DNA from: Streptomyces montanisoli
Lineage (GTDB): Bacteria; Actinomycetota; Actinomycetes; Streptomycetales; Streptomycetaceae
NCBI RefSeq assembly: GCF_017813245.1
Contig: NZ_JAGIQL010000008.1
Span: 1 to 64,000, forward strand
Reading direction: 5' to 3'
Length of the DNA stretch: 64,000 bases
Below the pieces are notes generated by a model. That model saw only the letters and a list, made by a program, of their open reading frames with translations, had not been told where the DNA came from and ran no database searches. Both the position numbers and the translations under genes were made by a program. Positions 1 through 64,000 of the stretch are shown here, one piece after another (the stretch's first letter is position 1; every line of letters begins with the position of its first letter).

Positions 1-132
1 CGCGTGCGCCTGGGGCGCGCCCTGTGTGCGCCGGCGGGCAGGCCCGATGCGGCCGGGCGCCGCGCTCGCCGGGCGTCTGTGCGGCTGTGCGGGGTGCGGG
101 CGCGTTCGCCTGGTCCGCTCGCGTCGGGCGGG

Positions 133-1527
133 TCAGGCGATGTGTTCCGCGTCCATTTCTTCCTGGAAGCGGCGGTACGCCTCACGCAGTGGCGCACGCA
201 GTGTGTTCTCGCTCAGCGGGCCGCCCGCGCGGCCCCTGATGTCGTACATCTCCATGAGGTAGCGGCCCAGTTGGCGCTCGTTGGGTGCGTCGCCGTTCTC
301 GCTGATGAACTTCCTGAAGGCGTTGTAGACGTGCTCCTCGCGTTCCGAGGTGTCGGGCGTCTGGGTGGCCGGGGGCGGCGGCGTCGTCGGCTCGGGTGCG
401 TTCCCGGCCTCCGGCTCCGGCTCCGGGCCGAACTCCGGCTCCGGGCCGAACTCCGGCTCGGGTGCCGGGGCTTGGCCCGGGCCCTGCGGCGGGAGTACCG
501 GGGTCGGCTCAAGGCCTTCCACGTACGTGGGGTTGTACGCGCCCTTGTAGGCGGCCTGAGGGAGGCTCTGCGCGGCGAACCACGGACTGGCGTCCTGCGG
601 TTGGTCGTCCTCCTGCAGCTCGGCCCACTCCTCCTGCTCCCAACGCGGGTCCTGGTACGGCTCCTCGTACGGCTCGTGGCCCTGCCGGTCCTGCTGTCCG
701 AACGGCGCGGGCGGCGCCTGGCGTTGGCCCGGGAGGTGGGCGCGTGGCGGCTCGACGGCCGGTGCCGCAGGCGGCTTCGCCAGATCGACGTTGCCGGCAC
801 CGGCGCCGGCGGGCGCGGCGGGGACGATCGCCGCCACCGCGTCGATGCCCGCGGCGGCGAGCCCCGCGGAGGCCGTGTCCGCGAGCGGCACGCCGTACTT
901 GGCGAGGCGCAGCGGCATCAGCGACTCCACCGGGGCCTTCCTGCGCCAGCCGCGGCCGAAGCGGGCCTGGAGCCTCGACTGGTAGATCAGCCGGTCCTGT
1001 TCGAGCTTGATGACCTGCTCGTAGCTGCGCAGCTCCCACAGCTTCATCCGCCGCCACAGCAGGAACGTCGGGACGGGCGACAGCAGCCAGCGGGTCAGCC
1101 GCACGCCTTCCATGTGCTTGTCGGCGGTGATGTCGGCGATCCTGCCGACCGCGTGCCGCGCCGCCTCCACCGTGACGATGAACAGCAGCGGGATGACGGC
1201 GTGCATGCCGACGCCCAGCGGGTCGGGCCAGGCGGCGGCGCCGTTGAAGGCGATCGTCGCGGCCGTCAGGACCCAGGCGGCCTGCCGCAGCAGGGGGAAC
1301 GGGATGCGGATCCAGGTCAGCAGCAGGTCGAGCGCCAGCAGCACGCAGATGCCCGCGTCGATGCCGACGGGGAAGACGACCGCGAAGGCGCCGAAGCCCT
1401 TGCTCTCGGCAAGCGCGCGCACGGCCGCGTACGAACCGGCGAAGCCGATGCCCGCGATGATCACCGCGCCGCTGACGACGACGCCGACCAGTATTCGATG
1501 CGTCCGTGACAACTGCATCGCGGCCAC
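133..1527 (-). CDS. DUF2637 membrane protein with acidic proline-rich tail
   Basis: Predicted 464-residue membrane protein. Four hydrophobic segments lie at about residues 12-33, 44-70, 81-98 and 104-122, the pattern of the DUF2637 (Spd/KorB-linked) family found in Streptomyces chromosomes and conjugative plasmids. A basic stretch follows, then a Pro/Glu-rich low-complexity region (about 240-390) with repeated EPEFGP units, then a short helical domain (about 395-464). The tail is probably cytoplasmic. The ATG at 1527 precedes MQLSRTHRI and fits the first membrane segment. The next gene on the same strand is a lipoprotein 144 bp upstream. The exact role is unknown, and a link to transfer or septal functions is only a family-level inference. 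Confidence 0.85.
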   Translation of the reverse strand: MAAMQLSRTHRILVGVVVSGAVIIAGIGFAGSYAAVRALAESKGFGAFAVVFPVGIDAGICVLLALDLLLTWIRIPFPLLRQAAWVLTAATIAFNGAAAWPDPLGVGMHAVIPLLFIVTVEAARHAVGRIADITADKHMEGVRLTRWLLSPVPTFLLWRRMKLWELRSYEQVIKLEQDRLIYQSRLQARFGRGWRRKAPVESLMPLRLAKYGVPLADTASAGLAAAGIDAVAAIVPAAPAGAGAGNVDLAKPPAAPAVEPPRAHLPGQRQAPPAPFGQQDRQGHEPYEEPYQDPRWEQEEWAELQEDDQPQDASPWFAAQSLPQAAYKGAYNPTYVEGLEPTPVLPPQGPGQAPAPEPEFGPEPEFGPEPEPEAGNAPEPTTPPPPATQTPDTSEREEHVYNAFRKFISENGDAPNERQLGRYLMEMYDIRGRAGGPLSENTLRAPLREAYRRFQEEMDAEHIA

Positions 1528-1671
1528 GCGCGATCCCCTCCCGTTGTCGTCCTCAGGGCCTCACGGCCTCGAAGGCCTCAAGGCCTCAGGGACCCACCGG
1601 GCCCCCGTCTGCCGCCCTCCGGCGGGGCAACAGCCTTGCACACGCGTACGGATGCCCGGGGCGCCGGGGCG
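1528..1671. repeat. Intergenic GGCCTCA-type short repeats
   Basis: The stretch at about 1553-1590 holds several near-identical 'GGCCTCA(A/C/G)' units in a row, giving a locally repetitive block between the DUF2637 gene and the lipoprotein gene. No stable long hairpin or small ORF was recognised. Confidence 0.4.
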
Positions 1672-2568
1672 TCAGCCCGTCGTGCTCGCCTTCTTGGACG
1701 GCGACGCCGAGCCGGACGGCTTCGCGCCGGACTTCTTGCCCGACGTGCCGTCCGACTTGGCGCTCGACTTGCCGCTCGACTTCGACGGGCTCGGCGAGGA
1801 CGACTTCGAGGAGCCGGAGGACGGGGACGCCGTGCCGGAGCCCGAGCCGCTGCCGCCGCTCGTGATCACCTCGATCGCGCCCTTCGCGGCCGACACCGCG
1901 TCCTTCGAGATGTCCGACACGCTCGGCGACTTCTCGCCCGCGTACCCGGCGCCGTTGTACGTCAGCGCCAGGACCACGTTGTCCGCGCGCGCCACAACCG
2001 TCGCGTAGGAGAAGTCCTCGCCCGTCTTGCGCAGGGTGTAGGTGATCGTGGTGGCCTGGCTGCCGATGCCCGTGGCCGGGTGCGTCATGACGCTCTTGGC
2101 GCCCGACGTCGTCTGCGCGACCTCGATGGCGTTGGCGTACTGCTTGGACGCCTGCGCGTCGCCGCTGCCGATCGTCGACTGGGAGTCGTAGCGCTGCAGC
2201 GAGACTTCGAGCCAGCGGTACTGGGAGCCGTCGACGCCCTTGTTCTTCAGGCCGTTCCAGTGGCAGCTGCCGTGCGCGTTCACGTCCGTCGACGTGCCGG
2301 CCGTGCCGCTCTTGTCCTTGGAGGACGGGACGAGCTTGCCGATCGTCTTCGAGTCGATGATCTTGCAGGCGTCCGGAAGGGTGCGGTACTTCGCCGGCGT
2401 GACGGACGGCGAGGCCTTGGCGGTCTTGCTCGACGCGGAGGCGTCCGCCGCGTCCTTGCCGCCTCCGCTGCCTGAGCCGGAGCCGGACGAGCAGCCGGCG
2501 ACGACGAGCAGCGCAGGAACGGCCGCGGCGGCGAGGATGCGGGGGAGTCGCGAGGCTGATCGGCGCAT
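1672..2568 (-). CDS. DUF3558 family lipoprotein
   Basis: A 298-residue predicted lipoprotein. It has a basic N-terminus, a hydrophobic stretch and a lipobox ending at Cys26 (VVAGC), then a Gly/Ser linker. The DUF3558 domain spans about residues 60-235, with the conserved DACKIID and CHWNG-type segments carrying two cysteines. A Ser/Lys/Pro-rich tail (about 240-298) may lie against the cell wall. An SD (GAAGGAA) precedes the ATG at 2568. A second DUF3558 lipoprotein lies just upstream on the same strand, so the two look like tandem paralogues. The family is secreted and actinobacterial, with no established function. Confidence 0.85.
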   Translation of the reverse strand: MRRSASRLPRILAAAAVPALLVVAGCSSGSGSGSGGGKDAADASASSKTAKASPSVTPAKYRTLPDACKIIDSKTIGKLVPSSKDKSGTAGTSTDVNAHGSCHWNGLKNKGVDGSQYRWLEVSLQRYDSQSTIGSGDAQASKQYANAIEVAQTTSGAKSVMTHPATGIGSQATTITYTLRKTGEDFSYATVVARADNVVLALTYNGAGYAGEKSPSVSDISKDAVSAAKGAIEVITSGGSGSGSGTASPSSGSSKSSSPSPSKSSGKSSAKSDGTSGKKSGAKPSGSASPSKKASTTG

Positions 2569-2708
2569 GGTTCCTTCAGTCGTTGCTATCGGGCGGTCAT
2601 TGCTGTCGTGTCCGAGCCGCCACGTTAACCGCAGGAAGGCCGGCGCAGGGCCCGGGCGCCGGGGACCGTCCCCTCATCGCGGGGTCCGTGCGGACCGCCG
2701 CCGGGCGC

Positions 2709-3659
2709 CTACTGGTCGAACTCGTCGGCCAGCTTCTTGGCCAGCGCCTGCGCCCTGTCCTGCAGTTCCTTGCTGTCGGGGACCTCGTCCGGATGCGTCG
2801 GCTGCTGCGTGTACGTGACGGTCACGATCACGTTCGATGTGCGAAAGACCACGCTCACGGTCCGGTTCTGGGTGGCCGATCCGGACTGGGTGAGCTTGTC
2901 GTTCACGTACGCGGCGTCGCCGAGCCCGCTCAGCGTGCGCGGCAGCAGGTCCGGGGCCGAGGTGTCGCCGTTGGCGCCCCCGCCGGAACCGGAGCCGGCG
3001 TCCGATGAGTCCGCCGAGCCCGTGGCCGTGGCGGACGGCGAGCCCGAGGGCGACCCCGACGGGGATCCCGACGGGGATCCGGACGGCGAACCGCCGGTCT
3101 GGCCGTCGGAGCCGCTGCCCGGCCCGCTGCCGCCGTTCGTCCCCGTGTCCGTGGACGCCGACGAGCCCGGGGTCGGGATGTGCGCTGCCTGCTGCTTCTT
3201 CGTGAAGACCTGCTTCGCGCGGTCCGCGTCGCTGACCGACGCGTCGTACGAGACGACGCGCTCGATGTCCACCGACAGCCGGTGCGACGAGCTGGGCGAG
3301 TCGGCCTTCCAGCCGCACCCGACCCTGCGGTCCGTGTCGTACGTCACGGCCGGGGTGCCCTGCAGGGCGCGCTCCTGCTGGTCGGGGCTGAGGGAGGAGA
3401 TGCCGGGGAGCAGGTCCTTGAGCATGGACGTGGGCACGGCGCCGCAGGGTTCGAGCAGCGTGCGGTACTTGCCGGGCGCGGGCATCGACAGCGTCGGGTC
3501 GCCCTGCTTGGGGTCGGTGGGCGACGCTCCTGCGCTGCCGCCCGACGTGCAACCGCTCGCGACGAGCGCGACGAGCAGGGCCGCGAGGCCGGGCGCGTAC
3601 ACCTTGCGTAGCGCGCCGCGCTGTACGCCACGGCGCGCCTTGTGCGCGATTCGCTGCAC
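2709..3659 (-). CDS. Second DUF3558 family lipoprotein
   Basis: A 316-residue predicted lipoprotein. I chose the GTG at 3659 because an AGGAGG SD lies about 7 nt upstream and it gives a proper signal peptide ending in a lipobox at Cys37 (VASGC). A longer open frame extends further upstream but lacks a signal-like start. The DUF3558 region contains EPCGAVPTSMLKDLLPG and a GCGWKA segment with cysteines. Residues near 195-215 are a GSPS tandem (12-nt DNA repeats near 3042-3090), then a Gly/Ser-rich linker. It is paralogous to the downstream gene at 1672-2568. Membrane-anchored, outward-facing and of unknown function. Confidence 0.82.
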   Translation of the reverse strand: MQRIAHKARRGVQRGALRKVYAPGLAALLVALVASGCTSGGSAGASPTDPKQGDPTLSMPAPGKYRTLLEPCGAVPTSMLKDLLPGISSLSPDQQERALQGTPAVTYDTDRRVGCGWKADSPSSSHRLSVDIERVVSYDASVSDADRAKQVFTKKQQAAHIPTPGSSASTDTGTNGGSGPGSGSDGQTGGSPSGSPSGSPSGSPSGSPSATATGSADSSDAGSGSGGGANGDTSAPDLLPRTLSGLGDAAYVNDKLTQSGSATQNRTVSVVFRTSNVIVTVTYTQQPTHPDEVPDSKELQDRAQALAKKLADEFDQ

Positions 3660-3995
3660 GGTGCGGAGCCTCCTGGGGGACGTGTCGGTGATGGCGGCCG
3701 GCGGTGAAAAGCGTTTGCCGCGCTGGGGCGGACGATGGACACAATGTGTACCGCACACGCCGTCGGCGCTGATGGGCGGCCCTTTCGCCACCATTCGGCA
3801 CCTCGTGGGGCGCGGTGCGCTCCGTGTGCCCTGTGGGGTGGCCGGTGCGCCGTGTGCATCGTAATTCTTCGGCGGGAACAGGGAGCTGAAGAAGCCGCGA
3901 AACGGGTTGAAGCGCTCGAATCGGGTGAACCCGGCATGAGCAACGTCGGGCTGTCTCGTTCCGGCGCACAGTGACAATCGGGGGTATCGAGCACC
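3660..3995. other. Divergent intergenic region between lipoprotein and rtcB
   Basis: These 336 bp separate two divergently transcribed genes and must hold both promoters. A perfect 11-bp palindrome, ACACAATGTGT, lies at 3739-3749 and could be an operator. A run of G (CGGGGG) about 12-17 nt upstream of the rtcB ATG is a weak SD. No small ORF with an SD and no RNA-like structure was found. Confidence 0.45.
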
Positions 3996-5189
3996 ATGAC
4001 ATATGTAGAGGTTCCGGGTCAGAAGGTCCCGATCCGGATGTGGGCGGACCCGCGCGGCGTCGAGGACGCGGCGATGGGGCAGCTGCGGAACGTGGCGTCG
4101 CTCCCGTGGATCAAGGGCCTCGCCGTGATGCCGGACGTGCACTACGGCAAGGGCGCGACGGTCGGTTCCGTCATCGCGATGCAGGGCGCGGTGTGCCCGG
4201 CGGCGGTCGGCGTGGACATCGGCTGCGGGATGTCCGCGGTGAAGACGTCGCTGACCGCGTCCGACCTGCCCGGCGACCTGTCCCGCCTGCGCAGCAGGAT
4301 CGAGCGGGCGATCCCGGTGGGCCGGGGGCTGCACGACGAGCCGGTGGACCCGCACGGGACGCACGGGTTCGCCACGGCCGGCTGGGACGACCTCTGGAAC
4401 CGGTTCGGGCGCCTGGCGGAGTCGGTGAAGCACCGGGAGAGCCGGGCCAGGAGGCAGATCGGCACGCTCGGCTCCGGCAACCACTACATCGAGGTCAACA
4501 TCGGGCACGACGACGCGGTGTGGCTGACGCTGCACTCCGGCTCGCGCAACATCGGCAAGGAGCTGGCCGACCACCACATCGGCGTCGCACAGGGCCTGCC
4601 GCACAACCAGGGGCTCGTCGACCGCGACCTCGCGGTGTTCGTCTCGGACACGCCGCAGATGGCCGCGTACCGCCGCGACCTCTACTGGGCGCAGGAGTAC
4701 GCCAGGTACAACCGGTCGATCATGATGGGGCTCCTGAAGGACGTCGTGCGCAAGGAGTTCAAGAAGGCCGGCGTCACGTTCGTGCAGGAGATCAGCTGCC
4801 ACCACAACTACGTGGCGGAGGAGCGGTACGACGGCATGGACCTGCTGGTCACCCGCAAGGGCGCGATCCGCGCGGGCGGCGGCGACCTCGGGATCATCCC
4901 GGGCTCCATGGGCACGGGCTCGTACATCGTGCGGGGCCTGGGGAACGCGGCGGCGTTCAACTCCGCGTCGCACGGCGCGGGCCGCCGCATGAGCCGGAAC
5001 GCGGCGAAGCGCCGCTTCTCCACGAGGGATCTGGAGGAGCAGACGCGGGGTGTGGAGTGCCGCAAGGACTCGGGTGTGGTGGACGAGATCCCCGGCGCGT
5101 ACAAGCCGATCGAGCAGGTCATGGAGCGCCAGACGGATCTCGTCGAGGTGGTCACGAAGCTGCGGCAGGTGGTGTGCGTCAAGGGGTGA
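3996..5189 (+). CDS. rtcB: RtcB RNA-splicing ligase
   Basis: A 397-residue RtcB ligase. The family joins 2',3'-cyclic-phosphate or 3'-phosphate RNA ends to 5'-OH ends using GTP and Mn2+. The motifs appear in order: PDVHYGKGATVGSV near residues 47-60, GVDIGCGMSAVK (metal-binding Asp and Cys), GSGNHYIEV, HSGSRNIGKEL, GSMGTGSYIV, and SHGAGRRMSR containing the His that is guanylylated in characterised RtcB enzymes (His326 here). Length is typical of the shorter bacterial form. The gene stands alone, with no archease or RtcA/RtcR partner. A strong hairpin follows. The cytosolic role is probably tRNA or mRNA repair. Confidence 0.95.
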   Translation: MTYVEVPGQKVPIRMWADPRGVEDAAMGQLRNVASLPWIKGLAVMPDVHYGKGATVGSVIAMQGAVCPAAVGVDIGCGMSAVKTSLTASDLPGDLSRLRSRIERAIPVGRGLHDEPVDPHGTHGFATAGWDDLWNRFGRLAESVKHRESRARRQIGTLGSGNHYIEVNIGHDDAVWLTLHSGSRNIGKELADHHIGVAQGLPHNQGLVDRDLAVFVSDTPQMAAYRRDLYWAQEYARYNRSIMMGLLKDVVRKEFKKAGVTFVQEISCHHNYVAEERYDGMDLLVTRKGAIRAGGGDLGIIPGSMGTGSYIVRGLGNAAAFNSASHGAGRRMSRNAAKRRFSTRDLEEQTRGVECRKDSGVVDEIPGAYKPIEQVMERQTDLVEVVTKLRQVVCVKG

Positions 5190-5223
5190 CGGGGGCCGGG
5201 CGACGGGCGCAGGCGCCCCGGAT

Positions 5224-5264
5224 GCCCGCTGCCCCGTCACACACGGTGTGACGGGGCAGCGGGC
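5224..5264. terminator. Bidirectional terminator hairpin
   Basis: A perfect 19-bp inverted repeat (arms 5224-5242 and 5246-5264, left arm GCCCGCTGCCCCGTCACAC) with a 3-nt loop sits between the convergent rtcB and GH97 genes. There is no T-tract, as is common for Streptomyces terminators. Confidence 0.85.
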
Positions 5265-5286
5265 TGCGGGCAGCAGGCTGCGATGC

Positions 5287-8025
5287 TCAGTCCGCGCAGG
5301 TGAGGCGTGCCAGGCCCCAGTCCGCGTGGTCGTAGTTCTTGTTGTCGCCGCCGTCGCCGACGACGAGGCCGAGCGTGTGCACGCCGGTGACGTCGACGGT
5401 CAGGTCGACCGCGCTGTCCCCGCCACGGAGCACGCCGGTCGTCGCGAGCCGGCGGCCGTCGTCGCCGAGGACGGTGAACGTGACGCTGCCGTTCCCGTTC
5501 GTCTCGTCGTCGACGCCGACGTGGGCCTCGAAGCGGGTGCAGCGGCCCTGGAGGTCGATGCCCACCTGCGAGGGCGCGTTCATGCCCAGGCCCTTCGCAT
5601 ACACGGTGCCGCCCACCGTCAGGGGCTGCCCGTCCTGCCCGCCGGCCTCGCCGTTGGACATGTCGCGCTCGACCGGCCCGTAGCCGTTGGTCTCGGTGAG
5701 GAACGGCTGGTCACTGGCGTAGACGGTGCCGTGCAGCGGGATGGACAACTTGACGACCTTCTCGACGTGGATGGGCGGGACCTTCCCGCCCGCCGGGTCG
5801 GCATAGGTGACGACCACGGGCACGTCGATCTCCCCGCCCGGCTGGTCCTTGCCGACCGTCACCGTCCAGTTGCCGTCGAGTGCCCTGCCCGCCGGGAGCG
5901 TCCCCGCCCTGACGTCGCGGCCGGTGACGCTCCAGCCCGCGGGGAGCCGGTCGCGGTCCACCGTCATCCGCACCCTGTGCAGTGCGGCTCCTTCCGGCAG
6001 CGTGAACGTCGCGCCGATCCCGGCCTTCTGCCCGGGGCCCGCGGTCACGGCCGCGGGGTCGAGAGTCAGGGAGGCGGCGGGCGCGGTGACGACCGGCTCC
6101 TCGCAGTCGGTGCGGCCCCTGGTGGCGGGGCAGGCCAGCGTGACGAAGCCGCCCTCGGCGGCCGTGGGGACCGCGAGGGTGTCCGCGGCGGTCACCGTGC
6201 GGACGGTGCGCCGCAGCCGGCCGTCGCTGTCGCCGATCGTCTCCACGAGCCACCTGCCCTTGCCCAGGAAGCCGAGCGGCGCCTTCATCGTGTCGCTCGT
6301 GCCGGCGAGGATGCCCCCGACGAACCAGCGGTGCCCGCTGCGGCGTGCGATGACGGCCTGGCGGTCGCCGGCCGGCTGCGCGCCTGGGCCTCCGGAGACC
6401 AGCCGGGTCTCGTCCCAGGTCGTGGGGAGCTGTTCGAGGAAGCGCTCGGCCACCGGATGCGCGGCGAACCCCTCGGGGTTGTCGCCGAGGCTGGTCCAGC
6501 CGGACTCGAAGACCACGGGCAGCGCCAGCTCGTGCCCCAGGGAGTCCTGCCGGCCAGGACGCGAGAACCACGTCGGCGTGTAGTCCATCGAGCCGACGAT
6601 GTTGCGGGTGAATGCGAGGAAGATATCGCGGGTCGAATGCTGCCCGTTCTCCTCCCCGCGCACCGCCTCGACGCTCATCACCTGCGGCCAGGTGCGCTGG
6701 AGCCCGCGGGGGATCGTCGCGCCGTGGAAGTCGATCATGAGCTTGAGCCTGGCCGTGTCACGCAGGATCGCGTCGTACCACTGGAAGGTGGACTGCGAGT
6801 CCGAGTACATGTAGTCGACCTTGACGCCCGCGACGCCCCACGCCTTGACCTTCGGCAGCCAGGCGTCGCGCTGCTGCTGGGTCTTCAGGTCGTTCCAGTC
6901 GAACCAGAGGATCACGTCGACGCCCTTGGCGCGCGCGTAGCGCACCAGCTCGGGGACCCAGCTCGCCTGCCATCCGGCGTCCACGAGCGTGTACTGGAGC
7001 CCGTGCTCGGCCGCGTAGTCGACGAAGTCGCGCTGCCGGCCGTAGTCGCCGGGGCTCGATCCGTCGCTCAGCCAGGACCAGTCGTCCACGCCGGGACGTA
7101 TCCACGAGGTGTCCCTGACCTTGGACGGCGGGGCGAGGTCGTCCACGAGGGTGGAGCCGACCAGCGTGTCCAGGCTTCCCACGATCGCGGTGCGCCACGG
7201 CGTCGCCAGCGGCCCGTCCGACGTGACGGGCGCGCCGTCGGCGAGCGCCACCGAGTAGGCGGAGCCGCCGGCCACATGGTCGAGATGGCTGCCGGAGTAC
7301 CGGCCGTCGACGTCCGCCTCCGTGAGGAGCACGTAGGTGCCACCGACCTCGAACAGCGTCGGGTAGCCGAACGAGCACGTGTCGCCGGTGCACGTGCCGG
7401 GCCGCGCCTCGTTGGCCGCGCCCGCGGTGGTCTCGGTCCGCTCGGTCTCGTAGCTGGTCACGTACGGCTGCAACCAGGCCTTGGCGTCCGTCGGGACCTC
7501 GAACGTCGACGCCTCGCTCTCGACGGTGACCGGACCGCGGTCGTTCAGCAGGTACCGGTAGGCGACGCCGTCGTCCGACACCCGCACCACCACGCCGAGC
7601 CGCGCTCCGTCGGCGCCGCGGAAGGTGAACGTCGCCTCCCGCATGGTGGCCGAACGGCGCAGCTGCTTGCCGGTGGTCATCCGGTAGGACTCGTGGACCG
7701 TGCGGTCGTGCCTCTTGACGAGCCGCAGGCCCTTCGTCAGATCGTGCCGTGCGGTGCGGATGCCGAGCCGTCCCGGCAGCAGCACGGGCGCGCTGCCGCG
7801 GTCGACCGCGAGGCGCAGCTCGCCCGCCGAGTCGAGATCGAGTTCGGCGCTGAGGGTCGAGCGGCCGGGCTCGTTCACGGTCCAGGTGTTCGCGGGGTGC
7901 GGTGCGGTGGGGTGCGGTGCGGCGCCGGCCGGCGCGGCGGCCGCCACGGCCAGCCCGCTGCCCAGCAGCGCCGACAGTGCCACCCCGGACACCGCCCGCC
8001 GGAATCTTTCGCGGATGGATCGCAT
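5287..8025 (-). CDS. Secreted GH97 glycosidase with NPCBM domain
   Basis: A 912-residue secreted enzyme with a twin-Arg-containing signal peptide (about residues 1-36). Domain order: GH97 N-terminal beta-sandwich (about 45-285); catalytic barrel (about 295-560) with ILWFDWNDL, GVKVDYMYSD (Asp404), MIDFHGA and MSVEAVRGEE; GH97 C-terminal domain (about 570-670); a NEW3-type domain (about 685-790); and a terminal NPCBM carbohydrate-binding domain. Known GH97 members are alpha-glucosidases or alpha-galactosidases. The Asp in the VDYMYSD position resembles the retaining alpha-galactosidase branch, but the substrate is not settled by sequence alone. The gene is monocistronic and faces rtcB across a terminator. 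Confidence 0.9.
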   Translation of the reverse strand: MRSIRERFRRAVSGVALSALLGSGLAVAAAAPAGAAPHPTAPHPANTWTVNEPGRSTLSAELDLDSAGELRLAVDRGSAPVLLPGRLGIRTARHDLTKGLRLVKRHDRTVHESYRMTTGKQLRRSATMREATFTFRGADGARLGVVVRVSDDGVAYRYLLNDRGPVTVESEASTFEVPTDAKAWLQPYVTSYETERTETTAGAANEARPGTCTGDTCSFGYPTLFEVGGTYVLLTEADVDGRYSGSHLDHVAGGSAYSVALADGAPVTSDGPLATPWRTAIVGSLDTLVGSTLVDDLAPPSKVRDTSWIRPGVDDWSWLSDGSSPGDYGRQRDFVDYAAEHGLQYTLVDAGWQASWVPELVRYARAKGVDVILWFDWNDLKTQQQRDAWLPKVKAWGVAGVKVDYMYSDSQSTFQWYDAILRDTARLKLMIDFHGATIPRGLQRTWPQVMSVEAVRGEENGQHSTRDIFLAFTRNIVGSMDYTPTWFSRPGRQDSLGHELALPVVFESGWTSLGDNPEGFAAHPVAERFLEQLPTTWDETRLVSGGPGAQPAGDRQAVIARRSGHRWFVGGILAGTSDTMKAPLGFLGKGRWLVETIGDSDGRLRRTVRTVTAADTLAVPTAAEGGFVTLACPATRGRTDCEEPVVTAPAASLTLDPAAVTAGPGQKAGIGATFTLPEGAALHRVRMTVDRDRLPAGWSVTGRDVRAGTLPAGRALDGNWTVTVGKDQPGGEIDVPVVVTYADPAGGKVPPIHVEKVVKLSIPLHGTVYASDQPFLTETNGYGPVERDMSNGEAGGQDGQPLTVGGTVYAKGLGMNAPSQVGIDLQGRCTRFEAHVGVDDETNGNGSVTFTVLGDDGRRLATTGVLRGGDSAVDLTVDVTGVHTLGLVVGDGGDNKNYDHADWGLARLTCAD

Positions 8026-8171
8026 GTGCAGCCTCCGGGACTTGACGGCCCTTCACAAACAACTACGAACTTTTCTCACAGTTTTCCACCACATGCCACC
8101 GGAACTCAACACGCCGTCACGTGCGAGTCCGAAGCCGGACACGTCGGCCGGTCGGCCTACTCCCGGTCGGC

Positions 8172-8756
8172 CTACTCCCGGTCGTGGGGCGGCGTCAGGA
8201 GCGGGAAGACGCGCGCGATCGCGGCGACCGCCACCGCGTCGCGCGGCCGGCGGGACGGGGAGGCGTCGCGCACCGCGTAGGCGCGCAGCCGCTCCTCGAA
8301 GGAGCGTGCCAGCTCGGCCGCCTCGGACGGGGTCAGGTACACCACCGCGCTGACCGCCTCGTCCTCGCGCCCACGCCACTCCAGGGGCGCCCGCTCCCGG
8401 TGCTCCAGCCAGCGGTCGTAGCTCTCGTTCTCCAGCGCGCGCGTCAGCGTGGCGAATTCGGCGCCCGGTCCGTCGCTTGCCGGTGTCGTCCCGTCGTCGC
8501 CGGTGTCCTCCCAGCGCAGCCGCCACGGCTTGGCCCGGCCGCCAGCGTGAGGGGCTTCCTCGATCAGGCCGTACCGGGCGAGTTGGCGCAGGTGGAACGA
8601 GCAGAGACCGGAACTGTGCCCGAGATGCCGCGCCGCCTCCGTCGCCGTCAGCGTGCCGTGCTCCGCCAGCAGGTCGAGGAGCGCGAGGCGCACGGGGTGG
8701 TCGGGGAGCAGGCGCGGGGCGGTGGGGGCGAAGCGGGGCAGTGGTTCGTCGCTCAT
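8172..8756 (-). CDS. ArsR/winged-helix transcriptional regulator
   Basis: A 194-residue regulator. The winged-helix domain occupies about residues 10-75 (PVRLALLDLLAEHG..TATEAARHLG..SSGLCSFHLRQLARYGLIEE), typical of ArsR-like repressors. A helical C-terminal half (about 95-190) carries no cysteine metal site, so a non-metal ligand is likelier. The ATG at 8756 starts MSDEPLPRF. An upstream extension is open but has no fitting start. The gene diverges from a peptide deformylase, and two identical TTTGCAAA palindromes lie immediately upstream of its start codon, so autoregulation and control of the deformylase gene are plausible inferences. Confidence 0.82.
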   Translation of the reverse strand: MSDEPLPRFAPTAPRLLPDHPVRLALLDLLAEHGTLTATEAARHLGHSSGLCSFHLRQLARYGLIEEAPHAGGRAKPWRLRWEDTGDDGTTPASDGPGAEFATLTRALENESYDRWLEHRERAPLEWRGREDEAVSAVVYLTPSEAAELARSFEERLRAYAVRDASPSRRPRDAVAVAAIARVFPLLTPPHDRE

Positions 8757-8781
8757 TTTGCAAAGCGTGCTACTTTGCAAA
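8757..8781. promoter_or_regulatory. Twin TTTGCAAA operator candidate
   Basis: Two identical 8-bp palindromes, TTTGCAAA, lie at 8757-8764 and 8774-8781, 17 bp apart, embedded in a longer direct repeat (TTTGCAAAGC). They abut the regulator's start codon and lie 60-85 bp upstream of the deformylase start. Binding by the ArsR-like protein is inferred from position. Confidence 0.6.
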
Positions 8782-8841
8782 GCCCTGTGCAAGCCGCGGT
8801 CGCCGGTGGTCGCGCCCCGGCCCGTTCCCCGAGGAGTACGC

Positions 8842-9423
8842 ATGGCCGAGACCGAGCGGCGCGGAACGCCGCGGCCCGTCACGCTCGTCGGGGAGGAGAT
8901 CCTGCGGCGGCGGTGCCGTCCCGCCGGGGCCGCCGACTTCGGGTCGGCCGAACTGGCCGCGCTCGTCGACGACATGTTCGCCACCAACTCCGTCGCGGAG
9001 GGCGCGGCCATCGCCGCGAACCAGGTCGGCGTCGATCTGCGGCTGTTCGTCTGGGACATGGACGACGACTGGGGCGTCCGTCACGTGGGGCACGTACTCA
9101 ACCCGGTGCTCGACGAGCTTCCCCCGGGCGAGCGGCGGCTCGTCGAGGAGTGCGAGGGGTGCCTGTCCGTCCCCGGGCCGCAGCGCGTCGTCGCGCGTAC
9201 CGACAGGGCTGTCGTGCGCGGGTTCGACAAGGACGGTGAGCCGGTCGTCGTGGAGGGGCGCGGCTACTTCGCCCGGTGCTTGCAGCACGAGACCGATCAT
9301 CTCCACGGCCGTCTCTACCTCGACCGTCTCGCCCGGCGCGAACGCCGCGACGTGCTGCGGGAGATGGAGGAGCTGCGGGACGGTGTGCTCGCCCGCCGGG
9401 CGCGGCGGGCGGGTGCGTGGTGA
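8842..9423 (+). CDS. def: Peptide deformylase
   Basis: A 193-residue peptide deformylase that removes the formyl group from nascent N-terminal Met. Motif II is EGCLS (Cys107) and motif III is QHETDHLHG (His149, Glu150, His153), so the Fe2+/Zn2+ ligands are intact. Motif I reads GAAIAANQVG rather than the canonical G-x-G-x-A-A-x-Q, the second Gly being Ala. The ATG at 8842 has a GAGGAG SD. The enzyme is cytosolic and acts on ribosome nascent chains. Its divergent placement from an ArsR-like regulator, away from fmt, suggests a secondary, regulated deformylase rather than the main housekeeping copy. Confidence 0.9.
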   Translation: MAETERRGTPRPVTLVGEEILRRRCRPAGAADFGSAELAALVDDMFATNSVAEGAAIAANQVGVDLRLFVWDMDDDWGVRHVGHVLNPVLDELPPGERRLVEECEGCLSVPGPQRVVARTDRAVVRGFDKDGEPVVVEGRGYFARCLQHETDHLHGRLYLDRLARRERRDVLREMEELRDGVLARRARRAGAW

Positions 9424-9443
9424 CCCCGCGGGGCGCACGCGAA

Positions 9444-9474
9444 GGCGCCGGCCTCCTCGGGGGAGGCCGGCGCC
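9444..9474. terminator. Terminator hairpin downstream of def
   Basis: A perfect 13-bp stem (arms 9444-9456 and 9462-9474, GGCGCCGGCCTCC) with a 5-nt loop lies between def and the convergent small-peptide ORF, and could serve both strands. Confidence 0.8.
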
Positions 9475-9488
9475 GTGCTCGCCGTGTG

Positions 9489-9548
9489 TCAGATCAGCCA
9501 GCCGACGAAGTGGATGAGGCCGGCGAGGACACCAGTGAGGATGTTCAT
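9489..9548 (-). CDS. 19-residue hydrophobic peptide
   Basis: A short ORF encoding MNILTGVLAGLIHFVGWLI, a single hydrophobic helix without charge. Support: a clear SD (AAGGAG) about 10 nt before the ATG, third-position G/C bias in most codons, and a strong hairpin just beyond the stop codon. It would be membrane-associated. Roles such as a regulatory or membrane-active micropeptide, or an attenuator leader, are open. It lies in a gap between def and the 77-residue gene. I do not recognise a named family. Confidence 0.6.
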   Translation of the reverse strand: MNILTGVLAGLIHFVGWLI

Positions 9549-9718
9549 GTTTCGTTCTCTCCTTGCTGCGTGCTGCCCTGAGGGCGCGCACTACTGGGAC
9601 TGTTCCCGCCTCGTGGGACTGGGCGGGAGCGCTCGTGACGGTCCGCGGCCGGTCACTCGCACACAGTGAGCATCACCCATTCGGAGGTGTCCGCGCCAGT
9701 AGGTTGCCGCCCCCTCAC

Positions 9719-9750
9719 CTGAACTGATGATCTTTCGATCAGGCGTTCAG
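9719..9750. terminator. Imperfect hairpin after the 77-aa gene
   Basis: The outer arms CTGAAC (9719-9724) and GTTCAG (9745-9750) pair, with GATC/GATC pairing inside and an imperfect middle. The hairpin lies 19 bp beyond the stop of the minus-strand gene ending at 9769 and is a plausible terminator. Confidence 0.45.
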
Positions 9751-9768
9751 TTGATGTGAGGATCTGGC

Positions 9769-10002
9769 TTACAGCTCCGTGTCGTGCAGCTTCCTCGCGC
9801 GCTCCAGTGCCCTGTCGAAGTCCCGCTGCGTGTCGTCCGCCCAGTGCAGCAGGTCCGCCAGCAGTCTCGTCAGGTTCTCGCCCGGACTCGACCGCCAGCT
9901 CTGGCCGCTGGCGGTGTGGCCGGAGTACGCGTACGTCTCGACGGCTTCGCCGCCGCGCCTCGCGCCCTCGTCGTGGGCCCGCGTGGTGAAGTTGTCGGTC
10001 AT
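9769..10002 (-). CDS. Small conserved-type hypothetical protein
   Basis: A 77-residue hydrophilic protein beginning MTDNFTTRAHDEGARRGG, with a C-terminal amphipathic helical half (about residues 40-77, LTRLLADLLHWADDTQRDFDRALERAR) that could form a coiled coil. The ATG at 10002 has a GAGGAG SD 5 nt upstream, and the frame shows strong third-position GC bias. It lies 47 bp downstream of the SDR gene on the same strand, probably in one transcript. No domain recognised; cytosolic, function unknown. Confidence 0.7.
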   Translation of the reverse strand: MTDNFTTRAHDEGARRGGEAVETYAYSGHTASGQSWRSSPGENLTRLLADLLHWADDTQRDFDRALERARKLHDTEL

Positions 10003-10049
10003 CACTCGCTCCTCGCCTCGATGTGGGTCCCGGTCGTCGGCCGGTTCGC

Positions 10050-10832
10050 TCAGAGCTCCCTGTGCACCTTGGTGTTGGACGCCTGCGCGCGAGGCCTGAC
10101 GACCAGCAGGTCGATGTTGACGTGGCTGGGGCGGGTGACGGCCCAGGTGATCGTGTCGGCCACGTCGTCCGCGGTCAGGGGCGCCGCGACGCCCTCGTAC
10201 ACCTTGGCCGCCTTCGCCGTGTCGCCGTGGAAGCGCGTGGTCGAGAACCCCTCGGTCTTGACCATGCCCGGCGCGATCTCGACCACCCGTACCGGCGTGC
10301 CGACGATCTCGAGGCGCAGCGTCTCGGCGAGCACGTGCTCGCCGTGCTTGGCGGCGACGTATCCCGCGCCGCCCTCGTACGTGCCGTGCCCCGCCGTGGA
10401 CGAGACGATCACCACCGTGCCGTCGCCGCTGCCGGTCAGCGCGGGCAGCAGCGCCTGCGTGACGTTGAGCGTGCCGAGGACGTTCGTCTCGTACATCTGC
10501 CGCCACTCGGCGACGTCGCCGCTGGCGACCGGGTCCGCGCCGAGCGCGCCGCCCGCGTTGTTGACCAGGACCTCGACCGCGCCGGGCGCCGTCTTCGCGA
10601 GGTCCGCGGCGAAGGCGTCGACGGCGGCGCGGTCCGTGACGTCGAGCCCGTGGGCGCTCGCGCTGCCGCCTGCCGCGGTGATCTCCTCGACGAGCGAGGC
10701 GAGGCGGTCCTCGCGGCGCGCGGTGGCCACGACGTGGTAGCCGGCGGCGGCGAGCTGCCGTGCGGTCGCGGCGCCGATGCCGCTGCTCGCGCCGGTGACG
10801 ACGGCGGTGTGACGGTCGGCGGCGGCGGTCAT
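10050..10832 (-). CDS. SDR family NADP-type oxidoreductase
   Basis: A 260-residue classical short-chain dehydrogenase/reductase. The cofactor motif TGASSGIG is near residues 13-20, NNAG is near 90-93, the catalytic Ser is near 144 (IVSSTAG), and the YVAAK pair is Tyr158 and Lys162. Arg38/39 in VATARREDR after beta-2 favour NADP(H). The length and the NVLGTLNVTQALLP segment resemble the YdfG/serine-dehydrogenase-like SDR group, but the substrate cannot be named. It is followed by the 77-residue gene. Cytosolic. Confidence 0.9.
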   Translation of the reverse strand: MTAAADRHTAVVTGASSGIGAATARQLAAAGYHVVATARREDRLASLVEEITAAGGSASAHGLDVTDRAAVDAFAADLAKTAPGAVEVLVNNAGGALGADPVASGDVAEWRQMYETNVLGTLNVTQALLPALTGSGDGTVVIVSSTAGHGTYEGGAGYVAAKHGEHVLAETLRLEIVGTPVRVVEIAPGMVKTEGFSTTRFHGDTAKAAKVYEGVAAPLTADDVADTITWAVTRPSHVNIDLLVVRPRAQASNTKVHREL

Positions 10833-10976
10833 GGGTGTTCTCCTCGCGCGTGTGGTCTCTGCCGAAACCCCAGGATAGGCAGGGTGCCCTAGAGGCCGGA
10901 CGGGCGGTCGCGGCCGGCTCCTGAGCGTTGCCCGGCGTTCGCCGCGCCGTCAGCGGCGAGGCGTTCGCCGCGCACG

Positions 10977-11327
10977 TCAGCGGCCACGCGGCGCGAACAT
11001 GATCAGCGCCATGCCCACCAGGCAGACCGCGGCACCGGCGATGTCCCAGCGGTCCGGGCGGTAGCCGTCCGCGACCACGCCCCAGACGACGGAACCGGCC
11101 ACGAAGACACCGCCGTACGCCGCGAGGACGCGGCCGAACTGGCCGTCCGGCTGGAGCGTGGCGACGAAGCCGTACGCGCCGAGCGCCGCGACGCCCGCGA
11201 CGATCCACGGCCAGCCGCGCCCGCCCGCGGTGCCGTCGCCGCGCACGCCCTGCCACACGAGCCAGGCACCGCCGATCTCGAACAGTGCGGCGAGTACGTA
11301 GAGCGCGGCGGAGCGGAGCACGAACAT
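10977..11327 (-). CDS. YnfA family small membrane protein
   Basis: A 116-residue protein with four predicted transmembrane helices (about residues 3-25, 36-54, 66-84, 92-110) and the YnfA/UPF0060 signatures [20 protein letters not shown] and DRWDIAGA. YnfA members are SMR-like small inner-membrane proteins, and efflux has been proposed. The ATG at 11327 was chosen; a GTG two codons upstream is an alternative. It lies downstream of the Mut7-C gene on the same strand with 83 bp between. Confidence 0.88.
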
Positions 11328-11410
11328 GGCCACAGCGTGCCACGCGGGTGCGCGGCCGCCGCGCCGCGCCGGCGGCGTGCGCGCTCGACGTTCGTGTACG
11401 GACGCGCGCG

Positions 11411-12154
11411 TCAGGCCGCCGTCCCGTCCCCGAACTCCCGCACCGCCTCGGCGACGATCTCCGCCAGGTGCCCGTGGTGCGCGCCGCGCCAGTAGACCTT
11501 GCCGCAGGCCGCGCACCGGGCGAACACGTCGTACGACCGCATCGTGCCCTGCTGGAGCCTGGCACGCACCGACGCGTCGTCCTTGTCGGCCGCCGTCAGG
11601 ACGCCGTTGCACGCCGTGCACCTCGTCCAGGGGGCGAGGGCGGGTGCGAACCGCCCGAGCACGTCGCGAAGTTGGTCCACGGGACGGTCGCTGTATACGT
11701 ACGCGCCCGCCCACAGCGCGCTGCGGCGCAGCAGCCCGCGGTCGCGGGAGAGCATGACGCGGCACTCGGCGGCGGACCGCCTCGCGAGCTCCGCGTCGCC
11801 GACGTCCTCGCTCTCGTACGCCGCGTCCACGCCGAGGAGGCGCATCCTGCGGGCGAGCGTGCCGAGATGCACGTCGAGCAGGAAGCGCAGCGGCGCGCCG
11901 GGCACGGCCTGGGGGCGCGGGCGCGGCCGCACCCCGACGGTCTCGCCGGCGGACGGCACGTGCGAGACGGGCACGGGCCGACCGTCGACCAGCAGCCTGC
12001 CCACCTCGGTGAGCGGGATCCCGAGCGACTGGACGACGTGGCCGAGCGTGGACGAGCCGTCCGTGACGACGGTGAAGACGCCGTGGCGGCGCTCGGCGGC
12101 GACGAAGAGGCGCAACTCGGGGGCGACGCCGAGCTGGATCGAGGGTCCGTTCAC
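11411..12154 (-). CDS. Mut7-C RNase-fold protein with ubiquitin-like N-terminus
   Basis: A 247-residue protein with two domains. The N-terminal region (about 1-80) is a ThiS/MoaD-like beta-grasp domain without a terminal Gly-Gly. The C-terminal Mut7-C domain (about 95-245) is PIN-like: [18 protein letters not shown] with Asp, SRDRGLL, then paired zinc-ribbon cysteines in CTACNG and CAACGKVYW. Mut7-C proteins are predicted nucleases by fold, and activity is mostly unproven. I chose the GTG at 12154 because upstream codons have no start with an SD. It lies 22 bp after the GNAT gene on the same strand. Confidence 0.82.
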
Positions 12155-12176
12155 CCCGTCAGCATGGCATCGGCGC

Positions 12177-12773
12177 TCAGGAAGCGGGCGGAGTTTCCGT
12201 TGCCTCCATCGCTTCCCACTCCGCACGCTCCTCCGGGGAGGCGGCCAGGTCGAGGCGCCAGTTGTTGCAGCGCATCATGCTGCCCGGCGGGTACTCGAAG
12301 GCGCACTCCCCGAGCAGGGTGTAGCCCGCCCTGCGGCAGACCGCGTTGGAGCCCGGGTTGGTCACCGAGGGGAACGCGTGCAGGAAGCGGTGCGCGCGCT
12401 GGGCGCGCGCCTGCTCGGCGACCGCACGCGCCGCTGCCGCGGCGATGCCCCTGCCCTGGAACGCGGCGAGCAGCCCCCAGCCCGACTCGTACATCCCCCG
12501 GCCCTGCCAGACGTGCTCCCAGAAGCCGACCAGGCCCACGGAGGGCGCGGGCGCGTGCGACTCCTCCGGCACGAGCACGACGCGGAACATCCTGTCCTCG
12601 GCGGCGCTCCGCGCGCTCATGCCCACATACCGCCGGTGCCTGACGAGCACCTGCTCGTCCGTCTCGGGGCCGCCGAGGTGCGTCATCAGCTCCGGCGCGT
12701 TCAGGGCGCGCAGGAGGCCGAGGTCGGCCTCCGACCACGGTTCGAGCAGCACTCGCGGTGCCTTCCTCTCCAT
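12177..12773 (-). CDS. GNAT family N-acetyltransferase
   Basis: A 198-residue GNAT enzyme of the RimJ/RimL-like group. It starts MERKAPRVLLEPWSEADL, with a core strand VGLVGFWEH, the acetyl-CoA loop region WGLLAAFQGRGIAAAAARAV (about residues 98-117; the R/Q-x-x-G-x-A pattern is QGRGIA), and a C-terminal FPSVTNPGSNAVCRRAGY segment. The donor is acetyl-CoA; the acceptor is unknown. It sits between an AraC regulator and the Mut7-C gene on the same strand, so a small operon is likely. Confidence 0.85.
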   Translation of the reverse strand: MERKAPRVLLEPWSEADLGLLRALNAPELMTHLGGPETDEQVLVRHRRYVGMSARSAAEDRMFRVVLVPEESHAPAPSVGLVGFWEHVWQGRGMYESGWGLLAAFQGRGIAAAAARAVAEQARAQRAHRFLHAFPSVTNPGSNAVCRRAGYTLLGECAFEYPPGSMMRCNNWRLDLAASPEERAEWEAMEATETPPAS

Positions 12774-12818
12774 ACCGGTCCACGGTACGAGGGGGGTCTG
12801 ACAACCGCGCCCGGCCAC

Positions 12819-13664
12819 TCAGACAGCGCGCCCGTACGCGGTCGGTGACACGCCGACCGTGGCCGTGAAGTCCCGCACCAGGTGCGCCTGGTCGCTGTAG
12901 CCGAGGTCCGCGGCCAGCGTGCTCCAGTCCGCCGTGCCGCCCGCCGCCTCGGCACGTTCGAGCGCCTCGTGGATGCGGTAGCGCAGGATGACCCACTTCG
13001 GGCCCACGCCCACGTACCCGGCGAAGAGCCGTTGCAGCGAGCGCGGCGAGAGACCGCCCGCCTGCGCGAGGGCGTCGACCCGCCGCATCGAGCGGTCGCG
13101 GCGCACCAGGTCGGCCAGCGCCGTCGCCCTCGCCACGTGCGGTGCGTGCTCAGGGGCGGGCGCGGCCGCCACCACCGCGAGCAGGTAGGCGTCCAGCGCG
13201 GCGACCCGGTCGTCCTCCGCCTCGGGGCCGAGGACGGCCGCGATGTCGTCGTCCGTCACCGGCATGGCCTCGGCCAGCGGGATCTGCCGGCCCGTCCAGT
13301 CGGCGACGGAGCGCCCGGGGGAGAAGGGACGGAAACCGCCCGGCCGGAACTGCACCCCGCACACGCGGCCGCGTCCGGCGAGCTTCTGCACGAACAGCTC
13401 GTGGCGGATGCCCGCGATCTCGGCGAACGGGCGGCTCTTGTGCGTGCCGGGGCTCTCCCTGGCGAAGTGCTGGAAGACGACGTTGACCGAGGGGTGCGGC
13501 ACGACCTGGGACGCGTACGGCTCGTCCAGGTCCCAGTCGATCAGCCAGTAGTGCTCCAGGAAGGGGCGCAGCTCCGGCGCGGGCTCCCTGCGCCGGAAAC
13601 GCACGCGCGCGAAGAGGCCCCCGGCGTCGACGATGCCGCGCGTGTCACGGCGTGGGCCTGCCAT
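12819..13664 (-). CDS. AraC family transcriptional regulator
   Basis: A 281-residue regulator with an N-terminal effector domain of the DUF6597/AraC type (about 15-150, with PELRPFLEHYWLIDWDL and RPGGFRPF) and a C-terminal AraC double HTH (about 185-278: MRRVDALAQAGGLSPRSLQRLFAGYVGVGPKW and WSTLAADLGYSDQAHLVRDF). The ATG at 13664 starts MAGPRRDTRG. It diverges from the TIGR03086 gene with 97 bp between, a region that could hold both promoters. The ligand is unknown. Confidence 0.87.
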   Translation of the reverse strand: MAGPRRDTRGIVDAGGLFARVRFRRREPAPELRPFLEHYWLIDWDLDEPYASQVVPHPSVNVVFQHFARESPGTHKSRPFAEIAGIRHELFVQKLAGRGRVCGVQFRPGGFRPFSPGRSVADWTGRQIPLAEAMPVTDDDIAAVLGPEAEDDRVAALDAYLLAVVAAAPAPEHAPHVARATALADLVRRDRSMRRVDALAQAGGLSPRSLQRLFAGYVGVGPKWVILRYRIHEALERAEAAGGTADWSTLAADLGYSDQAHLVRDFTATVGVSPTAYGRAV

Positions 13665-13761
13665 GCGTCCGATCGTAGGCGGCGGCCGGGGCGCGTGCGT
13701 CCGGTGGCGCGTTTGTTCAAGACGCGCCACGCGCCACGCGCCGTCGCCTAGCGTCGGCCGT

Positions 13762-14355
13762 ATGAGCGAGAAGATCAGTGACCTGTTGGAACGCGCCGCG
13801 GCCCGCACCGTTCCGGTCGTCCGCGGCATCGAGGACGAGCAGCTGTCCTGGCCGACGCCGTGCGGCGACTACGACGTGCGCACGCTGGCCGGCCACCTCT
13901 ACCGCGTGGTGGTCAACTTCCGGGAGCTCGCGGCCAAGCGCGACTCGGACTTCAGCCAGCAGTCCATGCCACTCGAAGGGGACTGGCGGACCGGCTTCGC
14001 CGAGGCGACGCGTCGTCTCGTCGAGGCCTGGGCCGAGCCGGGCGCCGAGGAGGGCACGACGGGCGCGAGGGCCATGCCCGCACGCACGGTCGGGTGCATG
14101 GTGCTCGGCGACCTGGTGGTGCACGGCTGGGACCTGGCACGCGCGACGGGCCTGCCCTACGCCCCGTCCGGCGTGGACGCGACGTTGCTGGACGAGCTCG
14201 GTCCGCAGTGGGCGCAGCTGGCGCCGACCGGGCGGAAGATGGGCGTGTTCGGGCCCGAGTTTCCCGTGGCCCCCGGGGCGGGCAGGTTCGAGCGGCTGCT
14301 CGGGCTCACCGGCCGGGACCCGGAGTGGACGCGCGAGGCGCGCGCCGGGGCGTGA
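13762..14355 (+). CDS. TIGR03086 family DinB-fold protein
   Basis: A 197-residue protein of the TIGR03086 / mycothiol-dependent maleylpyruvate isomerase-like group, a four-helix DinB fold. Visible signatures: WPTPCGDYDVRTLAGHLYRV (about 34-53) with the metal-ligand-like His, and MVLGDLVVHGWDLARATG (about 113-130) with another His. Such proteins are predicted metal-dependent, thiol-linked enzymes in mycothiol-producing actinobacteria; the substrate is unknown. It starts at ATG 13762 (MSEKISD) and is followed after 25 bp by the DUF1992 gene. Confidence 0.85.
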   Translation: MSEKISDLLERAAARTVPVVRGIEDEQLSWPTPCGDYDVRTLAGHLYRVVVNFRELAAKRDSDFSQQSMPLEGDWRTGFAEATRRLVEAWAEPGAEEGTTGARAMPARTVGCMVLGDLVVHGWDLARATGLPYAPSGVDATLLDELGPQWAQLAPTGRKMGVFGPEFPVAPGAGRFERLLGLTGRDPEWTREARAGA

Positions 14356-14380
14356 CAGGATCGCCGGAGGAGGCTCACCG

Positions 14381-14785
14381 ATGACCGAACGCAAGCCGCC
14401 GGGCGTCAACTTCGAGACGTGGGTGGACCGGCAGATCAGGGACGCCCAGGAGCGCGGCGTCTTCGACGGCCTGACCGGCGCGGGCAAGCCGCTCGTCGGG
14501 CTCGACAGGCCGTACGACGAGCTGTGGTGGATCAAGGACAAGATGCGGCAGGAAAACCTGTCCTACCTCCCGCCGACGCTGGCCCTGCGCAAGGAGGCCG
14601 AGGACGCGCTCGTCGCCGCGAAGCGCGCGCCGTCGGAGGGGAAGGTCCGGCGGATCGTGGCGGAGATCAACGAGAGGATCGGCGCCCTGCTGGCGAAGCC
14701 GCCGCCGGGTCCGCCGCTCGGGATCCGTCCGTTCGACGTCGAGGAGATCGTCGCGGACTGGCGCAGGCGCCGCCGCGCGGGCTGA
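14381..14785 (+). CDS. DUF1992 family protein
   Basis: A 134-residue protein of the DUF1992 (DnaJ-homologue subfamily C member 28 conserved) family. It contains FETWVDRQIRDAQERGVFDGLTG followed by GKPL, the hallmark, and a helical middle with LRKEAEDALVAAKR. A strong SD (GGAGGAGG) lies about 7 nt before the ATG at 14381. Cytosolic and of unknown function; probably cotranscribed with the upstream TIGR03086 gene. Confidence 0.87.
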   Translation: MTERKPPGVNFETWVDRQIRDAQERGVFDGLTGAGKPLVGLDRPYDELWWIKDKMRQENLSYLPPTLALRKEAEDALVAAKRAPSEGKVRRIVAEINERIGALLAKPPPGPPLGIRPFDVEEIVADWRRRRRAG

Positions 14786-14904
14786 GACGTCCGCGCCCCC
14801 TGCGCTTCCGCGCCCCGCCCCTTGCGGGGAGTGAACGCCTGCCGTACGGGCACAAGCTCCGACGGGACGCACTGCCGACGGCAGTGAAGCGAACAGGAGC
14901 GGAC

Positions 14905-15171
14905 ATGGAGATCTCAGGCATCATCTCGGCGATCGTCATCGGCGTCATCATCGGTGTCCTCGGCCGCCTCGTGGTCCCGGGACGCCAGCACATCGGTGTG
15001 CTGTGGACGATCATCATCGGCATCGTCGCGGCGTTCATCGGCGCCTGGATCGCGTCGGCCGTCGGTGTCGCCGACACGAACGGCGTCGACTGGATCGAGT
15101 GGCTCATCCAGATCGGCCTGGCGGCGCTCGGTATCGCGGCGCTCGACCGCCCGCGGACGCACCGCAGGTGA
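14905..15171 (+). CDS. GlsB/YeaQ/YmgE family membrane protein
   Basis: An 88-residue transglycosylase-associated-type membrane protein with three hydrophobic segments (about 5-22, 32-56, 66-80), Gly-rich motifs (GVIIGVLGRLVVPGRQ) and the WTIIIGIVAAFIGAWIA helix. The start has AGGAG about 6 nt upstream of ATG 14905. The family is stress-associated in other bacteria; no biochemical role is known. It is followed by a terminator hairpin. Confidence 0.85.
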   Translation: MEISGIISAIVIGVIIGVLGRLVVPGRQHIGVLWTIIIGIVAAFIGAWIASAVGVADTNGVDWIEWLIQIGLAALGIAALDRPRTHRR

Positions 15172-15204
15172 CACCGCGCGCACGGCGCGCGAGAGCAGCA
15201 GGCT

Positions 15205-15235
15205 GACGGCCGCCGATGACGACTCGGCGGCCGTC
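15205..15235 (+). terminator. Terminator hairpin after glsB-like gene
   Basis: A perfect 12-bp stem (GACGGCCGCCGA, 15205-15216, pairing with 15224-15235) with a 7-nt loop, downstream of the 88-residue membrane protein gene and upstream of the antiporter. Confidence 0.75.
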
Positions 15236-15301
15236 CCGCTTTCCCTGCCGATCCGCACCCGGCCGGACCACCGCTCGCGCCCCCTTTGATTGGATGGGGC
15301 G

Positions 15302-16828
15302 GTGAACAGCAGTGAAAGCACCGGCCTGACGATCCTCATCCTGGCGGCGGTCGTCCTCGTCGCGGTGGTGTCGAACCGTCTCAGCGAACGCATCCGCGTC
15401 CCGGCCCCGTTCCTCTTCCTCGTGTGCGCGGCCGCCGTGTCCGACTTCTTCCCCGCCGTGGGGAAGGCGGTGCCGATCGGGCTGGTCGAGCAGGTCGTCA
15501 CCGTCGCGCTGATCGTCATCCTCTTCGACGGCGGCCTCGGCATCGGATGGGGCCGTTTCCGTGCCGCCGCCGTGCCCATCGTCTCGCTCGGCGTCGCGGG
15601 CACGATCCTGACGACCGGCGCGGTCACGTTGCTCGCGCACTTCGCCTGCGACCTGTCCTGGCGCACCGCGCTGCTGCTCGGCGCCGCGCTCGCCCCGACG
15701 GACCCTGCGGTGGTCTTCTCCGTGCTGGGCCGGCGCGAGATCACCGGCCGTACCGGCACGATCCTGGAGGGTGAGTCCGGCACCAACGACCCCGTCGGCA
15801 TCGCCCTCATGGTCGCCCTGCTCGGCGCGGGCGGCAGCACGGGTGCGCAGGTGGGGCAGATCCTCGTCACGTTCGTCGAGCAGATGGCCGTCGGTGTCGC
15901 GGTCGGCGCGGTGGGCGGGTTCGCCCTGCTCTGGTTCATCCGCAAGGTGCCGCTGCCCGGCGCGGGCCTGCACCCGGTGCGCGCGCTCGCCGGGGCGGGG
16001 GTCATCTACGGCGCCGCGACCGTCGCGCACGGCTCGGGGTTCCTCGCGGTGCTCGTCGCGGGCGTGCTGCTGGGGGACGAGTCCGTGCCGTACCGCCTGG
16101 AGATCCGGCAGGTGTGCTCGGCGCTCGCGAGCCTGGCCGAGATCGTGGTGTTCGTGGCGCTGGGGGCGACGATCGGCCTCGAAGCGCTCGGGAGGGACAA
16201 CGCCTGGCTGATCGGCCTGGTGCTCGCGGTCCTGCTCGCGTTCGTCGTGCGTCCGCTGCTCGTGGGTCCGCTGCTGCTACCGGTGCGCATGCGGCACGGC
16301 GAGCGGGCGTTCGTGCTGTGGGCCGGGCTGAAGGGCGCGGTGCCCATCCTGCTGGGCGGCTTCGCGATCTCGGCGGGCGTGCCGGACTCCCGGCGCATCT
16401 ACGAGATCATCTTCATGGTCGTCGCCTTCTCCGTGCTGGTCCAGGGCGGCAGCATCGGCTTCGCGGCCAAGCGTCTCGGCGTCCCCATGGAGGAGACCAC
16501 GCCCACCCCGTGGTCCTTCGGCGTCCGTCTGCCGCACGAGCCCGTGGGCACGCGCCACTACACGGTCAAGGCCGGTGACGACGCCGACGGGACCACGCTG
16601 GGCGACGTCGTCACCAACGGCGACGTGTGGGTCAGCACCGTCCTGCGCGACGGTCACCTGCTGCCCATGAGCCCGGACACGGTGCTGCGCCCGCGCGACG
16701 AGCTGCTGCTGGTGTCGGGCGAGGCCGAGGAAGGTGCGAAGGCCGCCGGGGACGACGAGGCGGGGGCGGAGCCGGAGAACGAGGACGGGACGGGCGACGA
16801 AAGGCCCGGCGAGGACGGCCCCCGATGA
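15302..16828 (+). CDS. CPA1 potassium/proton-type antiporter with TrkA-C domain
   Basis: A 508-residue cation:proton antiporter. The CPA1 region (about 5-385) has about 12 membrane segments, an LLLGAALAPTDPAVVFSVL signature and the ESGTNDPVGIAL motif with the transport Asp. A C-terminal TrkA-C domain (about 420-480) suggests NhaP2/CvrA-like K+(Na+)/H+ exchange gated by a cytosolic ligand. An acidic tail (about 480-508) follows. The start is taken as GTG 15302; a TTG at 15290 is possible. Its TGA overlaps the cobL ATG by 4 nt, so the antiporter is translationally coupled to cobalamin genes. Confidence 0.87.
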   Translation: MNSSESTGLTILILAAVVLVAVVSNRLSERIRVPAPFLFLVCAAAVSDFFPAVGKAVPIGLVEQVVTVALIVILFDGGLGIGWGRFRAAAVPIVSLGVAGTILTTGAVTLLAHFACDLSWRTALLLGAALAPTDPAVVFSVLGRREITGRTGTILEGESGTNDPVGIALMVALLGAGGSTGAQVGQILVTFVEQMAVGVAVGAVGGFALLWFIRKVPLPGAGLHPVRALAGAGVIYGAATVAHGSGFLAVLVAGVLLGDESVPYRLEIRQVCSALASLAEIVVFVALGATIGLEALGRDNAWLIGLVLAVLLAFVVRPLLVGPLLLPVRMRHGERAFVLWAGLKGAVPILLGGFAISAGVPDSRRIYEIIFMVVAFSVLVQGGSIGFAAKRLGVPMEETTPTPWSFGVRLPHEPVGTRHYTVKAGDDADGTTLGDVVTNGDVWVSTVLRDGHLLPMSPDTVLRPRDELLLVSGEAEEGAKAAGDDEAGAEPENEDGTGDERPGEDGPR

Positions 16829-18213
16829 CGGCCCCCGAGCCCGCACCCCACGGCACCCTCACCGTCGTCGGGGTGGGCGCCGACGGCTGGGCCGGGCTGC
16901 CCGACCCGTCCCGGCGCGCGCTGCTCGCCGCTGACGTCGTGATCGGCGCGCCGCGCCAGCTCGCCCTCGTGCCGCCCGAGGCGCGTGCCGAGCGCGTCGC
17001 CTGGCCTTCGCCGCTGCGCCCCGCCGTGCCCGGGCTGCTCGCCGGGCACGCGGAACGCGATGTGTGCGTGCTGGCGAGCGGTGACCCGCTGTACTACGGC
17101 ATCGGCCGCCTGCTCGCCGAGACCGTCGGGGCGGGGCGGCTGCGCGTGCTGCCGCATCCGTCGTCGATGTCGTACGCCTGCGCGCGGCTTGGCTGGCCGC
17201 AGGAGGACGTCGAGGTCGTCACTCTCGTCGGCAGGCCGCCCGAGCGGCTCGCGGCCGCCCTGCACGACGGCCGCCGGATCCTCGTGCTGAGCGCCGACGC
17301 CACGACGCCGGCCACTGTCGCGTCGCTGCTGCGAGAGCGCGGGTACGGGCCGAGCGCGCTGCACGTGCTGGAGCGGCTCGGCGACGAGGCGGACGGGGCG
17401 CACGAGCCGCACGAGGCGCACGGGGCGCACGGGGCGCACGGGGCGCACGGGGCGCACGAGGCGGACGAGACGCGTGAGCCGCGCGAGCCGCATGAGCGGC
17501 ACCTGCGCGGCACGGCCGACACGTGGGACGAGCCGCCCGGCGACCCGCTGAACATCGTCGCCGTCGAGTGCACGCGTGCTCCGGGCGCCGCCAGGCTCGG
17601 CGCCGTACCGGGGCTGCCGGACACGGCGTACGAGCACGACGGCCAGCTCACGAAGCGCCACGTGCGCGCCGCCACGCTCGCGGCGCTCGCGCCCGCGCCC
17701 GGGGAACTGCTGTGGGACGTCGGCGGCGGCTCGGGCTCCATCGGCGTCGAGTGGATGCGCACGCACCCGTCGTGCCGCGCGGTGGCGGTGGAGCGCGACC
17801 CCGTACGCGCCGAGCGCATCGGCCGCAACGCGCGTGCGCTCGGCGTGCCGGGCCTTGACGTCGTGACGGGCACGGCGCCCGCGGCGCTGACCGCACTGCC
17901 GGGCCCGCCGGACGCGGTGTTCGTCGGCGGCGGCCTGACGGCCCCCGGCCTGCTCGAGGCGTGCTGGGCCGCGCTCGGGGAGGGCGGCCGGCTGGTCGCG
18001 AACACGGTGACGCTGGAGTCGGAGGCGCTGCTCGCGCGCTGGTACGGGCGGCACGGCGGCGAACTGGTCCGGCTCGCGGTGGCGACGGCGGTGCCCGTGG
18101 GGACGTTCACGGGCTGGCGGCAGGCGATGCCGGTGACGCAGTGGTCGGTCACGAAGCAGGCGGCGAACACAGCGGACGACACACCGGACGACACACCGGG
18201 AGACACGACATGA
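16825..18213 (+). CDS. cobL: Precorrin-6Y C5,15-methyltransferase (CbiE-CbiT fusion)
   Basis: A 462-residue fused enzyme that methylates C5 and C15 and decarboxylates the C12 acetate of precorrin-6B, using SAM. The CbiE domain (about 8-185) has VVGVGADGWAGLP and LASGDPLYYGIG. The CbiT domain (about 255-455) has the SAM loop DVGGGSGSIGVEWMR near residue 299. Between them is a His/Glu-rich linker (about 190-232) built from repeated GAH units. The ATG overlaps the antiporter TGA, and its own TGA overlaps the cobM ATG. Cytosolic, in the aerobic corrin pathway. Confidence 0.93.
   Translation: MTAPEPAPHGTLTVVGVGADGWAGLPDPSRRALLAADVVIGAPRQLALVPPEARAERVAWPSPLRPAVPGLLAGHAERDVCVLASGDPLYYGIGRLLAETVGAGRLRVLPHPSSMSYACARLGWPQEDVEVVTLVGRPPERLAAALHDGRRILVLSADATTPATVASLLRERGYGPSALHVLERLGDEADGAHEPHEAHGAHGAHGAHGAHEADETREPREPHERHLRGTADTWDEPPGDPLNIVAVECTRAPGAARLGAVPGLPDTAYEHDGQLTKRHVRAATLAALAPAPGELLWDVGGGSGSIGVEWMRTHPSCRAVAVERDPVRAERIGRNARALGVPGLDVVTGTAPAALTALPGPPDAVFVGGGLTAPGLLEACWAALGEGGRLVANTVTLESEALLARWYGRHGGELVRLAVATAVPVGTFTGWRQAMPVTQWSVTKQAANTADDTPDDTPGDTT
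17406..17463 (+). repeat. Tandem 9-nt repeat coding Gly-Ala-His
   Basis: Repeats of GGGGCGCAC inside cobL encode a run of GAH units flanked by related HE(A/P) units. The copy number could vary by slippage without breaking the frame. Confidence 0.8.
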
Positions 18214-18950
18214 CGGTCCACTTCATAGGCGCGGGCCCGGGAGCGGCCGACCTCATCACACTGAGGGGCGCCCGGCTGCTGGCGCGCTGCGAGGTGTGCC
18301 TGTACGCGGGCAGCCTGGTTCCGACCGACCTGCTCGCTGAGTGCCCGCCGGGCGCGCGGCTGGTCGACACGGCGCGCATGGACCTGGACGCCATTACGGC
18401 GGAAATGGTGCGCGCGCACGGCGAGGGCCGTGACGTGGCGCGGCTGCACTCGGGCGACCCGTCCGTCTTCAGCGCCGTCGCCGAGCAGATGCGGCGCCTC
18501 GACGCGGCGGGCGTGCCCTACGAAATGGTCCCCGGCGTACCGGCCTTCGCGGCGGCGGCAGCGGCGCTGGGCCGCGAGCTGACGGTGCCGACGGTCGGCC
18601 AGACGGTCATCCTCACGCGCGTCGCCCAGCAGGCCACGCCCATGCCCGAGGGCGAGGACCTGGCGACGCTGGGTGCGAGCGGCGCGCTCCTCGTCCTGCA
18701 CCTGGCGGCGCGGTACGCGGACCGCGTGGCCGCGGAACTGCTGCCGCACTACGGCGCGGACTGCCCGGCGGCGGTGGTCGCGATGGCGAGCAGGGACGAC
18801 GAACTGGTGCTGCGCGGAACGCTGTCGGACATCGCCGACCAGGTCAGGGCGGCGGGCATCACGAAGACAGCGGTGATCCTGGTCGGCCGCGTACTCGGCG
18901 CGACGAGCTTCCGCGACAGCCACCTCTACTCGGCGCAACGCGCACGCTGA
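18210..18950 (+). CDS. cobM: Precorrin-4 C11-methyltransferase
   Basis: A 246-residue SAM-dependent methyltransferase of the CobM/CbiF family, transferring a methyl group to C11 of precorrin-4. Motifs: FIGAGPGAADLITLRG (about 4-19), CLYAGSLVP, LHSGDPSVFSAVAEQM (about 79-94), VPGVPAFAAAAAALGRELTVP, and a C-terminal RDSHLYS. The length is typical. It is coupled to cobL by a 4-nt ATGA overlap. The operon ends here, 66 bp before a convergent peptidase gene. Confidence 0.94.
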   Translation: MTVHFIGAGPGAADLITLRGARLLARCEVCLYAGSLVPTDLLAECPPGARLVDTARMDLDAITAEMVRAHGEGRDVARLHSGDPSVFSAVAEQMRRLDAAGVPYEMVPGVPAFAAAAAALGRELTVPTVGQTVILTRVAQQATPMPEGEDLATLGASGALLVLHLAARYADRVAAELLPHYGADCPAAVVAMASRDDELVLRGTLSDIADQVRAAGITKTAVILVGRVLGATSFRDSHLYSAQRAR

Positions 18951-19016
18951 GCAAGCGCGTTGAGTACGCACGCTGCGCACGCGTGTCGCGCACGCGTGTC
19001 GCGCCGTCCCCGGACG

Positions 19017-20918
19017 TCAGGACTTGGCCGCTCGTCCCCGCGTGCGCCCGCCCGCTCGCCGGCTCGGCCGCATGAGCCTCCGCGCCAGCAGTACGGCGCC
19101 GATCGCAAGCACCCACGCGATCACGAGGGCGACGTAGTCCTTGTCGGGGGTGGTCAGCTCCGCCAGGGTCAAGAGTCCGGCGAACACGGCGAGGAATAGT
19201 GCCAGGATGCGCGTCACCACAAGTGCGGCCAGCCGCCGTCGTGACCGCCGCGCGGGCCGGGCGCCCGCGGCGGTGGCGGCGCCTGCCGGTGTGGCGGCGG
19301 TCGACGCCGCGGCCGGAACGTCCGGCTTGGGGATGCGCTCCGGGTCGCGCTTCGGCATCCGTACCACCGCCGCGGGCGGCACCGACCGGTCGATGAGGGC
19401 GATGCGACTCTGCGTGACGTTCGCGAACATCGTCGGTTCGACGGCGACACGGAACCCGTCGAGGCCGGTCAGGAGGCGGCCGCCGTCCGGGTAGGCCACG
19501 ACGGCAGCGCAGTCCGCGTAGCGAACGGTCGTCACCCGGTCCCCGGGGCCGTTGCAGCCGACCCCGTCATCCCCGATGACCAGCGTCCACTCGGCGTCCT
19601 CGATGGAACGGTGACGCGTCCCGGTGACGGCGGACTCGGGGGCCGAGAACTGGGGCGCCTCGGTGAACCCCGCCCAGTCGGCGCCGCGCCCCGGCGCCTG
19701 GAGCAGCGACGTGGCGTACCAGGCGCGTGCCACGTCGCGCACGTCCTCGACGGTGAGGGCCTCGAGTTCCGTCCTCCACTGGGCGGGAGGGAGGGACTCG
19801 TGCCCCGTGAGCGCGTTCATGGCGCGCGACACGACGAGCGCGTCCGGTTCGCGCGTCTGGCTCTCGGCCGCCTTCAAACGCTTTGCGCGCACCGAGTCGA
19901 GTTCCGACTGCTCGACGTGGCCCGCGCGTAGCCGTGCGAGGGCGTCCACGAAGCCGCCGACCACCGCGTCCTGCTTCTTCGGCAGGGCGTCGGCGTACGC
20001 CGTGATGGTCGCGTACTCCGCGTCGCGCGGCGCGTAGGCGGCGGTCGCGGTGTAGGAGTAGCCGCCCGTCCGGCGGAGGTCCGTGTAGAGGGCACGGCCG
20101 AGGACGTCGGCGAAGACGGTGGCCGCCACGGACCTGCGCACCACGCCGTCCGCCACGACCACGCCATCGCCACCGTGGACGCAGGCTGGTGTGACGGGCA
20201 GCGCCGAAGTGGCTGCCGGAGTGGGCAGGAACTCGCCGTCGGGCAGGGCGAGGTCCAGGGTGCCGGGCACGGTGTCCGAGGTGAACCACAGCACGGCGTT
20301 GCCGCGGGTGAACCGCGTACGGGCCCAGTCACGTACGGCATCCGCGTCCAGGTGCCAGCTGCCCAACTCCGTGTAGCTCGCGAGCCCGTAGCCCTGGGCC
20401 CCGTAACGCCACAGCGGCAGCGCGTGGTTGGGGCCGTCGCTGCGGCCGGACGCCTCCGTGCGCAGGATCTCGCGCTCGGTCTCCAGCCTGTCAAGCGGCA
20501 GGTCCCGCAGGGACGCGCACACGCCGTTGAGGTACGCGACCACTTCCTCCTCGGTCCCCGAGACGTGGAAGACCGTGGCCGTGCTGGTCGTGGCGCCGTT
20601 GTAGTGCGCTTCGGTCATGCCCTGGCGGTGCAGCGCCAGGTGTTCCACCAGGTGGGAGATGCCGTGCGTCGCGTACGTCTCGTCCACCGTGCCGACGCGG
20701 AAGGCGAGCCCGGCGGAGACCTCGCGGCCCTCGGACGGAGCGGCCGCGTCGGTGGCGGCCGCGTCCGTGGCGGTCGCGTCCGTGGCGGCCGGCGCGGCCA
20801 GGAAGGCGCGTATGCCGCACACCTCCGTCTCCCGCACGTGGCCCACCGCCGACGGCGGCGCGGCGTCGCCCGTACCCGTCTGCGCCGCACCGGCGACTGT
20901 GGTGGTGTTCTCCGGCAT
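19017..20918 (-). CDS. Membrane-anchored M16 family metallopeptidase
   Basis: A 633-residue single-chain M16 protein. The inverted zinc motif HLVEH is at 89-93 (His89, Glu92, His93), and a downstream acidic ligand region ETEREILRTE lies near 146-155. The second half carries the M16 R/Y-type segment ALYTDLRRTGGYSYTA (about 276-291). A Pro/Ala-rich linker leads to a basic stretch and two C-terminal membrane helices (about 566-588 and 594-613) with an Arg-rich tail. No signal peptide is visible, so the catalytic part is probably cytosolic. The N-terminal 45-62 is a TDAAA tandem repeat. It lies 30 bp downstream of the DUF4034-like gene, probably in one operon. Many M16 pairs process peptides; the substrate here is unknown. 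Confidence 0.85.
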   Translation of the reverse strand: MPENTTTVAGAAQTGTGDAAPPSAVGHVRETEVCGIRAFLAAPAATDATATDAAATDAAAPSEGREVSAGLAFRVGTVDETYATHGISHLVEHLALHRQGMTEAHYNGATTSTATVFHVSGTEEEVVAYLNGVCASLRDLPLDRLETEREILRTEASGRSDGPNHALPLWRYGAQGYGLASYTELGSWHLDADAVRDWARTRFTRGNAVLWFTSDTVPGTLDLALPDGEFLPTPAATSALPVTPACVHGGDGVVVADGVVRRSVAATVFADVLGRALYTDLRRTGGYSYTATAAYAPRDAEYATITAYADALPKKQDAVVGGFVDALARLRAGHVEQSELDSVRAKRLKAAESQTREPDALVVSRAMNALTGHESLPPAQWRTELEALTVEDVRDVARAWYATSLLQAPGRGADWAGFTEAPQFSAPESAVTGTRHRSIEDAEWTLVIGDDGVGCNGPGDRVTTVRYADCAAVVAYPDGGRLLTGLDGFRVAVEPTMFANVTQSRIALIDRSVPPAAVVRMPKRDPERIPKPDVPAAASTAATPAGAATAAGARPARRSRRRLAALVVTRILALFLAVFAGLLTLAELTTPDKDYVALVIAWVLAIGAVLLARRLMRPSRRAGGRTRGRAAKS

Positions 20919-20948
20919 CGGTCAGCCCCTTCTCGGCTTCTCGGCTTG

Positions 20949-21917
20949 TCAGCTTGTCAGTGTCAGCGCGGTCGTACGGTGGTTGACGAACTGGCTCTCC
21001 GGGTCGCCGCGCAGGAAGCCCCAAGGCTGTCTGTCGAACCGTTCGCCGAGCGCCTTGAAGTGCGGGGCGGCCTCGGCGTGATGGCCGCCCGTCGACAGCG
21101 CCATCGCGAACAGGGAGTGGCAGGTCACGTCCCAGAAGCCCGGTCGGTGGTCCGGGTGCAGCACTGATCGGGCGGCAGCCTCGGTCAGTTCGTCGCGCAC
21201 CTCGGGGGAGGCGATGTACTCGCCGTCCGCCGGCTCGTCCAGTTCGAGCCAGTGCTCCATGTGCGCGTCGGCGACCAGCGCCCCCGCCAGGCTCCCCGGC
21301 GGCGCGGCGTCCGCGCAGGTGCGGGCGAACTCGTGCAGCGACTCGTACGTACCGCCCCACTTCGGGCACAGTTTCTGCAGCAGATGGCGCTGAGAAGCGA
21401 AGTAGTACGGATGGTGCGCCGCCAGCCGGTCGTAGCGGCGACGCGCCTCGCTCTGGCCGAGTTCGAGGCCGCGCGCGGTCGCCAGGCGTGCGTTCCAGGC
21501 GAGGGCGTACGAGGGATGGTCCGCGCAGATGCCGATCAGCAACTCCTCGGCGCGCCGAAGCCATTCGTGGAACCGCGTGAACTGGTCCCGCGACACGTAC
21601 TGGGGCCTGCTGTGGGTGCGGATGTTCCAGCCGACGACGACGTAGCGCGCGGCGACCAGGGTCCTGGCCAGCGGATCGTCCGGATTCTCGGCCGCGGCAC
21701 GCTCCAGGTACGCCTCGGTGTCGTCGATCTCCGTCAGCATCCGCACGGCGTACGCCTGGTCGTCGTCACCGAGGCCGGTCAGGAACCGCCTGGTCGCGGC
21801 CCAGTCCCCGGCCTGCGCGGCGGACCGCAGCGGGACGAGCGCGGGCGTCGTGACGTAAGGGTCCGACTGCGGCCCGGCGGGCGGTGGGACGGGAGACGGC
21901 GGATCAACGGGAGGCAT
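20949..21917 (-). CDS. DUF4034-like helical protein
   Basis: A 322-residue predicted all-helical cytosolic protein with a proline-rich N-terminus (about 1-25). A helical-repeat core contains WNARLATARGLELG and the CPKWGGTYESLHEFAR segment characteristic of DUF4034 proteins (my recognition, not verified by search). The ATG at 21917 has a GAGGAC SD. Its stop is 30 bp from the M16 start, suggesting the two work together. No catalytic motif is visible; a scaffold or substrate-recognition role is speculative. Confidence 0.75.
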   Translation of the reverse strand: MPPVDPPSPVPPPAGPQSDPYVTTPALVPLRSAAQAGDWAATRRFLTGLGDDDQAYAVRMLTEIDDTEAYLERAAAENPDDPLARTLVAARYVVVGWNIRTHSRPQYVSRDQFTRFHEWLRRAEELLIGICADHPSYALAWNARLATARGLELGQSEARRRYDRLAAHHPYYFASQRHLLQKLCPKWGGTYESLHEFARTCADAAPPGSLAGALVADAHMEHWLELDEPADGEYIASPEVRDELTEAAARSVLHPDHRPGFWDVTCHSLFAMALSTGGHHAEAAPHFKALGERFDRQPWGFLRGDPESQFVNHRTTALTLTS

Positions 21918-22128
21918 GGCGAGTCCTCGGGATGGATGGACATGGGCGTCCAGCACGCCTCGGTGTTGGTGACCCTGAGGTGTGCAGACGATGACCGGAG
22001 TGTGAAGCCGCAGGTTAGCAGCAGGCGGTGACGGAAGGGGAGAGAGATACGGAACGGGGCCTGCGCCACCCGGGCATCCGACGGCTGGGAGCCGCTGAGA
22101 GTGGATCGCTCTCTGCGGGGCCGAGCCC

Positions 22129-23349
22129 TTACGGCGCGGGCGGGACGGTCCCGACCCGCAGGTATTTCGCGAACTCGATGTCACTGAGGGAGGCGTAGGT
22201 GCCGGCGTCGCCGTCCGGCGGCTTCGACCCGTACTCGGACGCGAAGCTGAACCTGTCGGCGTTCTTGACGTCGAAGGCGCCGTACGTCTGCAGTGCCTTC
22301 GCGACCATCCGCTCGTACGGCTTGAGCGTGGGGTCGGAGTCGATGTCGTAGGCGGGGTCGAGCCAGATGAACTGCCCCTCGTGCCAGCGGCCCTTCTCCC
22401 GGCCGTCGCTCGCCACCGCCGGGAACACGTGCCGGCCGTCGTTGTCGGGGGCGCCGAAGCTCAGGGCGTGATCGATGCGCCCGGCCTTCCAGTCCGCGCG
22501 AGTGATCACTCCTGCGAGACGGGAGAAACCACCGCCGGTGGCCTTGCCCTTCTTGACGATCGACGCGCGGCGGGTGTCGGTCACGGCGCCCCACTCGCAG
22601 CTCGGCCTGCCTGCCTGCACCTTGATCCGCCAGCACTCCACCGCCTGCCCGTCCGGCGCGATCACCACTGTCCATTCCCTCTTCGGCGCCTTCCACGACG
22701 CGTCCCAGGGGAAGCGGACGCCGGCGAACGGGTCGGGCCCCCAACTGCCGATGTGCTCGCGTGGGGTGACCGCGTAGGTCGGGGTGCTGGACGTGGCCCG
22801 GTACACCGGAAATCCGGCCGTGCCGGTGTACAACTGCACCTTGCCAGGGGCGAGCAGGTCGTCGACCAGTTCGGCGGAGCCGGACGCCAGATGGGGATGC
22901 GGGTGCGGCTGGTTGAAGACGTCGCCCTCGGCGAACAGGCGGGAGGCCTCGGCGTGGCCCGATGACGGCTGCTTGTCCTGCGGCAGGTTCGCGAGTACGA
23001 CGCCGGCGGCGGCCAGGGCGAGCGCGGTAGCACCGACGACGGCAATGACCCACCTCCGCCGAGCGGTTGACGGTGGTGGTGCCGTTGTCGTTGCCTCGTC
23101 GAGCTCGTCCCGCGCGGCTCGCCACCGCCGTTCCCATTCCGCACGATCCCCGTCGCAGGCTTCGGCGTAGGCCAGAGCGACGTCAAGGGGCGGAAGTTGT
23201 GCGCCCTGCGCGGCAGCGGACAGGGCGCTGGAGGACTGCCCCGTACGCGCGGCCATCTGGCGGTAGGTCGGGCCGCCCGCGGAGTGGCGGAGGGCTCGTA
23301 ACTCGGAGGCGAACCGCGCCGCCGGACCGCGCTCCGCATCACCCGGCAT
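22129..23349 (-). CDS. Transmembrane XRE-type HTH protein
   Basis: A 406-residue single-pass protein. A cytoplasmic helix-turn-helix domain (about 10-75: PTYRQMAARTGQSSSALSAAAQG) is followed by a WERRWRAARDEL helix, a membrane segment (about 97-118, WVIAVVGATALALAAAGVVLA) and a roughly 285-residue extracytoplasmic domain with two cysteines (CWRIK and CEWGAV) that could pair. This N-terminal HTH with a variable exported domain is a common Streptomyces architecture. The exported part has no family I recognise. It is 211 bp upstream of the DUF4034-like gene on the same strand and may sense something outside the cell. Confidence 0.78.
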   Translation of the reverse strand: MPGDAERGPAARFASELRALRHSAGGPTYRQMAARTGQSSSALSAAAQGAQLPPLDVALAYAEACDGDRAEWERRWRAARDELDEATTTAPPPSTARRRWVIAVVGATALALAAAGVVLANLPQDKQPSSGHAEASRLFAEGDVFNQPHPHPHLASGSAELVDDLLAPGKVQLYTGTAGFPVYRATSSTPTYAVTPREHIGSWGPDPFAGVRFPWDASWKAPKREWTVVIAPDGQAVECWRIKVQAGRPSCEWGAVTDTRRASIVKKGKATGGGFSRLAGVITRADWKAGRIDHALSFGAPDNDGRHVFPAVASDGREKGRWHEGQFIWLDPAYDIDSDPTLKPYERMVAKALQTYGAFDVKNADRFSFASEYGSKPPDGDAGTYASLSDIEFAKYLRVGTVPPAP

Positions 23350-23476
23350 GCCCGTCTCCCCTCCAATGACGTGTACGCGGCTCCGCCAAGTCTAGAGGTG
23401 TGGTACGGCAGTTGGAGAGACCAGAACATCCAGGAAGCCGGTTTCGCGCGGCGGCGCGAGGCAGCAGGATGGGTGC

Positions 23477-24019
23477 ATGGACCAGGGATGGGCGGCCATC
23501 GTGGGGGCCGGAGTCGGCGTCGTCGGCACGTTGAGCACCTCGTGGCTGAAGACGACAGCGGATCGGCGTCTGGCCCGCGACCAGGGGGCGGCCGAACACG
23601 GCAGGGAGTTGCGGGGCGAGCGCCGCGAGGTGTACCTCGCCTTCACGGAGGCCGCGGAGCCGGTCGACGCCGTGCTGCACCGCATAGCCCACCAGGACGG
23701 CGTGCCGGCCGCCGTCCGCGACGCCCCGCCCCCGACGGACGTGCTGCGGGAGGCCGTCGAGGAACTCGGCAAGGCGGTGCACACCCTGTACAAGGCGCAG
23801 GCACGGCTCGACCTCATGGGCCCGGAGGGCGTGGCCGAGGAGGCCGTGAACGTGTGGTCGGACGTGCGGTCCCTGCGGACGTACCTCGAGCGCGTGCTCC
23901 AGGGGCAGTTGCCGGACGACGGCTACCCGGCCGGCCTCGAACGCGCGGTGGACGCGGTGGAGGCGAGCCGCGAGAGGTTCGCCCGGCGCGCTCGCGAGGT
24001 GATGGAGACCGCGCCCTGA
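23477..24019 (+). CDS. Membrane-anchored coiled-coil hypothetical protein
   Basis: A 180-residue protein with an N-terminal hydrophobic anchor (about 4-23, WAAIVGAGVGVVGTLSTSWL) followed by a charged, helical cytoplasmic domain (about 28-178) of coiled-coil character. This layout is frequent among small Streptomyces membrane proteins of unknown role. ATG 23477 (MDQGWAAI) lacks a strong SD. It diverges from the transmembrane HTH gene (127 bp) and converges on the NmrA-type gene, with only 2 bp between the stops. Confidence 0.72.
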   Translation: MDQGWAAIVGAGVGVVGTLSTSWLKTTADRRLARDQGAAEHGRELRGERREVYLAFTEAAEPVDAVLHRIAHQDGVPAAVRDAPPPTDVLREAVEELGKAVHTLYKAQARLDLMGPEGVAEEAVNVWSDVRSLRTYLERVLQGQLPDDGYPAGLERAVDAVEASRERFARRAREVMETAP

Positions 24020-24021
24020 AC

Positions 24022-24879
24022 TCAGGCGTTGATCCGCTCGGCGAGGAGGTCGGCGACCGTGTGCGGTTCGCGGCCCAGGAGTTCGGCCAGCAGCGGGCCG
24101 GTTTCCGCGAAGTGGCCGCTGCGCGCGGCGTCGAAGAACGGCAGCAGCATGCGCGCCATCGGCTCTGGTGTGCCGGAGGCGATCCGGCCGGTGAGCCACT
24201 GCTCGTCGTCCAGGACGACTCGGTTGATGTCACGGCCGGTGAGTTCGGCCGCGGTCGTGGCGATGTCGCCGAAGGTGACGGCACGGCGCGCGGTGAGCGT
24301 GACGGGGCCGTCGAAGGGGCGTTGACCGGCGAGGATGACCGCTGTGGCTTCGGCGGCGTCGGCGCGGTCCGTCCAGGAGACGGGGCCGTCGGCCGGTGCG
24401 GCTATCGCGCCGGTCGCCTGCCAGGGGCCGAGCAGCCAGTCGAGGCTGTGCGCGTAGAAGCCGTTGCGAAGCGACGTCCAGGCGATCCCCGACGCCGCGA
24501 GCAGCGCTTCGGTGGCGGCGTGCTCGTGCGCCGGGGCGAACGGGCTGCCGGGGCGCACATTCTGGTGACTGGTGTACAGGACGCGCTGCGCGCCCGCGGC
24601 GGCCGCGGCCTCGATCGCGTTGCGGTGCAGGCCGATTCCGTCGGCGGCGGGGTCGTTCTGGGAGACCAGCAGGACCTGTTCGGCGCCCTCGAACGCGTAA
24701 CGCAGCGCTGCCGGGTCGTCGTAGGAGCCGCGCCGTACGCGCACGCCGCGATCGGCGAGATGCTGTGCTTTGGTGACGTCGCGGACGCTGACGCCGATGC
24801 GGGCCGCGGGGATGCGTTCGAGCAGGTGCCCGACGACGGCGCCGCCCAGGGCGCCGGTCGCGCCGGTGATGACGATCAC
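24022..24879 (-). CDS. NmrA-like NAD(P)-binding oxidoreductase
   Basis: A 285-residue atypical SDR of the NmrA/QorB type. The GTG start at 24879 has a GGAGG SD about 10 nt upstream and leads directly into the Rossmann motif VITGATGALGGAVVGHLL. Further segments SVRDVTKA, VRRGSYDDPAAL and RVLYTSHQNV match NAD(P)H:quinone oxidoreductase-like proteins. No YxxxK pair is evident, as is usual for this group. It is probably cotranscribed with the TetR gene 65 bp upstream, a typical quinone or electrophile-response arrangement. Confidence 0.86.
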   Translation of the reverse strand: MIVITGATGALGGAVVGHLLERIPAARIGVSVRDVTKAQHLADRGVRVRRGSYDDPAALRYAFEGAEQVLLVSQNDPAADGIGLHRNAIEAAAAAGAQRVLYTSHQNVRPGSPFAPAHEHAATEALLAASGIAWTSLRNGFYAHSLDWLLGPWQATGAIAAPADGPVSWTDRADAAEATAVILAGQRPFDGPVTLTARRAVTFGDIATTAAELTGRDINRVVLDDEQWLTGRIASGTPEPMARMLLPFFDAARSGHFAETGPLLAELLGREPHTVADLLAERINA

Positions 24880-24944
24880 GCTGTGTCGCCTCCGTTGTGT
24901 TGTGTCGAGGGGCGCCGGTAGGGGCGAGGGGGACGCTCCGCCGT

Positions 24945-25541
24945 TCATCGGCGCTGGATCAGCGGCAGCACGATGTCGTCCACGATGTGCTCGACGAAGC
25001 CCTGGTCGCAGGGCTCCCCGACGAATACGAGCCGGTGGACGATGAGCGCCGGGACGATCTCGGCGAACAGTCCGGCGGCTCCGGGAACGAGGTGCTCGTC
25101 CTGGATGCCGCCGAACGGCTGCTCGGTCATCGCCGCTTCGTCGCGGCGCAGGATCCGCCGCATCTCCGCCGCCAGGTCCGGATCGCTGCGCATGCCGGCG
25201 AAGAGGGCGCCGAGCAGCCCGATCTCCTGCTCGGCGATCTGTTCGGTCAGCCATGCCACGGTCCCCAGCAGGGCCTGCCGGAGATCACCGGCCGGGATCG
25301 CGGGCGGAACGCTCGCCGCGCGGTGCTCGACCGCCGCGGCCACCAGCGCGGCCTTGCCGGCGTGGCGCCGGTAGACCGTGGGCTTGCCCACCCCTGCTTC
25401 GGCCGCGACCGATTCGATGGACAACTGGTCGTATCCGACCTCGACCAGCAGCCTCAGCGTCGCGTCGAGGATCGCCAGATCCCGGCCGGAGTCGCGAGGT
25501 CTGCCCCGGGCAGGCTCCGCGCCGCGGCTGCCGGGCATCAT
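24945..25541 (-). CDS. TetR/AcrR family regulator
   Basis: A 198-residue repressor. The N-terminal TetR HTH (about 16-62: AILDATLRLLVEVGYDQLSIESVAAEAGVGKPTVYRRHAGKAALV) is followed by a helical ligand domain. The start at ATG 25541 is preferred because GGAG lies 6 nt upstream; two ATGs at 25547 and 25553 are in frame. An inverted repeat at 25554-25577 directly upstream is a candidate operator. It likely controls itself and the downstream NmrA-type oxidoreductase. Confidence 0.85.
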   Translation of the reverse strand: MMPGSRGAEPARGRPRDSGRDLAILDATLRLLVEVGYDQLSIESVAAEAGVGKPTVYRRHAGKAALVAAAVEHRAASVPPAIPAGDLRQALLGTVAWLTEQIAEQEIGLLGALFAGMRSDPDLAAEMRRILRRDEAAMTEQPFGGIQDEHLVPGAAGLFAEIVPALIVHRLVFVGEPCDQGFVEHIVDDIVLPLIQRR

Positions 25542-25553
25542 GCTCATCTCCAT

Positions 25554-25577
25554 TTACGAAACGGAACGGGTACGTAA
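25554..25577. promoter_or_regulatory. Candidate TetR operator
   Basis: The outer arms TTACG (25554-25558) and CGTAA (25573-25577) form an imperfect 24-bp dyad (8 of 12 paired positions) containing ACG-spaced repeats, immediately before the TetR gene starts. Confidence 0.5.
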
Positions 25578-25604
25578 TGAAAATAGGCCGGAGCGTGCCG
25601 GAGG

Positions 25605-25916
25605 TCAACCCCGATCGACACCGAGCCCGTCCCTGCCCGCGCGACTGCGCTTGTTGACCTCGTCGAGGCGGGCGCGCAGCTGCTGGCGCGGGTCCTGCGC
25701 CGACTCCGCGCCGGGCGCGGGCGCGTCGCCGTCGTCGCTGTCCCGGTCCGGACACGTCGGGCCCCCGCACCGGCACGGGGGCCACTCCAAGGCGGATCCG
25801 GGCGGGAGTTCGCCGCCGTCCGAGGCGGACCCGTCCTTGGGGACGATCAACGCCCCATCGGCGCCGAAGGCTTCGGTCAGGGTGGACAGCATGCGTCGGC
25901 TCGGGCTTCGGCTCAT
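25605..25916 (-). CDS. Small Cys-containing hypothetical protein
   Basis: A 103-residue protein starting MSRSPSRRMLSTLTEAFG, with a central cysteine cluster CRCGGPTCPD (about 56-65) that could bind metal, followed by an acidic stretch and a basic helical C-terminus. It diverges from the first Scr1-type regulator (167 bp between starts), a position often taken by small genes in such clusters. No domain recognised. The nearest SD-like GAGAGG is about 14 nt upstream, so the start is moderately sure. Confidence 0.62.
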   Translation of the reverse strand: MSRSPSRRMLSTLTEAFGADGALIVPKDGSASDGGELPPGSALEWPPCRCGGPTCPDRDSDDGDAPAPGAESAQDPRQQLRARLDEVNKRSRAGRDGLGVDRG

Positions 25917-26083
25917 TTCGGCGGCGCTACCTCTCGTGATTGCGGAGTGTGTCGAACACCTCACAATCTGCTGCCTCCTGCCCTAGCCTCGGAAGGGTTC
26001 GCGGTCGTGGGTCCGAACGTGAGAAATCGCGGGCGCCCGCGTCTCGTGAGCCGCTGTTGCAACGAGCCCACGGGAGTACGCAC

Positions 26084-26941
26084 ATGGCCCGCCCGCCGCG
26101 CCAACTCACGCCCGACCTTTCGGCGCGCCACCTGTTCGGCGCGAAGATGCGCGTGTTCCGGGACAGGAACGGCATGACGCTCGACAGTCTCGCGGCCGTC
26201 GTCCACATGAGCCGGAGCCACCTGTCCCGCGTCGAATGCGCCGAGTACATGCCACCGGCCGACCTCCCGCCCGCGCTGGACGCGGCGTTCGGGACGGACG
26301 GCATCTTCCAGGAGCTGTACGCGCTGGCGCGCCGGGAGATCCATCCCGATCAGTACCGCAGGCGAATGGAGCTGGAGGCGCGGGCGCAGGTGATCGAGGA
26401 GTATTCCGGCCATACCGTTCCGGGCCTCGCGCAGACGGAGGACTACGCACGCGAGATCTTCCGCGCCAGCGATCCCCGGGCGCCGGAGGAGCATGTCGAG
26501 TCGCTGGTGAGCGCCCGGTTGAGCCGGCAGAAGCTCCTGACGGCGAACCCGGCGCCGGAACTGGTGATGATCCTCGACGAGGCGGTGCTGCGGCGGCCTG
26601 TCGGCGGCGCCGGGGTCATGGGCGAACAGTTCGCCCGCCTGATCGAGTTGGCGGACACGCCCACAACCAGTGTGCAGGTGCTGCCGTTCAGCCACGGGGC
26701 GCACGCCTTGCTGGGTGGCTCCCTGACCCTGCTGACCCTGGACGACCGCACGACGGTCGCGTACGAGGAGAGCATCGGAACGGGCACGTTGATCGAGGAC
26801 TTGGAGGAGGCCACAGCCAGGCGCCGGGCTTACGATCGCATCAGGGGACACGCCCTGCCGCCGCGCGACTCGGCGGCGATGATCCGTTCGGCCCGGGAGG
26901 CTCTGTCAGATGAACACCACTGCCTCGGACGTCCGGCGTGA
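26084..26941 (+). CDS. Scr1 family XRE regulator (DUF5753)
   Basis: A 285-residue DNA-binding protein. The N-terminal XRE HTH spans about 14-70 (AKMRVFRDRNGMTLDSLAAVVHMSRSHLSRVECAEY). The C-terminal DUF5753 domain (about 95-270) has YSGHTVPGLAQTEDYAR and LPFSHGAHALLGGSLTLL. The ATG at 26084 follows GGGAG. It is paired with the DUF397 gene that overlaps its 3' end by 32 nt. In Streptomyces, WhiJ/AbaA-type clusters pair such a regulator with a small DUF397 protein and affect development or antibiotic production; that role is inferred here. Confidence 0.88.
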   Translation: MARPPRQLTPDLSARHLFGAKMRVFRDRNGMTLDSLAAVVHMSRSHLSRVECAEYMPPADLPPALDAAFGTDGIFQELYALARREIHPDQYRRRMELEARAQVIEEYSGHTVPGLAQTEDYAREIFRASDPRAPEEHVESLVSARLSRQKLLTANPAPELVMILDEAVLRRPVGGAGVMGEQFARLIELADTPTTSVQVLPFSHGAHALLGGSLTLLTLDDRTTVAYEESIGTGTLIEDLEEATARRRAYDRIRGHALPPRDSAAMIRSAREALSDEHHCLGRPA

Positions 26942-27155
26942 GACATGGGTGAAGTCCAGCTACAGCAACGGCAATGGCGGCAACTGCCTGGAGTGGGCGC
27001 CGCTGCTCGCTGCCGCGAGCGGCGCGGTGCCGGTCCGTGACAGCAAGTCGCGCTCGGCGGGCGTTCTGGTTTTCCCGGCCGGGAGTTGGGACGTGTTCGT
27101 GACGGCGACCGCGCTGGGGCGCTTCTCCAGTCGCGGAAGCGGCCGCCTCGGGTAA
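26910..27155 (+). CDS. DUF397 protein
   Basis: An 81-residue protein with the DUF397 signature WVKSSYSNGNGGNCLEWAPL and VRDSKSRSAGVLVFPAGSWDVFV. It overlaps the upstream Scr1 regulator by 32 nt in another frame, so expression is coupled. DUF397 proteins are small partners of Scr1/WhiJ-type regulators; in some toxin-antitoxin models they act as toxin-like effectors, which is unproven here. Confidence 0.9.
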   Translation: MNTTASDVRRETWVKSSYSNGNGGNCLEWAPLLAAASGAVPVRDSKSRSAGVLVFPAGSWDVFVTATALGRFSSRGSGRLG

Positions 27156-27186
27156 TGGCGGGTGGCCCCGACCTCCGGCGATCTCG

Positions 27187-27363
27187 TCACAGGAGCGTGC
27201 CGCGCTTCACGAACCCTTCCAGCAACGCTGCCACCGTCTCGTGCTCGATCTGCGATTGCGCGGTCGCCAGGACCAGCTTCTCTGCCGCGTCCACGTCGAG
27301 CGGTTCCGTCAGGTCGTAGCCGTTCACGCCGAGGAGGGCGATGGCTGCCGTGGCGTTCCCCGC
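27187..27363 (-). pseudogene. Truncated Doc/Fic toxin relic
   Basis: 58 codons plus a stop encode a C-terminal Doc/Fic-like fragment (...GVNGYDLTEPLDVDAAEKLVLATAQ...) without a start codon. The segment begins in frame immediately after the TAG stop of the antitoxin gene at 27364-27366. The N-terminal half, including the Fic catalytic motif, is absent; a GN-TA remnant of the motif's end may persist at the left border. This looks like an internal deletion that removed the toxin's start and active site. It is non-functional unless TAG readthrough produces a fusion. Confidence 0.65.
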
Positions 27364-27561
27364 CTACTCGTTTTCGAGGCGCTTGTTCAGGACGGCCGAT
27401 GCACGGGCCGTGCGGACGGCCAGCGCGGTGATCTTTCGGCGCCGCACCTCGGCCAGGACGGCATCATGAGCCAGTCTCTTCAGGCTGATGTCCTCCTTCT
27501 CCGCCTGGTCGCGGAGCGAGGCCATCTCCTCTTCGGTGAACACTACGTTGAGTACGGGCAC
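27364..27561 (-). CDS. Antitoxin of a decayed toxin-antitoxin module
   Basis: A 65-residue protein, MPVLNVVFTEEEMASLRDQ..., with an RHH-like N-terminal strand and a helical remainder, as in actinobacterial antitoxins partnered with Doc-type toxins. The GTG start at 27561 has a GGGAGGG SD 6 nt upstream. Its stop directly abuts the toxin relic. The antitoxin may still be expressed and could repress or cross-neutralise. Confidence 0.65.
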   Translation of the reverse strand: MPVLNVVFTEEEMASLRDQAEKEDISLKRLAHDAVLAEVRRRKITALAVRTARASAVLNKRLENE

Positions 27562-27658
27562 GACCGCCCTCCCCTTGGTGCCTGGACTGGTACCAACGCG
27601 GGCGCGCATCCGCGGCTCTGCCTTCGGGCACGCCACCCCTGGCTGCAGGTGACCTGTG

Positions 27659-27793
27659 TCACGCGACCTCCTCGCCGAAGAGATCGGCGTTCGCTTCGAC
27701 GTCATTCGCGGCTTGCGCCCGCCAGGCTCGAACGGCGGGGGCCGCGTCGCGGAGTTGCTGAGCCCTCAGCGCACGCTCGACGTAGGCCCCGCG
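27659..27793 (-). pseudogene. Possible antitoxin-like C-terminal remnant
   Basis: An open stretch encodes ...RGAYVERALRAQQLRDAAPAV..., ending at a TGA, with no start or SD. It lies between the antitoxin gene and the cbiD stop. The composition resembles C-termini of small VapB-like antitoxins. Identification is tentative; it may be non-coding. Confidence 0.3.
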
Positions 27794-27801
27794 CGCCGCC
27801 G

Positions 27802-28965
27802 TCAGCGCGGGGCCGCGCGGCCCACGATCGTGCCCGCGCGGTCGATGCAGATGACGTCCACCGCGATCGGCGCCGACGCGCCGCGCAGGACCGACAGGGC
27901 CTCGTCGCGGGCGCGTGCCGCTACCGCGTCGCCCAGGGGGACATGCGCCGCCTCGGACATGCGCAGCGCCTCCAGGCCGGTGTTCGCCGCGGCCACGCTC
28001 GCCGCCAGGTCCGCGCTGCCGCCGGCGCCGCGCGCGAGTTCGCCCAGGAGGTCCTTGTTGACCTGCGAGCGCGCCGAGTGCAGGTCCAGGTGGCCCGCGG
28101 CCAGCTTCGAGAGCTTGGCGAAGCCGCCGCAGAGCGTGAGGCGGTCGACCGGGTGGCGGCGTACGTACTTGAGGACCGCGCCCGCGAAGTCGCCCATGTC
28201 GAGCAGGGCGTCCTGCGGCAGGCCGTAGACCTCGGTGACGGTCCGTTCCGACGTCGAGCCCGTGCAGCCCGCCAGGTGCGTGCGGCCCGCCGCGCGTGCC
28301 ACGTCCACGCCGCGGCGGATCGAGTCGATCCACGCCGAGCACGAGTACGGCACCACGATGCCCGTCGTGCCGAGGATCGACAGGCCGCCGAGGATGCCGA
28401 GGCGCGGGTTCCACGTCGAGCGGGCGATCTCCTCGCCGTCGTCCACCGAGACGGTGATCTCGACGTCGGCCGCCGCGCCGTCGCCGTGGACCGCGGCGAC
28501 CTGCGCCATGTGCTCGGTCATCATGCGCCGCGGCACCGGGTTGATCGCCGGCTCGCCCACGTCGAGCGGCAGCCCCGGGCGGGTGACCGTGCCGACGCCG
28601 GGGCCCGCGCGGAAGACCACGCCCGCGCCCGGCGCGAGCCGCCGCACCGTCGCGCGTATCAGCGCGCCGTGCGTGACGTCCGGGTCGTCGCCCGCGTCCT
28701 TGATCACGCCCGCCGTGGCACTGCCCTGGGCGTGGGCATGGGTATGGGTATGGGTATGGGTTTGGTCCTCGATCGCCAGTGCGAACGACGGACGCTCGCC
28801 GCGCGGCAGCGTGATCGTCACCGGGTCAGGAAACTCGCCGGACAGCAGCGCGGTGTACGCGGCGGTCGCGGCCGCGGTCGCGCAGGCCCCGGTCGTCCAG
28901 CCGGGCCGCAGGCCGGTGTGTTTGAGTTGGGCCTCCCGGCCGCCACTCCCGGCGGGCCTAGCCAT
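27802..28965 (-). CDS. cbiD: Precorrin/cobalt-precorrin C1-methyltransferase CbiD
   Basis: A 387-residue CbiD enzyme, the C1-methyltransferase for (cobalt-)precorrin-5B. The signature RPGWTTGACATAAATAAYTAL is near 20-40. Other blocks are VGTVTRPGLPLDVGEPAINPVPRRM, ILGTTGIVVPYS and DFAGAVLKYVRRH. Residues about 66-80 are a His-rich insert (alternating TH, then AH) encoded by GGGTAT-type repeats at 28727-28765. The ATG at 28965 has no SD and lies only 11 bp from the divergent cobK start. CbiD is the anaerobic-pathway enzyme for a step that CobF performs in aerobes such as Pseudomonas. Confidence 0.94.
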   Translation of the reverse strand: MARPAGSGGREAQLKHTGLRPGWTTGACATAAATAAYTALLSGEFPDPVTITLPRGERPSFALAIEDQTHTHTHTHAHAQGSATAGVIKDAGDDPDVTHGALIRATVRRLAPGAGVVFRAGPGVGTVTRPGLPLDVGEPAINPVPRRMMTEHMAQVAAVHGDGAAADVEITVSVDDGEEIARSTWNPRLGILGGLSILGTTGIVVPYSCSAWIDSIRRGVDVARAAGRTHLAGCTGSTSERTVTEVYGLPQDALLDMGDFAGAVLKYVRRHPVDRLTLCGGFAKLSKLAAGHLDLHSARSQVNKDLLGELARGAGGSADLAASVAAANTGLEALRMSEAAHVPLGDAVAARARDEALSVLRGASAPIAVDVICIDRAGTIVGRAAPR

Positions 28966-28976
28966 GGAGGCGTCCG

Positions 28977-29813
28977 ATGCGGCACGTGCTGATCCTCGGC
29001 GGCACCACCGAGGGCCGCCGCCTCGCCGAGGCGCTGACGGGAGCCGAGGCGCTGACGGGAGCCGGGGCGTCCGCCGGGACGGGCGCGCCAGGCGTGCGCG
29101 TGACCAGCTCCCTCGCCGGCCGCGTCGCCCGCCCCGTGCTGCCGCCCGGTGAGGTCAGGATCGGCGGCTTCGGCGGGGCCGAAGGCCTCGCCGCCTGGCT
29201 GCGCGAGCACCGCGTGGACGCACTCATCGACGCCACCCACCCCTTCGCCGGGACCATCTCTGCCAACGCGGCGCGTGCCGCCGCCACCAGCCATGTTCCC
29301 CTGCTCCGGCTGCTGCGCCCCGGCTGGGTCCCCGTCCCCGGCGACGACTGGCGCCGCGTCGCGTCCCTGGACGGCGCCGCCGACGCGCTCGCCGCCGGGC
29401 CGTGGCGCCGCGTCTTCCTCACCACGGGCCGCATGGGCCTCGGCGCCTTCGCCCACCTGGACGGCCTGCGCTTCCTCGTACGGTCGGTGGACGCGCCCGA
29501 GCCGCCACACCCCCGCCACCTGGACACGCTCCTCGACCGCGGCCCCTTCACGCTGGACGGCGAGCGCGCGCTGCTGCGCCGGTACGCGATCGACGTCGTC
29601 GTCACGAAGGACAGCGGCGGGTCCGCCACCGCGCCCAAGCTCGCCGCGGCCCGCGAGGCGGGGCTGCCGGTGGTCGTGGTGTGCCGCCCGCCCGCGCCCG
29701 GGGGCGTGCGGACGGCGGACACCGTCGCCGAGGTGCTGGCCTGGCTGGAAGCGATCGGACGCCGAGAGGCGGTCGGATGCCGAGAGGCGATCAGACGCCG
29801 AGCAGGTCGGTGA
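28977..29813 (+). CDS. cobK: Precorrin-6A reductase
   Basis: A 278-residue NADPH-dependent reductase of precorrin-6A (CobK/CbiJ family). It has the N-terminal nucleotide loop LILGGTTEGRRLAEAL, the ATHPFA motif near residue 82, VFLTTGRMGLGAF, and a C-terminal VVTKDSGG. The SD GGAGG (28966-28970) lies 6 nt before ATG 28977. Its 3' end overlaps the convergent ferritin-like gene by 23 nt, and its C-terminus is Arg/Glu-rich from short repeats. Cytosolic. Confidence 0.93.
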   Translation: MRHVLILGGTTEGRRLAEALTGAEALTGAGASAGTGAPGVRVTSSLAGRVARPVLPPGEVRIGGFGGAEGLAAWLREHRVDALIDATHPFAGTISANAARAAATSHVPLLRLLRPGWVPVPGDDWRRVASLDGAADALAAGPWRRVFLTTGRMGLGAFAHLDGLRFLVRSVDAPEPPHPRHLDTLLDRGPFTLDGERALLRRYAIDVVVTKDSGGSATAPKLAAAREAGLPVVVVCRPPAPGGVRTADTVAEVLAWLEAIGRREAVGCREAIRRRAGR

Positions 29814-30369
29814 GGTCGTCGGCGTGCTCCTCCTCTTCCTCCAGGATCGACTCCATCAGCCGGCGCGTGGTGGGGTCGTGGTCCCCCAGCCAGCGGACGA
29901 TCTCCTGGTAGGTGGAGATGACGATCCGCTCCGCCAGGAGGTTGTCCTTCAGCATCGCCTTGAGGTCGCCGTGCGGAGGAGTGGTGTAGTCGGTGTGGGA
30001 GCGTTCCACCAGCGTGGCGGGGTCGAAGTCGGGATCGGCGCCGAGCTGGGAGAGGCGTTCCGCGGCACGGACGGCGTGCTGCATCTCCTCGGCCGCGTGC
30101 TCCGTGAACTCCGCCGACACCTGGGCGCGGTCGATGCCGACGGCCGAGATCGCGTGGCGGGTGTAGCGAAGCCAGCACACCACCTCGGTGGCGACCACGT
30201 CGTTGAGTACGGCGATGACCCGGTCGGTGTCGAGGCCGTAGGTGTTGGTGATCGGGCCCGCGTCCATCTTCTTACGGGCCTCTTCGCGGATCCTGGTGAC
30301 GTCCAGTACGAAGGAGTCCTTTGAGTGCTTGGAGTCCTTTGAGTCGTTCGAGCCGCTCGAGTCGCTCAT
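29791..30369 (-). CDS. Bacterioferritin-like protein
   Basis: A 192-residue ferritin-like four-helix protein. A hydrophilic Ser/Asp/Lys N-terminal tail (about 1-20) precedes helices with the diiron ligands: E in LNDVVATEVVCWLRY, EHAAEEMQHA (EExxH), E in NLLAERIVI, and ILEEEEEHADDL (ExxH). This matches the bacterioferritin (haem-binding or haem-free) or DPS-like branch used for iron storage and oxidant protection. It is convergent with cobK, the two ends overlapping 23 nt. It stands between cob genes without an obvious pathway link. Confidence 0.88.
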   Translation of the reverse strand: MSDSSGSNDSKDSKHSKDSFVLDVTRIREEARKKMDAGPITNTYGLDTDRVIAVLNDVVATEVVCWLRYTRHAISAVGIDRAQVSAEFTEHAAEEMQHAVRAAERLSQLGADPDFDPATLVERSHTDYTTPPHGDLKAMLKDNLLAERIVISTYQEIVRWLGDHDPTTRRLMESILEEEEEHADDLTDLLGV

Positions 30370-30533
30370 GTCGGTTCAATCCCCTCTGCTCGCGGATGCG
30401 GTCGGCAGCAGGAAGCCCTTCCCGCCGCCGCCGTGCGAGCTCACGCTTGGACCGGAGAATGACCTGTTCGTGGCATGTCGGACGGCGCGGATGCGCGGTC
30501 CGAGGAGGTCGGGCAGCCCGGAGAGGGCGCGGC

Positions 30534-30568
30534 GCCCGGCCCGGCACGGCTGCCGTGCCGGGCCGGGC
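30534..30568 (-). terminator. Terminator hairpin of the cobGHIJ operon
   Basis: A perfect 17-bp inverted repeat (GCCCGGCCCGGCACGGC, 30534-30550, with 30552-30568) sits 12 bp beyond the cobIJ stop. Confidence 0.85.
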
Positions 30569-30579
30569 GGTGCCCAGCC

Positions 30580-32151
30580 TCAGGCCTCCGGGTAGCGCCG
30601 TGGCGTGAAGGCGATCTCGCCGCCCGCGCGTCGCGTCGCGACCGTCTGGGACGAGCCCACGAGCAGGATCGTGCGCATGTCCACCTGCGCCGGGTCCAGG
30701 TCCCCGAGCCGTACGATGCGGACGCTCTCCTGCGGGCCGCCCACGTCACGCGCCAGGACGACCGGCGTGTCGGGCGTGCGGTGTTCGAGCAGCAGCTCAC
30801 GCGCCTTGCCGACCTGCCAGGTGCGCGACTTCGAGCCCGGGTTGTACAGCGCCATCGCCAGGTCCGCCGAGGCCGCCGCGTGCAGCCTCGCCGCGACCAC
30901 CTCCCACGGCTTGAGCCGGTCGGAGAGCGAGATCACCGCGTAGTCGTGGCCGAGCGGCGCGCCCGCGCGGGACGCGGCCGCGTTGGCCGCCGTCACGCCC
31001 GGCACGATCCGCACCGGCACGTCCCTGTACGGGTCGGACGACGCGACCTCCAGCACCGCCGTCGCCATCGCGAAGACGCCCGGGTCCCCGGACGAGACGA
31101 CGGCGACCCGGTGGCCGCGCCGCGCCAGGTCGAGCGCGAACTCGGCGCGCTCCGACTCCACCTTGTTGTCCGACGGGTGGCGCCGCTGCCCCGGCCGTAC
31201 GGGCACCCTGTCGAGGTACGTCGTGTAGCCCACCAGGTGCTCCGCGGCGGCCAGTTCGCCGCGCGCCTCGGGCGTCAGCCACAGCGGACCCGCCGGTCCC
31301 GTGCCGACGACGACGACCTCGCCGCGCGCGGGGGCCGAAGGGCGCGCCTCCGCCGACCGCCGCGGCCGCGCGTCGGCGCGGCTCGGCAGCACCGTCACCG
31401 CGAAGTACGGCACCGACTCCGGGTCGGTCTCCGCGAGCGGTCCCGTCCGCTCGCCGTCCATCGTGGCGCGCTCCACGTACCGCGCGTCGTCCAGCCGCCC
31501 CGCCCGCTCCACCGCGCGCCGCACCGCGGGGAACGTACGGCCCAGCTTCATGACGACCGCCGAGTCCGACGAGGCGAGCCGAGCGGCCAGCTCCTCCTCC
31601 GGCAGCGTGCCGGGGAGGACCGTCAGCACCTCCTCGCCCTCCACGAGCGGCGCACCGAGGCGCGCCGCGGCCGCGGAGACGGAGGTCACGCCCGGGATGA
31701 CCTCCGTCGGGTAGCGGTGCGCGAGGCGCTTGTGCATGTGCATGTACGAGCCGTAGAAGAGCGGGTCGCCCTCGGAGATCACCGCGACCGTGCGGCCCGC
31801 GTCGAGGTGGGCGGCGAGGCGCGCGGCCGCCTCCTCGTAGAACGCGTCGATGGCACCCTGGTAGCCGCCGGGGTGGTCGGTCGTCCCGGTCGTCACCGGG
31901 TAGACGAGCGGCTCCTCGATGTGGTCGGCGCGCAGGTGACCGGCGGCGATGGCGCGGGCGATCGACCTGCCGTGGCGGGCGCTGTGGTACGCGACGACAT
32001 CGGCCTCCGCGATCGCGCGCACCGCGCGCACGGTCATCAACTCCGGGTCGCCGGGGCCGAGTCCGACGCCGTAGAGGCGTCCTGTACCGGCGCTTTGCGG
32101 GATTTCGGGACGCGGGGTTTCGGGGTGCGGGAGTTCACGGTGTGTGCTCAA
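30580..32151 (-). CDS. cobIJ: CobI-CobJ fusion (precorrin-2 C20 / precorrin-3B C17 methyltransferase)
   Basis: A 523-residue fusion of two SAM methyltransferases. The CobI part (about 20-260) has [37 protein letters not shown] and [16 protein letters not shown]. The CobJ part (about 270-520) has [53 protein letters not shown] and YNPGSKSR. The only start in a fitting place is TTG 32151, overlapping the cobH TGA in a TTGA arrangement (4-nt coupling). A first segment of about 22 residues is poorly conserved. It performs C20 and, after CobG, C17 methylation. Confidence 0.92.
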
Positions 32152-32792
32152 CGTTCGTCCTCGCTCGCGATCGCGTTCAGTGCCGCCGCGGCCATCGCGC
32201 TGCCGCCGCGCCTGCCCCGTACGACGAGGTGTTCGAGGCCCGACGGGTGCGCGGCCAGCGCGTCCTTGGACTCGGCGGCGCCGATGAAGCCCACCGGCAC
32301 GCCGATGACGGCGGCCGGGCGCGGCGCGCCCTGCTCCACCATCTCCAGCAGCCGGAACAGCGCGGTCGGCGCGTTGCCGACGGCGACGACCGCGCCGCCC
32401 ATGCGCTCCCGCCACAGTTCGAGCGCGGCGGCGCTGCGCGTCGTGCCGAGTTCGGCGGCGAGCGCGGGCACGGACGGGTCGCCGAGCGTGCACACCACCT
32501 CGTTGTCCGCGGGCAGCCGCCTGCGGGTCACCCCGCTGGCGACCATCTTCGCGTCGCACAGGATCGGCGCGCCCGCGCGCAGCGCCTCGCGTGCGCGCGA
32601 GACGACGCCGGCGGTGTGGCCGATGTCCTCGACGAGGTCGACCATCCCGCAGGCGTGGATCATGCGGACGACGACCTGCGCCACGTCGCCGGGCAGGCCC
32701 GACAGGTCCGCCTCGGCGCGGATGGTCGCGAAGGAGCGGCGGTAGATCTCGGAGCCGTCCTTCTCGTAGTCGAATCCGGTGGGCGTCGTCAT
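32148..32792 (-). CDS. cobH: Precorrin-8X methylmutase
   Basis: A 214-residue CobH/CbiC mutase that moves the methyl group from C11 to C12 to give hydrogenobyrinate. Motifs: [21 protein letters not shown] (about 7-27), the [15 protein letters not shown] block with the catalytic His (about residue 46), [15 protein letters not shown], and [13 protein letters not shown]. The ATG at 32792 overlaps the cobG TGA by 4 nt, and the 3' end overlaps the cobIJ TTG. Cytosolic. Confidence 0.94.
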
Positions 32793-34057
32793 CCTGTACC
32801 CGTCCCTGTCCCTGTCCCCGTTGTCGTCGTGTACGTACCCTCGGCCGTCGCCACCTTGTCGACGTAGCGGCCCTGCGGGTGCCCGCAGCGGCGCGCGCAG
32901 CCCGAGAAGTAGACGGGCAGGCCGGGCGCGTGCGCGCCGAGGGAAGCCGCGGCGTCGGCGCGTACGTCCGCGAGCGCCTTCGCGCAGCCGGGGCGGCCCG
33001 TGCAGGCGCCGACGCCGTACCAGGGGGAGTCCGCGCTCGTCACGAGTCCGGCCGCCGCCGCACGCGCGAGCAACTCCTCGGCCGCGCCGTGCGTCAGGCC
33101 CGGGACGACGATCCCGCGCCACGGCGTGACCCGCAGGCCGCCGCCCGCCGACGCGAGCAGCCGCCACTGCGCGGCGGTCGCCCTGCCGAGCCGCGGCTGG
33201 ACGGAGACGGCCGCGCGTACCTGTCCTGGTGGCGTGATGACACCCAGCGCGGGCGGCCCGCCCTGCGGCTCAGGCCCGCCCTCCCGAGCGGGGCGCTCAG
33301 GCCGCGCGGGCCGCGCCGTGATGCCCGCCGACGCGAGCGCGGCCGCGAGACGTGCGGACAGATCGTGCCCTTCGGGCAGTTCCCGTACGCGCCAGGCGCC
33401 GGACGCGGCCGCCGCCCCGAGGAACGCCTCGGCGGCGGCCAGCGCGGCGCGCGGCGCGTCGGCGTCCCGTACCCGCAGGCGGTCGTCGCCGGCCCTGAGG
33501 ACCGCCGTCCCGCCGGCCGGTTCTGCGAGCAACGTCACATCCGCGCCGAGCGCGGCCACATCCCCCCGGCCGTCGTCGAGCGCGAACAGGAAACGGCCGG
33601 AAAGGCCCGCCGCCGTGTCGCTCCCGCACACCAGGGCGTCGAGTGCGCGCACCCACAACCGAACGTCGGCGAAGGGGCGTTGGTCCTCTCCCGCGAGCGG
33701 CGACGCGACGATGTTCCGCGCGCGTTCGTGCCGCTCGGACGGGAGCAGCCCGGCGGCGCGCAGCGTCTCGGCGAGCGGTCCCGCGCAGGCGTCGGAAAGG
33801 CCCCTCAGCTGAACGTTTCCACGCGAGGTGAGGTCGAGCCGGCCGTCCCCGAGCCGCTCGGCCGCGTCGGCCAGCGCGAACGGCTGACGAGCCGTCAGCA
33901 ACCCACCGGGCAGGCGCAGCCGGGCCAGTCGGCCGTCGTCCGCCGCATGCAGCCGCAGCGCACCCGGGCAGGCGTCGCCGCGCTCGCGCACGGCCTGGCC
34001 GTGCGGGTTCGCGCCGGTCGGCGGGGTGGTGGGTGGCATGGCGGCGAGCATACCCAC
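32789..34057 (-). CDS. cobG: Precorrin-3B synthase (CobG)
   Basis: A 422-residue nitrite/sulfite reductase-like Fe-S enzyme that makes precorrin-3B with O2, the aerobic ring-contraction step. It has two half-domains ([31 protein letters not shown]-type, then [15 protein letters not shown]) and 4Fe-4S cysteines in CTGRPGC and [11 protein letters not shown]. The GTG at 34057 is preferred because GGAGGAG lies 9 nt upstream; ATGs at 34051 and 34039 are in frame. The C-terminus is a Thr/Gly simple repeat. It is first in cobG-cobH-cobIJ, all joined by 4-nt overlaps. Confidence 0.92.
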
Positions 34058-34102
34058 GTACCGGGACTCCTCCCCGGGCAGACCGGGAGCGCCTACTATC
34101 GA

Positions 34103-34215
34103 CACAACCAGCGACGGCGTCTGGGAGGAAGCCCGGTGCGAATCCGGCGCGGTCCCGCCACTGTGAACCCGGCAGCACCTGCCGGGCGAGCCAGGAACTC
34201 CCGCCGTCCTCCCAC
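34103..34215 (+). promoter_or_regulatory. Cobalamin riboswitch upstream of cobN
   Basis: Contains the conserved B12-box elements in order: GGTGCGAATCCGGCGCGGTC, CCCGCCACTGTGA, a CCCGGCA..TGCCGGG stem, and the GAGCCAGGAACTC block at about 34188-34200. It lies 40 bp upstream of cobN and probably represses it when adenosylcobalamin is high. It is transcribed away from cobG. The left boundary is approximate. Confidence 0.93.
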
Positions 34216-34253
34216 CGCCCGGGGCGCGGACCCCGAGGAAGGCAAGACGCCGC

Positions 34254-37200
34254 ATGCTCCTGCTCCTGTCGACGTCCGACACCGATCTGCTCTCCGCCCG
34301 CGCCGCGAACGCCGACGGCGGACCCGTGCGGTTCCGGTTCGCCAACCCCTCCCGCCTGCCCCTCGACGACCTGCCGGGGCTGCTCGACGGCGCCGACCTC
34401 GTCGTCGTGCGCCTGCTCGGCGGCGTGCGCGCCTGGCAGGACGGGATCGACGCCCTCCGCGCCTGCGGCAAACCCCTCGTCGTGCTGACCGGCGAGCAGG
34501 CGCCCGACGCCCAGCTGATGGAGGCGTCCACCGTCCCGATCGGGATCGCCGCCGAGGCGCACGCCTACCTCGCGCACGGCGGCCCGGCGAACCTGGACCG
34601 GCTGGCGCGGTTCCTCTCCGACACCGTGCTGCTGACGGGCCACGGCTTCGAGCCGCCCGCGCCCGCACCGTCCTGGGGCGTTTTGGAGCGCGCGACCACG
34701 CCCGAAGCCTCGCCCGGCAAGGACGCACCAGACGCACAAAAGGCGGCACCAGACGCACAAAACGCACCACTCATCGCCGTGCTCTACTACCGCGCCCACC
34801 ACATGAGCGGCAACACCGGCTTCGTCGACGCCCTGTGCTCCGCGATCGAGGACGCGGGCGGCCGCGCCCTCCCGCTGTACGTGGCGTCCTTGCGCGCGCC
34901 CGAGCCCGAGATGCTGGACGCGCTGCGCCCGGCGGACGCGCTCGTCACCACCGTCCTCGCGGCCGGCGGCACCCGGCCCGCCGGGGCGTCGGCGGGGGAG
35001 GACGACGAGTCGTGGGACGCGGGCGCGCTCGCCGCGCTCGGCGTGCCGATCCTGCAGGCCCTGTGCCTGACCGGTTCGCGCGCGGACTGGGCGGCCAACG
35101 ACGAGGGCCTGTCGCCGCTGGACGCGGCCGGCCAGATCGCGGTGCCCGAGTTCGACGGGCGGCTGATCACGGTCCCGTTCTCGTTCAAGGAGATCGACGA
35201 GGACGGCCTGCCGTCCTACGTGGCCGACCCGGAGCGCGCGGCGCGCGTCGCCGGCACCGCCGTGCGCCACGCCCGCCTGCGGCACGTGCCCAACGCGGAC
35301 AAGCGCATAGCGCTCGTCCTGTCCGCGTACCCGACGAAGCATTCCCGCATCGGCAACGCCGTCGGGCTCGACACCCCCGCGAGCGCCGTCGCGTTGCTGC
35401 GCCGACTGGTCGCCGAGGGCTACGACTTCGGCGACACCGACGCCATCCCCGGCTTCGCCTCCGGCGACGGCGACGAGCTGATCCGCGCCCTCATCGACGC
35501 GGGCGGCCACGACCAGGAGTGGCTCACCGAGGAGCAGATGGCGCGCAACCCGGTGCGCGTCCCGGCCGCCGACTACCGCCGCTGGTTCGCGCAACTCCCG
35601 TCCGAACTCAGGCAGTCGGTCGAGCACCACTGGGGCGAGGCGCCCGGCGAGATGTTCGTGGACCGTTCCCGTCACCCGGACGGCGACATCGTCCTGGCCG
35701 CCCTGCGCCGCGGCAATCTGCTCGTCCTCATCCAGCCGCCGCGCGGCTTCGGCGAGAACCCCATCGCCATCTACCACGACCCCGACCTGCCGCCCTCGCA
35801 CCACTACCTCGCCGCCTACCGGTGGATCTCCGCGCCACGCGCCGAGGGCGGGTTCGGCGCCGACGCGATGGTTCACCTCGGCAAGCACGGCAACCTGGAG
35901 TGGCTGCCCGGCAAGAACGCGGGCCTGTCCGCCGCCTGCGCGCCCGACGCGGCGCTGGGCGACCTGCCGCTCGTCTACCCGTTCCTCGTCAACGACCCGG
36001 GCGAGGGCACGCAGGCCAAGCGGCGCGCGCACGCCACGCTGATCGACCACCTCGTCCCGCCCATGGCGCGCGCCGAGTCATACGGCGACATCGCACGCCT
36101 GGAGCAACTCCTCGACGAGCACGCGCAGATCGCCGCCATGGACCCGGCGAAGCTGCCCGCGGTCCGCGCGCAGATCTGGACGCTGATCCAGGCCGCGAAG
36201 CTCGATCACGACCTCGGGCTCGACGGCGATCAGCGCCCCGACGACGAGGGGTTCGACGAGTTCGTGCTCCATGTGGACGGCTGGCTGTGCGAGATCAAGG
36301 ACGCGCAGATCCGCGACGGCCTGCACGTGCTGGGCGCCGCGCCCACCGGCGAGGCCCGCGTCAACCTCGTACTGGCCGTCCTGCGCGCCCGGCAGATCTG
36401 GGGCGGTACGCGGTCGCTGCCAGGACTGCGCGAGGCGCTCGGCCTCGACGAGTCGGCGGCCACGCGCACGGCGGCCGACGACATCGAGGCGCGGGCGCGT
36501 GCCCTGGTCCAGGCGATGGAGGACGCGGACTGGGCGCCGTCCGCCGTGGCCGGGGTCGCGGCGGGCGAGCCGGAGGGGGTGGCCGCCATCCTCACGTTCG
36601 CCGCGCAGGAGGTCGTGCCGCGCCTCGCCGGGACGACGGACGAGATCGACCACACGGTCCTCGCGCTGAACGGCGGCTTCGTGCCGGCGGGCCCGTCCGG
36701 ATCGCCGCTGCGCGGCCTCGTCAACGTCCTCCCGACGGGCCGCAACTTCTACTCCGTCGACCCGAAGGCCGTGCCGAGCCGACTGGCCTGGGAGACGGGC
36801 CAGGCGCTCGCCGAGTCCCTGCTGACGCGCTATCGCGACGACAACGGCGCGTGGCCCGACTCCGTCGGCCTCTCCCTGTGGGGGACGAGCGCCATGCGCA
36901 CGGCGGGCGACGACATCGCGGAGGCGCTCGCGCTGCTCGGCGTGCGCCCGGTGTGGGACGACGCGTCGCGGCGCGTGACGGGCCTCGAACCGATCGCCCG
37001 CGACGAGCTCGGCCGCCCCAGGATCGACGTCACCCTGCGCATCAGCGGCTTCTTCCGCGACGCGTTCCCCCACGCGATCGGCCTGCTGGACGACGCGGTG
37101 CGGCTGGCCGCGTCCCTGGACGAACCGGCGGACGACAACCGCGTACGGGCCCACGCGCGCGCCGACATGGCGGCGGGCGCGGACGAACGCACCGCCACCA

Positions 37201-37925
37201 CCCGCATCTTCGGCTCCCGCCCCGGCACGTACGGCGCGGGGCTGCTCCAGCTCATCGACAGCCGCGACTGGCGCACCGACGCCGACCTCGCCGAGGTCTA
37301 CACGGCGTGGGGCGGCTACGCGTACGGGCGCGGGCTCGAAGGGCGGGCGGCGCGCGAGGAGATGGAGTCCGCGTACCGGAGGATCGCGGTCGCGGCGAAG
37401 AACACCGACACGCGCGAGCACGACATCGCCGACTCGGACGACTACTACCAGTACCACGGCGGCATGGTCGCCACGGTCCGCGCGCTGAAGGGCACGGCAC
37501 CCGAGGCGTACGTGGGCGACTCGACGCGCCCGGAGACCGTCCGCACGCGCACGCTGGTGGAGGAGACGTCCCGGGTGTTCCGCGCGCGGGTCGTCAACCC
37601 GCGCTGGATCGAGGCGATGCGGCGCCACGGCTACAAGGGCGCGTTCGAACTCGCCGCGACCGTGGACTACTTGTTCGGCTACGACGCGACGACGGGTGTG
37701 GTCGCCGACTGGATGTACGACAAGCTGACGGAGACGTACGTACTCGACGAGCAGAACCGCGAGTTCCTCCAGCAGGCCAACCCGTGGGCCCTGCACGGCA
37801 TGGCGGAACGCCTCCTGGAGGCGGAGTCCCGCGGCATGTGGGCGAAGCCGGACCCGCGCGTGCTCGCGGAGCTGCGGCAGGTCTTCCTGGAGACGGAGGG
37901 CGACCTGGAGTCGGACGAGGCCTAG
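34254..37925 (+). CDS. cobN: Cobaltochelatase large subunit CobN
   Basis: A 1223-residue CobN/ChlH-type subunit inserting Co2+ into hydrogenobyrinate a,c-diamide, working with CobS/CobT or ChlD/ChlI-type ATPases encoded elsewhere. It begins MLLLLSTSDTDLLSARA. The ChlH/CobN domain has IAVLYYRAHHMSGNTGF (about 180-196), MVHLGKHGNLEWLPGKN (about 540-556), PTGRNFYSVDPKAVPS (about 826-841) and a C-terminal TVDYLFGYDATT. Residues about 145-178 are a variable low-complexity insert. It is controlled by the upstream riboswitch. Its TAG shares a CTAG tetranucleotide with the stop of the convergent peptidase gene. Confidence 0.95.
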   Translation: MLLLLSTSDTDLLSARAANADGGPVRFRFANPSRLPLDDLPGLLDGADLVVVRLLGGVRAWQDGIDALRACGKPLVVLTGEQAPDAQLMEASTVPIGIAAEAHAYLAHGGPANLDRLARFLSDTVLLTGHGFEPPAPAPSWGVLERATTPEASPGKDAPDAQKAAPDAQNAPLIAVLYYRAHHMSGNTGFVDALCSAIEDAGGRALPLYVASLRAPEPEMLDALRPADALVTTVLAAGGTRPAGASAGEDDESWDAGALAALGVPILQALCLTGSRADWAANDEGLSPLDAAGQIAVPEFDGRLITVPFSFKEIDEDGLPSYVADPERAARVAGTAVRHARLRHVPNADKRIALVLSAYPTKHSRIGNAVGLDTPASAVALLRRLVAEGYDFGDTDAIPGFASGDGDELIRALIDAGGHDQEWLTEEQMARNPVRVPAADYRRWFAQLPSELRQSVEHHWGEAPGEMFVDRSRHPDGDIVLAALRRGNLLVLIQPPRGFGENPIAIYHDPDLPPSHHYLAAYRWISAPRAEGGFGADAMVHLGKHGNLEWLPGKNAGLSAACAPDAALGDLPLVYPFLVNDPGEGTQAKRRAHATLIDHLVPPMARAESYGDIARLEQLLDEHAQIAAMDPAKLPAVRAQIWTLIQAAKLDHDLGLDGDQRPDDEGFDEFVLHVDGWLCEIKDAQIRDGLHVLGAAPTGEARVNLVLAVLRARQIWGGTRSLPGLREALGLDESAATRTAADDIEARARALVQAMEDADWAPSAVAGVAAGEPEGVAAILTFAAQEVVPRLAGTTDEIDHTVLALNGGFVPAGPSGSPLRGLVNVLPTGRNFYSVDPKAVPSRLAWETGQALAESLLTRYRDDNGAWPDSVGLSLWGTSAMRTAGDDIAEALALLGVRPVWDDASRRVTGLEPIARDELGRPRIDVTLRISGFFRDAFPHAIGLLDDAVRLAASLDEPADDNRVRAHARADMAAGADERTATTRIFGSRPGTYGAGLLQLIDSRDWRTDADLAEVYTAWGGYAYGRGLEGRAAREEMESAYRRIAVAAKNTDTREHDIADSDDYYQYHGGMVATVRALKGTAPEAYVGDSTRPETVRTRTLVEETSRVFRARVVNPRWIEAMRRHGYKGAFELAATVDYLFGYDATTGVVADWMYDKLTETYVLDEQNREFLQQANPWALHGMAERLLEAESRGMWAKPDPRVLAELRQVFLETEGDLESDEA

Positions 37926-40069
37926 CGGGTACTTCCGGCGTCCAAGTTGCGCAGCAGGAACTCCAGTTGGTGCTCCAGCATCCGGGCGAACGTGTCGCCG
38001 GCCGATGCGGCGTGCGTCGTCCCGCTCAGTGGCAGCACCTCGTGCGGTTTCCCGGCGGCCAGCAGCGCGGCGGACAGCCGCAGCGTGCCGGCCACGAAGA
38101 CGTTGTCGTCCGCGAGACCGTGCACCAGCAGGAGCGGGCGGCGGAGCTTCGGGGCATCGGCGAGCAGTGACGACGTCTCGTAGTGCTCCGGGTAGCGGTC
38201 GGGCGAACCGAGGTAGCGCTCCTTCCAGCAGGCGTCGTACAGCCGCTGGTCGGTGACCGGGGCGCCCGCCACCGCGGCGTGGAAGACGTCGGGCCGGCGC
38301 AGCACCGCGGCGGCGGCCAGCGTCCCGCTGAACGACCAGCCGCGGATGGCGACCCGGCCGAGGTCGAGCTCCGGGCGCCGCTCGGCGGTCGCGTGCAGGG
38401 CGGCGACCTGGTCGGCCAGGGCCGGGCCGACCAGGTCACCGTGGATCTCCTTCTCCCAGCGCGGCCCGCGCCCCGGCGTTCCGGCGCCGTCCGCCACCAG
38501 CACCGCGAAGCCCTGTTCCGCGAACCACTGCGAGACGAAGTCGTGACCGCTCTGCTCGGCCAGCACCTTCTGCAACGCGGGGCCGCCGTAGGGGTCGAGG
38601 AGCACCGGCAGCGGTGCGTCGCCTGGCCGGTGCCAGGACGGCAGGAAGAGGTGCGTGCGCAGGGCGCGCGGCCCGACGGCGGCGGACTCGACGCGCAGTT
38701 CGAGCAGGGGCCGCTGGGCGTGCGAGACGATCTCGACGGGCGCGGCGGCGGTGTAGTCCGCCCGAGGTCGGCCGTTGTGTCCGGCCGCCTGCCGGTGCAC
38801 GGAGGTACGCGAGCCCGGCAGGTCCGGCGTGCGGGCGGTGTGCACGAGCGTGCCGCCGCCGAACACACCGGAGTGCACCCCCGGCTGCTCGGTCAGTCGG
38901 CGAACGCCCTGTTCAGGGCGGTAGCTCCACAGGTGGCGCTCGGTGGGCTCCTCGGCGGCCACGAAGAACACCGTCTCGCCGTCCACCGCGAGCACCTCGT
39001 GCAACTGCAATCCGTCAGGCGTCACCGGCGCGCCCCCGACGCTCAAGTGCCGGGTGGCGCCCCGGTCGAGGGTGTCGACCAGCAGGCCGGTGGCCATGCG
39101 CGCGGGCACCCCCGGCACCAGCAACTCCACCCAGCGCTCGTCCTGCCGCTCGGCCAGCAGGCGGGTCGTACCGTCCACCGGATCGACGGCCAGCACCTTG
39201 AGCGTGCGCTGGTCGCGGCTGAGCACGGCGGCGAACGGGCCGTGCTCGTCCCAGCCGGCCACCGGCACGTACTCGAACGCGTCGCGGTCCCACCGCACTT
39301 GCTGCCGTTTGCCCGCCAGGTCCGCGATCCAGAGTGTGACCTCGGCGTTGGCGGTACCGACTTGCGGATAGCGCATGGCGCGCGGTGGCTTGGCAGGGTC
39401 GGCCGGTTCGGAGAGGTACCGGAGCTGAACCTCGCGGTTGTCCACCCGGGTGGCCAGCAGCCGGTCCCCGTCCGGCGCCCACCAGTACGCACGGTGGCGT
39501 CCCATCGACTCGCTCGCCGCGTGCTCGGGCAGGCCGAAGAAGACGTCGGGACCCTCCGCCGGGTCCGGCGTGGCGACCGTCCGATCGCCGCCGCCGTCGG
39601 CGCCGATCACCCGGAGCGCGCCGCCGGAGACGTAGGCGACGTGCCGGCCGTCCGGGGACGGGCGCGGGTCCACCACCGGCTGCCGAGCGGGCAGCTCCCG
39701 GAGGGCGCCTGAGCCGGTCTCCACCACCCACAGCCGACCGGAGAGCGCGAAGACGGCCAGCCGGGTGGCCGTGTCGGTGGCGTAGTCGGTGATCCCGGCG
39801 GCCTGCTGCCGTGCGCGCTCGCGCCGGACGCGCTCCTCCTCCGGCACCTCGTCGGCCGCGCCGCCCAGCAGTTCGGCGGGGTCGGCCAGCAGCCGCTCCT
39901 CACCGGTCGCCACGTCGAGCACCCACAGGCACCCGACCGGATCGTCCCCCGCCCGGCTCCGCACGAACAGAACGGCGTCACCGTCCGGCGCCACGGTGAA
40001 CCGGGCAGGCGCGCCGAGGGTGTAGCGGCGGGTGCGGGTGAACTGTCGGGGAAGGTCGGAAGTCGGCAT
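37922..40069 (-). CDS. S9 family prolyl oligopeptidase (DPP IV type)
   Basis: A 715-residue S9 peptidase. The DPP-IV-like beta-propeller (about 15-480) precedes the alpha/beta-hydrolase domain. The catalytic triad is visible: Ser579 in GWSFSG, the Asp in HGLADDN, and the His in GTTHA near the C-terminus. DPYGGPALQKV marks the fold start. No signal peptide is seen, so it is probably cytosolic and acts on short peptides, perhaps X-Pro. The ATG at 40069 (MPTSDLPRQFTRTRRYTLG) matches the family N-terminus. It is monocistronic and convergent with cobN. Confidence 0.9.
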   Translation of the reverse strand: MPTSDLPRQFTRTRRYTLGAPARFTVAPDGDAVLFVRSRAGDDPVGCLWVLDVATGEERLLADPAELLGGAADEVPEEERVRRERARQQAAGITDYATDTATRLAVFALSGRLWVVETGSGALRELPARQPVVDPRPSPDGRHVAYVSGGALRVIGADGGGDRTVATPDPAEGPDVFFGLPEHAASESMGRHRAYWWAPDGDRLLATRVDNREVQLRYLSEPADPAKPPRAMRYPQVGTANAEVTLWIADLAGKRQQVRWDRDAFEYVPVAGWDEHGPFAAVLSRDQRTLKVLAVDPVDGTTRLLAERQDERWVELLVPGVPARMATGLLVDTLDRGATRHLSVGGAPVTPDGLQLHEVLAVDGETVFFVAAEEPTERHLWSYRPEQGVRRLTEQPGVHSGVFGGGTLVHTARTPDLPGSRTSVHRQAAGHNGRPRADYTAAAPVEIVSHAQRPLLELRVESAAVGPRALRTHLFLPSWHRPGDAPLPVLLDPYGGPALQKVLAEQSGHDFVSQWFAEQGFAVLVADGAGTPGRGPRWEKEIHGDLVGPALADQVAALHATAERRPELDLGRVAIRGWSFSGTLAAAAVLRRPDVFHAAVAGAPVTDQRLYDACWKERYLGSPDRYPEHYETSSLLADAPKLRRPLLLVHGLADDNVFVAGTLRLSAALLAAGKPHEVLPLSGTTHAASAGDTFARMLEHQLEFLLRNLDAGSTR

Positions 40070-40146
40070 GCCCGACACTGTGACACCCGCGCGAGGCGGC
40101 GGCGCCGCATTTTCCGGCGCCCACCTGACGCGGCCGCCGGCTCCGC

Positions 40147-41349
40147 TCAACTCAGAGAGACGTCCCTGACGAACACGAGCCCGTCGCACATGGCCAAGTG
40201 GTCCGGATCGAGGGGCGCGTAGCCGAACCACGGAGACTCGCGGTGCGCGGGCCGCATGTCGGCGACAACGCCGGCGAGTTGGGGCACGTCGACGAGACAG
40301 CGGTCCCGCGGCAGCGCGTACAGGAGGCCCTCGACGGTGTCAGGGGGCGGGGCGTCCACGCCTCGGTGCGTGATCGTGCCGAGGGCCGTAGCGAGGAATG
40401 CGTACTCCTTGCCCAGGCGCGCGCTCACCAGCGCGCCGGCGCTCCACCACTCCACCGGCCCTTGCCACATCCGCATCGAGCTCTTGGGCCGCTGGAGATG
40501 GCCGTTGTGCGCGTGGACGAGTGCCGGGCCCCGTTCGGCGAGGGCGAGGAGGTTGGCGGCCATCATCGCGTCGCGCACACCGAGCAGCCGCGCCATGCGG
40601 GCGGGTGAGGCGTCGGCCATCCAGTGGTGGTAGCGCAGCAGGCCGGTGGCAGTGCGCCCGTACAGGCGCGCACGGTCCCAGTCGTCCCGCGACGTCGTCG
40701 CGATCAGGTGCGGGGTCTGCTCGTCGAGCAGCGCCACGAGGTCGTCGGCGATCAGCCGCAGCCGAGCGGCGTCGGCCGACTGACCCACGGACCGGGCGGG
40801 GTCCGTCATCGCGGCGGGATCGGTCCACCGGTCGTCGGCGCCGAGCAGTTGGTCGAGCGCTTCCGGGGAACAGGGGAGCAGGTGCTGGTCCACCAGCGCC
40901 GAAAGACAGCGGTGGAGCGCGGTGAGGGCCTGCCGGGGGCTCGCGGCGCCGGTGATCTCCAGCGGGCCGTCGACACCGGCGAAACGCAGCCGGTCGGACC
41001 CGGTCCGTCCCTCGTTGAACGCGCGCATCCAGCGCACGAGTTCACGGTTGGCGGCGGAGGCGCCCCAGCCGTGGCTGAAACCGTGGGCCATGACGTCGTC
41101 GAGGGTGGACGTGCCGGCGGTGACGTAGTCGTCGACGACCAGCCCCCTCATGCAGTCGCTCTCGACCGCGATCGTCCGGTAGCCCTCCTGCTCGACGAGG
41201 AGCCGGAACAACTCGTTGCGCAGGTCGAGCAGAGCGTCCTCGCCGTGGGTGGGCTCACCAAGGGCGAGGAGCGAGGGTCGGCGGGGGAGCAGTTCCATGA
41301 CGGCGGAGGCCTCGACGGAACGGACGGCGTCCTTGATGTCAGTAGCCAT
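40147..41349 (-). CDS. Erythromycin esterase-like hydrolase
   Basis: A 400-residue Ere-type protein. Motifs: LLALGEPTHGEDALLDLRNE (about 30-49), GYRTIAVESDC (about 55-65), FSHGWGASAANRELVRWM, and ALVHAHNGHLQR (about 257-268) with the proposed catalytic His. Ere enzymes hydrolyse the macrolactone of erythromycin; many actinobacterial relatives have unknown substrates. Start: ATG 41349. In-frame codons upstream to 41409 are open but would run through the palindrome at 41353-41370 and overlap the divergent regulator. Control by the adjacent double-MerR protein is likely. Confidence 0.85.
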   Translation of the reverse strand: MATDIKDAVRSVEASAVMELLPRRPSLLALGEPTHGEDALLDLRNELFRLLVEQEGYRTIAVESDCMRGLVVDDYVTAGTSTLDDVMAHGFSHGWGASAANRELVRWMRAFNEGRTGSDRLRFAGVDGPLEITGAASPRQALTALHRCLSALVDQHLLPCSPEALDQLLGADDRWTDPAAMTDPARSVGQSADAARLRLIADDLVALLDEQTPHLIATTSRDDWDRARLYGRTATGLLRYHHWMADASPARMARLLGVRDAMMAANLLALAERGPALVHAHNGHLQRPKSSMRMWQGPVEWWSAGALVSARLGKEYAFLATALGTITHRGVDAPPPDTVEGLLYALPRDRCLVDVPQLAGVVADMRPAHRESPWFGYAPLDPDHLAMCDGLVFVRDVSLS

Positions 41350-41352
41350 GGA

Positions 41353-41370
41353 TTCAACCGTATCGTTGAA
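41353..41370. promoter_or_regulatory. Palindrome in the esterase/regulator divergent promoter
   Basis: TTCAAC (41353-41358) and GTTGAA (41365-41370) form a perfect 6-6-6 dyad 3 bp from the esterase start and 37 bp from the regulator start. It is probably the binding site of the MerR-type regulator. Confidence 0.6.
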
Positions 41371-41407
41371 CTCTCGATGGAAACTTTCCCTCACCAAGGC
41401 CGGTTGC

Positions 41408-42133
41408 ATGACCCGAAAGCTTCAAACCCTTGAGCATCTGAGGCCGATCGACCTGGCGCGCGGGCACGGCCTGTCCACGCAGGCGGTCAGGAACTACGAG
41501 GAGGCCGGCATCCTCCCGGCCGCCGACCGCACACCGCACGGCTACCGCACCTACACGCCGTCGCACGCGGCAGCCCTGCGCGCGTTCCTCGCCCTGCTGC
41601 CGGGCCACGGCCACCGGACGGCGGCGTCGATCATGCGGGCCGTGAACGAGGGAACGCCCGACACGGCGTTCCGCCTCGTCGACGAGAGCCACGCCCAGCT
41701 CCTCGACGACCGCCGGACCCTCCAGGCGGTGGAAAGAGCCCTCCACGACCTGGACCCCACGGCGGCGACCGGGCCCGCGCCCGGCGCGAACGAGAGGTTC
41801 ATCGGACCGCTCGCCGCCCACCTGGGCATCCGTCCTGCGACCCTGCGCAAGTGGGAGCGCGCCGGCCTGGTGAGCCCGCGCCGGGACCCGAGGACCGGGT
41901 ACCGCGTCTACACCGAGGCCGACGTGCGGGATGCCCGCCTGGCCCACCAGCTCAGGCGCGGCGGCTACCTGCTGGACCAGATCGCCCCGCTGATCGCCCA
42001 GGTACGCTCCGCCGGCGGCCTCGACCCGCTGGAGGCCACGCTCTCGGCCTGGCACGATCGGCTGTCCGCCCGCGGCCGGGCGATGCTGATGGGGGCGGTC
42101 GAGCTGGAGGCGTACTTGCGCGAGCGCGGATGA
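41408..42133 (+). CDS. Tandem double-MerR regulator (TioE-like)
   Basis: A 241-residue regulator with two MerR-type HTH units in one chain: residues about 8-50 (IDLARGHGLSTQAVRNYEEAGILP..GYRTYT) and about 135-180 (IGPLAAHLGIRPATLRKWERAGLVSP..GYRVYTEAD). They are joined by a helical linker. Normal MerR proteins dimerise through one HTH per chain; two per chain suggests a pseudo-dimer or a distinct operator geometry. No cysteines for metal binding. It is divergent from the erythromycin-esterase-like gene with a palindrome between, so it probably controls that gene and itself. Confidence 0.85.
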   Translation: MTRKLQTLEHLRPIDLARGHGLSTQAVRNYEEAGILPAADRTPHGYRTYTPSHAAALRAFLALLPGHGHRTAASIMRAVNEGTPDTAFRLVDESHAQLLDDRRTLQAVERALHDLDPTAATGPAPGANERFIGPLAAHLGIRPATLRKWERAGLVSPRRDPRTGYRVYTEADVRDARLAHQLRRGGYLLDQIAPLIAQVRSAGGLDPLEATLSAWHDRLSARGRAMLMGAVELEAYLRERG

Positions 42134-42188
42134 GAAGGGGCCGGCCCGCCTGCCGGGCGCGAGCCGCTCACGCCCTCGCCGGGGCTTC

Positions 42189-42223
42189 GCGGCGGCCCCT
42201 CACTCTCCGGCCCCTCACTCTCC
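42189..42223. repeat. Short tandem repeat downstream of the double-MerR gene
   Basis: Two direct copies of about 16 bp (GGCCCCTCACTCTCCG-like) lie between the double-MerR and DinB genes, the second running into the 3' end of the DinB gene. Confidence 0.55.
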
Positions 42224-42748
42224 GGTCCGCCCATCGACGAGCTCACGCGCGATGTCGAGTTGACCGACGTGGCGTGCGTATTCCTGAAGCAGATGGAAGA
42301 GGATCCTTCCGAGGGTCGGCGCCTCTTCGGGAGTCCGGAAGCGGCCGCCCGTGCGGGCCGGCTCGGTCAAAGGGGCATCGGCTGAGAGCGCCCTCGACTT
42401 GGCGACTTCGGCCAGGTAACCGTCCAGGACCTCCGTGGTGGGTCGGCTCACCGGCACGCTCCACTCGGCCTCGTCACCGCCGGGCGGGTAGGCGAGGACG
42501 TCCTCGGCGGCAAATCCCCACCGCATCCAGCGCCGTTCGACCCAACCGAGGTGCTGTACCAGGCCAAGCGGCGACCAACCCAGTGGCTGAACCGGAGCGC
42601 GGAGCTGCTCGTCGGAGAGTCCGTCGATCTTTCGCATCAGAGCCTGGCGATACCAGTGGAGATAGCCCAGGAGAAGTTCTCTCGGGTCGGAGACCTTGAC
42701 TCCGGGGCCTTCGAGGAGGGCGGGAACCTGCTCCGATGGCGTCTGCAT
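42215..42748 (-). CDS. DinB/DUF664 family protein
   Basis: A 177-residue four-helix DinB-superfamily (DUF664) protein. Signatures: ELLLGYLHWYRQALMRKIDGLSDEQLRAPV, LGLVQHLGWVERRWMRWGF with a metal-ligand His, and ILFHLLQEYARHVGQLDIARELVDG with two more His. It probably binds a divalent metal; such proteins are predicted thiol-dependent enzymes. A remote relative lies at 57669-58217. Monocistronic. Confidence 0.87.
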   Translation of the reverse strand: MQTPSEQVPALLEGPGVKVSDPRELLLGYLHWYRQALMRKIDGLSDEQLRAPVQPLGWSPLGLVQHLGWVERRWMRWGFAAEDVLAYPPGGDEAEWSVPVSRPTTEVLDGYLAEVAKSRALSADAPLTEPARTGGRFRTPEEAPTLGRILFHLLQEYARHVGQLDIARELVDGRTGE

Positions 42749-42934
42749 TCCTCGACGGTAGTGCAGGTACCCGGCGCCGCGGCCGGGTGACGCCGCACAT
42801 CGTCAGCCCGTTGTCCCGGCCTCCGGTCCGCAGGCCCGCACATACGTCGACGCGATCACCGGTCACCTGGACCGTTCAGCGACTGACAGGCGCTGAGGGG
42901 CGGCCACGCCGATCCGGCGTGCCGGCACGGGGGT

Positions 42935-42952
42935 GTATACGTGAACGTATAC
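42935..42952 (+). promoter_or_regulatory. Antitoxin operator overlapping a leaderless promoter
   Basis: A perfect dyad GTATACGT-GA-ACGTATAC. A -10 hexamer TATACT (42948-42953) lies inside its right arm, and the ATG follows 6 nt later, so the transcript is probably leaderless and repressor binding would block RNA polymerase. Confidence 0.7.
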
Positions 42953-42959
42953 TCGCATC

Positions 42960-43223
42960 ATGTCTGACGCCATGATCCGTGTGTCCGCCGAGGTCCGCGA
43001 CCGTCTTGCCGTGCTCGCGGAATCCAGAGGAACGTCGATCCGTGCCCTGGTGCGGGAGTTCGCCGAGTCGACCCTGACCGATGAGGAGAGGCGGGAGCGG
43101 GCGGAGCGGTCCCGTGCCTACCTGGCCGAGCATTTCGGCGTCGAGGTAACCGACGAGGAGAGTGCGGCGATGGGCGTGAAGCTCCGTGAGGCGTTCGCCC
43201 GGCAGCAGGGCCGCGCCGCGTGA
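42960..43223 (+). CDS. RHH-type antitoxin
   Basis: An 87-residue antitoxin, MSDAMIRVSAEVRDRLAVLAESRGTS..., with an N-terminal ribbon-helix-helix DNA-binding fold (about 4-48) and an acidic helical tail that would embrace the toxin. The ATG at 42960 is 6 nt after TATACT and has no SD, consistent with leaderless translation. Its TGA overlaps the toxin's GTG by 4 nt. It probably binds the palindrome at 42935-42952 to repress the operon. Confidence 0.82.
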   Translation: MSDAMIRVSAEVRDRLAVLAESRGTSIRALVREFAESTLTDEERRERAERSRAYLAEHFGVEVTDEESAAMGVKLREAFARQQGRAA

Positions 43224-43606
43224 TCCTGCACCATCTCGTTCTCGACGCGCCGACTCTGTTGGCGCTCTCCGGCAACCGGCAGGTGTCCGCGCTGATCCAT
43301 CGGGCGCATTTCGAGACGGAGACCCGCCTGTGGGCGCCGGTGCTCTCGGTTCTTGAGGCGGACCGTGTGCGCCCAGGCCTGGCCGAGCACCTGGGTCGGT
43401 TGGAGGTCGTCCATACGGTCGACCTGGACTGTCCGGCCGCTTTGGCGGTCGCGCGGTTGCACCACGACGGCGTGCCGCTGGGCACCGCGGCCGCGATCCA
43501 CGCGGCTCGGCACCTGCCGGAGTGGGGCGCGGCCGCTCTCGTCGCCACCGTTGAGCCCGAGGGGTACGAGGGCCACGCGGTTCCGGTCCTCGACCTCAAC
43601 CGCTGA
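43220..43606 (+). CDS. PIN-like toxin
   Basis: A 128-residue protein that begins MILHHLVLDAPTLLAL, with the first PIN-type Asp in LDAPTLLAL, then VLEADRVRP and a LDCPAALAV core. The end (VATVEPEGYEGHAVPVLDLNR) lacks the usual late Asp pair, so it may be a degenerate VapC or a different small toxin. The GTG start at 43220 overlaps the antitoxin stop (GTGA). Its expression is tied to the antitoxin. The target would be RNA if it is truly PIN-active. Confidence 0.72.
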   Translation: MILHHLVLDAPTLLALSGNRQVSALIHRAHFETETRLWAPVLSVLEADRVRPGLAEHLGRLEVVHTVDLDCPAALAVARLHHDGVPLGTAAAIHAARHLPEWGAAALVATVEPEGYEGHAVPVLDLNR

Positions 43607-43718
43607 GCCACGGCCGCCCCGCCGTCTCCTGGCCCGCGTGCCTCCCGTGCTCGGCCGGTGAGGACGGGCGTGACAGGGTGGCCGGGGCCAGGACCTGGCC
43701 GCCCCCTTGCCGAACCGC

Positions 43719-44261
43719 TCATCCGCGCTTGACCGGCGTGCGCGCCCGCATCAGGCCGTCAACTGGCGGAGTCATCGGCAACAAGGTTTCAGGGCAAGGA
43801 AGTTCGGCCCATACGACTTTGCCATGGTCGGTCATGAGGCGGCTGCCCCACCGGCGGCTCAGCGCCTCGACGAGGAAGAGGCCCCGGCCGCTCTCCGCCT
43901 CCGCGTCGTCGCTCCGGCCCGGGATGCCGGGTTCGCCGTCTCCCGCGTCCCACACCTCGACGCGCAGGCAGGCGTCGCACAGCCGGAGCCGGACCTCCAC
44001 GACCGCACCTTCCCCGGTATCGGCGCCCGAGGTGTGTGTCACGGCGTTCGCCACCAGTTCCGAAACGATCAGTTCGGCGTCGTCCCCGCGTCCCGGCACT
44101 CCCCAGATGATCAGTGCGTGACGGACGAACTCGCGTGCGAGACGGGCCGATTCGAGTGACACCGGAAGCCGCACCCCGGCGACGCGGCAGACTCGGCGTG
44201 CGTCCTCGGCGCCCGTGGCGACGTCCGCCACGGCCTCAGGCGCGCTGCTCCGCCGGCTCAT
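43719..44261 (-). CDS. HATPase_c anti-sigma-type ATP-binding protein
   Basis: A 180-residue RsbW/SpoIIAB-like protein of the HATPase_c_2 group. The N-box ELVANAVTHT is near 67-76, the G1 box VEVWDAGDGEP near 102-112, and the G2 box ESGRGLFLVEAL near 127-138. Such proteins bind ATP and either hold sigma factors or phosphorylate anti-anti-sigma partners, and they often sit next to Scr1/DUF397 clusters. Its ATG at 44261 overlaps the TGA of the upstream gene by 4 nt. Confidence 0.87.
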   Translation of the reverse strand: MSRRSSAPEAVADVATGAEDARRVCRVAGVRLPVSLESARLAREFVRHALIIWGVPGRGDDAELIVSELVANAVTHTSGADTGEGAVVEVRLRLCDACLRVEVWDAGDGEPGIPGRSDDAEAESGRGLFLVEALSRRWGSRLMTDHGKVVWAELPCPETLLPMTPPVDGLMRARTPVKRG

Positions 44262-44575
44262 CGCGGCGCCCCCACGCTGTGCACCTCGGCACCCCTGGTC
44301 CACAGGAGGTGGTCGACAAGGTGCGCCTGGAGCACGAGGTTCGTGCCCAGGTGCTGGAAGGACGGTACGAGCACCGACCGTGCCCCGGTACGCCCTAACG
44401 CCTCGACGAGCTCGTCGAGGGCGGCGAGGCTGCCCTCCGCGGTCTCCTCGTGGACCTCCACCAGCTCCCACCCGCGCCCCACGGCCCACGCGCGCATCCG
44501 CTCCTGGTCGGCCTCGATCTCGTCGTCCGGTGTGCCGGGATACGCCCGCATGTAGCCGTGGACCTGCTCGGTCAT
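44258..44575 (-). CDS. Resolvase-fold small protein without catalytic Ser
   Basis: A 105-residue protein resembling the N-terminal domain of serine recombinases: YMRAYPGTPDDEIEADQERMRAWAVGRGWELVEVHEE, then LVEALGRTGARSVLVPSFQHLG. The position of the nucleophilic Ser (YxRxS) is Tyr, and there is no DNA-binding tail, so recombination is unlikely. ATG 44575 has a GAGGAGG SD. It is coupled to the ATPase downstream (4-nt overlap) and divergent from the second Scr1 regulator. Probably regulatory or structural. Confidence 0.75.
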   Translation of the reverse strand: MTEQVHGYMRAYPGTPDDEIEADQERMRAWAVGRGWELVEVHEETAEGSLAALDELVEALGRTGARSVLVPSFQHLGTNLVLQAHLVDHLLWTRGAEVHSVGAPR

Positions 44576-44813
44576 GGGTTCCTCCTCGCGCGGCGGCGCT
44601 GGTGGGGCGGCGTGGTCGCGCCCGGGGAGACCACACGACGCGCGATGTGACCGGAACGTGCCGACCTCATAACGCACCGCAGTGGTGAACGCATGATGCA
44701 GCGTGGTCCGACTGAAGTGTTGAGTCAATACTTTCCAGGTAAGTACTATTACTTGCCCACGTGGTGATACCGCGTCATGCTGAGGGCTCCAGAGGGCCGA
44801 AGGAGGACCCGTC

Positions 44814-45674
44814 ATGCCGCTCAACACCAACCCGACGATCCGTCAGCGCAGGCTGGCCCGCCGTCTGCGCGAGCTGCGCACCACCGCCGGGATGACGCAT
44901 GCGGACGCCTCCGTGGTGCTGGACTCGGACAAGTCAAAGGTGGGCCGGATCGAGAACGCCCAGTCCGGCGTCCGGCTCCCGGATCTCCGCGCGCTGATGG
45001 ACCTGTACGGGGTCACCGACCCGGACGAGCGTGCCGAGATCGAGAAGCTGTCCCGGGAGTCGAAGCAGAAGGGCTGGTGGTCGCGGTACGCGAACGCCGT
45101 CGACGGCGCCTATGCCGCTTACGCCGCCGTCGAGTCCGACGCGAGTGAGCTGTACAACGTCGAGACGAACCTCGTCCCCGGGCTGCTCCAGACGCCGGAG
45201 TACACGCGGGCGGTGATCGGCCTACAGGTGCCGGACGCCACGTCCGAGCATGTGGAGACGCAGGTCACGGTGCGCGGGGAGCGCCGCCAGGTGCTCATGA
45301 AGGAGCAGCCCCCTCAGCTCTGGGTGATCGTCTCGGAGAGCGTGCTCTACCACCGGGTCGGGACGCGTGCGGTGATGAAAGCCCAGTTGGAGGCGCTGCT
45401 GGCGGACAGCCGCCGGTCCAACGTCCAGCTCCAGGTGCTGCCGCGGGAGGACCCGATGAACGCGTGCCTGTTCGGTCCGTTCGTCGTCATGGGCTTTCCC
45501 GCCGCGTCCGAAACCGACATCGCCTATAGCGAATCGCCCACGAGCACGCTGTACTACGAGGAGCCGGCCGAGGTCGAGGTGTACACGACGCTCTTCCGCC
45601 GCCTCAACATGGCCGCTGCTAACGTCAGGGCATCGCGGGCGTTGATCACGGACGCCGCAAAACAGATGGGTTAG
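44814..45674 (+). CDS. Second Scr1 family XRE regulator (DUF5753)
   Basis: A 286-residue regulator. XRE HTH at about 8-65 (IRQRRLARRLRELRTTAGMTHADASVVLDSDKSKVGRIENAQSG), DUF5753 at about 95-280 (LYNVETNLVPGLLQTPEYTRAVI, LQVLPREDPMNACLFGPFVVM). ATG 44814 follows a GAAGGAGG SD. The DUF397 gene follows 3 bp after its stop. Together with the divergent ATPase and resolvase-fold genes it forms a complete WhiJ/AbaA-type cluster. Probably a developmental or stress regulator. Confidence 0.9.
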   Translation: MPLNTNPTIRQRRLARRLRELRTTAGMTHADASVVLDSDKSKVGRIENAQSGVRLPDLRALMDLYGVTDPDERAEIEKLSRESKQKGWWSRYANAVDGAYAAYAAVESDASELYNVETNLVPGLLQTPEYTRAVIGLQVPDATSEHVETQVTVRGERRQVLMKEQPPQLWVIVSESVLYHRVGTRAVMKAQLEALLADSRRSNVQLQVLPREDPMNACLFGPFVVMGFPAASETDIAYSESPTSTLYYEEPAEVEVYTTLFRRLNMAAANVRASRALITDAAKQMG

Positions 45675-45677
45675 AGC

Positions 45678-45902
45678 ATGCAGTCGAACACCGAGCCTGT
45701 TCCGGCGGTAGGGCGGGCGTGGGTGAAGTCCTCGTACTCCGGCAACAACGGCAACTGCGTCGAGGTCGCCGCGCTACCGAGGGACGGGCGCGCGGTCCGG
45801 GACAGCAAGGACCCGCACGGTCCGGTCCTGGCCTTCGGGCTGGCGGGCTTCCACGCGTTCCTGTCGGGCGTCGCGTCAGAGAGCCTGCCGCCCGCGCGCT
45901 GA
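45678..45902 (+). CDS. Second DUF397 protein
   Basis: A 74-residue DUF397 protein: AWVKSSYSGNNGNCVEVAAL, VAVRDSK-type segment and PVLAFGLAGFHAFLSGV. It lies 3 bp after the Scr1 gene and is cotranscribed with it. A likely regulatory partner of that protein. Confidence 0.9.
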   Translation: MQSNTEPVPAVGRAWVKSSYSGNNGNCVEVAALPRDGRAVRDSKDPHGPVLAFGLAGFHAFLSGVASESLPPAR

Positions 45903-46019
45903 GGACCGCGCCGGCAGCGCCCCCGCCGTCCGGTGGTAACCCGGAGGCGGGGTGCCGTCGTGCCGTGCGCGCTGAGCCTTGACTCCCGTGCGGCTTGGCC
46001 GCATGGGGAGGCCGCGGCA

Positions 46020-46724
46020 TTACTTCCCGGTGCCCCAGTGGAAGCCGACGGGGTTGACCACGAGGCTGCGGATGTCCTTGGTGGCGGCAGCGGGGGCGAA
46101 GGCCAGGCTGTGGAGGTCCACGGTCTCCGAGACCGTGTTGTTGGGCGGGGTGATGTCCAGCCGGGTGTAGGTCTTGGCGGAGTCGTTGGTGGCCGGCATG
46201 TACCCCAGGATGAAGCCGGTCTCCTCGCCGGGCTTGAGCGTGACGGTGGACGCCGTCGCCGACTCGGTGTTGCGCTCGGCGTTGGGCCCCCTGTCGCCCA
46301 GGCCGTCGGGGCCCACGAGCTGGACGCCCGGGTAGCCGTGCATGCTGCACGTGTGGGAGCCCTTGTTCGTCAACGTGATCGCCAGCTCCTTGTCCTTGTA
46401 ACCTGGGGTGGAGGCGACGCTGAAGCCGAGATCATCGGTCTTGCACTTGGTGGTCGACGTCGAGCCACCGCTCTTGGCGGAGAGGTTGCTGCCACTGGAG
46501 TCCTTGGACGACCCGGACGAGCCGGAGTTCGAGGACGATCCGGAGCTCGATGACGAACCCTTGCCGCTGTCGGATGCGCTGGTTCCCAACGGGCTGCCGG
46601 TGGCGGCGGACGCGCTGCTGCCGGCGGCGGAAGCGCTCGACTGCCCGCCGCTGCCACAAGCGGTCAGTGAGAGGCCGGCCGCGGCGACGGTGAGGGCGAG
46701 GGCTGCGATCTTCTTGGCGCTCAT
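46020..46724 (-). CDS. DUF4232 lipoprotein
   Basis: A 234-residue predicted lipoprotein. Signal peptide with a lipobox ending at Cys23 (LSLTAC), then a Ser/Gly-rich linker (about 25-90), then a DUF4232 domain (about 92-230) containing C..LGFSVASTPGYKDKELAITLTNKGSHTCSMHGYPGVQL, a C-x-C-like pair, and a C-terminal VDLHSLAFAPAAATKDIRSLVVNPVGFHWG. It is anchored in the membrane facing out. The family is common in actinobacteria with no known activity. Monocistronic. Confidence 0.88.
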   Translation of the reverse strand: MSAKKIAALALTVAAAGLSLTACGSGGQSSASAAGSSASAATGSPLGTSASDSGKGSSSSSGSSSNSGSSGSSKDSSGSNLSAKSGGSTSTTKCKTDDLGFSVASTPGYKDKELAITLTNKGSHTCSMHGYPGVQLVGPDGLGDRGPNAERNTESATASTVTLKPGEETGFILGYMPATNDSAKTYTRLDITPPNNTVSETVDLHSLAFAPAAATKDIRSLVVNPVGFHWGTGK

Positions 46725-47141
46725 CGGTACTCCTGGGGGGTGTCGTCTTGTTCGTGTGCTCGCGCCGGCTCGGCGGGCGGTGCTGCTTCAGAGGACACCA
46801 CGAGCCGGCTCGGCCGTTGCGGCCGACGCGACGTCAATACGTGTCTGTGACATGCGGGTCGAACCACCGTTACCGGGAAACAGAGGAAGCGGGACGGGCC
46901 GGGCGCATGCCACCCGCCCGATCGCGCGAAGCGTCGTCACTGGGCGGTCTCTCGTGTCCTCACCTGCACCGATGTGGATGCAGGGTGGCACGGCACCAAC
47001 CGCGCGCCACCGCCGGAGGGCACCCGGGGCAGAGCCGCACGCGCATGGCGGGGAACGGCGCCCCGGCCGTCCGACCAATCGGTCACCCCTTCGGCGCCGA
47101 ATCTCCTGTGTGGGGGTCGTTCGCCCGCCCAAGGAGGCAGC
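46725..47141. other. Intergenic region upstream of the CHRD/sortase cluster
   Basis: 417 bp without a convincing ORF. It must contain the DUF4232 promoter (minus strand) and the promoter of the 140-residue membrane protein (plus strand). A GGAGG-type SD lies at its right end. Repeats or stable hairpins are not prominent, and no RNA element is recognised. Confidence 0.5.
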
Positions 47142-47564
47142 ATGACCGGCACCGTGAAGGCTCGTCCGTATCCACTGTGGGGCTCGCCGCTGCACAGCCA
47201 TTGGCGGCCCGCCGCCGTAGTACTGCTGCTGATCACCGCAGGGGTGCACCTCTACCTGGCCCCCGCGCACCTGCGGGAAGCCCCCTACATCGGCTCCCTG
47301 TTCATCGCGCTGGCAGTCGCGTGCCTGATCTCGGCCGCCTTCCTCGCCCTGCGCGACACCGCGGCGGTCTGGTGGGCCACAGGGCTGGTCAACGCGCTGG
47401 CCGTCGTCGGCTACGTGCTCTCCCGCTCGGTCGGGCTACCGCAGATCGGTGACGACATCGGCAACTGGACCGAGCCGCTCGGACTCACGGCACTCGCCGC
47501 CGAAGCCCTGACCGTGGCCGCAGCACTCACGGCCCGGGCCGCGTCCCGGACACGCGTGAGCTGA
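47142..47564 (+). CDS. Four-helix membrane protein of unknown function
   Basis: A 140-residue integral membrane protein with four hydrophobic segments (about 22-42, 50-70, 76-96, 112-132). ATG 47142 has a perfect AAGGAGG SD 6 nt upstream. No family recognised beyond a general small actinobacterial membrane protein. It is followed 282 bp downstream by the CHRD-like protein and sortase genes on the same strand, so it may belong to their locus. Confidence 0.75.
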   Translation: MTGTVKARPYPLWGSPLHSHWRPAAVVLLLITAGVHLYLAPAHLREAPYIGSLFIALAVACLISAAFLALRDTAAVWWATGLVNALAVVGYVLSRSVGLPQIGDDIGNWTEPLGLTALAAEALTVAAALTARAASRTRVS

Positions 47565-47846
47565 TCGTCGAGAACTGATCGTCGAGAACTGATCGGCGGG
47601 AGCTGAACGGCCGGGCCGGCCGGACGTCCCTCACCGGCCCGTCACCCGAATAGACCAGTGGCCGGCCGGCCGCCGGCCGCCGCTGGTCACAGCGGTCTCG
47701 CCTGGGCGTTCCGGCCGGTTCTGCCGCCCGCGCGGCGGTGTTTCGAGGTGCCGTCCGGTGCGGAGCGGCCAAGGCTCGGTGCCGAGGCGCCGCCTCGCTT
47801 GCCCGCCGGGGGACCGGGCGAGGTTCCGCACACGAACGGAAGAGAC

Positions 47847-48635
47847 ATGAACAAGTCGCTCAAGGCCATAGTTCCGCTGGCGGTCCTGGGAGCCCAGGTG
47901 CTGCTGCCCGCCGCCGCATCGGCGTCGCCCTCGAACTCGGGCGCCACGACGACCTACCGGGCGCACATGACTCCGGTTCCGCTGAACGGCCAGAAGTCCG
48001 CTTCCGGCACGCTCACGCTCAAGCTCCACGGCAACCAGGCCACCATCCATGAGCAGGTCTCCGGCGTGGCCAAGACGTTCATGAACGCGCCGTTCCCGCA
48101 CGTGCAGCACATCCACGGCGGGGCGATGGGCACCTGCCCCACCGCGTCGGCCGACGCCAACCACGACGGTGTGATCAACACGCCCGAGGCGCAGCCCAAC
48201 TACGGGCCGATCCAGACCACCCTGTCCGTCAAGGGCGACACCAGCCCCGCGGCCGGCACCAACGTCAAGATCGCGCCGAGTGGGTCGAGCTTCACCTACG
48301 ACCGCACCATCACGCTGGACGCGGCCACCCTCAAGTCCATCCGCAGTGGCATCGCGGTCATCGTCGTCCACGGCCTCGACCCGGCCACCGCTCCCAAGGC
48401 CGCCACCACCGAGAAGAGCCCGCTGGTGCCCAGCCTGCCGCTGGCCGCCACCGCGCCGGCGATCTGCGGTTCGCTGAAGGCGGCCCAGGTCAGCCACATG
48501 CCCAAGGGCGGCGCCGCGACCGGTTCCGGCAGCACCCAGTCCACGCACGACGCCGGCCTGCTCGCCGCCGGCGGCGGTCTGCTCGCGGCCGCGGGCGGTG
48601 CCTGGTACCTGCGCCGCCGTCGCACCGCCGCCTGA
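47847..48635 (+). CDS. CHRD-like secreted, C-terminally anchored protein
   Basis: A 262-residue exported protein. Signal peptide (about 1-27), an extracellular domain with a CHRD-like pattern (TYRAHMTPVPLNG, TLKLHGNQATI, PHVQHIHGGAMG and a second His/Asp loop ADANHDGVI), a Gly/Ser linker and a C-terminal hydrophobic helix followed by Arg-Arg-Arg-Arg. This end matches a cell-wall sorting signal in layout, but no LPXTG-like motif is seen before the helix (the segment reads STHDAG). It lies 25 bp upstream of a class F sortase gene. CHRD assignment is moderate. Confidence 0.75.
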   Translation: MNKSLKAIVPLAVLGAQVLLPAAASASPSNSGATTTYRAHMTPVPLNGQKSASGTLTLKLHGNQATIHEQVSGVAKTFMNAPFPHVQHIHGGAMGTCPTASADANHDGVINTPEAQPNYGPIQTTLSVKGDTSPAAGTNVKIAPSGSSFTYDRTITLDAATLKSIRSGIAVIVVHGLDPATAPKAATTEKSPLVPSLPLAATAPAICGSLKAAQVSHMPKGGAATGSGSTQSTHDAGLLAAGGGLLAAAGGAWYLRRRRTAA

Positions 48636-48660
48636 TGACGCGGCCCCTCACCCGCTGACG

Positions 48661-49338
48661 ATGCGTCGACGCACGCAGCCGGTCAGGAACGGCCGCCGCG
48701 GCCTCACCGCCGTGGCGGCCGTCTGCGCCCTGGGCGGCCTCGGCACGCTCGCCACGGCCGTGGCCGAGCAGCCAGGACCGCCACCGCAGCCGCCCCGCGC
48801 GGCCGCCCCGTCCGCCACCCCTACCCCCCATCGATCCCATCGAGCAGCCACCGCCCCGGCGCCCGCGCGTGCCTTGCCCGCCTCACGCCCGGTGTCCCTC
48901 GCCATCCCGTCCATCGGCGTGCACACCTCGCTCATGAGCCTCGGGCAGAACAAGGACGGCAGCGTCGAGGTCCCCAGCCGGCCGCTGAAGGCCGGCTGGT
49001 ACCGCTACTCGCCCACCCCGGGCCAGAACGGCCCCGCGGTGATCCTCGGCCACGTCGACTCCGACGAGACCGGGCCCGCGGTCTTCTACCGCCTGGGCGC
49101 GCTGCGCCCCGGCGCGTCGGTCAGCGTCCGCCGCGAGGACGGCACCACCGCGGTCTTCACCGTCGACAAGGTCCGTGAGTACCCCAAGGACGGGTTCCCC
49201 ACCCGGACCGTCTACGGCAACACGCGCCGACCGGAACTCAGGCTGATCACCTGCGGGGACTGGGACGCCGACCACCACACGTACCGCGGCAACACCGTCG
49301 TCTTCGCCCACCTCACGCGCACCACCGCAAAGGGATGA
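48661..49338 (+). CDS. Class F sortase
   Basis: A 225-residue sortase. N-terminal membrane anchor (about 12-32), Pro/Ala-rich linker, then the catalytic domain (about 75-222). The His is in VILGHVDSDETG (about 125-136), the Cys in LRLITCGDWD (about 195-204), and an Arg is nearby for the oxyanion hole. Class F sortases are actinobacterial, and their substrates are poorly defined. It is cotranscribed with the upstream CHRD-like protein. Start: ATG 48661. Confidence 0.85.
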   Translation: MRRRTQPVRNGRRGLTAVAAVCALGGLGTLATAVAEQPGPPPQPPRAAAPSATPTPHRSHRAATAPAPARALPASRPVSLAIPSIGVHTSLMSLGQNKDGSVEVPSRPLKAGWYRYSPTPGQNGPAVILGHVDSDETGPAVFYRLGALRPGASVSVRREDGTTAVFTVDKVREYPKDGFPTRTVYGNTRRPELRLITCGDWDADHHTYRGNTVVFAHLTRTTAKG

Positions 49339-49362
49339 CCCCGCCGGACGCCGTGGCGCACG

Positions 49363-50679
49363 TCAGCCGTGCACGTCGATGCGTCCGGGTCGCGTGACCG
49401 CGAGGAGGACGAGCGCCGCAGCCTGGACGCAGGCGGTGACGGTGATCAGCAGCGGCACGGACACGTCGTACAGGACACCGGCCAGCGCCCCGCCACCCGC
49501 CGTCGCCGCCCCGACCACCGCGGCGAAGATCCCGTACGCCGTTGCCCTGCGGTACGGGCCGACGAGGTCGGCGACGGTGGCCCGCAGCGTCGATTCCTGG
49601 ACGCCCATGGCGGCTCCCCACACCATCGCGCCCGCCACGGCGAGCGGGACGCTGCGGGTGAACGCCAGCACTGGGACGATCGCCGCGAGCACCGGCAGCA
49701 CGGCCAGCACCTTCGGCCCCACGCGGTCGTACGCCCACCCGGTGGCCAGGGCCGCGACGGCGTCGACGGCCATAGCGCCCGCGTAGACGACCGGCACGGC
49801 CGCGACGGACAGGAGGTGGCGGGTGACGAGGTGGAAGGACAGCACGCCGAAGGTGGCGAACCCGGCCATGGTCGCCGCGGTGAACGCCGCGTAGATCCAG
49901 AAGGCCCTGGGCAGCGGCTCGCGGTCAGCAGCCGGAGTCGGAGCCGAACCCGGAGCCGGACCCGAACCCGGACCCGGAGCCGGACCCGGAGCGCCCCCGC
50001 CCCCGCCCCCGTCGGCGCTCGCGTCGGCGCTCGCGGCGCCCGCCGCCGTCTCGTACCCCGCCGGCTCGGGCACCCGGGCGCGCAGCCACCACAGCAGTAC
50101 GAGCACCGCGAGGCCGGGCAGGCCCAGCACGCCGAGGGCCGGTCCGTAGCTGCCGCCGGTCGCGGCCAGCACGCCCGCGACGACCAGCGGCCCGATCACC
50201 GCGCCGATCTGGTCCATCGCCTCGTGCACGGCGAAGCCCTTGCCGCGCCCGGTGACCGCGGTGGCGTGCGAGAGCAGGGTGTCCTTGGCCGGCGAGCGCA
50301 CCGCCTTGCCGACGCGTTCGGCGATCACCAGCGCGCAGGCCACCCACAGGGCCGCCGCGAGTCCGAGGACCGGGACGCTGATCACGGTGAGCGCGTAGCC
50401 GCAGATGGTCCAGGCCCAGAAGCGGCGGGTGCGGTCGGCGAGTGGCCCAGAGCCCAGGCGCAGCAGCAGCGCGGCCGCCTCGCCGACGCCCGTGACGATG
50501 CCGACGACCGCGGCCGTCGCGCCGAGGTGGGCGAGCAGGGGGCCGGTGACGGAGCGGGCGCCCTCGTAGACGAAGTCGGCCAGCAGACTGATCGTCCCGA
50601 AGACGACGACGAACCGCCAGGCGCGCATGCCCGGCGTGCGCGCCTGTGCGGCGGGCCCGGGAGCGCCGGGGAGGCTCAC
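49363..50679 (-). CDS. MFS transporter
   Basis: A 438-residue major facilitator with about 12 transmembrane helices and a central Gly/Pro/Ser-rich cytoplasmic loop (about 212-250) built from simple repeats. The first helix pair has the YEGARSVTGPLLAHLG and LADRTRRFWAW motifs. The substrate cannot be inferred. It lies 46 bp downstream of the DUF190 gene on the same strand, and its stop faces the sortase stop 24 bp away. Confidence 0.85.
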   Translation of the reverse strand: MSLPGAPGPAAQARTPGMRAWRFVVVFGTISLLADFVYEGARSVTGPLLAHLGATAAVVGIVTGVGEAAALLLRLGSGPLADRTRRFWAWTICGYALTVISVPVLGLAAALWVACALVIAERVGKAVRSPAKDTLLSHATAVTGRGKGFAVHEAMDQIGAVIGPLVVAGVLAATGGSYGPALGVLGLPGLAVLVLLWWLRARVPEPAGYETAAGAASADASADGGGGGGAPGPAPGPGSGPAPGSAPTPAADREPLPRAFWIYAAFTAATMAGFATFGVLSFHLVTRHLLSVAAVPVVYAGAMAVDAVAALATGWAYDRVGPKVLAVLPVLAAIVPVLAFTRSVPLAVAGAMVWGAAMGVQESTLRATVADLVGPYRRATAYGIFAAVVGAATAGGGALAGVLYDVSVPLLITVTACVQAAALVLLAVTRPGRIDVHG

Positions 50680-50725
50680 GCCGTCCGCGCCGTGGGCAGT
50701 GCCGAAGGGGCGGGTGCGCGGACGA

Positions 50726-51076
50726 TCACCGCTCCGGCGCCCGTTCGTCGCCGAAGCACACGACGCGGACCGGCTCCACGGTGATCAGGCCCTCGATGCC
50801 GAGCTCCTCCAGCCGCGGCAGGAACGCCTCGACGTGCTCCTCGGTGTCGACGACGACCACGGCGACGGGAAGGTCGTCGGCCATGGACAGCAGCCGGGTC
50901 GTGTGGACGACCTGCCGCCCGCCGAAGCCCTCCATGCCGTGGAAGATCGATGCGCCGGCCAGCCCCGCGCGGTGGGCCCGGTGGACGATCTCGCTGCACA
51001 TGGGCTTGTGGTGCCAGGTGTCGGTGTCGTCGAGCATGACGGTCAGGCGGACCGCTTCTCGCGTGTGGAAGCTCAT
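50726..51076 (-). CDS. DUF190 family protein
   Basis: A 116-residue DUF190 protein with the PII-like fold. Visible: [37 protein letters not shown] and [20 protein letters not shown]190 genes usually accompany CrcB fluoride channels or transporters; here it precedes an MFS transporter gene, with no crcB in the window. Binding of nucleotide-like ligands by the fold is family knowledge. Confidence 0.85.
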
Positions 51077-51412
51077 GGCTCACTCCGATGCGACTCGCCG
51101 GACTCGCCGCGGCTCTCCGCTAATGGCGGTCCGGGCGGCCTTCGCGGACACAAGCGTACGAGCCGCGTCCCGCTCGCGCACGGCACTGCGGCGGACGGCC
51201 TCTGGGTACCCGCCGCGCTTGCGGGCCCACCAGGCAGCGGTGACGCTGGACGCTGAGCACGGCGCGTCGAGCGCGTCGCGGTGCGCGCGTCGTGCCCGGC
51301 GCGGTGTGCCAGGCACCGCGTAGCACCGCATAGCACCGCGCGGCGCGGTGTGGCGGCGCGGCATGCCGGGAAGCCGGAACCCGAAGACCCCGGGGCGAGG
51401 AAGGCGGCACGA
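51077..51412. other. Divergent intergenic region with GCACCGC repeats
   Basis: 336 bp between the DUF190 and dehydrogenase genes. At about 51300-51360 several TAGCACCGC/GCGGTG units form overlapping inverted repeats (for example GCGGTGTGCCAGGCACCGC). No gene is seen. The repeats may be operators or simple GC-rich secondary structure. Confidence 0.45.
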
Positions 51413-52459
51413 ATGAAGGCGATCACGGTGGTGCCCGGCGACGTGGACCAGGTGCGGACCGACGACGTGGCGGAACCCGCTGAGGCGGAGGGCGCCCTGC
51501 TGGTCCAGGGCGACCTGCTGGGCATCTGCGGCACGGACGCCGACATCGTGCACCAGGGCTACGGCACGCCCCCGCCCGGCGAGGACCGGCTGCTGGTCGG
51601 CCACGAATCGCTCGGCACGGTGCTGCGGGCGCCGCAGGACAGCGGGTTCGCCGAGGGGGACCGCGTGGTGGGCATCGTGCGCCGTCCCGACCCCGTGCCG
51701 TGCGAGCCCTGCTCGCGTGGGGAGTGGGACTTCTGCCGCAACGGGAAGTACACCGAGCGCGGCATCAAGGAGCGACGCGGCTACGGCTCGGAACGCTGGC
51801 GCGTGGAGCCGGAGTTCGCGGTCAAGGTGGACCCCGCGCTCGGCGACTGCGGCGTCCTGATCGAGCCGACGTCCGTCGTCGCCAAGGCCTGGGAGCAGAC
51901 GGAACGCGTCTTCTCCCGCGCGTCCTGGCGGCCCCGCACCGCGCTGGTGACCGGCGCGGGGCCCATCGGCCTCTTCGCCGCGCTGCTCGGCGTGCAACGC
52001 GGCCTTGAGGTCCACGTGCTCGACCTCGACGACAGCGGCCCGAAGCCCGGACTCGTGGCGGACATCGGCGCCACCTTCCACACCGGGGACGTCCGCGACA
52101 CCGGCCTGCGCCCCGATGTCGTCATCGAGTGCACGGGACACGGGCCGCTGGTCTTCGAACTCACCGACGTGATCTCACCGGACGCCGTCATCTGCCTGGC
52201 GGGGATCTCCTCAGGCACCCGCACGGTGCCGGTCAGCACCGACCAGGTCAACAAGAGCCTGGTGCTGGAGAACGCCGTCCTGTTCGGCACGGTCAACGCC
52301 TCACGCCGCCACTACGAGCAGGCCGCCGAGGCCCTCGCGCGCGCCGACCGCGCCTGGCTCGAGCGCCTCATCACGCGGCGCGTCCCGATGAGCGGTTTCA
52401 AGGACGCGCTGCGCAAGAAGGGCGACGACGTGAAGGTCGTGGTCGACCTCCACGCCTGA
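51413..52459 (+). CDS. Zinc-dependent glucose/alcohol dehydrogenase
   Basis: A 348-residue medium-chain dehydrogenase. Zinc catalytic ligands are Cys39 (GICGTD), the following GHES His (about 62) and Glu-rich loops; the structural zinc lobe is PCEPCSRGEWDFC. The NAD(P) site is VTGAGPIGLFAALL (about 180-193). The CGTDADIVHQGYGTPPPGE and ERGIKERRGYGSE segments match the archaeal-type glucose 1-dehydrogenase branch. ATG 51413 follows a GAGGAAGG SD. Substrate glucose or another aldose is the likely reading. Confidence 0.84.
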   Translation: MKAITVVPGDVDQVRTDDVAEPAEAEGALLVQGDLLGICGTDADIVHQGYGTPPPGEDRLLVGHESLGTVLRAPQDSGFAEGDRVVGIVRRPDPVPCEPCSRGEWDFCRNGKYTERGIKERRGYGSERWRVEPEFAVKVDPALGDCGVLIEPTSVVAKAWEQTERVFSRASWRPRTALVTGAGPIGLFAALLGVQRGLEVHVLDLDDSGPKPGLVADIGATFHTGDVRDTGLRPDVVIECTGHGPLVFELTDVISPDAVICLAGISSGTRTVPVSTDQVNKSLVLENAVLFGTVNASRRHYEQAAEALARADRAWLERLITRRVPMSGFKDALRKKGDDVKVVVDLHA

Positions 52460-52466
52460 CGCCCAC

Positions 52467-52536
52467 GGGGCGCCCCCGCCGGGGCCGACGCCCACGGCCG
52501 CGCCCGCCGGGGCGCCCGCGATGACCGGGGGCGCCC
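52467..52536. repeat. GGGCGCCC palindromes between convergent genes
   Basis: GGGCGCCC-containing palindromes occur at 52467-52476, 52509-52517 and 52527-52536 in the space between the dehydrogenase and ABC permease genes, which converge. They can pair with each other and could act as a bidirectional terminator. Confidence 0.45.
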
Positions 52537-52555
52537 GGCGCCGCCGCGCGCCCCC

Positions 52556-55150
52556 TCACGCTGCGCGCAGTGCCTCGGCCGGCGGCGTGCGCAGGGCCCG
52601 CCGGGTGGGGAGTTCGAGGGCGACGAAGGACGTCGCGGTGAGGACGGCGACGGCGACCGGCAGCAGCCAGACGGGGCCCGCGGGCCATGGGCGGCCGAGG
52701 AACCCCTGCCCCAGCAGCACCAGCGGCACGGCCGACACCACAAGACCCGCCCCGCACGCCATCGCGGCGACCATCGCGGCCTCGCGGCGCATCATCGCGC
52801 GCACCTGACCGGGCGTCGTACCCACCAGACGCAGCGCGGCGATCTCGGTGCGCCGCTGGACGGTGGCCGTGACCAGCTTGTTCGCGATGGACAGCAGCAG
52901 GTAGGCGAGCAGGACGACGATGACGGCCAGGTTGATCCACACCTCGGGCGGTGTCTGCTGCCCGGCCCCGGACCCCGAACCTGTGCCCGCATCCGCACCC
53001 GCGCCCGCACCCGCACCCGCACCCGACAGGACAAGGCCGGAACGCTCCCCGGCCAGCGCGGCGAGCGCATCGCCGGCCGTCGCGCTGCCGTCGGTCCGCA
53101 CCAGGACGCTCTGCGCCGCGGCCACGGTGGTGTGCCCCGCGGCCAGGTCCCGGGACAGGACCAGCGGGCCGAAGCCGAGGCCCCGGTCGTAGACGGCGAC
53201 GACCCGGGCCGTCACCCGCGCACCGTCCCCGAGGATCAGCCGCACTCGCCCTCCCGGCTCGGCGTCACGCGCAGCCGCGACCGCACTGCTCACGGCGACG
53301 GTGGCGCCCTTCAGGCGCGCCAAGTCCCCGTCCCGTACCCCGAGATCGAGCACTCCGGCCGCACCGCCCGGAGGCAGGATCATCGCGGACGCCGGCTCGC
53401 TCGTCGTCTCGCCGAACACCTGGTACTGCCACACCGCGGTGGTGGAGGTGACGGGCTCCGCGGCCTTCACCCCCGGCAGCCGCCGCAAGGCCGGCAGGGT
53501 GCCCGCGGGCACCCCTCCCAGCCGCGGCGCGCTCAGCGTGTACTGGGCGAGGGTGCCGGCCCGTACGTCCTGCCGCGTCGCTGCCAGCACCGTCGTCTGC
53601 GTCAGCGTGTACGTCAGTACGAAGACGATGCCCATGGCCAGCGGGCTGATGACCCCGGAGAACCGCAGAGCGTGCGCCCGAAGTCCGGCCACCGCCAGCC
53701 GGCTCGGAGCGGAGGCTCCGGGCCGCATGCGCCGCAGTGCCGCCCCGCCCGCGGACTTGACCAGCGCGGGTCCCGACAGGGCGAGACCGATCGCGGCCAC
53801 GATGCCCGCGATGGACGCGGACGTGGCACCCAGCATGGTGCGTGCGAACAGCGGGGTGACCGCCGACGCGGTCGCGACCGCGATCAGCAGCAGGCCGGTC
53901 AGCGTCCTGGCGCGAGACGGGGTGCGCGGCTCGCTGCGTGACTCGGCGACCGCCTCGGTGGCCGGCAGCCTGGACGTGCGCCAGGCCGCGCAGCGGGCGG
54001 ACACCTGCACTACGGCTAGCATCAGCACGAGGGTGGCGAGCGTGGGCAACGGGCTGACGGTGAGCGGCAGTTCGCGCGGAAGAACGGCACGGTCGGCGAG
54101 CACCTGGGAGAACCTCCCGGCCAGCAGGTAGCCGAGGACGATGCCGGGTACGGCGGCGGCGACCGCGATCGCCGATGCCTGGAAGGCGGCGAGACGGCGG
54201 ATCTGCCGAGGCGTGGCGCCGACCGCGCGCATCAGCGCCAGATCGCGGCGCTGCCCGGCGATCGACGCGCTCAGCGCGCCCGCGGTGACGAAGCCGATGA
54301 CCATCAGCAGGATCCCGGCGAGCGAACCCGCCAGCAGAAGCAGCATGGAACGAGCGGCGCTCACTCCGGGAGCCACGGCCGTACCGCGGTCGGGGCCGGT
54401 CAGCACCTTCAGCTTCGTGCCTGCCAGTTGCTCGCGCACCGCCGCCGCCACGGAGTCCGCGGCGCCCGGCGCGGTACGCAGGCCGATCAGGTCGACCGTC
54501 CCGGCCCGGGGCCCGCCCGCGCGGCCCGACAGCCGCCGCGCGGTGCCGTCCGCGAAGTACACGCCCGCGCCGGGCGCGTCCACGACGGCGGACACCAGGT
54601 ACGAGGAGGACGGCTTCCGCGCACCGGAAGCGGCCGATGGCCTGTCCCCGGTGACGACCCGGACCCGCTCGCCCACCCGGAAGCCGGCCGAAGCCGGGAC
54701 GGCGACCTCGCCCGCGCCGGACGGCGGGTGGCCCTCGATCCGCGGCTTCGGCAGCAGCGCGGTCGACGACCAGCCGTGGCCGGACGCCCCCGGGTCCTCG
54801 GCCGGCAGCACCCGGCCGTCGCCGGGGCCGACGAGCGCGGCCGGGAACCCGACGTCGCCAACGGCGGCCGTGACCCCGTCGACCTCGGCGAGCCGGCCGA
54901 CGAGACCGGCGGGGACCGTGGCGCGCTCCGGGAGCGCGATCGGCAGGTCACCGGCCGGGTGGAACTCCTGGTCGGCCGCGACGACGACGTCCGCGCCGCC
55001 GAGGCGGCCGGGCGGCACGTGGGACCGCAGGCCCGACTCGGCCAGCACGCCCGTCCCGGTGAGCAGAGCGGCGCCGCCGAGTACGGCGCACGCCACGGCG
55101 ATCAGCGCGGTGAGTTTGTGGGCGGCCATCCGCAGAGCGAGATGCAGCAT
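52556..55150 (-). CDS. FtsX/MacB-type ABC transporter permease
   Basis: An 864-residue permease with an N-terminal membrane helix (about 10-35), a large extracytoplasmic domain, three FtsX-type helices (about 270-390), a second set (about 430-500) after a long middle domain, and a last triplet (about 760-860). Residues about 715-735 are a Gly/Ala repeat (TGCGGG-like units near 52983-53028). It is paired with the ATPase gene whose stop is 3 bp from its start. This is a MacB-like complex, often exporting or sensing peptides or antibiotics. Confidence 0.88.
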   Translation of the reverse strand: MLHLALRMAAHKLTALIAVACAVLGGAALLTGTGVLAESGLRSHVPPGRLGGADVVVAADQEFHPAGDLPIALPERATVPAGLVGRLAEVDGVTAAVGDVGFPAALVGPGDGRVLPAEDPGASGHGWSSTALLPKPRIEGHPPSGAGEVAVPASAGFRVGERVRVVTGDRPSAASGARKPSSSYLVSAVVDAPGAGVYFADGTARRLSGRAGGPRAGTVDLIGLRTAPGAADSVAAAVREQLAGTKLKVLTGPDRGTAVAPGVSAARSMLLLLAGSLAGILLMVIGFVTAGALSASIAGQRRDLALMRAVGATPRQIRRLAAFQASAIAVAAAVPGIVLGYLLAGRFSQVLADRAVLPRELPLTVSPLPTLATLVLMLAVVQVSARCAAWRTSRLPATEAVAESRSEPRTPSRARTLTGLLLIAVATASAVTPLFARTMLGATSASIAGIVAAIGLALSGPALVKSAGGAALRRMRPGASAPSRLAVAGLRAHALRFSGVISPLAMGIVFVLTYTLTQTTVLAATRQDVRAGTLAQYTLSAPRLGGVPAGTLPALRRLPGVKAAEPVTSTTAVWQYQVFGETTSEPASAMILPPGGAAGVLDLGVRDGDLARLKGATVAVSSAVAAARDAEPGGRVRLILGDGARVTARVVAVYDRGLGFGPLVLSRDLAAGHTTVAAAQSVLVRTDGSATAGDALAALAGERSGLVLSGAGAGAGAGADAGTGSGSGAGQQTPPEVWINLAVIVVLLAYLLLSIANKLVTATVQRRTEIAALRLVGTTPGQVRAMMRREAAMVAAMACGAGLVVSAVPLVLLGQGFLGRPWPAGPVWLLPVAVAVLTATSFVALELPTRRALRTPPAEALRAA

Positions 55151-55153
55151 GAG

Positions 55154-55963
55154 TCAGCGTCCCCCGAGCGCGATGAGCCGGTCGGCGAGCGAGGCGGCGG
55201 TCGGCGCGTCAAGGCCCTCGACCACCCGGCCGTCCGCCATCACCACGGCGTGGTGGGCCCAGGCGGCGGCCGCCGGGTCGTGGGTGACCATCACCACGGT
55301 CTGCCCGAACTCGTCGACGAGGCCACGCAGCAGTTGCAGGACCTGGCGGGCGCTGTGCAGGTCGAGCGCCCCGGTCGGCTCGTCGGCGAACACCACCGCG
55401 GGCCTGGCCGCCAGCGCCCGTACGACCGCGGCCCGTTGCTGCTGCCCTCCGGACAGCTCGGCCGGCCGGCGGTCGAGGCAGCCGGCGATCCCGACCCGTT
55501 CGACCAGCGCGCTAACCCACTCACGGTCCGGCTTCCGGCTCGCGAGGCGCAGCGGCAGTGTGATGTTGTCCGCGATGGTCAGCGACGGGATCAGGTTGTA
55601 CGCCTGGAACACGAACCCGACGCGGTCGCGCCGCAGTTCGGTGCGGCGGGTCTCGTCGAGGCCGGCGATCTCGTGCCCGTCGATCCGCACGCTGCCCGAC
55701 GTGGGCGTGTCCAGACCGGCCGCGCAGTGCATCAACGTGCTCTTGCCGGAGCCGGACGGCCCCATCACGGCGACGAACGCACCCGGCCACACGGTCAGCG
55801 ACACGTCGTCCAGGGCACGGACCCCGCCCCCGTACACCTTGCTGACCTGACTCAACGCCACGGCGGGCCCCGCGGGCGCGCCCTCCACCCGTACGGCCGG
55901 CCGCACGGCCTCCACCGCCCGCACGGCGCCCCCACGCCCGAACCCCCGCCCCAAGGCGCTCAC
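55154..55963 (-). CDS. ABC transporter ATP-binding protein (MacB type)
   Basis: A 269-residue ATPase. Walker A MGPSGSGKST near 72-81, Q-loop FVFQAYNLIP, signature LSGGQQQRAAVVRAL, Walker B VVFADEPTGALD and H-loop VMVTHDP. A preceding region of about 30 residues is basic and Pro/Ala-rich. The GTG at 55963 overlaps the TGA of the small membrane protein upstream (GTGA) and has a GGAGGAG SD. It energises the FtsX permease encoded next. Confidence 0.93.
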   Translation of the reverse strand: MSALGRGFGRGGAVRAVEAVRPAVRVEGAPAGPAVALSQVSKVYGGGVRALDDVSLTVWPGAFVAVMGPSGSGKSTLMHCAAGLDTPTSGSVRIDGHEIAGLDETRRTELRRDRVGFVFQAYNLIPSLTIADNITLPLRLASRKPDREWVSALVERVGIAGCLDRRPAELSGGQQQRAAVVRALAARPAVVFADEPTGALDLHSARQVLQLLRGLVDEFGQTVVMVTHDPAAAAWAHHAVVMADGRVVEGLDAPTAASLADRLIALGGR

Positions 55964-56199
55964 CGGCTCCTCCGCACGCGCCCCACGACCAGCAGAGCGG
56001 CGCACAGCACGGTGATCCCACCGGCGGCCAGATGCACCCCGGTACCACCCCCGACGGCCGAGGCCACGGTGTTCCCGACGACGCTGACCACGAGCACCAC
56101 CCAGAGCAAGGCGCGAACCACGCCCGCACCACCGGCTCGTTCCGGTGCGTCGTCCTGCCTGCCACCAGGGATGAGACGGTAGGGATCCGAGTGCGTCAT
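55960..56199 (-). CDS. Small membrane protein coupled to the ABC transporter
   Basis: A 79-residue protein with two predicted helices (about 28-48 and 54-72) and a basic end. ATG 56199 (MTHSDPYRL) has an AAGGAG SD. Its TGA overlaps the ATPase GTG by 4 nt, so it is the first gene of the three-gene operon. No family recognised; it may be an accessory subunit. Confidence 0.8.
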   Translation of the reverse strand: MTHSDPYRLIPGGRQDDAPERAGGAGVVRALLWVVLVVSVVGNTVASAVGGGTGVHLAAGGITVLCAALLVVGRVRRSR

Positions 56200-56627
56200 G
56201 GGGACTCCTTCAGCGACGTGTGCGATGACAACGACGCTAGGCAGCGGCGCCCCTCGATCCGATCCCGTAAGCCGCCGGATCGGTGGTACAGCAGGCTGTA
56301 CCAAGGGAACGCCGGTCCGGCCCTACCCAGGCCGAACTGCCCGAGCGGGCCCGGTGCCGGCCAAGGCCTTGGACGGCACCCTGAACGTGGCCATCGACGA
56401 GGGCGACTCCCACGTCACCTTCACCCCGCACACCGCCCGAGTGGGCCCCTCGGCAGCACGTCCAGGCTGCCGCCGGCGTGACGACTGACGACGCCCTCGC
56501 CGAAGCCGAACTCGCCAGCCGCAGGACGTCGCTCAGAGCCACGCCGGGCCTCGCCGACGACCTTGGGCCGGGGGAGAGCGTGTCGCTCCTGAGACGCACC
56601 CATGGTACCGCTGGTACCATGGGTGCC
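56200..56627. other. Region between ABC operon and toxin-antitoxin pair
   Basis: 428 bp. The left part holds the ABC operon promoter. From about 56360 a plus-strand open stretch reads (LDGTLNVAIDEGDSHVTFTP) without an SD or supported start; I read it as non-coding or a relic. The right end carries the palindrome that precedes the antitoxin gene. Confidence 0.45.
56599..56623 (+). promoter_or_regulatory. Antitoxin operator overlapping a leaderless promoter
   Basis: A perfect 11-bp dyad, CCCATGGTACC and GGTACCATGGG, with a 3-nt spacer. TACCAT (56615-56620) inside the right arm is a possible -10, and ATG 56628 follows 7 nt later with no SD, suggesting a leaderless transcript. The layout parallels the one at 42935-42952. 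Confidence 0.65.
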
Positions 56628-56930
56628 ATGTCGGATGCCAAAACAGCGATGAACCTTCGCTTCCCGGATCCTGCGCAGCGAGCCGCCATCGCGGCAGCGG
56701 CCAAGCAGGAGGGCCTCAGCATGCAGGAGTACATTCTCACCGCCGCATACGACCGTGCGACCGCCGTGGAGCGCACCTTCCTGGACGGTTTCCAAGCGTC
56801 CATGACCCGCAGCGGTGCGGCCTTCGCCGCAGAGCCCAGCAGTCTGGACCCCAGCGCCGAGCGACGGGCGGCCGAGCAGGACGCGCTGCGGGAACTCGGC
56901 AAGCGCCAGGAGCGAGGCCACGCCGCGTGA
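56628..56930 (+). CDS. Antitoxin of a Fic/Doc-like module
   Basis: A 100-residue protein MSDAKTAMNLRFPDPAQRAAIAAAAKQEG..., with a ribbon-helix-helix-like N-terminus (about 6-45) and a helical C-terminal half. The TGA overlaps the toxin GTG by 4 nt. ATG 56628 is preferred; an upstream ATG (56619) is in frame, but TACCAT then would not fit a leaderless start. It probably represses through the palindrome just upstream. Confidence 0.78.
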   Translation: MSDAKTAMNLRFPDPAQRAAIAAAAKQEGLSMQEYILTAAYDRATAVERTFLDGFQASMTRSGAAFAAEPSSLDPSAERRAAEQDALRELGKRQERGHAA

Positions 56931-57313
56931 TCCAGCCGGAGCCGCTCCACCCGCTCGACGTCACGTTCCTGCTGCACGCCGCCGAGTTGCTCGAGGGTGA
57001 CCCGCAGGTCGACGACCTCGGACCGCTGTACGCCGCTGTCGCCCGCGTCAATGCCCGGGCGATGGAGCGCGACATCTATGGATCTCTGCATCTCAAAGCG
57101 GGCGCGCTGATGCAGACCCTGGCGAAATTGCCGTGCTTGGAGCATTCCAACGAGCGCTTCGCCTGGCATGCGACCGAGGCCTACCTGATTCTCAATACGC
57201 GCGAACTCGACTACTCACCCAAGGCGGCCGTCGCGCTCGTGAGGGATGCCGCAGCAGGAGCGCTCGGCGTTGCCCGGATCGCCCGCCAGCTTCGCGACTG
57301 GACCGTCGCCTGA
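56927..57313 (+). CDS. Doc/Fic-family toxin lacking catalytic His
   Basis: A 128-residue toxin resembling the Streptomyces Fic family toxin component. The C-terminal block PCLEHSNERFAWHATEAYLILNTREL matches the Fic alpha-helix; the N-x-R of the HxFx(D/N)xNxR motif is kept (SNER), but the position of the catalytic His is not a His. Activity as an AMP- or phosphate-transferase is thus uncertain. GTG 56927 overlaps the antitoxin stop. Confidence 0.75.
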   Translation: MIQPEPLHPLDVTFLLHAAELLEGDPQVDDLGPLYAAVARVNARAMERDIYGSLHLKAGALMQTLAKLPCLEHSNERFAWHATEAYLILNTRELDYSPKAAVALVRDAAAGALGVARIARQLRDWTVA

Positions 57314-57668
57314 TCTCGCCCCGGCGCCGCGCGTACCGCCGGGGCGGCCGCGTCCGGACACTTCCCGCGACCCGCGCACGCGCGTGAACACCGCGGCCGG
57401 CGGACTTGTCCGTGACGGTGTGAGCGCCTGTCCACGCGATCCCGCTGGGCGTGCTCAGCGGCGACAGCCCGCTCAGGGCCAGATCAGGCAGTACGGCTGG
57501 TGCCCCGCCTCGTGCGGGCGGTGCGAGAAGTCCTGACACTCGTAGGGCGATTGACATCGATTCGAACGGCCGCCCGTGGTCGACGTTGTTCAGGGACCCC
57601 GTAGCGGGCAGAGCCGATGTCAGTGAGGCTTGTCAGACTCGGCAACACCTCGGCCAGGAAGGCAGACG
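57314..57668. other. Intergenic region with a partial gene duplication
   Basis: 355 bp after the toxin gene. From about 57391 to 57546 it resembles 59430-59541, with an internal gap; the best part (57451-57546 vs 59446-59540) is about 88% identical by eye. The rest shows no ORF. Confidence 0.6.
57473..57541 (-). pseudogene. Duplicated 3' fragment of the gene at 59467-60108
   Basis: 22 codons plus a stop read ECQDFSHRPHEAGHQPYCLI then WP, nearly the same as the C-terminal end of the conserved gene at 59467-60108 (EWQDFSHRLHEAGHQPYCLV then WP). It has the same strand and stop position. No upstream coding region or start remains. It forms a direct repeat with the true gene end and bounds a segment of about 2 kb. 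Confidence 0.8.
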
Positions 57669-58217
57669 ATGACTGGCGCCCCGGGCCCCACGCACTATGC
57701 ACCCCGCTGGAACGCCGACGACCGCCCCGTCTTGCCCGCCGTGGGCAGCGAGCGAGAGACGTTGAGCGCGGTGCTGGAGTGGCACCGAGCCACTTTCGAG
57801 CTCAAGTGCTCCGGCCTGCCTACGGAGCGGCTGTCGGAACAGGCTGTGCCACCGTCCGCGCTGTCCTTGCATGGCCTGGCACGTCATCTGGCTGGGGTCG
57901 AGCGTTGGTGGTTCCGCATCCAGTTCGCCGGTGAGACTGTCCCGATGCTCTATTACTCCGATGAGGATCCCAACCAGGACTTCGAACGCTTGGACGGTGA
58001 CGTCGACGAGGACTTCGGCGTCTGGCGATCGGAGTGCGAACGGTCGCGTCATATCGCTGCTGCCGCAGCGTCGCTGGATGAAACAGGGATCCGCAAGAAG
58101 ACGGGAGAGCCGATCTCACTCCGAAGGATCATGGTGGACATGATCGCCGAATACGCCCGGCACAACGGTCACGCCGACCTACTACGTGAACGCATCGACG
58201 GCGCCACCGGTACGTAA
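57669..58217 (+). CDS. DinB/DUF664 family protein (second copy)
   Basis: A 182-residue DinB-superfamily protein: a HATFELKCSGLPTERLSEQ helix, LHGLARHLAGVERWWFRIQF with a His ligand, and VDMIAEYARHNGHADLLRERIDG with two more His. ATG 57669 has a GGAAGG SD 6 nt upstream. It lies in the segment bounded by direct repeats. Similar in family, not closely in sequence, to the DinB gene at 42215-42748. Confidence 0.85.
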   Translation: MTGAPGPTHYAPRWNADDRPVLPAVGSERETLSAVLEWHRATFELKCSGLPTERLSEQAVPPSALSLHGLARHLAGVERWWFRIQFAGETVPMLYYSDEDPNQDFERLDGDVDEDFGVWRSECERSRHIAAAAASLDETGIRKKTGEPISLRRIMVDMIAEYARHNGHADLLRERIDGATGT

Positions 58218-58258
58218 TCAGGTGGGCATCGCGTCACTCCGGACGCCGAAGCAGCGAG

Positions 58259-58711
58259 ATGGGCGAGATTCGCTACATGGAACGAGCCGTTGATCTGGAC
58301 GAAGCCGCCGCCGCGGTCTTCCAACGACAGCCCGACTGGCAGAACGCGGGACTGGTCGTCGCACCTGTCACTTGGCGCGACGGGGCAGCTCCGTGGCCGC
58401 AGCAGCTTGAAACCGACAGGTCGCGGGTGAGTGACCCCGACTCGATCGGCGTCCACGTAAGCGGAACGTGCGACGCCGAGCTCCTCGTTGTGCTCTACCG
58501 TGGCGGGTGGGCCGACGTGGAGTACATCGTGAGTATCGAGGACGCAGGCGTGCTTCTTGTCCGGGCTGTGAGTTCGGCCAAGGCGTTCGGAGAGCTACTC
58601 GATACCTGCATGTCCCGCGTTTTCGGCCCTCGTGGGCCCGTCCCCGTAGTAGGGGAGAGAGGTAGGAATGAATTCACATCAGGTCCGAGTTCTTTCGGAT
58701 TACTGCTGTGA
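58259..58711 (+). CDS. Hypothetical protein in the repeat-bounded segment
   Basis: A 150-residue protein with a compact alpha/beta pattern (YMERAVDLDEAAAAVFQRQP, AELLVVLYRGGWADVEYIV) and no signal or membrane segment. The start may be ATG 58259 or 58277. The 3' end overlaps the next gene by 44 nt in another frame. Its layout with the next gene resembles small immunity-type pairs, but no family is recognised. Confidence 0.6.
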   Translation: MGEIRYMERAVDLDEAAAAVFQRQPDWQNAGLVVAPVTWRDGAAPWPQQLETDRSRVSDPDSIGVHVSGTCDAELLVVLYRGGWADVEYIVSIEDAGVLLVRAVSSAKAFGELLDTCMSRVFGPRGPVPVVGERGRNEFTSGPSSFGLLL

Positions 58712-59012
58712 TCCGCTGTGGCTTGTGGATGACTTTGAGAACGTATCTCCGGAAGATCCGCGACTGGGACTGACTCCTGATCTCGCCAGGCGGCTCAGAA
58801 AATGGGACGCAGAGTACCAAGGGACCTATCGTGAGGACGATCCGGGATCATCCGGTTTTCCGTCCCCTGAGGTGGACGAGGAGTTCTGGCGCGTTGGGGA
58901 GGGGCTGGTACGAAGGATGGCGCAGGAATTGGGTCCGGGCTGGCGGGTGACGTACCGCGATCATCGCTTCAAGGAAGGTGACAGGGAAATCCCCTGCATG
59001 CCAGAGCAGTAG
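58668..59012 (+). CDS. Hypothetical protein, lower GC
   Basis: A 114-residue acidic protein (MNSHQVRVLSDYCCDPLWLVDDFENV...), similar in type to small Streptomyces immunity-like proteins. SD GAGAGG lies about 9 nt before ATG 58668. The first third is visibly less GC-rich than its surroundings, consistent with recent transfer. It overlaps the preceding gene by 44 nt. Confidence 0.65.
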   Translation: MNSHQVRVLSDYCCDPLWLVDDFENVSPEDPRLGLTPDLARRLRKWDAEYQGTYREDDPGSSGFPSPEVDEEFWRVGEGLVRRMAQELGPGWRVTYRDHRFKEGDREIPCMPEQ

Positions 59013-59466
59013 CCTCCGCTGTCTGACGACAGGCCACCGGCCCACCGCTGGCGGCCTGCGACCAGCAAGGTCACGATCTACATCATCTCGACCCTGGTCA
59101 GGGCTGCGTGACGGGACATCTGATCCGCCGGCGAATTCACCGGCGCGGACAGCCGCGCAGGCGATCGACAGGGCGGATGCCGGGCCGGTGTCCTCTCCGC
59201 ACTCGGCCCCGCCAGGCGTGGCCGTCGCTCGGCGCATGGATGAGCGTGCACGGGGGGTCCGCCAGTTCAGCGTGGCGCAGGCGATCTCCACGTCCGGGCC
59301 GGCCGGGCCGCATGGAGTCCACCTCACCGCGCCAGCTCGGCGCCCAGCGCGATGAGGAACTCGTCCGCGTCGACGCCCCCGGCGCCCGTGAGCGAGATCC
59401 CGCCGAGCGTCGCCAGCATCCGGGCAGGCCGGCGGACTCGCCCGTGTACTCAGCGGCGACGGCCGC
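59013..59466. other. Gene-relic region upstream of the repeat
   Basis: 454 bp with no intact gene. On the minus strand 59324-59419 can be read as MLATLGGISLTGAGGVDADE and onward to a TGA (31 codons), and the next 180 bp as a second open stretch starting with MDSMRPGRPG; these look like remains of two adjacent genes. The right end holds the second copy of the direct repeat. Confidence 0.45.
59324..59419 (-). pseudogene. 31-codon gene remnant
   Basis: Open from ATG 59419 to TGA 59324 with good codon bias, ending in DEFLIALGAELAR, resembling the C-terminus of a longer protein. No SD precedes the ATG. The next frame's GTG (59327) overlaps its stop, as in an operon, which favours decay of two adjacent genes. 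Confidence 0.4.
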
Positions 59467-60108
59467 TCAGGGCCACACCAAGCAGTACGGCTGGTGTCCC
59501 GCCTCGTGGAGGCGGTGCGAGAAGTCCTGCCACTCGTGGAGCAGTTGGTAGACGTCGAACGCGTCGCGCGGGCCGCCCCTGTCCGGGACCGTGGACCAGA
59601 TGAAGGCCGCCGCGCCCACCGACTCCTCGCCGACGCCGCGCAGCGGGTCGACCGCCGTCATGGGGAGCTTCACCACCGCGTAGTCCGGGTGCAGCACGAC
59701 GAGTTCGAGCGGGGGGACGCGGTACAGGGGCATGCCCTGTATGCCCGTCAGGACCATCGCGGCTATGGTCTCCGGCTTGATCTTGGTGAACATGCCGCCC
59801 ATGCCGAGCTCGTCGCCGCCGAGTTCCTCGGGGCGCATGGAGATCGGGACGCGGGCGGCCGTCGCGCCGTCGGGCGCGCCGAAGTACTTGTACGTCACCC
59901 CCACTCGGCCACCGCTCCTGCTCGCCGGCTGCGGCTGGGCAGGGGCCTGCCGCTCGCGTTCGTGCTGGTCGTGGTGGTGATCATTGCGCCGGTGCTTTCC
60001 CCGCCGGGCAGGCTCGGGGCCCAGGCCGTCGGTCCCCTCGCCCAGTCCGCCACCGCGATGCATATCTCCACCCGACCACTCGCAGCTCCGGCCGCGCAAC
60101 CCGATCAT
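59467..60108 (-). CDS. Conserved-type hypothetical protein next to hemL
   Basis: A 213-residue protein. The N-terminal part (about 1-70) is hydrophilic and rich in Arg/His/Asp; the C-terminal domain (about 70-213) has TYKYFGAPDGATAARVPISM, MFTKIKPETIAAMVLTGIQG, LVVLHPDYAVVKLPMTAVDP and LLHEWQDFSHRLHEAGHQPY. ATG 60108 has GGAGG 11 nt upstream. It diverges from hemL with 71 bp between. Family function unknown. A copy of its 3' end lies at 57473-57541. Confidence 0.72.
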   Translation of the reverse strand: MIGLRGRSCEWSGGDMHRGGGLGEGTDGLGPEPARRGKHRRNDHHHDQHERERQAPAQPQPASRSGGRVGVTYKYFGAPDGATAARVPISMRPEELGGDELGMGGMFTKIKPETIAAMVLTGIQGMPLYRVPPLELVVLHPDYAVVKLPMTAVDPLRGVGEESVGAAAFIWSTVPDRGGPRDAFDVYQLLHEWQDFSHRLHEAGHQPYCLVWP

Positions 60109-60179
60109 CGTGACAGTGACCTCCCCCGTCGGCGCTCCGTGAAACACCTGTCCGCAAGAACATCCGGGCCTCTGACACC

Positions 60180-61508
60180 ATGGATTACGTGAGCTTCCCC
60201 TTTGATACCGATGCACCAGTTTCGCAGACACTCTTCGCCCGTGCGGCCCGAGTGACCCCGGGCGGCGTCAACTCGCCCGTGCGCGCCTTCGGGGCCGTCG
60301 GCGGTACGCCGCGCTTCATGGCGTCCGGCCGCGGGCCCTACCTCACCGACGCCGACGGACGTGAGTACGTCGACCTCGTGTGTTCGTGGGGTCCGATGAT
60401 CCTCGGGCACGCGCGTCCCGAGGTCGTCGAGGCCGTGCAGGCGGCGGTGGCGCGTGGCACGTCGTTCGGGGCGCCGACCGAGGGCGAGGTCGCGCTCGCC
60501 GAGGAGATGGTGGCCCGCGTCGCACCGCTCGACGAGGTGCGCCTCGTGTCCTCCGGTACGGAGGCCACGATGTCCGCGATCCGCCTCGCGCGCGGGTACA
60601 CGGGGCGCGCGAAGGTCGTGAAGTTCGCCGGCTGCTACCACGGTCATGTGGACGCGCTGCTCGCGTCCGCCGGTTCCGGGCTCGCCACGTTCGCGCTGCC
60701 CGACACGCCCGGCGTCACCGGCGCCCAGGCCGGCGAGACGATCGTCCTGCCCTACAACGACCTCGGCGCCGTGCGCGACGCGTTCGCCGCGCACCCCGGC
60801 GAGATCGCCTGCGTGATCACGGAGGCGTCGCCGGGCAACATGGGCGTCGTGCCGCCGCTCGACGGGTTCAACGCGGGGTTGCGCGAGCTGTGCCACGCGA
60901 ACGGCGCGCTGTACGTCTCCGACGAGGTGATGACGGGGTTCCGCACGTCGAAGGCCGGCTGGTTCGGCGTCGACGGCGTCGAGCCCGACCTGATGACGTT
61001 CGGCAAGGTGATGGGCGGCGGGTTCCCCGCCGCGGCCTTCGGCGGCCGCGCGGAGATCATGAGCCGGCTTGCCCCGGCGGGCCCCGTCTACCAGGCCGGC
61101 ACGCTGTCCGGGAACCCGGTCGCGACGGCCGCGGGCCTCGCGCAGCTGCGGCTGCTGGACGACGCGGCCTACGCGAAGCTCGACGCGGTCTCGCGCGAGG
61201 TGCGCGGCCTGGTGTCCGAGGCGCTGGACAAGGAGGGTGTGGCGCACCGGGTGCAGACGGCGTCCAACATGTTCTCCGTCTTCTTCACGGACTCCGAGGT
61301 GCGCGACTTCGACGACGCCAAGGGCCAGGACGCGTTCCGCTTCACGGCGTTCTTCCACTCGATGCTGGCGCACGGCGTGTACCTGCCGCCTTCGGCGTTC
61401 GAGGTGTGGTTCCTGTCGACCGCGCACGACGAGCGCGCGGTGGAGCGGATCGCCGCCGCGCTCCCCGCGGCCGCGCGCGCCGCCGCGCAGGCCACCCCCG
61501 CCGGCTGA
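60180..61508 (+). CDS. hemL: Glutamate-1-semialdehyde 2,1-aminomutase
   Basis: A 442-residue PLP enzyme making 5-aminolevulinate from glutamate-1-semialdehyde, the C5 route to haem and cobalamin. Motifs: [17 protein letters not shown] (about 22-38), [33 protein letters not shown] and KFAGCYHGH. The PLP Lys is in [12 protein letters not shown] (about residue 276). ATG 60180 has no clear SD. It is followed 231 bp later by the phosphatase gene. Confidence 0.95.
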
Positions 61509-61739
61509 GACGGGATCCGGCCGGCTCGACGGACCCCACCCGTCGCGGGGCTCGTAGCGCCGAAAAGCGCCCGGGACCCGCGGGCGCCGGGCCGTACGAG
61601 GCCGAGCCCGGGCCGGGCCGTAGGCTCACCGGGGCCGGAGCGGGCTCCGTGGCGCGCGTGCGCCCGAGTGTATGAGCGTGCGAGCGCCTCGTGCGAGCGC
61701 ACGAGCGCACGCGCGCCGAAGGAAGCGTGAGGAAGAGCG

Positions 61740-62423
61740 ATGAGCGAGACCGACGAGCTGACCGTCGTCCATGTGATGCGCCACGGAGAGGTGCACAACC
61801 CCGACGGCGTCCTGTACGGCCGCCGTCCCGGCTACCACCTCTCCGACCTCGGCAGGCGGATGGCCGACCGGGTCGCGGAGCACCTGGCGGGCCGCGACGT
61901 CGCGTACGTCGTCGCCTCGCCGCTCGAACGCGCGCAGGAGACCGCCGCGCCGATCGCCGGGGCGCACGACCTGGCGGTGGAGACGGACGGCCGGCTGATC
62001 GAGGCGGCGAACATCTTCGAGGGCAGGACGTTCGGGGTCGGGGACGGCGCGCTGCGCAGGCCGGCGAACTGGAAGTACCTGAGCAACCCGTTCCGGCCGT
62101 CGTGGGGCGAGCCGTACGTCGACCAGGTCGTGCGGATGACGGGCGCGCTGGCCGCGGCGCGCGATCACGCAAGGGGCCGCGAGGCGGTGTGCGTGAGCCA
62201 CCAGCTGCCGATCTGGATCCTGCGCAGCTTCGTGGAGCGGCGCAGGCTCTGGCACGACCCGCGGCGCAGGCAGTGCACGCTGGCCTCGCTGACGACCTTC
62301 ACCTACCGTGGCGACCGGATCGTCTCGGTGGCCTACACGGAGCCGGCGCGCGATCTCGTCCCGGCGCACCTGCTGTCGGGCGCCAAACCCCAGCAGGGCG
62401 GCGGCAAGGCGTTCGGAGCATAG
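61740..62423 (+). CDS. Histidine phosphatase family protein
   Basis: A 227-residue phosphoglycerate-mutase-like histidine phosphatase. The catalytic motif VMRHGEVHNP is near 11-20 (His in RHG), with YHLSDLGRRMADRVAEHLAG, VVASPLERAQETAAPIA and the second His in CVSHQLPIW (about 155-163). SD GAGGAAGAG lies 4 nt before ATG 61740. It stands between hemL and the deacetylase-like gene as in related genomes. Substrate unknown. Confidence 0.9.
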   Translation: MSETDELTVVHVMRHGEVHNPDGVLYGRRPGYHLSDLGRRMADRVAEHLAGRDVAYVVASPLERAQETAAPIAGAHDLAVETDGRLIEAANIFEGRTFGVGDGALRRPANWKYLSNPFRPSWGEPYVDQVVRMTGALAAARDHARGREAVCVSHQLPIWILRSFVERRRLWHDPRRRQCTLASLTTFTYRGDRIVSVAYTEPARDLVPAHLLSGAKPQQGGGKAFGA

Positions 62424-62639
62424 AGAACCACCCCGCCGGAGCAGTGGTACAAAGCGCAGGGCAACCCCGGGTTCGTATCGAATCAGTAAAGATATGATTA
62501 TCCGGAGAACCGCCGCGTTTGGTGCGTTATCTCACGGTTGGTCGCTTGTAATAAATGTGATGAACCGACAAGTGCCTGACCCGTGCTTGCCGGTCGAGAG
62601 CGACCGATCGGACAGCGACCGAACACGGATGGGGACGGT

Positions 62640-63896
62640 ATGCGCAGCATCAGCCGTAGAGATCTGCTCGGAGCGGGAGCCGGCGCCGCGGCGGCCGTCG
62701 GCCTCGCCGCCTGCGGCGCCGAGAAGGGCCACGGGCACAAGGCGTCCGCCGAGGCGACCGGCAAGGGCGCCGTGGGCAAGGGCAACGCGGCGGGCCCGCC
62801 GCAGCGCCCCATGAAGCTCATCGGGGACGGTTCCACCGCCTACACGGGCAAGCAGCCCAACCAGCCGGCCGCGCCGGTGCGCCTGGAGCCGGGTCAGACG
62901 CCCCCGCAGTTCGTCATCTTCTCCTGGGACGGCGCCGGCGAGGTCGGCACCGGCCTCTTCAACCGCTTCCTCGACCTGGCCAAGCAGCACGACGCGGGGA
63001 TGACGTTCTTCCTCTCCGGGCTCTACCTGCTGCCCGAGTCGAAGAAGGACCTGTACCACCCGCCCAACAACCCGGTCGGCGCCTCCGCCATCGGCTACCT
63101 CAGCGACGAGCACATCAAGGAGACGCTCGCCTGCGTACGCCGCGCGTGGAACGAGGGCCACGAGATCGGCACCCACTACAACGGCCACTTCTGCTCCGGC
63201 AGCGGCTCCGTGGGCAACTGGACCTCCGACGACTGGCGCAGCGAGATCGACCAGGCCGTGGACTTCGTCACCAAGTGGCGCACCAACTGCGGCACACCTG
63301 ACGCCGACCCGCTGCCGTTCGACTACCGCAAGGAGCTGGTCGGCAGCCGCACGCCCTGCCTGCTCGGCCAGAAGCAGCTGCTGCCGACCGCGGCCGCGCT
63401 CGGCTGGCGCTACGACGCCTCGTCGCCCGGCGGCCTGCAGACCTGGCCGACCAAGAAGATGGGCGTGTGGGACTTCCCCCTCCAGGGCATCCCCTTCCCC
63501 GGCCACACCTTCGAGGTGCTGTCGATGGACTACAACATCCTCGCCAACCAGTCGAAGAACACCACCCACGGCATGACCTCCAAGTACGCGGGCTGGCGGC
63601 AGCAGGCCACCGAGTCGTACATGGCCGGCTTCAAGCGCGCGTACGAGACGAACCGCGCACCGTTCTTCATCGGCAACCACATGGAGACCTGGAACGGCGG
63701 CATCTACATGGACGCCGTCGAGGACGCGCTGAAGCAGATCGCGGGGGGCGGCCACAAGGACGTGCGGCTCGTCTCGTTCCGCCAGTTCGCCGACTGGCTG
63801 GACGTGCAGGACCCCGCCATCCTCGGCAAGCTCCAGTCGCTCAACGTCGGCGAGCAGCCCGTCGGAGGCTGGAACACCTACCTCAAGGCGGCGTAG
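62640..63896 (+). CDS. Tat-exported lipoprotein with NodB-like motifs
   Basis: A 418-residue lipoprotein. The N-terminus has a twin-arginine motif (SRRDLLGAG) and a lipobox LAAC near residue 24. The mature part has IFSWDGAGEVG and HEIGTHYNGHFC, the Asp and His-x-x-x-His features of polysaccharide deacetylases, and a C-terminal NRAPFFIGNHMETWNGG. It may act on peptidoglycan or another surface polymer; activity is unproven. SD-like GGATGGGGA lies upstream of ATG 62640. An AT-rich stretch (62475-62560) likely holds its promoter. Confidence 0.83.
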   Translation: MRSISRRDLLGAGAGAAAAVGLAACGAEKGHGHKASAEATGKGAVGKGNAAGPPQRPMKLIGDGSTAYTGKQPNQPAAPVRLEPGQTPPQFVIFSWDGAGEVGTGLFNRFLDLAKQHDAGMTFFLSGLYLLPESKKDLYHPPNNPVGASAIGYLSDEHIKETLACVRRAWNEGHEIGTHYNGHFCSGSGSVGNWTSDDWRSEIDQAVDFVTKWRTNCGTPDADPLPFDYRKELVGSRTPCLLGQKQLLPTAAALGWRYDASSPGGLQTWPTKKMGVWDFPLQGIPFPGHTFEVLSMDYNILANQSKNTTHGMTSKYAGWRQQATESYMAGFKRAYETNRAPFFIGNHMETWNGGIYMDAVEDALKQIAGGGHKDVRLVSFRQFADWLDVQDPAILGKLQSLNVGEQPVGGWNTYLKAA

Positions 63897-63904
63897 CGGG
63901 CCCC

Positions 63905-63930
63905 GGGCCGCGGTCGGCGGACCGCGGCCC
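63905..63930 (+). terminator. Terminator hairpin
   Basis: An 11-bp perfect stem (GGGCCGCGGTC, 63905-63915, with 63920-63930) and a 4-nt loop just after the lipoprotein stop. Confidence 0.8.
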
Positions 63931-64000
63931 GTCCGCGCTCACAGGCGCGGCCCGCCCGCGCTCACAAGCACCGTTCATCCCGTCCTTACAAGGGGCCCTT

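Follow-up and report, generated by a model that had tools for sequence, protein, structure and literature searches.

In the window, by which we mean the whole 64,000-nucleotide stretch of Streptomyces montanisoli DNA that was analysed, two adjoining genes on the forward strand encode an exported protein, the putative substrate, followed by a sortase (Table 1). The gap of 25 bp between them and the assignment of the second gene to the class F sortases, both given in an earlier note on this DNA, are borne out, the sortase scoring 199.2 bits against the NCBIfam class F model NF033748 (cut-off 166). The N-terminus of the substrate reads as a basic start, then a hydrophobic run, then small residues. 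We use "CHRD-like" descriptively for the substrate, which reaches 19.6 bits with the CHRD model PF07452, below its cut-off of 24.1.

Table 1. Features of the substrate and sortase genes (positions in the window)
Feature	Position	Strand	Basis
Substrate gene, exported 262-residue CHRD-like protein with GVDTG-type C-terminal sorting domain	47847..48635	+	ORF (ATG at 47847, stop codon ending at 48635), NF058571
Signal-peptide-like N-terminus, residues 1 to about 27	47847..47927	+	Sequence read directly; low model confidence
Folded domain, residues about 31–210, predicted Cu/Zn-SOD-like beta fold	47937..48476	+	AlphaFold, PDB fold matches
Sorting motif PKGGAATG, residues 219–226	48501..48524	+	Conservation in homologues and in class F partner tails
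STHDAG, residues 232–237, variable linker	48540..48557	+	Homologue and partner-tail alignments
Predicted membrane helix (residues 238–255) and RRRR stop-transfer (256–259)	48558..48623	+	Model, alignment
Class F sortase gene, 225 residues	48661..49338	+	ORF (ATG at 48661, stop codon ending at 49338), NF033748
Sortase N-terminal helix, residues 16–35, probable membrane anchor	48706..48765	+	Model, low confidence there
Sortase catalytic domain with H131 (49051–49053), C198 (49252–49254) and N211 (49291–49293)	48865..49317	+	

The sortase also matches PF04203 with 88.8 bits, whereas the class E model NF033747 gives 18.1 bits where 160 are required, setting the protein apart from the class E sortases. 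Its predicted structure (mean pLDDT 83.8) has the eight-stranded sortase fold, and all 50 PDB entries listed as matching it are sortases, with a best Z of 17.9. By sequence, no match to the PDB was obtained with the window sortase at E ≤ 0.01, and a profile of 33 sortases (the window sortase and 32 of 74, mostly near-identical ones having been dropped by hand) gave three matches at the same threshold, to sortases of other kinds. PDB entry 5uus, titled SrtF of Corynebacterium diphtheriae, is not one of the three. As it is named as a class F structure in the literature, PMC9520033 included (the articles cited by PMC number were available in part), its class assignment may deserve a check.

In the active site the catalytic histidine, H131, is found in 225 of 226 aligned sortases and the cysteine, C198, in all 226. 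The catalytic arginine is absent: N211 takes its position, aligning in HMMER with the arginine of a class A chimera, and over the 226 sequences this column holds asparagine in 215, aspartate in 8 and serine in 3. The same replacement has already been reported for actinobacterial class F enzymes (PMC6998099, citing Malik and Kim 2019, in the part available), and since asparagine is typical of them the missing arginine does not exclude the window sortase from the class. The accessible text of PMC9520033 describes the catalytic arginine as touching the backbone of P4 and P3, argues that it serves mainly in substrate binding and selectivity, and describes an evolved LMVGG-specific sortase with serine at this position. 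We infer that, where signals of the GVxTG kind have lost Leu-Pro, the asparagine accompanies that loss; literature searches on sortase motif, class and catalytic arginine returned no paper linking the asparagine to the GVxTG motif.

The folded domain of the substrate is predicted with confidence (mean pLDDT of 89–97 in ten-residue AlphaFold blocks), and all 50 PDB entries listed as matching the model are superoxide dismutases or superoxide dismutase copper-chaperone domains. The best of them, with a Z of 11.4, superposes at 2.5 Å over 112 residues; Candida SOD5 is also among them (Z 10.3). By sequence the PDB gave matches at chance level, with a best E of 0.41. His85, His88, His90, His175, Cys97 and Cys207 are invariant in an alignment of 28 sequences (the window protein and 27 of 40 relatives listed, of 47). 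The histidines lie at places which we take to resemble the copper site of Cu/Zn superoxide dismutase. While the predicted fold is like that of these enzymes, a full Cu–Zn site is not evident, because the invariant histidines are His85, His88, His90 and His175. A wall-bound copper or superoxide dismutase-like protein is a possible reading of the model.

The substrate ends, as the earlier note observed, in a hydrophobic helix and four arginines; AlphaFold places the helix at residues 238–261 with low confidence (pLDDT blocks of 46–64), and RRRR occupies 256–259. That note had found no LPXTG-like motif. Indeed, reading the tail directly for L[PA]xTG reveals neither LPXTG nor LAXTG, but the tail is not without a motif, as residues 218–259 match the NCBIfam GVDTG sorting domain NF058571, over a 44-position C-terminal region, with 33.9 bits against a cut-off of 29. 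The LPXTG model PF00746, whose alignment begins at profile position 20, reaches 14.5 bits (cut-off 20). TIGR01167 gives 15.9 bits, a figure equal to its cut-off, but its alignment begins only at position 12. In both models the LPXTG pentapeptide presumably precedes the positions aligned.

In place of LPXTG stands GAATG (222–226), as part of the motif PKGGAATG in the context PKGGAATGSGS. The earlier note proposed aligning the C-termini of homologues, and such an alignment does show a conserved motif: Pro219, Gly221, Thr225 and Gly226 are identical in 34 of 34 sequences, these being the window protein and 33 of 79 named homologues, mostly near-identical ones having been dropped by hand. P3 in these sequences is alanine, valine or proline, and Arg257 is kept in 33 of the 34. 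The substrate has in common with the NF058571 domain a GVDTG-type motif, a linker, a helix and a basic tail, and differs in the pentapeptide, which is GVDTG in the model and GAATG here. A non-standard tag of the protein's own, GAATG, would account for the failure to find the usual LPXTG in it. The motif lies 11 residues ahead of the helix and 29 ahead of RRRR. In four proteins LAETG or LPDTG is about 26–27 residues before the basic cluster, counted by eye, so that GAATG is only slightly further out than LAXTG and LPXTG; the corresponding distance in 235 of 236 partner tails has a median of 31 and a range of 27–42. AlphaFold confidence falls along this stretch between the domain and the helix, and the stretch carrying the motif is probably flexible.

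The earlier note had looked directly ahead of the helix, and suggested that the sortase might read a different motif around STHDAG. There is good support for recognition of a different motif, but that motif is GAATG within PKGGAATG. Recognition of STHDAG, with cleavage near the helix, is extremely improbable. It does stand directly ahead of the helix, as in classical signals, and 20 and 27 of the 34 CHRD sequences have its Asp235 and Gly237, respectively, yet its Ser, Thr, His and Ala are common to 5, 5, 1 and 11 of them, respectively. The partial conservation of Asp235 and Gly237 is confined to the CHRD subfamily: across 140 tails of class F partners, in which linker length is variable, they occur in 12 and 26, while Gly226 occurs in all 140. 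STHDAG was rejected as the motif on account of this variability.

To place the motif in a wider setting, 195 distinct sortase domains in actinobacterial loci were surveyed, these having been found with a profile grown from the window sortase and called by that profile rather than each by its score against the curated class F cut-off. As the loci include some fetched through the GVDTG model (L012–L041) or through the substrate (L053–L082), which favours the reading of the motif, the counts were repeated on loci from sortase searches alone. There, an anchor-like tail is carried by an upstream or divergent neighbour of 124 of the 155 sortases. The tail filter gave no neighbour for the other 31; a motif-bearing neighbour was seen by eye in 11 of these and none in 20, of which 4 have less than 400 bp upstream. 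The pattern PxGx[VAMP]x[TGAS]G is present in 105 of 132 distinct partner tails from these loci (mean 3.1 and maximum 9 after shuffling), and one of two strict forms of the motif in 108, the remaining 24 being missed. For the whole set the figures are similar, with 154 of 195 sortases having a neighbour with an anchor-like tail, 132 of 162 tails matching the pattern (shuffled mean 3.95, maximum 10) and 137 of 162 matching one of the two strict forms. L[PA]xTG is found in only 2 of the 162. A looser expression, [GASH][VAMP]x[TGSA]G, matched 155 of the 162 tails, but 72 were expected by shuffling, and it was therefore replaced as too weak by the stricter forms and a background set. Neither strict form matches any of the 28 anchor-like tails in that set, drawn from 800 kb of background genome.

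The same motif emerges when the 140 class F partner tails are aligned without any hint of it (the window tail and 139 of 163 listed, mostly near-identical ones having been dropped by hand, with 30 coming from loci retrieved by way of the GVDTG model or the substrate). The final glycine is present in 140, the proline in 127, the first glycine in 117 and the glycine two places on in 126. P3 is Val, Ala, Pro or Met in 139, and P1 is Thr (85), Ala (30), Gly (23) or Ser (2) in all 140. NF058571 matches 116 of these tails at E ≤ 0.01, and at least 86 of 110 once the 30 are set aside; PF00746 matches 11 of the 140.

Linkage in the genome points the same way. In the 12 genomes whose class F sortases were listed completely, all 21 of the GVDTG matches over the cut-off lie on the same strand as a class F sortase domain and 231–574 bp before it, distances that were compared by hand. 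Such class F neighbours may have been the basis on which NCBI defined the GVDTG model, so the 21 of 21 linkage and the 116 of 140 tail matches are not wholly independent evidence and may in part be circular. The named CHRD loci are the best 80 of 349, and 73 of them contain a class F sortase within the stretch covered. Two of the other seven end at contig ends (L264, L269) and five have full flanks (L241, L245, L281, L282, L307).

Taken together, these observations make it likely that the two genes form a dedicated anchoring pair, in which the class F sortase cuts GAATG between Thr225 and Gly226 and links the SOD-like protein to peptidoglycan. The signal peptide would take the substrate across the membrane, where the C-terminal helix and RRRR would hold it. 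The sortase, probably membrane-bound itself, would accept GAATG in its active site as others accept LPXTG. By analogy with the sortase family, Cys198, assisted by His131, would attack the Thr225–Gly226 bond (encoded across positions 48521 and 48522), and the substrate would be passed to a peptidoglycan precursor. The SOD-like domain would then act at the cell surface, joined covalently to the wall by its neighbouring sortase and by no other.

The earlier note also allowed that the protein is simply membrane-anchored, in which case the neighbouring sortase would serve other proteins. The helix and RRRR would hold the substrate on their own, the tail has no LPXTG or LAXTG, and literature searches gave no wall-linkage data for the CHRD/GVDTG group. 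According to the accessible part of a 2026 article on Actinoplanes, moreover, a mutant lacking its four class F sortases looked normal and showed no phenotype (PMC13251363). A plain membrane anchor, on the other hand, needs no P-x-G-x-x-x-T-G in the linker, let alone one invariant in 34 of 34 sequences, nor would it account for a motif that is absent from the background tails and tied to class F sortases. We consider simple membrane anchoring unlikely in view of the conservation of the motif and the linkage of the genes.

It would seem very unlikely that the protein bearing GAATG is anchored by another sortase of the genome instead of its neighbour. There are certainly candidates, as the 7.24 Mb genome has 11 sortase matches, of which 9 also match the class F model (E ≤ 1e-15), 7 scoring over its cut-off, and sortase specificity can be lax in vitro, as with SrtE1, which cuts both LPETG and LAETG (PMC5148588, in the part available). 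Against this, the close linkage of sortase and substrate is kept across many actinobacterial genera, the class of residue at P1 clusters on the sortase tree, and at seven loci where one sortase has two partners both carry the same xGG[LI]GG variant of the motif.

The variation at P1 and P3 was followed through the partners of the 226 sortases, leaving out one spurious ORF (the second tail at L213) and with the motif register of the L010 partners set by hand. P3 is proline in the partners of 34 sortases, as in APGTG, HPPTG and FPQTG, and through such forms the GVDTG-type signal is joined stepwise to LPXTG. P1 is other than threonine in 49 (Ala 31, Gly 16, Ser 2). On a FastTree tree of the sortases, threonine or its absence at P1 requires 15 changes, compared with a mean of 45 and a minimum of 40 in 50 shuffles. 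In a mirror-tree comparison 111 CHRD–sortase pairs gave r of 0.735 against a permutation maximum of 0.152; neither this signal nor that of the tree separates co-evolution from common descent. No sortase residue was shown to track P1 among the rows listed, in which phylogenetically independent pairs were too few (fewer than six cannot reach 0.05).

Nine sortases have two partner genes, and xGG[LI]GG is present in both partners at the seven loci referred to above (L010, L098, L105, L106, L110, L136 and L146). At these loci one partner is divergent and P1 is glycine. Five of the seven pairs have no convincing similarity outside their tails, with blastp giving no match or E values of 0.84 and worse, and the other two are related (E of 2e-6 and 4e-9). 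More tentatively, and with rather less assurance than for the window pair itself, we suggest that the actinobacterial class F enzymes may be a separate sorting branch, mostly of one enzyme and one neighbour, which reads P-x-G-[GASH]-[VAMP]-x-[TAG]-G and not LPXTG. The asparagine in place of arginine may be part of doing without Leu-Pro, and one subgroup may serve two neighbours and cut a Gly–Gly bond, not Thr–Gly.

NCBIfam already models the signal, and has entries for the sorting domain as well as for the sortase class. A full-text search for GVDTG returned no sortase paper, as judged by titles and the beginnings of abstracts, and a search for the CHRD domain with sortase returned no paper. 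In the literature searched, no biochemical evidence was found for an actinobacterial class F sortase acting on a GVxTG peptide. For C. acnes, the available part of PMC13257024 cites the class F sortase as recognising LPXTG, which differs from the window signal in that GAATG has neither the leucine nor the proline. In the overall plan of its anchor the window pair is like the class E/LAXTG system of Streptomyces, and LAETG proteins are present in the same genome. Also comparable are AMIS_11010 and AMIS_36440, the neighbours of srtF1 and srtF4 in Actinoplanes missouriensis. As far as the accessible text of PMC13251363 goes, these were left out of further analysis because no pentapeptide motif had been found in them, and, like the window substrate, they have a signal peptide, a helix, a basic tail and an adjoining class F sortase.

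The physiological roles of class F sortases are stated to be unknown in the accessible text of PMC13251363. The present analysis offers for this class a concrete consensus and a predicted cut site, and it gives most of the sortases examined a predicted substrate of their own. With a consensus and a predicted bond to be cut, the question of what class F sortases do becomes one for a peptide-cleavage test. If the proposal is right, natural sortases that read GVxTG without a catalytic arginine would also be of interest to sortase engineers.

Some further observations concern the relatives of the substrate. Two CHRD relatives, at L261:1586–2404 (−) and L267:2147–3202 (−), end soon after the conserved Cys-Gly without any sorting tail and provide a contrast within the family. 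A third CHRD-like copy in the S. montanisoli genome (C369:23163–23828, reverse strand) is 40% identical and has one in-frame TGA within the match. Close relatives of the substrate (L232, L233, L253 and L257) occur in Actinomadura, Modestobacter, Catenulispora, Curtobacterium and Arthrobacter, with up to 64% in the best segment among the matches listed (the best 80 of 349). Within Streptomyces, 49 of 392 sampled genomes, S. montanisoli included, have a relative, the best in another genome being 47% over the match. Sideways transfer of the substrate gene is possible, the 64% for a best segment and the 47% over a match being different measures.
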